A stretch of DNA of 39,365 nt from Sandaracinaceae bacterium (lineage in GTDB: Bacteria > Myxococcota_A > Polyangia > Polyangiales > Sandaracinaceae): the NCBI GenBank assembly GCA_019637095.1, contig JAHBWG010000086.1, positions 1 through 39,365 on the forward strand, read 5' to 3'. A program made the translations under genes and the position numbers. The notes beneath the pieces are model-generated. The model saw nothing but the letters and a program-made list of their open reading frames with translations, was not told the origin of the DNA and made no database searches. Shown here piece after piece: positions 1 through 39,365 of the stretch. The stretch's first letter is position 1; each line of letters starts with the position of its first letter.

Positions 1-696
1 CCCGCCTACGCGGCGCGCGACGGGAGCGTGATCACCCGCGGCCCGGCGCGCGCGCCGCTCGTCGAGGGGCCTCGCGACACCGTGGTGCTCGGCCGGAGCC
101 TGCCGCGCGAGACGGTGATCTACGACGCGGGCCGCGGGCGCCGCGCGGTTCCGCCGTCGGTGAGCGTGAGCCCGGCGGTCACCTCGGCGCCGCCGCGCGC
201 GGTGCCCGTGCCGCCGCCCGCGATGAGCGCGCGCCCCGCGCCGATGCCCGCCGTGGCGCCGCAGTACGGTCCGCGCCTCCCGCAGCGCGTGCCCGCGCCG
301 GCGGTCCAGGGGCCGGCCATCGATCGCGGCCCCGCGCGGTACTCCCGCGTGGCGCCGCCGCAGAGCGCGCCGGTCTACCGCGCGCCGTCGCCGAGCTACA
401 CGCGCATGGCGCCGCCACAGAGCGCGCCGGTCTACCGCGCGCCGTCGCCGAGCTACACGCGCACCGCGCCGCCGCCGAGCGCGCGGTCCTACGGCGGCCC
501 CTCTCCGTCGTACTCGGCGCCGCGCGCCTCTCCGTCGTACTCGGCGCCGCGCGCCTCTCCGTCGTACTCGGCGCCGCGCGCCGCGCCGTCGTACGGCGGC
601 AGCTCGTCGCCGACGCCGCGCGCCGCGCCGTCGCGCTCGGTCACGCCGAGCGCCGGCGCCGGCTTCGGAGGCTCGCGCTTCGTGCGCCCGCGGTGA
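1..696 (+). CDS. Proline-rich repeat protein, C-terminal part (5' end outside window)
   Basis: The frame is open from base 1 to the TGA at 694-696, so this is the C-terminal part (231 residues) of a longer protein. The internal GTG at 28 has no ribosome binding site and I do not take it as the start. The visible part is low complexity: Pro, Ala, Ser, Arg and Tyr dominate, with two tandem copies of a 19-residue unit containing APPQSAPVYRAPSPSY and then three copies of a nine-residue SPSYSAPRA unit. No catalytic motif or membrane segment is visible. Such tails are common on exported or cell-wall-associated myxobacterial proteins, but the N-terminal domain that would identify the protein is missing. 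I do not recognise a family. Confidence 0.7.
   Translation, partial: PAYAARDGSVITRGPARAPLVEGPRDTVVLGRSLPRETVIYDAGRGRRAVPPSVSVSPAVTSAPPRAVPVPPPAMSARPAPMPAVAPQYGPRLPQRVPAPAVQGPAIDRGPARYSRVAPPQSAPVYRAPSPSYTRMAPPQSAPVYRAPSPSYTRTAPPPSARSYGGPSPSYSAPRASPSYSAPRASPSYSAPRAAPSYGGSSSPTPRAAPSRSVTPSAGAGFGGSRFVRPR
361..474 (+). repeat. Two tandem 57-bp coding repeats
   Basis: Near-identical copies at 361-417 and 418-474, in frame, each encoding 19 residues of the proline-rich protein. A partial third copy follows. Confidence 0.8.
502..582 (+). repeat. Three tandem 27-bp coding repeats
   Basis: Copies begin at 502, 529 and 556; each encodes the nine-residue unit SPSYSAPRA (last residues vary). They lie in frame in the proline-rich protein and look like slippage-generated copy-number repeats. 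Confidence 0.8.
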
Positions 697-780
697 GGGA
701 CGTCTCGACTCTCGTCGTCGAGCGAGGAAACCGAGCGGCGCCACGCGCGATGAGGGGGGCATCTACTCCGAGGTGTTCCC

Positions 781-1008
781 ATGGCGTGGCTCGTGATGAC
801 CGTCTCCTTCTTGCTCTGGGCCCTGGCCAACCTGGCCTTCGCGTTCGTCGATCCGCCGCCCGCGCTCGCGCGCTTCATGCCGCGCAAGGTCTGGTTCCTG
901 TTCGCGGCCCTGCCCGCGCCGTGGGACCGCCGGCTCGGCATGCTCTTCAACGCGGTGCTCGGCGTCGTCGGGGCGCTCTACTTCGGCCGCCTCGCGCTGC
1001 TCGAATGA
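781..1008 (+). CDS. Small two-helix membrane protein, 75 aa
   Basis: ATG at 781 is preceded by GAGG about ten bases upstream (CCGAGGTGTTCCC). The protein has a hydrophobic stretch at about residues 3-22 and another at about 52-70, joined by a Pro/Arg-containing loop, so it should be a hairpin in the inner membrane. It has no known catalytic motif and I recognise no family. It sits 84 bp after the proline-rich gene and 31 bp before a response-regulator gene on the same strand. Co-transcription with the latter is possible but unproven. Confidence 0.65.
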   Translation: MAWLVMTVSFLLWALANLAFAFVDPPPALARFMPRKVWFLFAALPAPWDRRLGMLFNAVLGVVGALYFGRLALLE

Positions 1009-1039
1009 CGCGCGCCACGCGCGCAGCTACCCTGCATGC

Positions 1040-1435
1040 GTGACGGCCAGCGGCTCGACGCCGGGCGACCCCCGCCCGCGCATCCTCCTCGTCGAGGACG
1101 ACTACGACACGCGGCGGCTGATGGCGCGCATGCTCGAGCCCGTCGGCGACGTCGTGATGGCCGCCGATGGAGAGGAGGCGCTCGAGCGCCTGCTCGAGGT
1201 GCGCCCCGACCTCGTCGTGACCGACGCGATGATGCCGAACCTCGACGGCCTCGGGCTCACGCGCCTCGTGAAGGCCGACCCCGCGCTCGCCGAGATCCCC
1301 ATCGTCGTGGTCACCGCCAAGGGGCTGCCGCGCGACGTGATCGAGGGCATCAACGCGGGCGCGCGCTTCTACCTCACCAAGCCGTTCACCCCGGCGGAGC
1401 TCGTCGACAAGGCGCGCCGCGCCTTGCGTCGCTGA
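1040..1435 (+). CDS. Single-domain response regulator (receiver domain only)
   Basis: A 131-residue protein that is one CheY-like receiver domain with no output domain. Visible landmarks are the acidic pair E19/D20 in ILLVEDDYD, the phospho-acceptor D62 in TDAMMPNLDG, T92 in VVVTAK and K114 in LTKPF. All residues needed for phosphotransfer are present. Such proteins relay phosphate or act allosterically on a partner. No histidine kinase is adjacent, so it is an orphan here. The GTG at 1040 is chosen because it gives a short leader (about 13 residues) before the first beta strand. It converges with the TerB-like gene, with only about 24 bp between the two ends. Confidence 0.9.
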   Translation: MTASGSTPGDPRPRILLVEDDYDTRRLMARMLEPVGDVVMAADGEEALERLLEVRPDLVVTDAMMPNLDGLGLTRLVKADPALAEIPIVVVTAKGLPRDVIEGINAGARFYLTKPFTPAELVDKARRALRR

Positions 1436-1459
1436 CGGACAGCGCGTCGACGACGTCGC

Positions 1460-1993
1460 TCACACGTCGGCGACGCGCGCGCGCAGCGTCGCGGCGCGGT
1501 CGGCGGAGATCCCGAACGCCCCGGCGAGCGCGTCGAGCGCGCTCTGCTCCTCGGGGTCGAGGCGATGGTCCGACTGCGCGAGCGCCATCGCGAGCGCGAG
1601 GACCAGCTCGCGCAGCCCCGGCTGCGTGAGCTCGCGCGCGATCGCCTCGGCGTCGAGCGGCGCGTCGATCGCGGCGAGCAGCTCGTCCTGCGCGTCGGGG
1701 GCGAGGTCGCTCGCCGCCACGATCGACTGCAGCATCGCCACCTCCTCCTCGGCCACGTCGCGGTCCGCGTGCGCGATCCAGATGCACGCGTGGATCGCGC
1801 CGCGGCGCTCGCGCAGCGTGATCGCGGCGGGCTGCGCGGCGAACCACTCGCGCAAGCCGACGAGCGCCTCCTCGCCGAGCAGCCGCAGCGCGAGCTCGGC
1901 GCCCTCCTCCTCCGCGCGCCCCATGAGCAGGCCGCCGCGACAGAGCGCGCCGACCCAGGTGACCATGGCCGCGACCGCGTTCGCGTTCGTCAT
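1460..1993 (-). CDS. TerB-like (tellurite-resistance/DUF533-type) helical protein
   Basis: A 177-residue, almost entirely helical protein. The region from about residue 64 carries the signature of TerB-like domains: a helix with AHADRDVAEEE, where the acidic run resembles the metal-binding acidic cluster of the family, then a second similar helix ending QSDHRLDPEEQSALD. The two acidic-loop helices form an internal pseudo-repeat, as expected for TerB folds. TerB proteins are implicated in membrane-linked stress and metal sensing, but the biochemical function is unsettled. The ATG at 1993 is used; an internal ATG at 1924 would also leave the domain intact. It is convergent with the receiver gene and codirectional with the crotonase gene 23 bp upstream. 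Confidence 0.6.
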   Translation of the reverse strand: MTNANAVAAMVTWVGALCRGGLLMGRAEEEGAELALRLLGEEALVGLREWFAAQPAAITLRERRGAIHACIWIAHADRDVAEEEVAMLQSIVAASDLAPDAQDELLAAIDAPLDAEAIARELTQPGLRELVLALAMALAQSDHRLDPEEQSALDALAGAFGISADRAATLRARVADV

Positions 1994-2016
1994 GCCGCTG
2001 GCATATCAGAGCGGGC

Positions 2017-2697
2017 TCACCCGCGTCGAGACGTCGCGAACCGGCTCGGGTCCCACGCCTCGGAGGCGGCTGCCTCGAAGCGCGCGCGCTGCGCGGGCGT
2101 GACGTCGAGGGCGCCCTCGCGCAGCGCCCGCTTGGCCTCGGCGTACGCCGCGCGCGGGTGCGCGGCGAGGCGCGCGAGCCGCGCGCGCCCGCCCTCGATC
2201 GCGTCGGGCACCACCTCGTCGACGAGCCCGAGCGCGAGCGCGGCGCGCGGGTCGTGCCGCTCGGCGCCGAGGAGCACGCGCTCGATCGTGTGGCTCGGCA
2301 GCCGGTGGCGCAGCAGCGCGAGCACCACCGGCGGGTAGGTGATCCCGATCGCCACGCCCGTCATCCCGATCTTGATCGACGGATCGTCCGTCACCACGCG
2401 CAGGTCGCACGCCTGCGCGAGCAGGCACCCGCCGGCGACGGCGTGGCCGTTGATCGCCGCCACGGTGGGCGCGCCGTGGTGGAAGAGGAGCCGCGCGACG
2501 TCCTCGATCGCCTCGGTGACCGCGCGAGGGTCGCCGCCCGCGAGCGCGTCGAGGTCGAGCCCGGCGCTGAACGCGCGGCCCTCGCCGTAGACGAGGATCG
2601 GATCGTCGGGATGCGCGCGCAGCTCGTCCGCGCACGCGGCGAGCGACTCGAGCGTCATCGTGTTCGGCCCCCGGCCGCGCAGCACCACCTCGCGCAT
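2017..2697 (-). CDS. Enoyl-CoA hydratase/isomerase (crotonase) family protein
   Basis: A 226-residue crotonase-fold protein, slightly short for the family (about 255). The CoA-binding/oxyanion-hole segments are clear: GRAFSAGLDLDAL near residue 41 and INGHAVAGGCLLAQACDL near residue 82. By comparison with rat mitochondrial enoyl-CoA hydratase, the first catalytic glutamate (E144, in PEILLG) falls on G114 (MTGVAIG), while the second (E164) is retained as E139 (TIERVLLG). It is therefore probably not a standard hydratase, though isomerase, hydrolase or other crotonase chemistry remains possible. The ATG at 2697 has GAGG five bases upstream. It is the last gene of a minus-strand group with the GNAT gene (14 bp away) and the Ser/Thr kinase. 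Confidence 0.85.
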   Translation of the reverse strand: MREVVLRGRGPNTMTLESLAACADELRAHPDDPILVYGEGRAFSAGLDLDALAGGDPRAVTEAIEDVARLLFHHGAPTVAAINGHAVAGGCLLAQACDLRVVTDDPSIKIGMTGVAIGITYPPVVLALLRHRLPSHTIERVLLGAERHDPRAALALGLVDEVVPDAIEGGRARLARLAAHPRAAYAEAKRALREGALDVTPAQRARFEAAASEAWDPSRFATSRRG

Positions 2698-2711
2698 CAC
2701 CACCTCACGCG

Positions 2712-3334
2712 CTAGGGCGCGAACCCCTCGAGCTCCAGCTCGCCGCGCGCCGCCGGGCTCGCCGCGAGCTCGCCGAGCATCATCCCGAACACGACGAGGT
2801 CCTGCCGATCCGGGCGGCCCTCGTACGCGAGCGCGCCCCGCAATGTGCCTTCCTCGGTGTATCCCAGCTTGCGCGGGATCGCGAGGCTGCGCTCGTTCGC
2901 CGGCGCGACGCGGATCTCCATCCGCAGGGCGCCGAGCCGCTCGAAGCCGACGCGGGTGAGCGCTCCGGCGAGCTCGGTGCCCAGGCCCTGGCCCCACGCG
3001 TCCTGGGCGAGCCAGTAGCCGATCTCCAGGGCGCGCGGGCCGACGCGGGCGTGCAGGCCCGCGCCGCCGACGTATTGGCCGGAGGCGCGCAGGAACGCGC
3101 CGTAGACGAAGTCCTCGCCGAGATCGAAGCGCCCGCGGATCGCCCGTAGCTGGGCCGCTCGCTCCTCGAGCGCGATGGGCTCGCGCGCCACCCACGGCAG
3201 CCACGGCGCGAGGGCCGCCGCGTTGGCGACGATCACCGGGTGTGCCGCGGCGACGTCGGCGCGCTCGTAGCAGCGCAGCGTCAGCCGCGCGGTGTGGATC
3301 GCGTACGGAGGCTCGGGCCACACCTCGCTCACGC

Positions 3335-3338
<4 letters not shown>
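2712..3338 (-). CDS. GNAT-family N-acetyltransferase (RimJ/RimL type)
   Basis: A 208-residue protein opening with the typical beta-1 of RimJ/RimL-like enzymes (IHTARLTLRCYERAD). The acetyl-CoA pyrophosphate-binding loop is QDAWGQGLGTE, followed by the helix and the MEIRVAPANERS...KLGYTEEGTLR segment that closes the fold. It should transfer an acetyl group from acetyl-CoA to an amine, either a protein N-terminus or a small molecule; the substrate cannot be read from sequence. The start is a GTG at 3338 overlapping the kinase stop codon by four bases (GTGA), implying translational coupling. An in-frame GTG two codons later (3332) is an alternative. Confidence 0.88.
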
Positions 3339-5092
<1,754 letters not shown>

Positions 5093-5158
5093 GGTGCCCG
5101 GAGCGTACGTAGCGCGCGGCCGGTTGCCAACGGCGATCCGGTGTCGCGGCGGCTTCGA

Positions 5159-5620
5159 TCAGAGCCCGAGGCTCAGGCCGGCGTCGGCGAGCCGCTGCCG
5201 CGCCGCGGCGGTCTTCAGGATCGGGCCGATCGCGAGCAAGCTCAGGAGCGCGCTGAGCGCCGAGAGCGGCACGGTGAAGTACATGAGGCAGCTCAACACG
5301 CTGGTGAGCGTGTAGAAGAGCCAGCCGAGCACCGCGAGCGCGACGACGATCCCGTTCGCGCCAGAGGCGAACGCCGCCCAGCGACGCGCGCGGTACTGCA
5401 TCGCGGCGAGGCCGATCGCGCCGACGCCGAGCACGATGAGCAGCCGCGGCACCCAGTTCGCCCAGTCGGCGCGCCAGGTCACGTCGATCACCTGCAGGCC
5501 CGTGAGGGCGACCAGCAGGCCGGTGACGCCCTGGACTGCGGCAGCCAACTTGACGATGGCCGACGGCTCCGCCGCGCGCAGGTCGGCGTCCGGGAGGCTG
5601 TCGCGCGGCGCGCCGCTCAT
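5159..5620 (-). CDS. Four-helix integral membrane protein, function unknown
   Basis: A 153-residue hydrophobic protein with about four membrane segments (about 21-42, 56-74, 84-103 and 108-132) and a short basic C-terminus. No family is recognised. Its ATG at 5620 overlaps the stop of the upstream diguanylate-cyclase gene (ATGA, four-base overlap), so the two are probably translated together. A membrane partner or effector of the GGDEF protein is a reasonable inference from the coupling but not from the sequence itself. Confidence 0.8.
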   Translation of the reverse strand: MSGAPRDSLPDADLRAAEPSAIVKLAAAVQGVTGLLVALTGLQVIDVTWRADWANWVPRLLIVLGVGAIGLAAMQYRARRWAAFASGANGIVVALAVLGWLFYTLTSVLSCLMYFTVPLSALSALLSLLAIGPILKTAAARQRLADAGLSLGL

Positions 5621-6606
5621 GGGGCGGGGTCCGTGCGCTGGCCGACGACGACGCGGTTTCGGCCCGCCTGCTTCGCGCGGTACATCGCCATGTCGGCGAC
5701 CTTGAGCAGCTCCGGCACCGGCTCGCCGGGGGCGAGCGCGGTCACGCCCATCGAGATCGTCACGGAGGGCAGCGCGGTTCCGTCGGGCATCGCGAGGGTC
5801 TGCGCGGCGACCGCCTCGCGCACCCGCTCGGCCGCGATGCGCGCCTGCTCGACGGGCGTGTCGGGGAAGATGATCACGAACTCCTCGCCGCCGAAGCGCG
5901 CGACGAGGTCGGTCGGGCGCAGGTTGGCCGCGAGCGTCGTCGCCACGATCGTGAGCACGTGATCTCCGGCCGCGTGCCCGTAGGTGTCGTTGAAGGACTT
6001 GAAGTGATCGATGTCGATCAGCGAGACGGAGAGCTCGCTGCCGCCGCGGCTGTGCCGCTCGACCATGCGGTGCAGCGTCTCGTCGAGCCAGCGGCGGTTG
6101 TGGATCCCGGTGAGCCCGTCGAACATCGCCGCGCGCTCGTACATGCGCCGCTTCTGGACGTTCTTCGAGACGGTCGCGTTGTTCGCGCGCAGCCGCGCCG
6201 CGAGCGCGAGCAGGAGGTTGAGCGCGAAGGCGTGGCTGACGTTGGTGAGCCGCCAGAAGTCCTCCTCGCCGATCTCGAGCAGGCGCGCCTCGCTCGCCGC
6301 GACGACGTAGGCGGAGGCGTCCGAGCCGTCGAGCACGCCGAGCTCCCCGACGGTCTCGCCGGCGCCGATCGTGGCGACCGGGTCGGTCTCGGGGGAGTCG
6401 AGATGCACGCCGAGCTCCCCCTCGAGCACGAGGAACATCCGCGCGTTGCGCGCGCCCTGCTCGATCAAGAGCTCGTGCGGCGCGAGGCGGCGCTGCACCG
6501 CGGCGGCCAGCAGCTCTCGCCGTGCGGTCAGCCCGACGCCCTCGAGCACCGCGAACCCGTCCAGCACTTCGACGCCCAAGGGCTCCACGCGCCCGATGGT
6601 ATCCAC
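5617..6606 (-). CDS. Cyclic-nucleotide-binding-domain diguanylate cyclase (GGDEF)
   Basis: A 329-residue cytoplasmic protein. Residues about 20-125 form a cNMP/CAP_ED-like sensor domain (ELLIEQG, GETVGELGVLDGS); a helical linker follows, then a GGDEF domain from about 160 (FDGLTGIHNRR). The active site is GGEEF at 239-243, and the product-inhibition I-site RPTD is at 230-233, exactly five residues before it. It should therefore make c-di-GMP from GTP with feedback inhibition, under control of a ligand bound by the N-terminal domain. The exact CRP-type phosphate-binding arginine is not obvious, so the ligand may not be cAMP. GTG at 6606 is used. It is divergent from the thioesterase gene and overlaps the downstream membrane-protein gene by four bases. 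Confidence 0.92.
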   Translation of the reverse strand: MDTIGRVEPLGVEVLDGFAVLEGVGLTARRELLAAAVQRRLAPHELLIEQGARNARMFLVLEGELGVHLDSPETDPVATIGAGETVGELGVLDGSDASAYVVAASEARLLEIGEEDFWRLTNVSHAFALNLLLALAARLRANNATVSKNVQKRRMYERAAMFDGLTGIHNRRWLDETLHRMVERHSRGGSELSVSLIDIDHFKSFNDTYGHAAGDHVLTIVATTLAANLRPTDLVARFGGEEFVIIFPDTPVEQARIAAERVREAVAAQTLAMPDGTALPSVTISMGVTALAPGEPVPELLKVADMAMYRAKQAGRNRVVVGQRTDPAP

Positions 6607-6660
6607 TCGGTGACCGTTTTGGTATGGCGCACCGGCGCCGGACGATGGGATAACCCGCGC

Positions 6661-7053
6661 ATGGCGGAAGCGGCCACGCACCTCGCGATCTCCGCGCGGC
6701 TCGTCGGGACGCCGGTCGCGATCGGGGACGGGATCGCGAGCGCGCGCCTCGTGACCAGCGCCGAGATGGCGGCCGACGACCGGGGCCTCGTGCACGGCGG
6801 GTTCGTGTTCGGCCTCGCCGACTACGCCGCGATGCTCGCGGTCAACGATCCCCTCGTGGTGCTCGGCGCGGCGGACGTCCGGTTCACCGCGCCCGTCGCG
6901 GTCGGCGACGAGGTGCTCGCGCGCGCGACGGTGACCGAGGCGAAGGGCAAGAAGCGAGTGGTCGCGGTGTCCGCGTCCGTCGCCGATCGGGTGGTGCTCG
7001 AGGGGACGCTCACGGCGTTCGTGCTCGAGCAACACGTCTTGTCGCGGGGCTAG
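6661..7053 (+). CDS. Hotdog-fold (PaaI/4HBT-type) acyl-CoA thioesterase
   Basis: A 130-residue single hotdog domain. The central helix carries HGGFVFGLADYAAMLAVN, matching the HGG...D pattern of PaaI-like thioesterases, and the strands VRFTAPVAVGDEVLARATVTE follow as expected. It likely hydrolyses a small acyl- or aryl-CoA. The ATG at 6661 starts 54 bp from the divergent GGDEF gene, and the stop is only two bases before the OmpA-like gene, so they should be one transcript. No specific substrate can be inferred. Confidence 0.82.
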   Translation: MAEAATHLAISARLVGTPVAIGDGIASARLVTSAEMAADDRGLVHGGFVFGLADYAAMLAVNDPLVVLGAADVRFTAPVAVGDEVLARATVTEAKGKKRVVAVSASVADRVVLEGTLTAFVLEQHVLSRG

Positions 7054-7055
7054 GC

Positions 7056-7523
7056 GTGGGCAGGCTCGGGACGTGGCTGGGGTTCGCGGGGCTCGCCATC
7101 GGGTGCGGCGGGCTGGCGCCGGAGCGCGTCGAGGACGCGCCGGACGAGCCGCCGGCCCTCGAGGTGACGCTGCGCGCGAACCGCATCGTCTTCAACCGCC
7201 CGATCCGCTTCGCGGACGACACCGACGAGCTGCTCGCCGAGTCGCACGAGGTGCTCGACCGCGTCGCCGAGCTGCTCGCCGAGCGAGGGAACCTGGTGCG
7301 CGTGCAGGTGCAGGGGCACTCGAGCACCCGCGGCACCACGCAGCAGAACCAGGAGCTGTCCGCGCGCCGCGCGGCCGCGGTGGCGGCGTATCTGCGCGCG
7401 GGCGGCGTGCGGCAGGAGATCACCTCGCGCGGCTTCGGCGAGACCTACCCGGTCTGCCACGAGGAGACCGACGATTGCCACGAGCGTAACGGTCGCGTGG
7501 AGCTGTTCGTCGACGAGCAGTGA
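7056..7523 (+). CDS. OmpA-family peptidoglycan-associated lipoprotein (variant binding site)
   Basis: A 155-residue protein with a short signal peptide ending in a lipobox (AIGC, C17), then an OmpA C-terminal domain from about residue 38. Family landmarks are RFADDTDELL, VQVQGHSS, LSARRAAAV and the final NGRVEL. The canonical GHTDxxG loop, whose Asp binds diaminopimelate in peptidoglycan, reads GHSSTRG (S90 replaces Asp), although the partner Arg (R105) is kept. Cys residues near the C-terminus (CHEETDDCHE) may form a disulfide. The GTG at 7056 lies two bases after the thioesterase stop. It precedes the PP2C phosphatase gene by 23 bp on the same strand. Confidence 0.87.
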   Translation: MGRLGTWLGFAGLAIGCGGLAPERVEDAPDEPPALEVTLRANRIVFNRPIRFADDTDELLAESHEVLDRVAELLAERGNLVRVQVQGHSSTRGTTQQNQELSARRAAAVAAYLRAGGVRQEITSRGFGETYPVCHEETDDCHERNGRVELFVDEQ

Positions 7524-7546
7524 TATAAGAGGCGTTCGGAGGTCGT

Positions 7547-8452
7547 ATGAGCCAAGGGGATTGGGAGCCGCCCGAGTTCAACGACGAGACGCTGCCCGTC
7601 CTTCGCCCCCGCTCCGGGGATCGCGTGCGCCCCGGCGATCACGGCATCGACCTCGGCGGCCGCACCGACGTCGGGTGCATGCGCGACCACAACGAGGACA
7701 CCTTCCTCATCGCCGACCTCGGGCGGTGGCTCGACGTGCTCGACTCGAGCCTGTCGGTCCCGAGCGCGCAGCGCCGCATCCCGGGCCCGAAGGGCACGCT
7801 CATGATGGTCGCCGACGGGATGGGCGGCCACGGCGGCGGCGAGGTCGCGAGCGCCGTCGCCGTCGACATGATCGCGCAGTTCGCGCTCTACGCGATGCCG
7901 TGGGTCACGCAGCCAGACGAGGTCGAGGAGAAGGAGCTGCTCGAGAAGCTCGGGCAGGCGATGCGCGCGTGCCAGGCGCGCCTCGAGAGCGTCGCGGTGC
8001 GCAAGCGCATCGATCAGCTCCAGCCGGGCACGACCCTGACCGTCGCGTACGCGCTCTGGCCCAAGCTCTACGTCGCGCACGCCGGCGACAGCCGCCTCTA
8101 CCTCTTCCGCGACGACGAGCTCACCCAGATCACCACCGACCACACCGTCGGCCAGGCGCTGCGCGCGTCGGGCGCGATCGGCAACGAGCCGTCGCGCTTC
8201 GACCACATCCTCGTCAACGTCGTCGGAGGCGGCGGCGAGCGCGTGCGCGCCGAGGCGCACAGCCTGCGCCTGCGACCGGGCGATCGCGTGCTCCTGTGCT
8301 CGGACGGGCTGACCGGCCACGTCGCGGACAGCGCGATCGCGCACGAGCTGCGCTCGTCGTTGACCGCGGCGAACGCGTGCGAGGCGCTCATCGAAGAGGC
8401 CAAGGCCGGGGGCGGGTCGGACAACATCACGGTGATCGTCGCCTCGTTCTGA
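7547..8452 (+). CDS. PP2C-family Ser/Thr protein phosphatase
   Basis: A 301-residue soluble PPM/PP2C phosphatase. Motifs in order are DVGCMRDHNED (about 41-51), VADGMGGHGGG with D90, GTTLTVA (161-167), HAGDSRLY with D181, CSDGLTGH with D253 and SDNITVIV with D292. These are the metal-coordinating acidic residues of the bacterial PstP/Stp type. It should remove phosphate from Ser/Thr of kinase substrates or of the kinase itself. The start is secure: GGAGG lies four bases before the ATG. The kinase gene begins three bases after its stop, making a classical phosphatase-kinase pair. Confidence 0.95.
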   Translation: MSQGDWEPPEFNDETLPVLRPRSGDRVRPGDHGIDLGGRTDVGCMRDHNEDTFLIADLGRWLDVLDSSLSVPSAQRRIPGPKGTLMMVADGMGGHGGGEVASAVAVDMIAQFALYAMPWVTQPDEVEEKELLEKLGQAMRACQARLESVAVRKRIDQLQPGTTLTVAYALWPKLYVAHAGDSRLYLFRDDELTQITTDHTVGQALRASGAIGNEPSRFDHILVNVVGGGGERVRAEAHSLRLRPGDRVLLCSDGLTGHVADSAIAHELRSSLTAANACEALIEEAKAGGGSDNITVIVASF

Positions 8453-8455
8453 TCG

Positions 8456-10162
8456 ATGGCGGGGCGCGCGACGACCTCCGAAGCACCGCGCTTCGCGCCG
8501 TTCGGGCGGTACCTGTTGCTCGAACGACTCGCCGTCGGCGGGATGGCCGAGGTGTACCTGGCCAAGCGCTTCGACGAGGGCGTCTCGGACCTGCTCGCGA
8601 TCAAGCGCATCAAGCCCTCGCTCGCGGAGAACGACGACTTCATCCGCATGTTCCTCGACGAGGCGAAGATCGCCGCGCGGCTGAGCCACCCGGGGATCGC
8701 GCGCATCCTCGAGCTCGGCCGCATCGGGCGCTCGCACTACCTCGCGATGGACTTCGTCTGGGGCAAGGATCTGCTCGCGATCATGCGGCGCGTGAAGCTC
8801 CTGGGCGCGCAGCTCTCGCCGAGCTTCGTCGCGTGGATCGGCATCGGCATGCTCGACGCCCTCGACTCGGCGCACCGCCTCACGGATCGGCACGGCGCGC
8901 CCATGGGCCTCATCCACCGCGACGTGTCGCCGCAGAACGTGCTCGTGAGCTTCGATGGCGTCGTCAAGCTCATCGACTTCGGCATCGCCAAGGCGCAGTC
9001 GCGCTCGACCGAGACGCAGGCCGGCGTGCTCAAGGGCAAGGTCGGCTACATGAGCCCCGAGCAGGTGAAGGGCTCGAAGATCGATCACCGCTCGGACCTC
9101 TTCGCCGTCGGCACGTGCCTCTACGAGCTGCTGACCCTGCGCACGCTGTTCGCGCGCGAGAACGCGCTCGAGGCGATGGAGAACGTCCGCTATGTGAAGG
9201 CGGAGCCGCTCGAGACCCAGCGCGCCGACGTGCCGGCGGGGCTCGCGAGCGCGATCGCGCGCGCGCACGCCGCGGAGCCGGACGCGCGCTGGGCGAGCGC
9301 GCGCGACATGGCCAGCGCGTTGCGCGCCTTCCTCGCCCAGCACGACCCGAGCTTCGATCGCGTGGCCGCGGTGACCTGGATGCGCGACGCGTTCCGCAAG
9401 GAGCTCGTCGCGGAGCGGGTGCGGCTCGACGCGTTCGATCAGGTGGGCCGCCCGCAGGTCGTGCGCGCCGAGGAGCCGCGCCGGAACTCGGTCACCGACC
9501 TGAAGGTCGTCGGCGCGCGCGACCCCGCGCCGCCGGACTGGGACGGGCTCGGCGAGACGCTGATCAACGACGAGCCGATCCCGTTCGTCGAGGGCGCGCC
9601 GCCCCCCGCGCCGGAGGAGGGCCCCGCCGAGGTCTACTTCCACCGCGACGCGTCGGCCCCGGGCGCGGTGGATCCGGCCGCGCTCGAGGAGGACGTCGAC
9701 GTCTCGCTCGAGCCCTCGCAGATCGACAGCGCCGTGATCGAGCGCCTGCTGCCGGCCGCCGACGAGAAGGCGGAGGCCGCGCGCGAGCCGACGCAGCGCC
9801 ACCGCACCGTCAAGCCGGAGATCCTCCCGCCGAGCCCGCGGAGCCGCGAGGCCAGCTGGCTGGTGCGCGCGCTCGTCGCGATCGCGCTCACCTCCGCGGG
9901 CGCGCTCGCGTACTACCTCTACGCGTCCTCGCTGGTCGTCGCGAGCATCGAGGTGCGCACGCTCCCCGAGGTCGACGCGGTCGTCCTGCTCGACGGCGTG
10001 CGCCGCGGCACCGCGCCGGTGCGGCTCGAGAACGTGCAGGAGGGGCGCCACGTCGTGACGATCGTCGCGCCGGGCTTCGAGGACGCCGCGCGCGAGATCG
10101 TCGTCACCTCGAACACCACGGTGATGGTCGAGGTCGCGCTCCAGCCCCGCGACGGGCCTTGA
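8456..10162 (+). CDS. Ser/Thr protein kinase with C-terminal PEGA domain
   Basis: A 568-residue membrane kinase. The catalytic domain (about 17-290) has AVGGMAEVY as glycine loop, K50, E69, HRDVSPQN with D156 and N161, DFG with D174 and YMSPEQ; HRDVSPQN is a variant common in myxobacterial kinases. An acidic, proline-containing juxtamembrane region of about 170 residues leads to one membrane helix (about 467-490), then a PEGA domain (about 496-563, with LLDGVRRGTAPV and VAPGFED) on the outside. PEGA domains are thought to contact surface or cell-wall components. It is adjacent to the PP2C gene (three-base gap), which is the likely antagonist. It closely resembles the kinase at 37258. Confidence 0.95.
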   Translation: MAGRATTSEAPRFAPFGRYLLLERLAVGGMAEVYLAKRFDEGVSDLLAIKRIKPSLAENDDFIRMFLDEAKIAARLSHPGIARILELGRIGRSHYLAMDFVWGKDLLAIMRRVKLLGAQLSPSFVAWIGIGMLDALDSAHRLTDRHGAPMGLIHRDVSPQNVLVSFDGVVKLIDFGIAKAQSRSTETQAGVLKGKVGYMSPEQVKGSKIDHRSDLFAVGTCLYELLTLRTLFARENALEAMENVRYVKAEPLETQRADVPAGLASAIARAHAAEPDARWASARDMASALRAFLAQHDPSFDRVAAVTWMRDAFRKELVAERVRLDAFDQVGRPQVVRAEEPRRNSVTDLKVVGARDPAPPDWDGLGETLINDEPIPFVEGAPPPAPEEGPAEVYFHRDASAPGAVDPAALEEDVDVSLEPSQIDSAVIERLLPAADEKAEAAREPTQRHRTVKPEILPPSPRSREASWLVRALVAIALTSAGALAYYLYASSLVVASIEVRTLPEVDAVVLLDGVRRGTAPVRLENVQEGRHVVTIVAPGFEDAAREIVVTSNTTVMVEVALQPRDGP

Positions 10163-10223
10163 GTCCCCGAAGGGCGGGCCCGCGAATTTCACCCCCGGCG
10201 CCCGCTCTGGTATCCATGTCGTC

Positions 10224-10769
10224 GTGAAGCGAGTCGCCGCGCGGGTGGTCGTCTTGGCCGCGCTCTTGTCGGTCGCTCTCCCCGGGACCGCCGAGGAGCC
10301 CTCCTACACCTGCGAGCCCAACGTGGTGCTCGGGCGCGCGATGGCCCCGGTGCTCGAGCGGATCGCCCACGACTTCCACCGGCGCACCGGCCGCCGCCTC
10401 CACGTCACCTCGGGCACGCGCACGCCCGAGGAGCAGGCCGAGGCGATGTTCGACAAGCTCGCGCGCGGCGAGCGGCTCACCTCGCTCTACCGCGACGTCG
10501 ACGCCGCCTCCGAGATCCAGGCCGCGTACCGGCGTCACCGGCGCGACGGGCGCGGCGTCGCGGTGCGCGAGATGGCGCGGGTGATCCGAGCGCAGGTCGG
10601 CCGCGGTTGCCTCATCTCGCGCCACCTCGACGCCAACGCGGTCGACGTGCGCAGCCGCAACCTCTCTCGTCGTGAGCAAGCCGTGTTGCGCGAGGTCGTG
10701 CGCTCCGCCGGCAACGTGGAGCTGCTCCAAGAGGGCGTGCCTCCGCACTTCCACCTCCAGCTCCGGTGA
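10224..10769 (+). CDS. Exported M15-like (D-Ala-D-Ala carboxypeptidase-type) peptidase
   Basis: A 181-residue secreted protein with a signal peptide (cleavage about after GTA, residue 23). The segment SRHLDANAVDVR supplies H134 and D141 with the seven-residue spacing seen in the SxHxxGxAxD zinc motif of M15 peptidases (VanX/VanY), and the C-terminal PHFH (H175 or H177) supplies the third zinc ligand. The catalytic glutamate is not certain; E170 is the nearest candidate but its spacing to the histidine is not the usual ExxH. The Gly normally in the zinc motif is replaced. It may trim cell-wall peptides or be a degenerate homologue. GTG start at 10224, 61 bp after the kinase gene, no strong ribosome binding site. 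Confidence 0.65.
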   Translation: MKRVAARVVVLAALLSVALPGTAEEPSYTCEPNVVLGRAMAPVLERIAHDFHRRTGRRLHVTSGTRTPEEQAEAMFDKLARGERLTSLYRDVDAASEIQAAYRRHRRDGRGVAVREMARVIRAQVGRGCLISRHLDANAVDVRSRNLSRREQAVLREVVRSAGNVELLQEGVPPHFHLQLR

Positions 10770-10781
10770 GCGGGGTTGCAG

Positions 10782-10800
10782 AGGGGTGCTTCGCACTCCT
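10782..10800. terminator. Possible short hairpin between convergent genes
   Basis: AGGGGTGC TTC GCACTCCT can form an eight-pair stem (one G-T pair) just after the M15-like gene and before the end of the convergent UPF0270 gene. There is no T tract, so termination is only suggested by position. Confidence 0.3.
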
Positions 10801-10857
10801 GAGGCCATCGGCGCGATGACCTGCCCTCGATGGTGCGCTCGACGGCGCGGAGCTCGA

Positions 10858-11121
10858 TCAGTCGCCAGGCTTCGAGCTTCGACCCGAGGGCTCGGCTCGA
10901 GGGGCTTCGGCGGGGACGAGCGTGCACGTCTCGGTGCGCGGGTCGAACACGATGCGCACTTCACCCCGCTCGAGCTGGCGCCGTACGTCGGCGCGCTTTC
11001 GCTCGAGCGGGATGTCGTCGTGGCCGTAGTCCGTGCCCTCGCGCAGGACGAAGTCGTCGATCAGCCCGAGCAGCGCTGCCTCGCTGAGCCGCTCGAGAGG
11101 GACGACGACGCCGTCGCTCAA
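10858..11121 (-). CDS. yheU: UPF0270 (YheU-like) family protein
   Basis: An 87-residue protein matching the small UPF0270 family by its core: LERLSEAALLGLIDDFVLRE, then GTDYGHDDIPLERKRADV and RRQLERGEVRIVFD. The FVLREGTDYG and (A)DVxRQLxxGE blocks are the family hallmark. The function of the family is not established. The start is a TTG at 11121 whose TTGA overlaps the stop of the upstream lipoprotein gene by four bases; no ATG or GTG gives the conserved N-terminus, so the rare TTG with translational coupling is the best choice. The C-terminal 20 residues are a non-conserved Pro/Ser/Arg tail. Confidence 0.85.
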   Translation of the reverse strand: MSDGVVVPLERLSEAALLGLIDDFVLREGTDYGHDDIPLERKRADVRRQLERGEVRIVFDPRTETCTLVPAEAPRAEPSGRSSKPGD

Positions 11122-11439
11122 CGGACCTCGATCGAGCCGCAGTTGGCGGTGCGGCCCGAGTCGGTGACCTGGACCATGCCGCCGCCGGGCGAGCTCGGCG
11201 CCGCGACGACGAGCTCGGTGGGCGAGCGCTGCGCGATGCGCACGATCTGACCGCCGATGCGCACCGTGGGCTGCGAGAAGCCGACGCCGCGGATGGTGAC
11301 CGCGCCGCCGCGCGGCGCGCGCGGGGTCTCGACCGAGCACGAGAGCTGGACCTGCGGCGTCGGGCCGCCGCCCGCGGGCGGCTGCGGCGAGCCGGGCGTC
11401 ACGGCGACGGTGCCCGGCTGGGGGCGCGGCGCGGGCGTC

Positions 11440-11694
11440 GTGGCCGAGCCGCCTTGCTCGGTCCGCGCGGTGACGCCCGGCGCCGGGGTGGTGGCCGACC
11501 CGCCTTGCTCGGTGCGGGCGGTGACTCCAGGGCGCGGCGTGGTGGCCGCGCCGCCCTGCTCGGTGCGGGCGGTGACGCCCGGCGCAGGCGTGGCCGCGGC
11601 GCCGCCCTGCTCGGTGCGAACGGTGACGCCGGGGCGCGGCGTGGTGGCCGCGCCGCCCTGCTCGGTGCGCGCGGTGACCGCGGGCGTCGCCCCC
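11440..11694 (-). repeat. Five tandem 51-bp coding repeats
   Basis: Copies recur every 51 bp (GCCcTGCTCGG at about 11451, 11502, 11553, 11604 and 11655). Each encodes a 17-residue unit with TARTEQGG in the second half of the frameshifted lipoprotein gene. Confidence 0.8.
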
Positions 11695-12061
11695 GTCGCG
11701 GGGCGTCCGTCCGGCGTGTACACGGTGCCGCCGCGCTCCGTCGCGCTGCCGCCCGACGCGCTCGGGACGGCCGGGCGCGCGCTCGCGCCACCGCCGCTCG
11801 CGGAGCCACCCGCGCTCGCGGAGCCGCCCGCGCTCGCGGAGCCACCCGCGCTCGCCGAGGCGCTGCCGCGCACGCCCACCGCGCCGCCGATGAGCCGCCG
11901 GCGCCGCCGAGCCCGCCGCCGCCGCGCACGGTAGCCGAGCCGCCGCTCGCGCTCGGCGCGCCGCCGCCTCGCGCTCGGCGTGGCGCTCGCCGGCCGCCGC
12001 CTGTCTCGGGCGCGTACCGGCTGCTCGCGACGCCGCCCGCGGGGGTCGCCGTCACGCCGCC

Positions 12062-12160
12062 GCCCTGCCGGGTGGGCTCGACGGGCGTGCCGCCGCCCTG
12101 CCGCGTGGGCTCGACGGGCGTGCCGCCGCCCTGCCGCGTGGGCTCGACGCGCGTGCCGCC
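12062..12160 (-). repeat. Three tandem 33-bp coding repeats
   Basis: Units beginning at 12062, 12095 and 12128 are almost identical and encode the 11-residue VEPTRQGGGTP linker repeat of the WXXGXW lipoprotein. Confidence 0.8.
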
Positions 12161-12809
12161 GCGGGCCGCGACGACGACCGCGCCGGGCCGCGTGTACGCG
12201 GGCGCCGGGGCCTGGTCGACCGGGCACCAGTAGCCGGGGTGGTAGACGTGGCGGCCGCCCTCGACGACGACCACCGGATCGACCCACTTCATCCCGGCCC
12301 GGCCGCTCTCCCAGCGGCCGTCGACCCAGATCCACGCGCCGCCGGACCACTCGTAGTGGCCCTCGACCCAGACCGCGCCGCTGGCGGGCGCGGCCGGCCG
12401 CTCCACCACCGCGGCGCGCGCCGGCGGCGGCGCCGACGTCACGACCACGTACTGTGGAACGTGCCAGGTGGCGGTCGCGCTCGCGCTCGCGAGGGCGGTC
12501 GTGCGCGTGGCGCGCGCGCGGTAGGTGACGGTGCAGCCGGAGGTCGCGAGCAGGATCGCGACGAGGGTGGCGGAGATGGCGGCGTTGCGCATGACGGGGG
12601 CTCCTCTCGTTCGGGACGTCATTCTAGGAGGGTTCGCGCTCACCGCATGGCGAAAGCGCGTCGGTCGGTGGAGGGCGGCTCGGGGATGCTCGGAGTGGGT
12701 CACGCCGGGTTCGACGGGCCGCCGCGCGTTCCCTTCAAACCGCCAAGGTGCTCGTCGCGCGCTCGGTCTGACGCGGCGCCCGAGGTTTGCCACACTGGAG
12801 GGGCGCCGG

Positions 12810-14003
12810 ATGGCCGCGCAAGCGATGACGATGGACGCAGCGATCGATGGACCCCGCGCGCGTGACGCCGCGCCGGCCTCGCGCCGCGCGATCGGCTGGC
12901 GCGGTGAGGAGTCGCTCTTCGTGCTGGCCGCGGCCGCTGCCGCGCCGTGGCCGCTCTGGTCCGCGCTCGCGTGGCTCGGCCTGCCCGGCTCCGCGCACGC
13001 GCCCGCGCTCGCGCAGGGCGTGCTGCCGCTCGCGATCGTCCTCGCGGCGATGGGGCTCTTCGCGCATCGCCCGCGGGGGCGCGCGGCGGCGCGCTGGGCG
13101 CTGACGGTGATCGGGACCGGGCTGATCGGCGAGCTGTTCGCGAACGCGGTGACCGACCTCGGGCGCGGCCCGGGGCTCGGCGTCGCGACCGACGTGACGC
13201 GCGCGCTCGCGGTGTGGCTCGTCGCGGTCCTCGTCTACGAGGTCGCGCCGATCGTCGCGGCCTCGAGCCGGCTCGCGCGGGCCGAGCGGCGCGCGCTCGC
13301 GCTCGACCTCGCCGCGCACGCCCTCTTCCTCGGGCTCGCGGCGGCGGCGTTCGCGCGCGCCCCGACGTGGGGCACGGCGTGGTTCGTCTCGCCGTGGATC
13401 GCGGTGGTCGTCGCGCTCCCGCTCGCGGCGGCGCGCTCCGGCCCCGAGCGCGACGCGGCGCTGCCCGCGCCGCACCCCCGCGGCGGGCTGCTCCTGGGCC
13501 TCGCGGCGCTCGCGTGGGCGGCGGTCGGCCTCGTGGCGATCGGCGGGGCGAGCGCGATCCGCGGCTCGCTCCACGAGATGCGCTGGGGGCTCGACCCGCT
13601 CGACGGCGTGCTGCTCGCGCTGCCGCTGGTCTCGCTCGCGCTCTCGCTCGCGGCCGCGCTCGTCCTCTGGGTCCAGGCGCGCATCGCCGCGAAGAGCACC
13701 GCGGGCACCATCGCGGACGTCGGCGACCGCAGCGTCCTGGTCGAGGGCGCGAGCGACGTGCAGCTCGCGGTCGCCGTCGATCGCGGGCCGCTGCCGAGCC
13801 GAGGCGCGTCCGTGACCCTGATCGGCGCGCGCGTCGAGCCGCCGGGCGGCGGCCCGTTCCGCGACGGCGCCGTCCAGCTCCGCGCCAGCCGCACCTGGCT
13901 CGGCCCACCCGCCGCGCTCGCGCGGGCGCTGCGCCAGCGCGCCGCTGGCTGGCTGCTCTACGGCGCGATCGCCGCGCTCGGCGTCCTCCTCCGCGTCTTG
14001 TGA
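12810..14003 (+). CDS. Polytopic membrane protein with small cytosolic beta-rich domain
   Basis: A 397-residue protein. After a polar leader (about 30 residues) come about seven to eight membrane helices up to about residue 290, then a roughly 100-residue soluble section rich in short beta strands (DRSVLVEG, VQLAVAVDRG, ASVTLIGARVEPPGGGPFRDG), then one final helix at the C-terminus. I recognise no family. The layout of a small beta domain flanked by helices is reminiscent of GIDE-type proteins but I cannot confirm homology. ATG at 12810 is chosen because GGAGGGG lies about six bases upstream; in-frame ATGs follow at codons 6 and 8. It is divergent from the lipoprotein gene (217 bp apart) and ends three bases before the convergent tetR-type gene. 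Confidence 0.75.
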   Translation: MAAQAMTMDAAIDGPRARDAAPASRRAIGWRGEESLFVLAAAAAAPWPLWSALAWLGLPGSAHAPALAQGVLPLAIVLAAMGLFAHRPRGRAAARWALTVIGTGLIGELFANAVTDLGRGPGLGVATDVTRALAVWLVAVLVYEVAPIVAASSRLARAERRALALDLAAHALFLGLAAAAFARAPTWGTAWFVSPWIAVVVALPLAAARSGPERDAALPAPHPRGGLLLGLAALAWAAVGLVAIGGASAIRGSLHEMRWGLDPLDGVLLALPLVSLALSLAAALVLWVQARIAAKSTAGTIADVGDRSVLVEGASDVQLAVAVDRGPLPSRGASVTLIGARVEPPGGGPFRDGAVQLRASRTWLGPPAALARALRQRAAGWLLYGAIAALGVLLRVL

Positions 14004-14006
14004 GAC

Positions 14007-14606
14007 TCACCGCGGCGCGAGCAGCCCGAGCACGAGCGCGCCCACGCCGCGCGCGTCGTAGGGGAGGGAGAGCTCGGTCGCGACCTCCACGCCGAGCACC
14101 GTCGCGAGCAGCAACTGCGCGACCGCGTCGGGGCTCGCGTCCGCGCGGATCGTGCCGGCGGCTTGCCCGCGACGGACCGTGTCGGCGAGCCGCGCGCGCG
14201 CCGTCGAGATGAGCTCGACGTACTTGTCGCGCAGGGTCGCCGAGCGCGTGCACGCCTCGAGCACCTGGTGCGGGCGCACGCCGCCAGGGAAGGGGAACTG
14301 CCCGGCCTCGACCGCGAGCGTGAAGCCCAGGATGATCTGCGAGAGGTCCGCGCCCGCCTCGCCGCCCGCGATCATCGCGTCGATGAAGCCGCCCATCACC
14401 TGCTCGACGACCGCGACGATGAGATCCTCCCGGCTCTCGAAGTGCACGTAGAACGCGCCGCGCGTGAAGCCGGCGCGCGCGCAGATCGCGTCGAGGCTCG
14501 GCCCGCTCAGGCCCTGCTCCGCGAAGAGCTCGGCCGCCGCGCGCACGAGCTTCTTGCGCGTCTCCTGGGCCGCCGCGGCGCGGGGGTCGGTGGGCGATTC
14601 CGTCAT
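14007..14606 (-). CDS. TetR/AcrR-family transcriptional regulator
   Basis: A 199-residue TetR-type repressor. The DNA-binding domain is at about residues 14-62: TRKKLVRAAAELFAEQGLSG, then the helix-turn-helix SLDAICARAGFTRGAFYVHF and SREDLIVAVVEQV. The C-terminal ligand/dimer domain (about 75-199) is helical and not assignable to a subfamily. It is divergent from an ABC1-type kinase gene, and the 104 bp between them hold two related palindromes, one over its own predicted promoter, so autoregulation and control of the kinase gene are likely. ATG at 14606 is used because it starts just before the conserved domain; an ATG at 14669 would extend across the predicted operator. Confidence 0.9.
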   Translation of the reverse strand: MTESPTDPRAAAAQETRKKLVRAAAELFAEQGLSGPSLDAICARAGFTRGAFYVHFESREDLIVAVVEQVMGGFIDAMIAGGEAGADLSQIILGFTLAVEAGQFPFPGGVRPHQVLEACTRSATLRDKYVELISTARARLADTVRRGQAAGTIRADASPDAVAQLLLATVLGVEVATELSLPYDARGVGALVLGLLAPR

Positions 14607-14643
14607 CGTCTGGAAATAGGCCCCGGAGGAGCCTCGTAGAGCC

Positions 14644-14674
14644 TTGACATACGACCTCGTAGGTCTCACATCAA
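14644..14674. promoter_or_regulatory. Overlapping divergent promoter elements
   Basis: On the minus strand, TTGATG (14669-14674) and TATGTC (14646-14651) are separated by 17 bp and form a plausible sigma-70 promoter for the tetR-type gene. On the plus strand, TTGACA (14644-14649) is a perfect -35 box for the ABC1-type gene, but its -10 (about 14666-14672) is poor. The first palindrome lies inside both, so its occupancy would block either direction. Confidence 0.5.
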
Positions 14675-14696
14675 GGGCCGCATACGGGCCCGTATG
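14648..14696. promoter_or_regulatory. Paired 16-bp palindromic operators, likely TetR-type regulator sites
   Basis: A perfect palindrome CATACGGGCCCGTATG (14681-14696) and an imperfect one CATACGACCTCGTAGG (14648-14663) share the CATACG arm. Their centres are 33 bp apart, about three helical turns, so bound dimers would sit on the same face. CCTCGTAG also recurs at 14632-14639. The location between the divergent tetR-type and ABC1-type genes makes these the obvious operator candidates. Confidence 0.7.
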
Positions 14697-14710
14697 TCGA
14701 AGGAGGGAAC

Positions 14711-16147
14711 GTGACCACGCTCGTCGAGACCCTGCCCGCGAGGGCGCGCGCCCGTGAAGGAGAAGAGGAGACGGCCCGTGAAGAGGAGACGGAGGCAGCC
14801 GTGACGCATGCGCGAGGACTGCCGCGGGTCTCCGCCCGCCGGGTCGCCTGGCGCGCCGTCGTCGTGACGACGGTGCTCTTCTGGTTCGGGATGTTGCGCG
14901 TGGCCGACTGGACGGGCCTGCGCTGGCTCTCGTTCGCGCTCACCGGACGGCGCGCCGAGTACGAGCGGCTGACCGCGCCGATCGCGCTGCGCCGCGCGTT
15001 CGAGGTGCTCGGGCCCACCTACGTGAAGCTCGGCCAGCTCGTCGCGAGCGGCGAGGCGCTCTTCCCCGACCGCTACTCCGAGGAGTTCCGCAGGCTGCTC
15101 GATCGCGTGCCGCCGTTCTCGTTCGCCGCGGTCGAGCGCACGCTCGACGAGGAGCTCGGCGCCGCGCGCGCGCGCATCCGAGAGCTCACGCCCACCCCGA
15201 TGGCGGCGGCGAGCATCGCGCAGGTGCACGCGGCGGTGCTCGACGACGGCAGCGAGGTCGTCGTGAAGATCCAGCGCCCGGGCATCGGCGAGCTCGCGGC
15301 GGCGGACGTCGCGCTCCTGCGCTTCATCGCGCGCTCGCTCGCCAAGGTCAGCCGTCACGTGCGGCGCGCCAACGCGGTCGCGATCATCGACGACTTCGCG
15401 GGGAACCTCGTCGAGGAGCTCGACTTCGGCAACGAGGCCGCGCGCATGCGCGAGTTCAACGACGTCATGCGGCGCATGGGCACCAAGGACGTCGCCGCGC
15501 CGATCGTCCACGACGACCTGAGCGGCCCGCGGGTCCTCACGATGGAGCGCTTCAGCGGGTGGCGGCTCGACGACACCGACGGGATCCTCGCGAGCCCCTA
15601 CGACGGCAAGGAGCGGCTGCGCCACGGCATCCGCGCGTGGTTCCAGACCCTGATCTTGCGCGGCTTCTTCCACGGCGACGTGCACGCGGGGAACTTCCTG
15701 CTGCTCCACGACGGACGCATCGGCTACCTCGACTTCGGCATCGTCGGCGTGTTCGACGACGGGCAGAAGAAGAACGTCCTCGAGTACGTGCTCGGGTTCC
15801 AGCAGCGCGACTTCACGCGCGTCGCCACGGCGATGATCGCGATGGGCACCGTCGACGACGCCGGGCGCATCGACGTCGCGGGCTTCGCCGCCGACCTCGA
15901 GGTCGCCTACGCGCCGCTCCTCGATCCCACCGAGGGCTTCAAGATGCGCGACATGCTGCCCGACCTGATGCGCGTGGCGCAGAAGCACTCGATGCGCATG
16001 CCGCGCGACCTCGTGCTCGTGACCAAGCAGCTCGTCTACCTCGACCGCTACTCGCGCGCGCTCGGCGGCCACGAGATGAACGTCCTGACCGACCAGGCGC
16101 TCAGCAACCTGATCATGCAGGACATGCTGGCGGCGATGTTCGCGTGA
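14711..16147 (+). CDS. ABC1/UbiB/COQ8-family atypical kinase
   Basis: A 478-residue protein of the ABC1 (AarF/UbiB/ADCK) family. It has a charged N-terminus, one membrane helix (about 49-66), the family KxGQ motif at K106-Q109 (YVKLGQ), the Ala-rich nucleotide loop AAASIAQVH (about 165-173), ATP-site K186 (VVVKIQRPG), VEELDF, the catalytic HGDVHAGN with D323 and N328, and DFG with D341. UbiB/COQ8 members are ATPases or kinase-like proteins supporting quinone or lipid biosynthesis; this substrate is unknown. AGGAGGG four bases before GTG 14711 fixes the start. Expression is probably controlled by the divergent TetR-type protein. Confidence 0.92.
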   Translation: MTTLVETLPARARAREGEEETAREEETEAAVTHARGLPRVSARRVAWRAVVVTTVLFWFGMLRVADWTGLRWLSFALTGRRAEYERLTAPIALRRAFEVLGPTYVKLGQLVASGEALFPDRYSEEFRRLLDRVPPFSFAAVERTLDEELGAARARIRELTPTPMAAASIAQVHAAVLDDGSEVVVKIQRPGIGELAAADVALLRFIARSLAKVSRHVRRANAVAIIDDFAGNLVEELDFGNEAARMREFNDVMRRMGTKDVAAPIVHDDLSGPRVLTMERFSGWRLDDTDGILASPYDGKERLRHGIRAWFQTLILRGFFHGDVHAGNFLLLHDGRIGYLDFGIVGVFDDGQKKNVLEYVLGFQQRDFTRVATAMIAMGTVDDAGRIDVAGFAADLEVAYAPLLDPTEGFKMRDMLPDLMRVAQKHSMRMPRDLVLVTKQLVYLDRYSRALGGHEMNVLTDQALSNLIMQDMLAAMFA

Positions 16148-16163
16148 GCGTCGATCTCGCGCC

Positions 16164-16489
16164 GTGGCGCGGAACCGACGGCGCGAGCACCTGAAGACGG
16201 CCCAGCTCTGCGCGCAGGTGGCCGAGGCGCTCTCGCTCGCGCTCGGCGCGATCGACGACGACGTGATCCTCGGGCCGTACGTGCTCGAGGTCGTGCCCGC
16301 GCCGGACAGCTCGCGCCTCGCGCTGCTCTCGGCGCGGACGAGGGGCCGCGCGGCGCGCCCGCGCTCGAGCGCCTCGAGCGTTACGCGGCGCACCTTCGCG
16401 CGGAGGTCGCCGCGGCGATCCACCGCACGAAGGCGCCCTCGCTCGTGTTCGCGCTCGGCGTGCCGCCCGCCGATCACTCGGGGGCGTAG
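16164..16489 (+). pseudogene. RbfA-like small protein gene with a one-base frameshift
   Basis: The first frame (GTG 16164) reads RREHLKTAQLCAQVAEALSL...YVLEVVPAPDSSRLALLSA up to about 16334. The continuation lies one base back, in the -1 frame (ADEGP...YAAHLRAEVAAAIHRTKAPSLVFALG), and stops at TAG 16487-16489. Joined, the product is about 108 residues, the size of ribosome-binding factor A, and follows the RbfA order: N-terminal helix with basic residues, strand, second helix, then R-x-P-x-L-x-F near the end. RbfA identity is tentative because the family is short and divergent. The site is GGCGCGGACG at 16331-16340, where one missing base would explain the shift. It overlaps the 3' end of the convergent acylase gene by 16 bp. 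Confidence 0.55.
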
Positions 16490-19400
16490 CGCTCGCGGCC
16501 GACCGCGCCGGCGACGACCTCCGCCGGCGTGAAGCGCATCGGCACCGTGCGGTTGCCGAGCCACTCGGCGGCTTGGTCGTCGAAGAACGGCGAGTCGGGG
16601 TTCCCGCTCTGCCCGCCGGGCAACATGTTGTGCCCTTCGACACCGTCGGGACCGAGCGCGATGACCATGCGGAACACCGGCCCGCTGCCGTGCGTGAAGC
16701 GCACCCCGCTCAGGCCCGGGTTCGCCGCGTCGACGTCGAACTGATCGCCGGGTCGCGGGAACCAGCGCAGGCCGCGCCGCGGGTCGCCCTCGGCGAGGTC
16801 GGGCGCGAGGCGCAGCCGCGTCGTGTCGATCGCGAACATGTCGAGCAGCACGCCCAGGCTCGGGTCGCTGCCGAGGAAGTCCGCGAGGAGCGATTCGAAG
16901 CGCACCTGGTGGCGCAGGCCCCAGCGCCACTCGCTCATGTCCGCGGTGCCGAAGCCGCCCTCGCCCGGCCGCGTGGGCTCGCCCGCGAGGAACTCGAGCG
17001 CCGCGGCGAGCGCGACGAGGCCGATCTCCGCCGAGCTCTCGACCTGCGCCGTGCGCACGTCGTCGAAGAACACCGACTCCTGCGTGGCGGGGCTCCACGA
17101 GCCGAGGTCGCTCGGGTTGCCGGGCCCGCGGCCCGTGATCAGGAGCAACATCGTTTGCATCGTGTAGGTGTCGCCGGTGACCGCGGGCGACCAGTTGCGG
17201 TCGATCCCCTCGTCGTCGAGCGTCCCCTGCACGAAGCGCGGGAACCACGCGGCGAAGAGCATCGTCGCGACGCTGTGCTCGCGCTCGGCGGCGCTCGCCG
17301 CGTGATAGAAGGTGTCGACGCCGGCGGGCGTGGGGTAGTCCGCGTCGCGCCAGTCGCGCATGCGCCGCTCGACCTCCTCGAAGCGCGCGCGGTTCGCCGT
17401 GAAGAGCGCGGCCATCCGCGCCTCGGGCGTGCCCGCCGGGGGGCTCCCCGCCGCCGCGTCGCGCGCCGCCGACACGAACTCGAGCAGGTAGGGGACCCAC
17501 TCCTCGCCGAGGTTCGAGTGGTGATCCCCTTGGATCGCCTGCATTTCGGCGATGCTCGCGGTGTTGGCCGCGATCGCGCGCGACAGCCGCGCGTCGATCC
17601 GCGCCGCGCGGTAGCCCTCGATCCACGGGCCGCCGATGTAGTGCGGGTCGTCGAACAGATCGTTGTCGGTCGTGATGTTGCCCGGGTCGTTGTTCGCGTG
17701 CTGCACGTACTGGCGCGCGGGGTTGATCGCCTGCGGCCACTCGTCGAACGGCACCGCGCACGCGGTGGGACCGCCGGCCGCCGCCGCCGCCTCGTCCACG
17801 CGGCCTCGCGCGTCGAGCGGGATGCGCCACGCGCCGTACTGCGTTCCGTCGAGCAGGCGCCGCGGGTCGGCGCCCGCGATCCACGCGTTCGTCGTCGGGT
17901 CGCGCGGGAGGTAGGTGCGGCACGGCACCGAGTGATAGCCGCTGTAGAGGATGGAGCCGCTCGAGTCGGCGGCCATCATGCTGCCGCCGTACCCGATGAA
18001 GTGGCGCATCGCCTGCCGGTAGTCCTCCACCGTGCGTGCGTCCGCGAAGCCGCGGAACGCGCGCATCAGCGTGCCGCCGTCGAAGGGGCCGTAATAGAAG
18101 CTGACCGCGCCGATCACGCCGTCGCCGTCGACGTCCTCGGGCACCACCCAGTCGCCCATGAGGTTCACGCGCGATTCGCCCGGGCCGAGCGGCTCGTCGG
18201 CGCTCACGCGCCGCCCCTCGATCGACGTGATGAAGCGCCCGTCGAACGTGATGAACCGCGGCAGCGTCTCGGTGCGCCCGACGCTGCCGAGCGCGGGCAC
18301 GTTCGCGATCTCGAACACCTCGTCGACGCGCACGAGCGGGCGCTCCTCGCCGCGGAAGCGGCTCGCGCGCGGCATCCCCTCGGCGTCGAGCGTGAGCTCC
18401 TCCGCGTACCAGTCCGTCACGTCGGGGAAGAACGCCGTCTGCGTCCACGCGACGTGCCCGTTCGTGCCCACGCCCATCATCGGCAGCGCCGCGATCGTCG
18501 CGCCCATGAGGCGCACGTCGTCGGAGCCGTCGCCCATGAGCACGGTGTCGAGCCCGAACTGCCAGAAGAGCGCGGGCACGCTGAGCTGCAGGTGTCCGTC
18601 GCCCGCGAGCAGCGCGCGGCCGTCGGTCGTCGCCGAGCCCATGACGGCCCACTCGTTCGAGCCCCAGCCCTCGTGCCCGTTCGGGTGCCGGATCGCGTCG
18701 AGGTGATCGAGCCGGCGCACCAGCCGGTCGAGCATGCCGCGCTCGACGCGCGGGCCGCCGAGCACCGCCGGCCGGCGCCGCGGCGTCGGGTCCACGATCG
18801 GCGCGCTCGTGCGCCCCGCCGTGTCGATCCCCCAGCCGGCCGCCGAGCTCGTGCTGCGCGGCGGCGCGACCCGCTCGACGATGTCGCGCATCAGGCCCGC
18901 GCGGCGCAGGTCCGCGTCGGGCATCCCTTCGAACGCCGATCCGATGCGCTCCATCGCCGCGGCGCGCCGCGGGTCCCCGCTCTCGAAGCTCGTCCCGTAG
19001 AGCACCGTCGCGCCCGTCGCCGCCACCGTCTCGCGCGTCCACGGCCGCATCAGGTCGGCGGGGCGCCGCGCGCCGAGCAGGCCGAAGCCGATCTCGAGCT
19101 CCTTGGGCGGCGGCAGCTCGCGGCGACCGACCGCCGCGATGTACGCGTTGACGCCCTCGGCGAAGGCGTCGAGCTCCGCGGCCTCCTCGGCGCTCATCCC
19201 GTCGAGGTAGAGCTGCGCCATGTGCGCCGCGCCGGTCTGCCGGTTCTCGATGTCCGTGCCGAGCGCCGCGTCGCCGAACAACTCGGAGAGCCGGCCCATC
19301 GACAGGCGCGCCGTCAGATCCATCTGGAAGAACCGATCGCGCGCCATCGTGAAGCCGAGCACGCGCCACGCGTCGATGCGGTTGTCCGCGTAGATGTGCG

Positions 19401-19611
19401 GCACGTCGTGCTCCGTCCGCACGACGTGCGCGTGCCCGGCGAGCCCGCCGATCACGTGGCGCGCGGTCTCGTCGATCGCGGCGAGCTCCGAGGGCGGCGG
19501 CGGATCGGTCGGCCCTGCGTCGAGCCCGCCGCCATCCGCGGGGGGAGGATCGCCATCGCAGGCGACGAGCGAGAGCGCCAAGAGGAGCGACGAGGCGGCA
19601 CGGCGAAGCAT
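16474..19611 (-). CDS. Penicillin-acylase-family (Ntn-hydrolase) lipoprotein
   Basis: A 1045-residue exported protein, larger than usual for the family (about 750-850). It has a lipoprotein signal peptide with lipobox LVAC (C18), a Pro/Asp/Gly linker, an alpha-chain region with TEHDVPHIYADN and FTMARDRFFQMDL, and the predicted autocatalytic cleavage site G317-S318 followed by GSNEWAVMGS, where S318 would be the N-terminal nucleophile of the beta chain. The beta chain contains GDGHLQLSVPALFW, GVGTNGHVAWTQT and HANNDPGNIT, all typical. Family members hydrolyse amide bonds of beta-lactams, acyl-homoserine lactones or lipopeptides; this substrate is unknown. ATG 19611 is used for its clean signal peptide. 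Confidence 0.92.
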   Translation of the reverse strand: MLRRAASSLLLALSLVACDGDPPPADGGGLDAGPTDPPPPSELAAIDETARHVIGGLAGHAHVVRTEHDVPHIYADNRIDAWRVLGFTMARDRFFQMDLTARLSMGRLSELFGDAALGTDIENRQTGAAHMAQLYLDGMSAEEAAELDAFAEGVNAYIAAVGRRELPPPKELEIGFGLLGARRPADLMRPWTRETVAATGATVLYGTSFESGDPRRAAAMERIGSAFEGMPDADLRRAGLMRDIVERVAPPRSTSSAAGWGIDTAGRTSAPIVDPTPRRRPAVLGGPRVERGMLDRLVRRLDHLDAIRHPNGHEGWGSNEWAVMGSATTDGRALLAGDGHLQLSVPALFWQFGLDTVLMGDGSDDVRLMGATIAALPMMGVGTNGHVAWTQTAFFPDVTDWYAEELTLDAEGMPRASRFRGEERPLVRVDEVFEIANVPALGSVGRTETLPRFITFDGRFITSIEGRRVSADEPLGPGESRVNLMGDWVVPEDVDGDGVIGAVSFYYGPFDGGTLMRAFRGFADARTVEDYRQAMRHFIGYGGSMMAADSSGSILYSGYHSVPCRTYLPRDPTTNAWIAGADPRRLLDGTQYGAWRIPLDARGRVDEAAAAAGGPTACAVPFDEWPQAINPARQYVQHANNDPGNITTDNDLFDDPHYIGGPWIEGYRAARIDARLSRAIAANTASIAEMQAIQGDHHSNLGEEWVPYLLEFVSAARDAAAGSPPAGTPEARMAALFTANRARFEEVERRMRDWRDADYPTPAGVDTFYHAASAAEREHSVATMLFAAWFPRFVQGTLDDEGIDRNWSPAVTGDTYTMQTMLLLITGRGPGNPSDLGSWSPATQESVFFDDVRTAQVESSAEIGLVALAAALEFLAGEPTRPGEGGFGTADMSEWRWGLRHQVRFESLLADFLGSDPSLGVLLDMFAIDTTRLRLAPDLAEGDPRRGLRWFPRPGDQFDVDAANPGLSGVRFTHGSGPVFRMVIALGPDGVEGHNMLPGGQSGNPDSPFFDDQAAEWLGNRTVPMRFTPAEVVAGAVGRERYAPE

Positions 19612-19656
19612 CGCGCCAGCGTATACCCGACCGCGCGCGCCGTGCGAGCGCGGCCG

Positions 19657-19701
19657 AAAAGGGAGGCGCCCGAGCCGGCGTGGAGCCGGCCCGGGCGCCT
19701 C
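19657..19701 (-). terminator. Rho-independent terminator of the GIDE-domain gene
   Basis: A very stable hairpin, GAGGCGCCCG-A-GCCGGC / GCCGGC-C-CGGGCGCCTC (19663-19701, one mismatch, five-base loop), is followed on the minus strand by CTTTTC. It lies 17 bp past the stop of the minus-strand GIDE-domain gene and before the acylase start, separating the two transcripts. Confidence 0.85.
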
Positions 19702-19718
19702 GAGACGAGCACGGACCA

Positions 19719-20447
19719 CTAGCCGACGAAGGTGGAGATCACCCCGACGACCAGACCGACACCGGAGGCCGCAGCGCCGCCGATGAACGCCAGCTTCGCG
19801 TTCTTCGCGCTCGAGCCGAGCAGCTCGTCGCGCGACTTCGCGGAGAGGAGGAGGCCGAACATCCCCGCCCCCGTCAACACGCCTTGCTCGACCTTGCCGA
19901 GCGCGAAGGCGCGCGGGGTCATGGGGACGATCTTCTCCGTGCACTGGAAGGTGTTCGCCTTGGACATCGGCGGGTTCGCGAAGGCGTACTGGCCGAACAT
20001 GATCGGCTCCCCGCGGCCGAGGGCGCCCTTGAGGTCGGCGAACAGGCCCTCCTTCTTGGTGTCGTCGAAGGTCTTCTGGAGCTCGAGGTCGCCCCCGCCC
20101 GACGCGTCGATCGGGACGCCGCCCGAGCCGTCGTCGACCATGAACGGCGCGGCGTGCTTCTCCTGCACGTAGGTGTGGCTCTTCTTCGCGTCGCCTTCCT
20201 TCCAGGTGCCGACGACCTCGAGCTGGTAGTAGAGGCACGGCGTCCCGGTGACCGGCGAGACGAGCGGCTGCGGGCACTGGACGAGTCCCTCGACGCTGAT
20301 CTTGTCCGCGCCGACCGCGCCGCGCGCGGCGTCGCCGGTCGGGACGAGCGGCGTCTTCGCGATCTTGCCGCCCTTGTACTTGAGGTACCCGCCGACGATG
20401 AGGGCGACGATGCCCGATCCGACGAGAAGTGTTGCGATGGCTCCCAT
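19719..20447 (-). CDS. GIDE-domain (MULAN/MAPL-like) membrane protein
   Basis: A 242-residue protein with a membrane helix at about 4-20, a soluble middle and a second helix at the C-terminus (about 220-241). The middle matches the GIDE (BAM-like) domain: CPQPLVSPVTGTPCLYYQLE, then SHTYVQEKHAAPFMVDDGSG and GDLEL. This is the arrangement of the intermembrane domain of the mitochondrial E3 ligases MULAN/MAPL, but no RING finger follows here, so no ligase activity is implied. The bacterial role is unknown. ATG 20447 has AGGAG six bases upstream, and the gene ends at a strong terminator, so it is probably monocistronic. It is divergent from the second ABC1-type kinase gene. Confidence 0.82.
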   Translation of the reverse strand: MGAIATLLVGSGIVALIVGGYLKYKGGKIAKTPLVPTGDAARGAVGADKISVEGLVQCPQPLVSPVTGTPCLYYQLEVVGTWKEGDAKKSHTYVQEKHAAPFMVDDGSGGVPIDASGGGDLELQKTFDDTKKEGLFADLKGALGRGEPIMFGQYAFANPPMSKANTFQCTEKIVPMTPRAFALGKVEQGVLTGAGMFGLLLSAKSRDELLGSSAKNAKLAFIGGAAASGVGLVVGVISTFVG

Positions 20448-20818
20448 GGTTCGCTCCTGTTGGTGGCTGCGTAGTGATGTCGTCGCGGCGTCGCGCCGCG
20501 TGGTCGACCCGGCTCCTACGCACCCTCGGGACCAGGCCCGAGCGCCCACCGAATCGGCCCCGGTCACGCTCGGCGCCCGCGTGTGTCCCGCCGCGCGGCG
20601 CCTCCGGTCCCACTCGGAAGAGGGGACGATCCTCGTCATCTCGTCATTCTCGTCAGGTGGCTTCGATACGCCGCGAGCAGAATGACGAAATGACTAGGAT
20701 CGTCCCCGCGCGCCCACCGCGCGCCCAACGTTGAGGGAGCAGGGCGGGACGCTCGGGGAACCTCGTTCCCGGATCCTGCGTTGACGGGACGGCCGCGCGG
20801 ACCCAACGTCGAGGCACG
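20448..20818. other. 371-bp divergent intergenic region with inverted repeats
   Basis: No credible gene lies between the GIDE-domain gene and the ABC1-type gene. The region holds the long 86-bp inverted repeat (20622-20707), a smaller hairpin GGGAAC-CTC-GTTCCC (20756-20770) and a direct repeat CCCAACGT(T/C)GAGG at 20724-20736 and 20802-20814. Promoters for both genes must be here, but I see no convincing -10/-35 pair. Confidence 0.7.
20622..20707. repeat. 86-bp element with 29-bp terminal inverted repeats
   Basis: The left arm 20622-20650 begins GGGGACGATCCT and ends TCGTCATTCT; the right arm 20679-20707 is its reverse complement with only two mismatches in 29 positions. A 28-bp loop separates them. 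The left arm also contains direct repeats of CTCGTCAT (20632-20639, 20640-20647, with a partial copy from 20649). There is no T tract at either end. It could be a cruciform or RNA hairpin, or a small MITE/REP-like insertion. Confidence 0.85.
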
Positions 20819-22222
20819 ATGGCCGACCGTGTCCCCTCCTCGCGCTTGGGTCGGCTCGGCCGCCTCGGGTGGCTCTCGCGGCGCAGCGTGCCGCTCGCGA
20901 TCCGGAGGCTGCGCGAGCTCGCGGAGACGCCCGCGCTCGACGAGAAGGCGCGGCAGAAGCACGCGGCGGCGGCCGAGGAGATCCTGGCGACGCTCGGCGA
21001 CATGAAGGGGCTCGCGCTCAAGCTCGGGCAGATGCTCTCGTACATGGACGGCGCGCTGCCGCCCGAGGTGCAGCCCGTCTACCGGGAGGTGCTCGCGAAG
21101 CTGCAGGCGTCGGCGCCGGCGATGCCGTGGGAGGCGGCGCGCGAGGTGCTCGAGACGGAGCTCGGGCCCATCGCGCGCACGTTCGCGGAGCTCGACGAGG
21201 TGCCGTTCGCCGCCGCCTCGATCGGGCAGGTGCACCGCGGCGTGCTCCACGACGGCACGCGCGTCGCGGTGAAGGTGCAGTACCCGGGCATCGAGCAGGC
21301 GATGGGCGCGGACCTCGCGAACCTCGGCGCGATGCGCAAGGTGGCGGCGCCGCTGCTCGCGCTCGCGGGCGGGAGCCCGACCGTGGCGTGGAGCGGCGAG
21401 CTCGTCGGCGAGCTGCGCGCGCGGCTCACCGAAGAGCTCGACTACGAGCACGAGGCGGCGATGCAGCGGCGCTTCGCGACGCTGCTCGAGGGCGACCCCG
21501 AGATCGTCGTGCCGCGCGTGCTCGAGCACGCGTCGAGCCGGCGCGTGCTCACGACCGAGCTCCACGCGGGCCGCACGCTCGCCGAGGTGGCGCGCGACGA
21601 CTCGCAGGAGGAGCGCGACCGCTGGGGCACGGCGCTGACGCGCGCCATCGCGATCCCGCTCTATCAGCACGGCCTGCTGTACGCCGATCCGCACCCGGGC
21701 AACTACCTCTTCCGCGACGACGGCAAGGTGGTGTGGCTCGACTTCGGCTGCTCGAAGGAGCTGCCGGACGCGCGGCGCGCCGACATCCGCCGGTACCTGC
21801 GCGCGGCGATCCGCGCGACGCACACGGACGATCCCGCCGACTGGGCAGAGCTCGACGCGGCGATCCAGCACGCGCTCGCGCTCGACCCGACGAACCCGCT
21901 CGTCTACGGGATGTCGCGCGACTTCCTGCTCTACTGCCTCTCGCCGCTGCTGCGCGATCGGACGTTCGAGTTCACGCCCGAGTTCACGCGCGGCACGTTC
22001 GACCTCGTCGTCGAGGCGAAGAAGAAGACGGTGCTGCGCAAGGGCATCCCGCGCCTCGAGGCGCCGCCGCGGATCCCCGCCGACTACACGTTCCTGAACC
22101 GGCTGCAGTGGGGGTTCTTCAGCGTGCTCACCGCGCTGCGCGCCCGCGTGAACTGGCACCGGCTCCTGCCCGAGGAGATCCGCAGCGCCGTCCCGGGCGC
22201 GGATCTGCGCGCGCACCCCTGA
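20819..22222 (+). CDS. ABC1/COQ8-family atypical kinase (second copy)
   Basis: A 467-residue ABC1-family protein, without an obvious N-terminal membrane helix. Motifs: KxGQ at K68-Q71 (ALKLGQML), AAASIGQVH (131-139), ATP-site lysine K152 (VAVKVQYPG), EELDYEHEA, catalytic YADPHPGN with D290 and N295, and LDFG with D308. It is closer to the COQ8/ADCK3 subtype (KVQYPG, DPHPGN) than the protein at 14711 (KIQRPG, GDVHAGN), so the two are separate paralogues rather than a recent duplication. The expected role is quinone or lipid metabolism support through an ATPase activity. ATG at 20819; no strong ribosome binding site is visible. It is divergent from the GIDE-domain gene. Confidence 0.92.
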   Translation: MADRVPSSRLGRLGRLGWLSRRSVPLAIRRLRELAETPALDEKARQKHAAAAEEILATLGDMKGLALKLGQMLSYMDGALPPEVQPVYREVLAKLQASAPAMPWEAAREVLETELGPIARTFAELDEVPFAAASIGQVHRGVLHDGTRVAVKVQYPGIEQAMGADLANLGAMRKVAAPLLALAGGSPTVAWSGELVGELRARLTEELDYEHEAAMQRRFATLLEGDPEIVVPRVLEHASSRRVLTTELHAGRTLAEVARDDSQEERDRWGTALTRAIAIPLYQHGLLYADPHPGNYLFRDDGKVVWLDFGCSKELPDARRADIRRYLRAAIRATHTDDPADWAELDAAIQHALALDPTNPLVYGMSRDFLLYCLSPLLRDRTFEFTPEFTRGTFDLVVEAKKKTVLRKGIPRLEAPPRIPADYTFLNRLQWGFFSVLTALRARVNWHRLLPEEIRSAVPGADLRAHP

Positions 22223-22267
22223 GCGCCCCACCCGCGACGGACCGCGTCGCCATCGGTGCCGACGAAA

Positions 22268-22297
22268 AGAACGTCGATCCCGGCGAACCGACGTTCT
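22268..22297. repeat. Perfect 9-bp inverted repeat upstream of the TPR gene
   Basis: AGAACGTCG (22268-22276) and CGACGTTCT (22289-22297) are separated by 12 bp, 32 bp before the TPR gene start. On the plus strand no T tract follows, while on the minus strand the stem is followed by TTTT although no minus-strand gene ends there. An operator or weak terminator is possible. Confidence 0.55.
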
Positions 22298-22329
22298 AGG
22301 ATCGGCCCCCTTCTGACGCGGGGAGCCCG

Positions 22330-25300
22330 ATGACCGAGGAACGGAAGTACACCTTCGACCGCACTCCCGACGACAAGCGCAAGGCGCTCGGGCAGATCGA
22401 CAACCTCAAGACGCAGCTCCTCGTCGCCCCCAACGATCCGGTGAAGCGCTTCTTCATCGGCAAGGCGTACCGCAACGCGGAGGACCTCGACCCCGCGATC
22501 GAGCACCTCACCAAGGCGGTGACGCTCAAGGCGGACTACGGGCTCGCCTACTACCAGCTCGGCCTCGCGCACCTCGAGAAGGGCAACCTGCCGCCGGCCT
22601 CGGACGCGTTCGCGAACGCGACGCGCTACAAGCCGGACCTGTTCGAGGCGTGGTACTGGCGCGGCCACACGCAGAACCTCGTCGCCAAGCACACGGAGGC
22701 CGCCGAGGCGTTCGAGCGGGTGATCGAGCAGCAGCCCGAGCACGCCGACGCGCTCTACGAAGGCGGCGACGCGTACGCGGCCATCGGCAAGCACGACCGC
22801 GCCGCCGAGCTCTACGGGCGCGCCGCGCCGTTCTTCGAGAAGGACGCAGAGCTCTGGTATCGCCTCGGGATCTCCGAGAGCCGCCGCGAGAGCTGGGCGC
22901 CCGCGTTCCAGGCGCTGTCGAAGGCGCACGCGCTCGCGGACCGGCGCATCGACGTGCTCTGCGCGCTCGCGTTCGCCTGCGCGCAGCAAGCAAAGCACGT
23001 AGACGCCGTGCGCTTCTACCGCAAGGCGCTCGACGTCGACCCGGAGCAGCCGGACGTCTGGTTCGAGATGGCCGAGCAGCAGGAGCTCGTGGAGCTCGAC
23101 GAGGACGCGGCGGTCTCCTTCGAGGAGTGCGTGAACCGGCGGCCCGAGGACGCGGTGGCGCACCGGCGCTGGGCCGAGCCGCTCTTCCGGCTCGGCCGCT
23201 ACGAGGCGGCGCTCGAGGCGTTCGAGAAGGCGCTCGAGCTCGGCGGCGACGAGATCGTCGCGCTCGACGGGCGCGGCAAGACGCTCGCCAAGCTCGGGCG
23301 CCACCGCGAGGCGGTCGAGGTGCTCGAGCACGCGACCGAGTTCGACAAGGGCTACGCGCTCGCCTTCTCGCACCTCGGCGAGTCGTACCGCGCGCTCGGT
23401 CGCGCCGAGGAGGCGACCAAGGCGCTGCGCCACGCGGTGCGCCTGCAGCCCGAGGTCGCGGGGGTGCACTACGCGCTCGCGTTCCATCACTTCGAGCACG
23501 GCGAGCACTGGGAGTCGGTGCAGCCGTTCGAGAAGGCGATCGAGCTCAACCCGCGGATGGAGCCCGCGTTCTTCCACCTCGGCGAGTCCAAGCGCCACCT
23601 CGGCGAGCACGAGGCCGCGGTCGCCGCCTACAAGTCCGCGATCGCGATCCAGCCCAACCGCGCAGCGAGCCACCTCGGCCTCGGCCTGTCGCTGCGCGCG
23701 CTGCGCCGCTACGTCGAGGCGTTCGAGGCGCTCGGCGAGGCGGAGCAGCTCGACCCGACCGCGCACACGCTGCTCCACAAGGGCCTCGTCCTCGCCTCGC
23801 TCGATCGCCACGAGGAGGCGGTGGCCGCGTTCGAGAAGGGGATCCGCGTCGACGCGGACGTGCCCAAGCTCTTCGTCGAGCTCGCGCGCGTGCTGCGCGT
23901 CCTCGGCCGCGACGAGCAGGCGCGCAAGGCGCTCGACGAGGCGCGCGTGCTCGCGCCGGACGACCTCGAGATCCTGCGGCTGCAGGGCGAGCTCTTGCGC
24001 GACCTCGGGCGCGAGGACGACGCGATCGAGGCGGTGCACGCGGCCTTGCGGCTGCGGCCCAACGACGCCTCCCTCCACGGGCTGCTCGGCGCGCTGCAGG
24101 TCTCGATCGGGCGGCACGCCGAGGCGCTCGAGGCGTTCGAGCAGGCCATCTGGATCGCGCCCGAGGACCCGGCGCTCCACGCGGAGCTCGGCTACGCGCT
24201 CGCGCACATGGGGCGCATGGACAAGGCGATCGAGTCGCTCGAGCAGTGCCTCGCGCTCGACGAGGGCCACGTCGCGGGGCGCTTCGCGCTCGCCAAGTGC
24301 CACCAGGAGCGCGGCGATCAGGACGCCGCGCAGCGCCAGTACCAGGCGGTCGTCGAGCGCGCGCCCGAGCACGCCGAGGCGTGGTTCCGGCTCGGGCAGG
24401 TCTGGCTCGAGAAGAACCAGCCGGAGCAGGCGTCGGCCGCGTTCCGGCAGGCGACGCGCGTCTCGCCCGACTTCGGCGACGCGTACACGGCCGCGGGCGA
24501 GGCGTACCGGCGCCTCGGCGACCTCGAGGAGGCGATGCGCGCGCTGCGGCACGCGGCGCGCCTCAGCGGCGAGGATCCCGCGCCCGGCGCGGCGCTCGGT
24601 CACGTCTACCTCGACCTCGGCCGCCCCGAGGACGCGGCGAGCGCGTTCAAGCGCGTGCTCGAGAAGCACCCCGAGCACGTCGGCGCGCTCCACGGCGCGG
24701 GCCTCGCGCTCGTGCGCGCGGGCCAGGACGGTGAGGCCGTGAAGGCATTCCGCAAGGTGCTCGAGCTCGAGGGCACGCACCTCGAGGCGCGGCGCGAGCT
24801 CGCCGCGGCGTATCGACGCGCGGGTCGGCTCGCCGACGCGCAGGCCGAGCTCGAGCGCGCCGTCGAGGTCGCGCCCGATCACGCCGCGGTCCGGCGCGAT
24901 CTCGGGCTCGTGCTCGTCGAGCAGGGCGACGAGGAGCGCGCGCGCAGGTGCTTCGAGGAGGCGCTGCGCATCGACCCCGCGCTCTCGGACGCGGCGCGCC
25001 GCCTCGGCGTGCTGATGCTCGAGGACGGCGAGTTCGAGGAGGCCGCGCGCACGCTCGAGGGCGCGGCGCGCGTGATCACCGACGACGCGGAGCTCTACTG
25101 GGAGCTCGTGCGCGCCTACGAGGCGAGCGGCAACCACGCCGCGATCGAGAGCGCGGTGCTGCGCGGCCTGCGCGCGAGCCCCGCGCACCCCGGGCTCCTG
25201 CGCACGCAGGGCAAGGCGCTGCTCGACGCGGGCGACGCGACGCAGGCCGCCGCCGCGTTCGAGAAGGCGCTCGTTGGCGACCCGGAGCTCGTCGAGGCGT

Positions 25301-26139
25301 GGCTCGGCGCGGGCGAGGCGTACCTCGCGCTCGGGCGCGTGCTCGACGCCGCCAAGGCGTTCGACGAGGCGACGCGCCTGAGCCCCGGCAACATCGAGGC
25401 GTACGTGCTCTCGGGGACGGCGCGCCTGAGGCGGGAGGACCACGAGCTGGCGCTGCGCGCGTTCGACCAGGCCCTCGCGATCTACGACGCCGACGCGGCC
25501 GCCTTGCGCGGACGCGGCGACGTCTTGCGCGCGATGAACCGAAAGGACGAGGCGATCGCCGCGTACGCGAAGGCGCTCGAGGCCGAGCCGAACGACGCGG
25601 ATACGCACCTCTCGCGCGGGCGCTGCCTGATCGATCTCGGGCGCGTGCCCGAGGCGGTCGAGTCGCTGGAGCGCGCGGTGAGCGGGCGCCCGTCGGACCC
25701 GATGCCGCGCGAGACGCTCGGCTACGCGTACATGCTCGCGGGCCGCTACGAAGAGGCGGCGGGCGCGCTGCGCATGGCGCTGAAGAACGGCAGCACCAAC
25801 CCGACGACGCGGTACTGGCTCGGCGCGAGCTACCACCACACCGGCGCGATGAACGAGGCGCTCGCCGAGTACGAGGCGGCGCGCGCGGCAGGTGTCGGGG
25901 AGGAAGCCTTGTTGCGGGCGCTCGCGAGCCTCTACGATCACGCCGGGCGCGCGCAGGAGGCCGCGCAGGCGTGGGAGGAGGTGCGGCAGCGCGCGCCGGC
26001 CGACCCCGACGTGCGCTACGCGATCGGCGTCCTGCGGCACCGGCTCGGCCAGCCCGACCTCGCGCGCCGCGAGTACCGCGCGCTGCGCCCGCTGAGCGCG
26101 AAGAAGGCCGAGGCGCTCTATCGCGCGCTCCACGCCTGA
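22330..26139 (+). CDS. Giant tetratricopeptide-repeat protein, 1269 aa
   Basis: After about 30 polar residues the whole protein is built of 34-residue TPR units; length and repeat spacing suggest more than 30. Consensus TPR features recur throughout, such as LGxAHLEKG, AAEAFERVIEQQPEHADAL, LGRYEAALEAFEKALEL and PEHAEAWFRLGQVWLEKNQ. There is no signal peptide, membrane helix or catalytic domain, so it should be a cytoplasmic superhelical scaffold for protein partners. The ATG at 22330 is preceded by GGGGAG at good spacing. It is a single gene, convergent with the LolA-like gene (nine bases between stops). The DNA repeats are diverged, so the array is old. Confidence 0.93.
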   Translation: MTEERKYTFDRTPDDKRKALGQIDNLKTQLLVAPNDPVKRFFIGKAYRNAEDLDPAIEHLTKAVTLKADYGLAYYQLGLAHLEKGNLPPASDAFANATRYKPDLFEAWYWRGHTQNLVAKHTEAAEAFERVIEQQPEHADALYEGGDAYAAIGKHDRAAELYGRAAPFFEKDAELWYRLGISESRRESWAPAFQALSKAHALADRRIDVLCALAFACAQQAKHVDAVRFYRKALDVDPEQPDVWFEMAEQQELVELDEDAAVSFEECVNRRPEDAVAHRRWAEPLFRLGRYEAALEAFEKALELGGDEIVALDGRGKTLAKLGRHREAVEVLEHATEFDKGYALAFSHLGESYRALGRAEEATKALRHAVRLQPEVAGVHYALAFHHFEHGEHWESVQPFEKAIELNPRMEPAFFHLGESKRHLGEHEAAVAAYKSAIAIQPNRAASHLGLGLSLRALRRYVEAFEALGEAEQLDPTAHTLLHKGLVLASLDRHEEAVAAFEKGIRVDADVPKLFVELARVLRVLGRDEQARKALDEARVLAPDDLEILRLQGELLRDLGREDDAIEAVHAALRLRPNDASLHGLLGALQVSIGRHAEALEAFEQAIWIAPEDPALHAELGYALAHMGRMDKAIESLEQCLALDEGHVAGRFALAKCHQERGDQDAAQRQYQAVVERAPEHAEAWFRLGQVWLEKNQPEQASAAFRQATRVSPDFGDAYTAAGEAYRRLGDLEEAMRALRHAARLSGEDPAPGAALGHVYLDLGRPEDAASAFKRVLEKHPEHVGALHGAGLALVRAGQDGEAVKAFRKVLELEGTHLEARRELAAAYRRAGRLADAQAELERAVEVAPDHAAVRRDLGLVLVEQGDEERARRCFEEALRIDPALSDAARRLGVLMLEDGEFEEAARTLEGAARVITDDAELYWELVRAYEASGNHAAIESAVLRGLRASPAHPGLLRTQGKALLDAGDATQAAAAFEKALVGDPELVEAWLGAGEAYLALGRVLDAAKAFDEATRLSPGNIEAYVLSGTARLRREDHELALRAFDQALAIYDADAAALRGRGDVLRAMNRKDEAIAAYAKALEAEPNDADTHLSRGRCLIDLGRVPEAVESLERAVSGRPSDPMPRETLGYAYMLAGRYEEAAGALRMALKNGSTNPTTRYWLGASYHHTGAMNEALAEYEAARAAGVGEEALLRALASLYDHAGRAQEAAQAWEEVRQRAPADPDVRYAIGVLRHRLGQPDLARREYRALRPLSAKKAEALYRALHA

Positions 26140-26148
26140 GCGGGGCGC

Positions 26149-26790
26149 TCAAGGGATGCGGAAGATGCGGCGCGCCTCGGCGTCGCCGAAGCGGCGGTCG
26201 GTCACGACGTCGCTGAACGTCGTGATCGTCTCGTCGCCGCTCACCTCGACCATGCGCATGCGCTCCATCGACACGCCGCGGCCGCGCATCTCGATCGTCG
26301 AGACGAACCCGCGCAGCGCGCGGTCGCGCGGGGCGAGCGCCAGCGTCCACGCGTCGCCTTCGCCCGGGGTGAGCCGCGCCTCGTAGTAGCGCTCGAGCGT
26401 CGCGCGGTCGCCCGCGAGCACGGCGCGGAAGCTCTCCACGAAGCCGCGCAGCACCGGGTTGCCGTCGATGCTCAGCTCCTCGGTGCGCCCGCCGGAGTGC
26501 ATGCGGAGCTGGCCGGCCGCGATCAGCGCCGCCGACGGATCGGGCCGCTCGACGCGGCGCATGAGCCGGTCGGGGTGCGCGAACCAGATGCGGCCCTCGC
26601 TCTCGACGGGCACCGCCAGAAGCGCGATGCGCTTCTCCTCGCGGAAGCGCGCCTCGAGCCCGGGGAGCGCGGCGAAGCGCGCGAGCAAGGACTCGAGCGT
26701 CGCCGGCTGCGCGGTCGCCGGCACGGCGGCGAGCCCGAGCAGCGCGAGGCAGGCCGCGAGCCCGCGGGTGATCGAGAGGCGGAGCTTCAC
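26149..26790 (-). CDS. LolA-like outer-membrane lipoprotein carrier protein
   Basis: A 213-residue periplasmic protein with a signal peptide cleaved about after PATA (residue 27). The mature part reads as a LolA-like half-barrel: LLARFAALPGLEARFREEKRI, ESEGRIWFAHPDRLM, TEELSIDGN and DRALRGFVSTIEM. LolA-like proteins linked to aryl-polyene clusters are thought to help move the lipid-linked product across the periplasm. Its GTG at 26790 overlaps the stop of the hotdog gene by four bases, and GGAGC lies five bases upstream. It is the last gene of the six-gene ACP operon. Confidence 0.82.
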   Translation of the reverse strand: MKLRLSITRGLAACLALLGLAAVPATAQPATLESLLARFAALPGLEARFREEKRIALLAVPVESEGRIWFAHPDRLMRRVERPDPSAALIAAGQLRMHSGGRTEELSIDGNPVLRGFVESFRAVLAGDRATLERYYEARLTPGEGDAWTLALAPRDRALRGFVSTIEMRGRGVSMERMRMVEVSGDETITTFSDVVTDRRFGDAEARRIFRIP

Positions 26791-27239
26791 CTGCGCTCCG
26801 ACGGAGTCGGGCGCTGCTTGATTCGCTTCTGCAGGAGCGGCGGCGTCGCGAGGAGCATCGTGCCGGCCACATCCGTCGTGACGAGCGCGGTGCGGCCGCG
26901 CGCGGCGCGCTTGTCCGTCGAGAGGTTCCAGATCTCGTAGAGCACCTCGATGCGGTGGTCCGGCTCGCCGGTGAACCAGGCGCTCACGCGGTAGCGGTCG
27001 CGGTAGGCGAGCGGCGAGACGTGCTTGCACTCGGTGTGCGAGACGACGAGCCGGTAGCCGAGCTCCATCATCTCGCGGCCGTCGATCCCGTGCAGCGTGA
27101 AGAGCTTGGTCCGCGCGATCTCGAAGTACTTGAAGTAGTGCCCGTGCCAGACGATCTGGAGCGAGTCGACGTCGTGGAAGGGGACCTCGCCTTCGTAGGT
27201 GACGGCCGCGTCCGGCGGCGGGTTGCGTTTGATGTTCAC
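26787..27239 (-). CDS. YbgC/FadM-type hotdog thioesterase
   Basis: A 150-residue single hotdog domain. The active-site segment is FHDVDSLQIVWHGHYFKYFEIART (given by its key residues D23, D25, H32 and E40), matching the D-x-D-x2-G/Q-hydrophobic-H pattern of 4-hydroxybenzoyl-CoA thioesterases. It probably hydrolyses an acyl-CoA or acyl-ACP; in this operon it could release or proofread intermediates. A dehydratase role is less likely because FabZ-type motifs are absent. GTG 27239 overlaps the acyltransferase stop by four bases (GTGA). Confidence 0.85.
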   Translation of the reverse strand: MNIKRNPPPDAAVTYEGEVPFHDVDSLQIVWHGHYFKYFEIARTKLFTLHGIDGREMMELGYRLVVSHTECKHVSPLAYRDRYRVSAWFTGEPDHRIEVLYEIWNLSTDKRAARGRTALVTTDVAGTMLLATPPLLQKRIKQRPTPSERR

Positions 27240-28171
27240 GAGGGTCGCCCCCAGAACTCGTAGAAGTTGAACCAGTTGTCCGGCGCGTCGCGGACGTAGT
27301 GCTCGAGGCGCGCGGCGTAGCGCTGCGCATACTCTCGTAGCGCGTCCTCGCGCCGCTTGCGCGGCAATTCGATCGCGTCGGCGAAGGGCTCGCAGAAGAG
27401 ATCGTATCGGTTCGGGTCGCGATAGAGGCCGAACGTCAGGTAGACGGGGCACTTCAGCATCGAGGCCAGGATGTACGGCCCGACCGGGAAGCGCGCCGGC
27501 GCGCCGAAGAAGTCGACCTCGACGGCGCGACCGTCCGCGCCGACGCGGTCGGCGAGGATCGCGACGAGCGCGCCGCCCTCGACCAGCTCCTTGATGCGCA
27601 GCATGAAGTCGACGCCCTCGCCCATCTGCAGGAGCTTCGCGTGCCCCTCGGGGTCGATCTCTTCGAGCACCTCGTTGATGCGCGCCGCGTGCTTCGTGTA
27701 GACGACCGCGTGGATCGGGAACGACTCGGCGCCCGACTGCGCGCGCATCGCGTACATGCTGCCGACGTGCGCGCCGAGCAGGATCGCGCCCGTCTTGGTG
27801 TCGCGCAGGTGCTCGAGGTGGTGGTTGCCGGTGAGCGTGATCCGGAACGGCGAGAACTTGCGGCTCAGGAAGAAGAGCGCGTCGAGCGTGACCTGCGTGA
27901 AGCGCAGGACCTGCGTGTACGCGCGGCCGAAGCTCGCGCGGCCCTCGACGCGGGTGAGGTAGTCGTAGGTGGCGCGCCGCGCGCTCTGTGAGAAGAGCGT
28001 GTAGTAGAAGGCGAGCACGCGCAGGAAGAGGCGCGCGGGGCCGCGACCGAAGAGGGTGGTCAGCCAGAGCATGAAGCGGACGCCCAGGACGGTGCCCTTC
28101 TCGCGCCGCGTCCTCCAGCGCTGGTCCGCGGCGAGCGCGGGGACCTCGGCCTCGGCGTCGGCTCCGCTCAC
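27236..28171 (-). CDS. LpxL/HtrB-like lysophospholipid acyltransferase with altered active site
   Basis: A 311-residue protein with one N-terminal membrane segment (about 31-60) and an LPLAT domain. The block GAILLGAHVGSMYAMR aligns with the HX4(D/E) catalytic block (for example GHFGNWE in LpxL), but the acidic residue is a Tyr: H135 is followed four residues later by Y140. Downstream blocks fit the family (ALVAILADRVGAD, PVGPYILASMLKCPVYL). In aryl-polyene clusters such enzymes attach the product to a lipid. It may use another acidic residue or be inactive. GTG 28171 overlaps the ligase stop by four bases. Confidence 0.85.
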   Translation of the reverse strand: MSGADAEAEVPALAADQRWRTRREKGTVLGVRFMLWLTTLFGRGPARLFLRVLAFYYTLFSQSARRATYDYLTRVEGRASFGRAYTQVLRFTQVTLDALFFLSRKFSPFRITLTGNHHLEHLRDTKTGAILLGAHVGSMYAMRAQSGAESFPIHAVVYTKHAARINEVLEEIDPEGHAKLLQMGEGVDFMLRIKELVEGGALVAILADRVGADGRAVEVDFFGAPARFPVGPYILASMLKCPVYLTFGLYRDPNRYDLFCEPFADAIELPRKRREDALREYAQRYAARLEHYVRDAPDNWFNFYEFWGRPS

Positions 28172-29517
28172 GGCTTGGCTCCCTTGCGGGTCTTCGCGAA
28201 CAGCGCCTCCACGTCCTTGCGGCGCAGCTTGCCCGAGTCCGTCCGCGGCAGCGCGTCGACGAGCTCGAGGCGGCGCGGCATCGCGACCGGCGCGAGCCAA
28301 CCGCGCAAGGCCGCGCGGATCGCCTCGCGGTCGAGCCCGGGCGCCACGACCGCCGCGTGGATCGCGTAGCCGCGCGGGCCCTCGACGGGGACGCCGAGCA
28401 CCGCGGCGTCCCGCACGCCGTCGAGGTCGAGCAGGCGCCGCTCGACCTCGGCGAGCGAGACGCGCACGCCGCCGATCTTGAGCACGCCGTCCGCGCGGCC
28501 GCGGTGCAGGAAGCGCCCGTCCTCGAGCAGCTCGACGCGGTCGGAGCCGACGAACGGCCGCGGCTCGTCGGGCGAGAGGAACGGCGAGTCGAGCCGCATG
28601 CGCCCGTCCGCGTCGGCGTCGACCGACACGCCGGGCAGCGGGGTCCACGGGCCCTCGCCGCCGCTCTCGCGCCACGCGATGCCGCCGGTCTCGGAGGAGC
28701 CGAACACCTCGGTCACCGTCCAGCCGAGCTGCGCGCGCACCGCCGCGGCGACGCGCGGCGGCAGCGGCGCGGCGCTCGAGACGACGCGCGCCGGGTGACC
28801 GAGCTCGCCCTCGGACGCGACGAGCAGGCCGCCGAGGTGCGCGGGCACGGTGACGAGCACGTCGACCGGGCCGATCGCGGCGACCTCGCCCGCGTGGAGC
28901 GGCGTGTGGCGGTGGAACGCGCCGCCGCCGACGAGCGGGACGAGCACGCCGAACAACAGCCCGTAGATGTGGTGCGCCGGCACCATGGGCAGGAAGCGCG
29001 CGCCGACCTCGAAGGGGAACGCCTCCACGAGCATGCGCGCCTCGCCCAGGAGCTGCGCGGCGGTCTTGGGGCAGGCGGTGTGCTCGCCCGTCGAGCCCGA
29101 CGTGTACACGGTCGCGAGGCGGCGCGAGGGCGCGGGCTCCGAGAGCGGCGCGAACGGCACCTCGCCGAGGCGCGCGCGCGCGGCGCTCTGCACCGCCGCG
29201 TCGCGCACGTCGATGCCCTTGTCGACTCCGTCGACGTCGTGCACGACGGTGATCACGCCGGGCCGCGCGCGCACCGAGCGGATCGTGTCGAGCTGCGGGT
29301 TCGGCGGCAGCGCGACCGAGTAGCCGCGCTCCCACGCCGCGAGGAGCGAGACCGCGAAGCGGTAGCGGTCCCGACAGATCACGAGCAGCTCCTCGCCCTC
29401 CTGCGCGGGCGGCAAGAGCGAGGCGAAGCCGGCGACGTGCGCGCACAGGTCCGCCGCGGTGGTGGCCTTCTCGCGGCTCCACGCGACGAGGGCGTCGGGG
29501 CGGTGGCGGCGCAACAT
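28168..29517 (-). CDS. AMP-dependent acyl/aryl-CoA (or ACP) ligase
   Basis: A 449-residue ANL-superfamily enzyme. Core motifs: P-loop YTSGSTGEHTACPKT (about 138-152), FGSSETGGIAWR (A5), the hinge region with DGVLKIGGVRVSLAEVE (A8) and the catalytic lysine K430 in LPRTDSGKLRRKD (A10). The P-loop lacks the usual TGxPKG ending, a feature I associate with aryl-polyene-type ligases that load an aryl or acyl starter on the ACP. It should use ATP to form an acyl-adenylate and then a thioester; the natural acid is unknown. ATG 29517 overlaps the preceding stop by one base (TGATG). Confidence 0.9.
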   Translation of the reverse strand: MLRRHRPDALVAWSREKATTAADLCAHVAGFASLLPPAQEGEELLVICRDRYRFAVSLLAAWERGYSVALPPNPQLDTIRSVRARPGVITVVHDVDGVDKGIDVRDAAVQSAARARLGEVPFAPLSEPAPSRRLATVYTSGSTGEHTACPKTAAQLLGEARMLVEAFPFEVGARFLPMVPAHHIYGLLFGVLVPLVGGGAFHRHTPLHAGEVAAIGPVDVLVTVPAHLGGLLVASEGELGHPARVVSSAAPLPPRVAAAVRAQLGWTVTEVFGSSETGGIAWRESGGEGPWTPLPGVSVDADADGRMRLDSPFLSPDEPRPFVGSDRVELLEDGRFLHRGRADGVLKIGGVRVSLAEVERRLLDLDGVRDAAVLGVPVEGPRGYAIHAAVVAPGLDREAIRAALRGWLAPVAMPRRLELVDALPRTDSGKLRRKDVEALFAKTRKGAKP

Positions 29518-30194
29518 CAGCGGGGGTCCTCGCGCGGGGGAAAGATGCGCGACAACAGGCGATCGTGCAGCCCGCTTCCGTACTTCCGGAAGCGGTATTG
29601 CCGCACCACGTACTCACCCGCGAACAGCGCGCCCATCAGCGCGTACGCGACGCCGCCGTTGTAGGCCGCCCAGAGGTCGACCCACGCCTCGCGCGACGCG
29701 AGCAGCGCCGCGATCCCGCCGTTGAGCGCGAAGAAGCCGATCCAGACCCAGGTGACCTGGCGGCAGTGCGCGACCTGCGCGGGCGCGAGCGGCTCGGGCT
29801 CCTGCATCCGCGCGAAGCGCTCGATCACGGGGACGCCGCGCAGCGAGTGCGCGAAGGTGACGAGCAGCGCCAGGTTGATCAGCACGGGCATCGCGAGGAC
29901 GCAGCGGCGGTCGTCGGTCAGCGCGCCCGCGAGGACCACGAGCCCGATCACGAGCGGGATGCGCAGGGCCGCGCTCAGGTCCTCCCGGCGCGCGCGCCGG
30001 AACCGGAAGATCGCCGTCGGCACGAGCACCGCGAGGATCCACAGGCTCACCGTGCGGGCGCTGAAGTGCGTCAGCCCGAACCAGATGCCGACCGGATAGG
30101 TCACCACCAGGGCCGTGGTGAGCACGCCGACGAGGATCGCCCCTCCGCGCGGTCGAGGCTCAGGCGGCGCGGTGCTGGCCCACGTAGGCGGCAA
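29517..30194 (-). CDS. COG4648-like polytopic membrane protein of aryl-polyene loci
   Basis: Up to 225 residues with about six membrane helices (about 19-40, 48-61, 80-95, 99-115, 147-165 and 175-195), joined by basic loops such as RFRRARREDL. It resembles the membrane protein (COG4648 type) common in aryl-polyene and xanthomonadin clusters; its biochemical role is unclear. The start is uncertain: TTG 30194 gives a complete first helix and overlaps the ACP gene by 35 bases, while an in-frame GTG at 30125 trims it. The TGATG overlap with the ligase gene is clear. Confidence 0.7.
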   Translation of the reverse strand: MPPTWASTAPPEPRPRGGAILVGVLTTALVVTYPVGIWFGLTHFSARTVSLWILAVLVPTAIFRFRRARREDLSAALRIPLVIGLVVLAGALTDDRRCVLAMPVLINLALLVTFAHSLRGVPVIERFARMQEPEPLAPAQVAHCRQVTWVWIGFFALNGGIAALLASREAWVDLWAAYNGGVAYALMGALFAGEYVVRQYRFRKYGSGLHDRLLSRIFPPREDPR

Positions 30195-30417
30195 GGCTGC
30201 GCACGTTCGAGAAGATCTGGCGGTTCTGCTCGTCGTCCGCCTTGATCCGCACGCCGTACCGCTTGTCGATCGCCATCGCGAGCTCGAGCGCGTCGATGGA
30301 GTCGAGGCCCAGGCCCTCGACGAACAGCGGCTCGTCGGTGCCGATGTCGCCGACCTCGACGTCCTCCAGCATCAGCGCTTCGATGATCAGCTCTTTGAGC
30401 TCGTTCTCCAGGCTCAT
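30160..30417 (-). CDS. Acyl carrier protein
   Basis: An 85-residue acidic helical protein with the phosphopantetheine-attachment motif GLGLDSIDALEL, where Ser40 would carry the prosthetic group. DSI replaces the DSL of housekeeping ACPs, as is usual in secondary-metabolite ACPs, so this is probably the dedicated carrier of the pigment-like pathway and not fatty-acid AcpP. ATG 30417 starts the protein just before helix one. It is the first gene of the six-gene operon reading leftward. Confidence 0.93.
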   Translation of the reverse strand: MSLENELKELIIEALMLEDVEVGDIGTDEPLFVEGLGLDSIDALELAMAIDKRYGVRIKADDEQNRQIFSNVRSLAAYVGQHRAA

Positions 30418-30541
30418 CTCACCCGTCCTCGTAGGGAAAGTCTCTGCGGGCCGCAACCTCTGCCGTGCCTGGTACGCGCCCCTTTCAGGATTCGTTCCCG
30501 GCGCTGCGCCGCGTCTGCGGGCCACTTCCTCGCTCCGATGT

Positions 30542-30702
30542 GACCTCAGGTCCACACCGGACCCCGCCGGCGGTTCTCGCTCGCCGGCCCCATCTCACTG
30601 TGCGCTCCCCGCTCGCGCCCCCGTCGCACCCACGCTCGGAGCCACGATGCGGAGAATCGGCCGATTGTCTCACGATTATCCGGCTCGGCAAGACGATTGT
30701 GC
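30542..30702 (-). promoter_or_regulatory. Possible control region ahead of the ACP operon
   Basis: The 285-bp gap (30418-30702) between the FAD-enzyme stop and the ACP start contains palindrome GACCTCAGGTC (30542-30552), a hairpin GCCGGCG/CGCCGGC (30566-30588), palindrome AATCGGCCGATT (30655-30666) and three direct copies of CGATT(G/A)T at 30662, 30673 and 30694. Copies 11 and 21 bp apart lie on one helix face. I see no strong -35/-10 pair, so promoter position is unresolved. Confidence 0.4.
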
Positions 30703-31926
30703 TCACACCATGCTGAGGCCGCGATCGTCGAGCCGTACGCGCAGCCGCGAGCGCCAGAGCTTCTCGAGGAACGCGTTGTCGGTGCGCCAGACGTCTCCCG
30801 CGAGGAGCGAGGTCAGCCCCTTGCGCAGCTCGGTGTTCTGGTCGGTCGTGAAGAAGAGGCCGGGCAAGAGGCGCCGGCGGTAGATCGCGTTGATCATCGT
30901 CGCGAACACCTCGTAGCCGTTGCGCATCTTCTCGGCGTGCGCGTCCATGAGCGCCGCGTCGCCCTCGCGGCCCTGGGCGAGCGCGGGCAGGAGCTGCTCG
31001 ACCGCGAGCGTCGAGCCCAGCATCGCGAAGGTCACCCCGCTCGAGAAGACCGGGTCGAGGAAGCACGCGGCGTCGCCGATGCAGCTCCAGCGCGGCCCGT
31101 GCGCGCGCGGGTTGTAGAACGAGAAGCTCGCGAGCTTCTTGTGCGGGCCCTCGGGGCGCGCGCCCTCGAGGATGCGCGAGACCTCCGGGCTCGCTGCGAT
31201 CGCCGCGTCGAGCCACTCGTCCTTGAGGCCCTTGTGCCGCGTGACGAGCCCGACGCTGAGCCGCCCCTCGCCGAGCGGGATCGCCCAGATCCATCCCTCG
31301 TCGACGAAGAGGACCTTGATGTTGCCCTGCGCGAGGAGCTCCGCCGCGATGCTCGGGCGCAGGTCCCCGAAGTGACGGAAGACCGCGCCGAGGCCGAACG
31401 CCTCGATGCGTCGCCGCGAGTCGTTCGAGTAGGCGAAGAGCGAGTCGAGCCCGGTGGCGTCCAAGACGTAGCGCGCCTCGTAGCGCCCGCGGTCCGTCGC
31501 GACGATCGGCGGCCGCGCGCCGCCGTCGAGGTCCACCCCGGTCACCCGCTCGCCCTCGTGCAGGATGGCGCCCGCGCGCACCGCGCTCTGAGCGAGCGCC
31601 TGGTCGAGCGTCGCGCGGTCCACCTGGTAGGCGTACTCGGGCACGCCGCCGAGCTGATCGGAGAAGAGGTAGGTCGCGAACTGGCCGGTGGCCTCCTCGT
31701 AGAACTCGGCCCCGGCCTTCTTCACGTGCTCCTTGCCGACGACCTCGACCCCGAGGCGGCGGAACACGTCGAGGCTCGCCGGCAGGAGCGACTCCCCGAT
31801 GTGGAAGCGCGGGAACGTCTCGCGCTCGATCACCAGAACGCGCGCGCCCGCCTCCGCGAGGAGGTGCGCCGCCGTCGAGCCGCTCGGGCCCGCGCCGATC
31901 ACCGCGACGTCGTACTGCTCCGTCAT
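30703..31926 (-). CDS. FAD-dependent oxidoreductase/halogenase-like enzyme
   Basis: A 407-residue single-component flavoprotein. The FAD-binding GxGxxG is at 11-16 (VIGAGPSGST), followed by FPRFHIGESLLPASL, typical of the flavin-halogenase/geranylgeranyl-reductase superfamily. The halogenase signature WxWxIP is present as WIWAIP (212-217), and lysines K69/K70 occupy the region of the halogenase catalytic lysine. The DAACFLDPVFSSG segment closes the FAD site. It may halogenate, hydroxylate or dehydrogenate the ACP-bound or released product; the WxWxIP motif alone does not prove halogenation. ATG 31926 overlaps the KS stop by four bases. It is the last gene of the five-gene KS operon. Confidence 0.87.
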   Translation of the reverse strand: MTEQYDVAVIGAGPSGSTAAHLLAEAGARVLVIERETFPRFHIGESLLPASLDVFRRLGVEVVGKEHVKKAGAEFYEEATGQFATYLFSDQLGGVPEYAYQVDRATLDQALAQSAVRAGAILHEGERVTGVDLDGGARPPIVATDRGRYEARYVLDATGLDSLFAYSNDSRRRIEAFGLGAVFRHFGDLRPSIAAELLAQGNIKVLFVDEGWIWAIPLGEGRLSVGLVTRHKGLKDEWLDAAIAASPEVSRILEGARPEGPHKKLASFSFYNPRAHGPRWSCIGDAACFLDPVFSSGVTFAMLGSTLAVEQLLPALAQGREGDAALMDAHAEKMRNGYEVFATMINAIYRRRLLPGLFFTTDQNTELRKGLTSLLAGDVWRTDNAFLEKLWRSRLRVRLDDRGLSMV

Positions 31927-33158
31927 CCGAGGCTCCCGAGGATCAGCGAGGTGTTGATCCCGCCGAACGCGAAGTTGTTGGTCATCACGATGCGCGGCCG
32001 CGCCTCTCGCGCCGCCCCGATCACGTGGTCGAGCGGCGCGCACCGGGGATCGACCCGGGCGAGGTTCTTGGTCGGCGCGAGGAAGCCGTCGCGCATCATC
32101 GCTAGGCATAGGGCCACTTCGATGGCGCCGCACGCCCCGAGCGTGTGCCCGAGGAAGCCCTTCGATGAGCTGACCGGGACGGCGGCGCCGAAGACGGAGT
32201 GCATCGCCTGGCTCTCGACCAGGTCGCCGATGTCCGTCGCCGTCGCGTGGGCGTTGACGTAGCCGATCGCGTCGGCGGGGAGCCGCGCGTCCTCGAGCGC
32301 GAGCCGGATCGCGCGCGCCATTCCGTCCGCGCTCGGGTTGGTGACGTGCGTCCCGTCGCAGTTCGTGCCGTAGCCGAGGAGCTCCGCGTGGATCGTCGCG
32401 CCGCGCGCCTTCGCGAGGTCCATCCGCTCGAGCACCACGGTGGCCGCCCCCTCGGCGACGACGAGGCCGTCGCGATCGGCGTCGAACGGCCGCGGGCTCT
32501 CGCTCGGGCGGTCGTTGTAGCGGGTCGAGGTCGCCATCATCACGTCGAACACGCCCGCGTGCGTCCAGTGCAGCTCCTCGGCGCCGCCGCAGATCATGGC
32601 GTCGGCGCGGCCGGCTCGGATCGCCTCGACCCCGGCGCCGATCGCCTGGCTGCCGCTCACGCACGCGGCGCACGTGCTGATCACGCGGCCGCGCACGCCG
32701 TAGTACGAGGCGAGGTTGGCCGCGCACGTGTGGCTCATGAACTTGAGGTAGCTCGTGGACGGCAGGCCCTCGAAGCTGTCGCGCGCGAAGAGCGGGCGCG
32801 CGAAGTCCACGTAGGCGCTCGAGCTACCGTGCGTCGAGCCGTAGGCGAGCCCGACCCGCGGGTCGGTGAGGTCCGTGAGGCCCGCGTCGGCGACCGCGTC
32901 GTCGGTCGCGACCAGCGCGAGCCTCGCCACGCGCCCCATGCTGCGGATCTTCTTGCGGTCGCGGCCCGTGAGCGGGACCTCGCCGACCTCGCCGCCGAGG
33001 CGCGTCGCGAGGTGCCCGATCGACGACCACGAGGCTTGCGTTCGTACACCGCTCGCGTCGCCGCGCAGCGACTCGGAGACGGCGTCGAGCGTGGCGCCGA
33101 TCGGCGTGAGGAGCCCGACGCCGGTGATCGCGACCCGCCGCTCGTCAGCCGAGGCCAC
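31923..33158 (-). CDS. Beta-ketoacyl-ACP synthase (FabF-type), KS1
   Basis: A 411-residue condensing enzyme with a full catalytic set: C166 in TCAACVSG, H304 in VNAHATAT, K333 in SSSKGFLGH and H338. It should catalyse decarboxylative Claisen condensation on an ACP-bound chain. The sequence around the Cys (CAAC-VSG) differs from the usual TACASG but keeps Cys and the following Ser-Gly. GTG 33158 overlaps the ketoreductase gene by 14 bases. Its FAD partner gene follows with a four-base overlap. Confidence 0.93.
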   Translation of the reverse strand: MASADERRVAITGVGLLTPIGATLDAVSESLRGDASGVRTQASWSSIGHLATRLGGEVGEVPLTGRDRKKIRSMGRVARLALVATDDAVADAGLTDLTDPRVGLAYGSTHGSSSAYVDFARPLFARDSFEGLPSTSYLKFMSHTCAANLASYYGVRGRVISTCAACVSGSQAIGAGVEAIRAGRADAMICGGAEELHWTHAGVFDVMMATSTRYNDRPSESPRPFDADRDGLVVAEGAATVVLERMDLAKARGATIHAELLGYGTNCDGTHVTNPSADGMARAIRLALEDARLPADAIGYVNAHATATDIGDLVESQAMHSVFGAAVPVSSSKGFLGHTLGACGAIEVALCLAMMRDGFLAPTKNLARVDPRCAPLDHVIGAAREARPRIVMTNNFAFGGINTSLILGSLG

Positions 33159-33876
33159 CGCTGATCCCGATCACCTGGCCGGTGATGTAGGCGGCCGCGT
33201 CGCTGACGAGGAAGCGCACGGCCCCGGCGACCTCGTCGACGGTGCCGATGCGCCGCATCGGGATCGCGGCGAGGATGTGCGGCAGCGGCGCGCCCTCGAG
33301 CATCTCGGTGTCGATCGGCCCGGGCGCGACGGCGTTGACGGTGATCTTGCGCTTGGCGAGCTCCTGCGCGAGGGCCTTGGTCGCGCCGATGAGGCCCGCC
33401 TTGGCGGCGCTGTAGTTGACCTGGCCGCGGTTGCCGATCACGCCGCTGACGCTCGAGACGTTGACGATGCGGCCCCAGCGCGCGCGCACCATCGGCATCA
33501 CGAGCGGGCGCGTGACGTGGAAGAAGCCGTCGAGCGTGGTGCGCGTCACGCGCTCCCACTGCCGCGCCGTCATCGCGGGGAAGGGCACGTCGTCCGCGAC
33601 GCCCGCGTTGTTGACGACGACGGCGATCGGGCGCGGGTCGCTCGCGAGCAGCGCGTTCAGCGCGCGCTCCGCCGCGTCGCCGTCGGTCACGTCGAAGCGC
33701 GCGAGGTGCGCCTCGCCCCCCGCGGCCTCGATCGCGCGCTGGACGGCCTCCGCCTCGTCGTCGCGGCTGCGGTAGTTGAGCAGGACGGCGTAGCCGTCGG
33801 CCGCGAGGCCGCGCGCGATCGCCGCGCCGATGCCGCGGCTCGCGCCCGTGACCAGTGCCCGCCGAGGTGCCGTCAT
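33145..33876 (-). CDS. 3-oxoacyl-ACP reductase (FabG-type SDR)
   Basis: A 243-residue short-chain dehydrogenase/reductase. NADPH-binding TGASRGIG (10-17), NNAGV (89-93), catalytic S142, Y155 and K159 (YSAAK), and C-terminal GAVRFLVSDAAAYITGQVIGISGG are all present and standard. It should reduce the beta-keto group made by the neighbouring KS enzymes. ATG 33876 overlaps the CLF-like gene's stop by one base (TGATG). Confidence 0.94.
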   Translation of the reverse strand: MTAPRRALVTGASRGIGAAIARGLAADGYAVLLNYRSRDDEAEAVQRAIEAAGGEAHLARFDVTDGDAAERALNALLASDPRPIAVVVNNAGVADDVPFPAMTARQWERVTRTTLDGFFHVTRPLVMPMVRARWGRIVNVSSVSGVIGNRGQVNYSAAKAGLIGATKALAQELAKRKITVNAVAPGPIDTEMLEGAPLPHILAAIPMRRIGTVDEVAGAVRFLVSDAAAYITGQVIGISGGLG

Positions 33877-34634
33877 CAGGACAGGACGAGGTCGGCGACC
33901 CACTGGGGGCCGCCGAACGGGGAGAGGGCCACCGGGCCTTCGCGGCGATCGAAGATCGCGGCGGCGAGCTCGAGGCCGGGCGAGGCGCAGTTCGCGCGCA
34001 GCGCGTCGCTCATCGCCGCGTGGCGCTCCGCGTGCTCGACGACGCGCAGGCGCTCGAGCCGCGGCCCGGCGCCGCGCGTGGTGAGCGCGACGCCGACCGC
34101 GAGCGCGTCGTGATCGTCGAGCGCGTCGAGCGGCGGGGGCGCGCGATCGTCGGCGACCGCGAGCAAGAGCGCGTCGCCCTCGCCCGCGTCGAGCCACGCC
34201 CACGCCTCGAGCAGGGTGGCCTCGAAGCTCCGCGCGCCGCCGGCGATCGCGGTGGAGAACGCCGTGTTGCCCTGCCCGATCGAGACGAGCCCGCTCGCGG
34301 CGTTGTGCACGCTGCACTTGAAGCGGTTCGGGCTGAGCTTGCCCTCCTCCTCGTAGAGCATGCGCAACAGCTCCACCATCGTCTCGATCTCGCCCAGGCT
34401 CGAGCCGTAGAACGTCGCCGCCGAGCGCACGTCGAGCTCCGCCGCGCGCGCCGCCTGCTCGACGACCTCGCCGAGCATGTTGGCGAACCGGCTCGAGCCG
34501 CGCTTGAGCCGCACGTCGACGAGCCGGCACTTGGGCTTGATCACCGACGCGTCGGGCGTCCCCGCGCGCCACGCCGCGAGGTCCGCGTACCCGGGGCTCC
34601 ACAGGCCCATCCCCGCGACGTGGACCGGCCTCAT
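33876..34634 (-). CDS. Chain-length-factor-like ketosynthase (Ketoacyl-synt_2 type)
   Basis: A 252-residue truncated ketosynthase-like protein. It keeps the N-terminal KS strand (VHVAGMGLWSPG) and a thiolase-like core (FKCSVHNAASGLVSIGQGN, DALLLAVADD), but no catalytic Cys-His-His set, matching the short KS-like partner in aryl-polyene systems. It probably dimerises with a full KS and tunes chain length. ATG 34634 overlaps the upstream KS stop by four bases (ATGA). Confidence 0.87.
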   Translation of the reverse strand: MRPVHVAGMGLWSPGYADLAAWRAGTPDASVIKPKCRLVDVRLKRGSSRFANMLGEVVEQAARAAELDVRSAATFYGSSLGEIETMVELLRMLYEEEGKLSPNRFKCSVHNAASGLVSIGQGNTAFSTAIAGGARSFEATLLEAWAWLDAGEGDALLLAVADDRAPPPLDALDDHDALAVGVALTTRGAGPRLERLRVVEHAERHAAMSDALRANCASPGLELAAAIFDRREGPVALSPFGGPQWVADLVLS

Positions 34635-35800
34635 CGCGCCGCTCCGAGCACGACGGCGACGTTGCTCCCGCCGAACGCGAACGAGTTGCTGAGCACGGTG
34701 CGCACCGGCTGCTCGCGCGGCTCCGTCACGACGTCGATCGCGACCGCGGGATCGAGCGGCGTCGCGCCGAGCGTGGCGGGCAGGCGCCCGGTGCGGATCG
34801 CGTGCAGGGCGAACACCATCTCCGTCCCGCCCGCGCCGCCGAGCAGGTGCCCCGTGTAGCCCTTGGTCGAGCTGACGGGCACGCGCCGGCCGAACACCGC
34901 CTCGATCGCGATCGACTCGGCCGCGTCGTTGAGCGGCGTCGCGGTGCCGTGCGCGTTGATGTGATCGAGCTGCGCCGGCGTGAGCCCCGCCTGCGCGAGC
35001 GCGCGCTCCATCGCCTCGCGCGCGCCGCGGCCGCCGGGCTCGGGCGAGCTCATGCGGTACGCGTCCGCGGACTCGCCGACGCCGAGCAGCACCGCGCCCG
35101 GGTCGGACGCCTCGCGCTCGACCAACAAGAGGGCCGCGCCCTCGCCGATGTTGATCCCGTCGCGGCCGGCGCCGAACGGCCGGCACGGCTGGCTCGAGAG
35201 GATCCCGAGGCTGTGGAAGCCCTGCAGCGTCATGCGCGTGAGGCTGTCGATGCCGCCGATGAGCACCGCGTCGAGGACGGAGGCGCGGATGAGCCGCGCC
35301 GCGGAGGAGGCGACCTTGCCGCTCGAGGAGCACGCGGTGCTCACCACGTACGAGGGCCCGGTCACGCCCGCGGCGCGCGCGAGCAGCTCGCCGAACGCCG
35401 CGAAGTTGTGCTGGTGCTCGTAGTCGTAGCGCGCGGGCAGCGTCCCCTCGCGGCGCCAGTGGTCGAACGCCTGCTCCGTCTCCTCGAGCCCGCCGGTGCT
35501 CGTGCCGAGCACGACGCCGACGCGGTGCGGGCCCCAGCGCGCGACCGCGCCCTCGAGCGCGCCGCGGACCTCCTCGAACGCCAGCCAGCCGATGCGCGCG
35601 AGGCGCGTGTCGTAGGCCGCGTGCTCGGCGGGGAGCGGCGCGAGCGCGCCGGGGATCGCGCCGACGACGGTCTCCATCGTGGCCGGCAGCGGGGACGGGC
35701 CCAGGCCGCTGCGCCCCGCGTCGAGCGCGGCGAGCACCTCCGCCGTCGACCTTCCCAGGGCGTTGACGGCCGACCACGCGGTGATGGGGAGCGGGGCCAT
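34631..35800 (-). CDS. Beta-ketoacyl-ACP synthase, KS2 (first gene of operon)
   Basis: A 389-residue condensing enzyme with C157 in STACSSSG, H284 in NAHGTAT, K313 in SSTKGYTGH and H318, so it should be active. It is distinct from KS1 and probably the KS-alpha partner of the adjacent CLF-like protein, although either KS could serve. ATG 35800 is chosen because it begins the conserved N-terminal strand (LPITAWSAVNALG); an upstream ATG pair at 35845 would add 15 basic residues. It is divergent from the lipoprotein gene, with a 226-bp promoter region between them. Confidence 0.92.
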   Translation of the reverse strand: MAPLPITAWSAVNALGRSTAEVLAALDAGRSGLGPSPLPATMETVVGAIPGALAPLPAEHAAYDTRLARIGWLAFEEVRGALEGAVARWGPHRVGVVLGTSTGGLEETEQAFDHWRREGTLPARYDYEHQHNFAAFGELLARAAGVTGPSYVVSTACSSSGKVASSAARLIRASVLDAVLIGGIDSLTRMTLQGFHSLGILSSQPCRPFGAGRDGINIGEGAALLLVEREASDPGAVLLGVGESADAYRMSSPEPGGRGAREAMERALAQAGLTPAQLDHINAHGTATPLNDAAESIAIEAVFGRRVPVSSTKGYTGHLLGGAGGTEMVFALHAIRTGRLPATLGATPLDPAVAIDVVTEPREQPVRTVLSNSFAFGGSNVAVVLGAAR

Positions 35801-35941
35801 GGACCTAGAGCGCCTCGGCTTATCGCACGGGACACGGTTCATCAAGCGGGCGCGTGCGCCGGCTTGACGGACCGCTGTAAGGTCGCGCGGGGTGGCGGGC
35901 GTGCGGCCGCCCGCGTCCCGCCCCGCTATCGTGGTGAAGTC

Positions 35942-35971
35942 TTGAAGACGCGCGAGCGCGCGTGCTAAAAG
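35942..35971 (+). promoter_or_regulatory. Sigma-70-like promoter for the lipoprotein gene
   Basis: TTGAAG (35942-35947) and TAAAAG (35966-35971) are 18 bp apart. Transcription from about 35978 would give a leader of about 50 bases before the ATG at 36027. The rest of the 226-bp divergent region must also hold the KS2 operon promoter, which I cannot place. Confidence 0.45.
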
Positions 35972-36026
35972 GCGCTCGCCAGTTGCTTATGCACCTGGGG
36001 GCTCGTTGACGAGCAGGAGGCACGGG

Positions 36027-37055
36027 ATGGATTCCAGGAGTTGGTTGTTCCCCGCGAAGGGGACCTTGGCTTGCGCGCTGATGGCTGGCGCGTCGATGTT
36101 CTACGGCTGTGACGGCGGCACGTCGACCCCGAGCGGGCACACGTTCCCCGCGCGTGATCACCAGTGCGCCGCCGGCGCCGCGACGCCGTGCATGACGACG
36201 GAGCCGGAGAGCCCCGACGCGAACCGCACGGTCGAGCTGCCGAACACGTTCATGGACCGCACGATCACCTACGTGGTCGCGACGGCCTCGCTCCCGCAGA
36301 TGATGGGCGGCCGCGCGGCCGGCTTCAACGTCGACAACCTGGACTCGGGCGCCGGCAGCATGGCCGCCGACGCGAACTGCCAGGAGTACACGCCGGACTT
36401 CGTGTCGGTGACCGACGCGAACCACCGCGGCGTCGACAACGCGCTCCAGGGCCTCGTCGGCACGATCGAGGGCCTGCTCGACGCGAACGACTGCCCCGGG
36501 ATGATGACCCGCGGCTGCCTCGACGCGACGCTCCAGCGGCAGATCCTCGAGGGTGACTTCCTCCTCCTCATGGAGGTCGGCGGCATCAACGACTTCACGT
36601 TCGACTCGAGCGTGACCGTCCAGCTCTACCTCGGCACGGCGAGCGGCACGCTCATGGAGGCGCCTGGCGGCGGTCTCGCGGGCGGGCAGACCTTCACGCG
36701 CGGCATGGCGCTCGGCGCCCCGGTCACCGGCGACATCTTCAACGGCCGGCTCCGCGTCCAGACCCCGAGCCTCCCGCTCAACATCAACGCGGGCGGCTTC
36801 GAGCTCAACCTCGTCGTCACGCAGGCGCAGGTGCGCTTCGACATCACCGAGAACCGCCTCGCGAACGGCGTCATCGGCGGCGTCGTGACCGTCGACGCGA
36901 TCGTCATGGCGGCCGTCGCGATCATGCCGGGCATCGAGGACACCGTCCGCTCGGTCGTCGAGAGCGTCGCGGACGTGTCGCCCTCGGCGGATCCGCAGGT
37001 GTGTACGGCGCTCTCGCTCGGCCTCCTGTTCACCGGCGTCGACGCGACCTACTGA
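36027..37055 (+). CDS. Exported hypothetical lipoprotein, 342 aa
   Basis: The ATG at 36027 has AGGAGG six bases upstream. An N-terminal hydrophobic stretch ends in the lipobox-like FYGC (C28), then a Gly/Thr/Ser linker. The mature protein has recurring cysteines (CAAGAATPC, NCQEY, DCPG, GCLD), a GFNVDNLDSG and GVDNAL block, and a beta-rich C-terminal half (about 170-300). I know similar lipoproteins in Myxococcota only as uncharacterised proteins. A strong terminator follows, so it is monocistronic. It should be attached to the outer membrane; no enzyme motif is visible. Confidence 0.8.
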   Translation: MDSRSWLFPAKGTLACALMAGASMFYGCDGGTSTPSGHTFPARDHQCAAGAATPCMTTEPESPDANRTVELPNTFMDRTITYVVATASLPQMMGGRAAGFNVDNLDSGAGSMAADANCQEYTPDFVSVTDANHRGVDNALQGLVGTIEGLLDANDCPGMMTRGCLDATLQRQILEGDFLLLMEVGGINDFTFDSSVTVQLYLGTASGTLMEAPGGGLAGGQTFTRGMALGAPVTGDIFNGRLRVQTPSLPLNINAGGFELNLVVTQAQVRFDITENRLANGVIGGVVTVDAIVMAAVAIMPGIEDTVRSVVESVADVSPSADPQVCTALSLGLLFTGVDATY

Positions 37056-37075
37056 GCGTCGCGGATCGCCGCAGG

Positions 37076-37110
37076 CGAGGGGATCGGCCGGGAGGCCGGT
37101 CCCCTCGTTT
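37076..37110 (+). terminator. Rho-independent terminator of the lipoprotein gene
   Basis: CGAGGGGA-T-CGGCC / GGCCG-G-TCCCCTCG (37076-37107, one mismatch, four-base GGGA loop) followed by TTT, 20 bp after the stop codon. A second TTT follows shortly after. Confidence 0.85.
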
Positions 37111-37257
37111 GCGTTTGGAGGGTCGTCGGGGTCGCTGGCCTGTGGGCTACGGGCCGCGAGATGTAGGCCGGAGTCTCACCAAAATGGCCGGACCGGCGAT
37201 CCGATGGCTTGCTGACTGTGCAGGGTTCGTGCACCCTTTGGCTCGGAGGTCGAAGAA

Positions 37258-39365
<2,108 letters not shown>

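Follow-up and report, generated by a model that had tools for sequence, protein, structure and literature searches.

The locus and its inverted repeat

We analyzed a stretch of 39,365 nucleotides from a Sandaracinaceae bacterium (contig JAHBWG010000086.1 of assembly GCA_019637095.1; hereafter the window), in which a long inverted repeat lies between two divergent genes. The left neighbor, on the minus strand, encodes a GIDE domain (19719-20447, the start at 20447 being inferred from an AGGAG motif), and the right neighbor, on the plus strand, encodes an ABC1 atypical kinase domain (20819-22222). Both genes are outside the element, and the nearest family kinases to the ABC1 gene product are only about 40% identical. 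The arms of the inverted repeat, 20622-20650 and 20679-20707, are 29 nt long and 93% complementary, with two mismatches and 28 nt between them. An initial annotation, made from the letters of the window, had placed a repeat with these arms, mismatches and loop between divergent genes, and had remarked on direct repeats within the left arm and on the lack of a T tract; all of these statements proved correct. The left arm contains the CTCGTCATCTCGTCATT repeat, and neither a T tract nor a terminator-like site was found at 20440-20830. Also, no sigma-70-like promoter site was detected between the two divergent genes, and with 0 sites found, a terminator or promoter was rejected.

The whole element (20622-20707, 86 bp) is a doublet of two half elements arranged tail to tail. 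Its left half (20622-20650, plus strand) is an exact match to the half element found throughout the genome, and its right half (20679-20707, minus strand) has two mismatches relative to the left arm. At its outer end each half carries GGGGACG (20622-20628 on the plus strand and 20701-20707 on the minus strand), a motif also present in the inverted repeats that flank homologous transposase genes. The variable, family-specific part of the left half consists of two tandem 8-nt units, TCGTCATC/TCGTCATT (20633-20648, plus strand), and the corresponding pair in the right half (20681-20696, minus strand) has one base changed in the unit nearest the outer end. The central loop (20651-20678) differs in sequence between copies, and its own folding in the window copy is weak (z -0.7). 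As single-stranded DNA, the window doublet reaches -28.9 kcal/mol, compared with -12.2 ± 2.3 kcal/mol for 200 dinucleotide shuffles (z -7.4), none of which folds as well.

A genome-wide family of half elements

Further copies, for which the initial annotation had proposed a search, were indeed present in the same genome (9.25 Mb in 197 contigs). A 131-base query produced 102 matches, and the 28-nt half element GGGGACGATCCTCGTCATYTCGTCATTC, with at most three mismatches allowed, identified 124 dispersed halves (68 forward and 56 reverse), compared with none for the reversed pattern. The arrangement of the family was then determined from 73 stretches of this genome and the window, with halves counted at up to six mismatches. 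A total of 118 halves fell into 79 groups, comprising singles, doublets and clusters. Among adjacent two-member groups, 16 were tail-to-tail, two head-to-head and 11 direct (seven and four). When indels in the partner were allowed, 31 candidate doublets were obtained, 24 of which were clean (both arms with no more than three changes, total length below 90 bp). The clean doublets span 61-87 bp, with five of 61-64 bp, eight of 70-75 bp, one of 81 bp and ten of 84-87 bp, the window copy measuring 86 bp.

Based on crude gene calls (a GC3 method rather than a gene finder), 69 of the 79 groups are intergenic, whereas coding regions make up 85% of the scanned sequence. For 60 groups both neighbors could be oriented: 32 lie between unidirectional genes, 20 between convergent genes and eight between divergent genes. 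The window copy, with its divergent neighbors, therefore belongs to a minority. No target-site duplication was detected in the 24 clean doublets (mean 0.25 nt, compared with 0.36 nt in shuffled pairings). Of 111 halves, 37 have GA directly before the head (10% for other runs of GGGG) and 13 have TGA (0.5%), these counts excluding the seven copies of an array on contig C121. Such flanks may represent either a target preference or additional sequence of the element.

The array on C121 (L043:5078-5527; G000:C121:150080-150526, where G000 denotes the genome of the window) contains seven halves of the same orientation within 450 bases, separated by gaps of 21-110, beside a CGTCCTCGTC-type simple repeat. 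Halves were also observed within about 130 bases of the ends of contigs C11, C126, C28, C30, C157 and C196 of G000. Therefore, the assembly may break at such places, and copies may be more numerous than counted here.

A transposase gene between two half elements

A gene for a 297-aa protein (G000:C150:7564-8457, minus strand) is bracketed by two halves without any mismatch to the pattern. These halves lie within perfect inverted repeats of 31 nt, and the downstream repeat overlaps the end of the gene. Together with the dispersed halves, this gene bears out the suggestion of the initial annotation that the element could be mobile and of the MITE or REP type. Directly before the GGGG of the repeat is the TGA stop of an upstream 689-aa gene (L026:973-3042), for which no Pfam match was found.

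BLAST of the 297-aa protein in its own genome returned only the protein itself, and a profile search revealed four more distant Y1 proteins in addition to it. Other Y1 transposases of this genome were located at L059, L060, L061 and L062 (contigs C132, C90, C124 and C62 of G000); three are 148-152 aa long and the fourth is longer, and a half element was observed in L061, with none in the other three loci.

Residues H60 and H62 (HUH), Y120 and N124 are invariant in all 13 aligned homologues. The NCBIfam model of REP-associated tyrosine transposases scored 28 bits against the 297-aa protein, below its cut-off of 80; Pfam Y1_Tnp (E 0.27) was also below cut-off, and a PDB sequence search with the single protein gave 0 matches. 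An AlphaFold2 model (pLDDT 86.7) had its best fold match in 4er8 (Foldseek E 8.4e-7; VIA Z 16.0, rmsd 2.9, 159 residues), the structure of a RAYT with a REP hairpin, which we take to be the RAYT of E. coli. Residues 207-295 of the model match DnaA domain IV on DnaA-box DNA (3pvp; Z 12.1, rmsd 1.9, 89 residues), with a second DnaA domain IV match in 1j1v (Z 11.5, rmsd 1.9, 86 residues). In addition, the sequence profile of the family finds DnaA (E 1e-7), and Pfam Bac_DnaA_C gave E 6.7e-6 (26.5 of 31.5 bits) in one homologue and no match in the 297-aa protein. On account of these fold and profile matches, the protein is predicted to be a RAYT-type HUH transposase whose core is fused to a DnaA-domain-IV-like DNA-binding domain.

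Homologue loci and repeat types in other genomes

Flanking inverted repeats containing (G)GGGACG were identified at 22 of 25 homologue loci and were absent from three, one of which lies at a contig end. This set leaves out four weak or partial loci (L072, L074, L079 and L080) as well as weaker profile matches; the four loci were examined separately and showed no such repeats. The sequence following GGGACG differs by family, being, for example, CTCTGCGTCATTGCGTCATTC in G025, ATCCTACCCATCTACCCAAAC in G005/G008 and CGAGGTTGCTTAATTGTCTTACG in G016.

Four repeat types were searched for in 38 genomes with up to three mismatches, and the reversed control gave 0 matches everywhere. The type of the window was found 124 times in its own genome; its 13, 10 and 7 matches in G005, G008 and G025, all with exactly three mismatches, belong to the related types of those genomes. 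The G025 type was found 23 times in G025, with three-mismatch matches in G005 (13), G008 (8) and the genome of the window (2). Nine copies of the G005/G008 type were present in G005 and ten in G008, and 49 copies of the G016 type in G016, with 0 matches to either type in the other genomes of the 38. The four tested repeat types are restricted to genomes in which their cognate transposase is encoded.

Some further repeats were observed in these genomes. Halves of the G005_C122 type, in one orientation and partly about 1 kb apart, occur at G005:C141:15037-23202 and on contigs C27 and C289 of G008, as if in a larger tandem repeat. A repeat family with a unit period of 7, GGGGACGATCCTATTCATTCGTCATTC, is present at four loci of G005 and G008 (L047, L048, L049 and L055); no terminal repeat matching it was found at the transposase genes examined in G005, and it is possibly an orphan family. 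At L074:1317-2250 (G010:C3:33134-34047), four exact copies of TGTTTCACGTGAAACA, the only ones in G010, bracket a gene for a 182-aa Y1 transposase-like protein; this sequence is presumably the parS consensus.

Tandem units inside the half element

The variable part of the half was analyzed in 18 of 22 repeat types, leaving out one near-identical orthologue and the short repeats of G037, G005_C3 and G017. When the sequence after GGGACG was matched against itself, the identity over the 18 families was 0.485 at offset 8 and 0.358 at offset 9, compared with 0.27 in shuffles, and the remaining offsets from 3 to 14 gave 0.21-0.29, close to the shuffles. The summed repeat score was 95, compared with 45.7 ± 4.3 in 2000 shuffles, the maximum of which was 63. 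When the families were assessed one by one, nine of the 18 reached a shuffle p <0.05, which was missed by G016_C30, G003, G008_C4, G025_C439, G074_C22, G047, G128, G074_C36 and G073_C27. With unit borders that were set after seeing the sequence of the window family (the offset profile was set independently), the similarity of first and second units was 0.698 within the same family and 0.408 with other families (permutation p 5e-5); without four CGTC-like relatives, the values were 0.654 and 0.384 (p 5e-5). Because each first unit is far more like the second unit of its own family, the pair has changed in concert. Across the 18 families, the variable portion of the half is a tandem repeat with a period of 8-9 nt and jointly changing copies. 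We consider these concerted units to be a concrete candidate for a recognition code and the part worth following.

It is conceivable, and we suggest it tentatively, that the half is a two-part address, in which the HUH-tyrosine core reads or cuts the constant GGGGACG and an exchangeable tandem pair of 8-9 nt boxes is recognized by the DnaA-domain-IV-like part. The latter would read its boxes as DnaA reads 9-nt boxes and, with the boxes changing together as families diverge, each transposase would own a private repeat population. If true, such an HUH transposase would join single-strand cutting and duplex box recognition. Over 153 pairs, repeat similarity was correlated with domain identity at a Spearman coefficient of 0.11 for the DnaA-like domain and 0.21 for the HUH domain (partial correlations 0.02 and 0.18; Mantel p 0.07 and 0.02, respectively). 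Since the DnaA-like domain is not favored, this domain comparison does not support the two-part address.

Interpretation of the element

About a hundred scattered copies share their ends with a transposase gene, and the element is therefore interpreted as a repeat that is mobile, and not as an RNA gene or a local switch. Very probably, it is a short non-autonomous mobile repeat in which the terminal inverted repeat (TIR) belonging to a RAYT-like Y1/HUH transposase (TIRYT) is present twice, tail to tail; this transposase is encoded elsewhere in the genome and most likely acts in trans. The window copy is an ordinary member of this repeat population, and any effect of it on the two neighboring genes is probably incidental.

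A very stable hairpin in a divergent intergenic region could also act in a shared promoter region, either as a structured RNA that is transcribed or as a regulatory switch that forms a cruciform. Folding of the centre is slightly better than in shuffled sequences (mean z -0.86 in 11 long-loop and -0.48 in 11 short-loop copies), with four of the eleven long-loop copies reaching z of about -2 or lower, which would suit such a function. However, a promoter position is untypical of the family (eight of 60 classifiable groups are divergent), and position 19 is C or T in each arm independently of the other arm. The best Rfam matches were far below gathering scores, and RNAalifold found compensatory changes in 0 of 25 predicted pairs among the ten copies of 84-87 bp, whose low variation makes this weak evidence. 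Accordingly, the structured RNA that the initial annotation had considered, with covariation as one of its tests, gains no support, nothing points to the cruciform switch, and we regard an RNA or switch as very improbable. A MITE mobilized by a classical DDE transposase would explain the inverted repeats at the ends and the high copy number, but it should also show target-site duplications, which are absent from the clean doublets; moreover, the gene with the same ends is of the HUH/Y1 and not the DDE kind, and solo halves and clusters are common. Lacking target duplication, this candidate was rejected and is left with hardly any probability.

Another reading is that the halves are host-domesticated binding sites under selection, with a role in chromosome organization, supercoiling or mRNA 3' ends, and that the DnaA-like protein is a host factor. 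The DnaA-domain-IV-like fold at the C-terminus of the protein would be in line with this, as would the frequent position of copies directly after stop codons (the TGA excess described above). REPs, too, often sit directly behind stop codons. Yet the catalytic residues (HUH and Tyr) are the same in all aligned homologues, and the repeat sequences turn over between genera, which is unexpected for essential host sites. We consider host sites improbable.

For the mobile repeat, a mechanism may be proposed after TnpA_REP, which, in the passages of PMC8266576 on its activity, nicks single-stranded REP DNA with the aid of the REP tag tetranucleotide. By analogy, the 297-aa protein should recognize and nick the halves. 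Acting in trans, it would recognize halves that are exposed as single strands during replication or in a hairpin, and its HUH-tyrosine site would cut at a putative nick adjoining the conserved GGGGACG end. The doublet would then be copied or moved to intergenic sites without duplicating the target; the absence of target duplications fits nicking next to GGGGACG. The more distant Y1 proteins of the same genome could in principle act instead of the 297-aa protein.

Comparison with known systems

Our comparison draws mainly on two publications, the later of which, a survey from 2018, we take to be that of Quentin et al. In the main text of the earlier one (Di Nocera et al. 2013, PMC3733652), TIRYT genes are RAYT-like HUH genes flanked by long TIRs in place of GTAG REPs; some of the TIRs share GGGGWSAS, and some form moderately abundant families in dimers or clusters. 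The pertinent sections of the 2018 survey (PMC6006769) equate most TIRYTs with TnpA_REP subclass 2.1 (RAYT group 1). This second largest subclass is described there as having a long protein with an HUH core and a C-terminal HTH related to Bac_DnaA_C; REP-like repeats were not found near its genes, and the target of the HTH was left open. In the literature searched, which excludes many subscription papers, the term TIRYT occurred in these two papers only, and searches for RAYT and REPIN gave nothing on the present repeat family.

The element belongs to the TIRYT repeats, a known but little-studied kind. In view of the dispersed family, the bracketed gene and the repeats at homologue loci, the window element is assigned to the dimeric TIR elements of TIRYT (RAYT group 1/subclass 2.1). 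The 297-aa gene encodes a Y1 transposase with HUH and the catalytic Tyr, and long terminal inverted repeats without GTAG surround it (31-nt perfect TIR) and 22 of the 25 homologue loci. The protein has a C-terminal HTH related to Bac_DnaA_C according to fold match and profile. As in TIRYT/TIRtron repeats, the TIRs of an HUH gene, led by a GGGG motif, occur throughout the genome singly, as dimers and in clusters. GGGGWSAS, which is typical and not defining, is absent from GGGGACGA, where the seventh base is G instead of A; the motif here is GGGGACG, in contrast to the TIRs of PMC3733652. Nor are tandem 8-9 nt units mentioned for those TIRs in the main text of that paper, in which the term "direct repeat" does not appear.

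CGTC-tagged REPs, which in the main text of PMC3733652 carry CGTC unpaired at the terminus and lack a dedicated transposase, resemble the present element in having CGTC near one end (CGTCCCC here). In our case, however, CGTC lies inside the paired arm, and a dedicated transposase is present. The likeness to REPINs or BIMEs (GTAG REPs, RAYT groups 2 and 3) consists of inverted doublets in one hairpin, a mostly intergenic location and a single cognate transposase. Two inverted units form one hairpin in the 24 clean doublets. In contrast to REPINs, the half is a constant head followed by tandem units and not a tagged palindrome, and neither GTAG nor GTGG occurs on either strand of the half, so that GT[AG]G is missing from the hairpin foot. 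The element works like a REPIN without the GTAG tag and is therefore outside the GTAG REP/REPIN family.

Unlike subclass 2.1 as presented in the pertinent sections of PMC6006769, the genes studied here do have terminal repeats, which are genome-wide in the four tested types. If the two-part address were true, it would identify what the HTH domain of this subclass binds. The subclass-2.1-like gene of this genome has genome-wide cognate terminal repeats with REPIN-like doublets, and three further repeat types behave likewise in other genomes.
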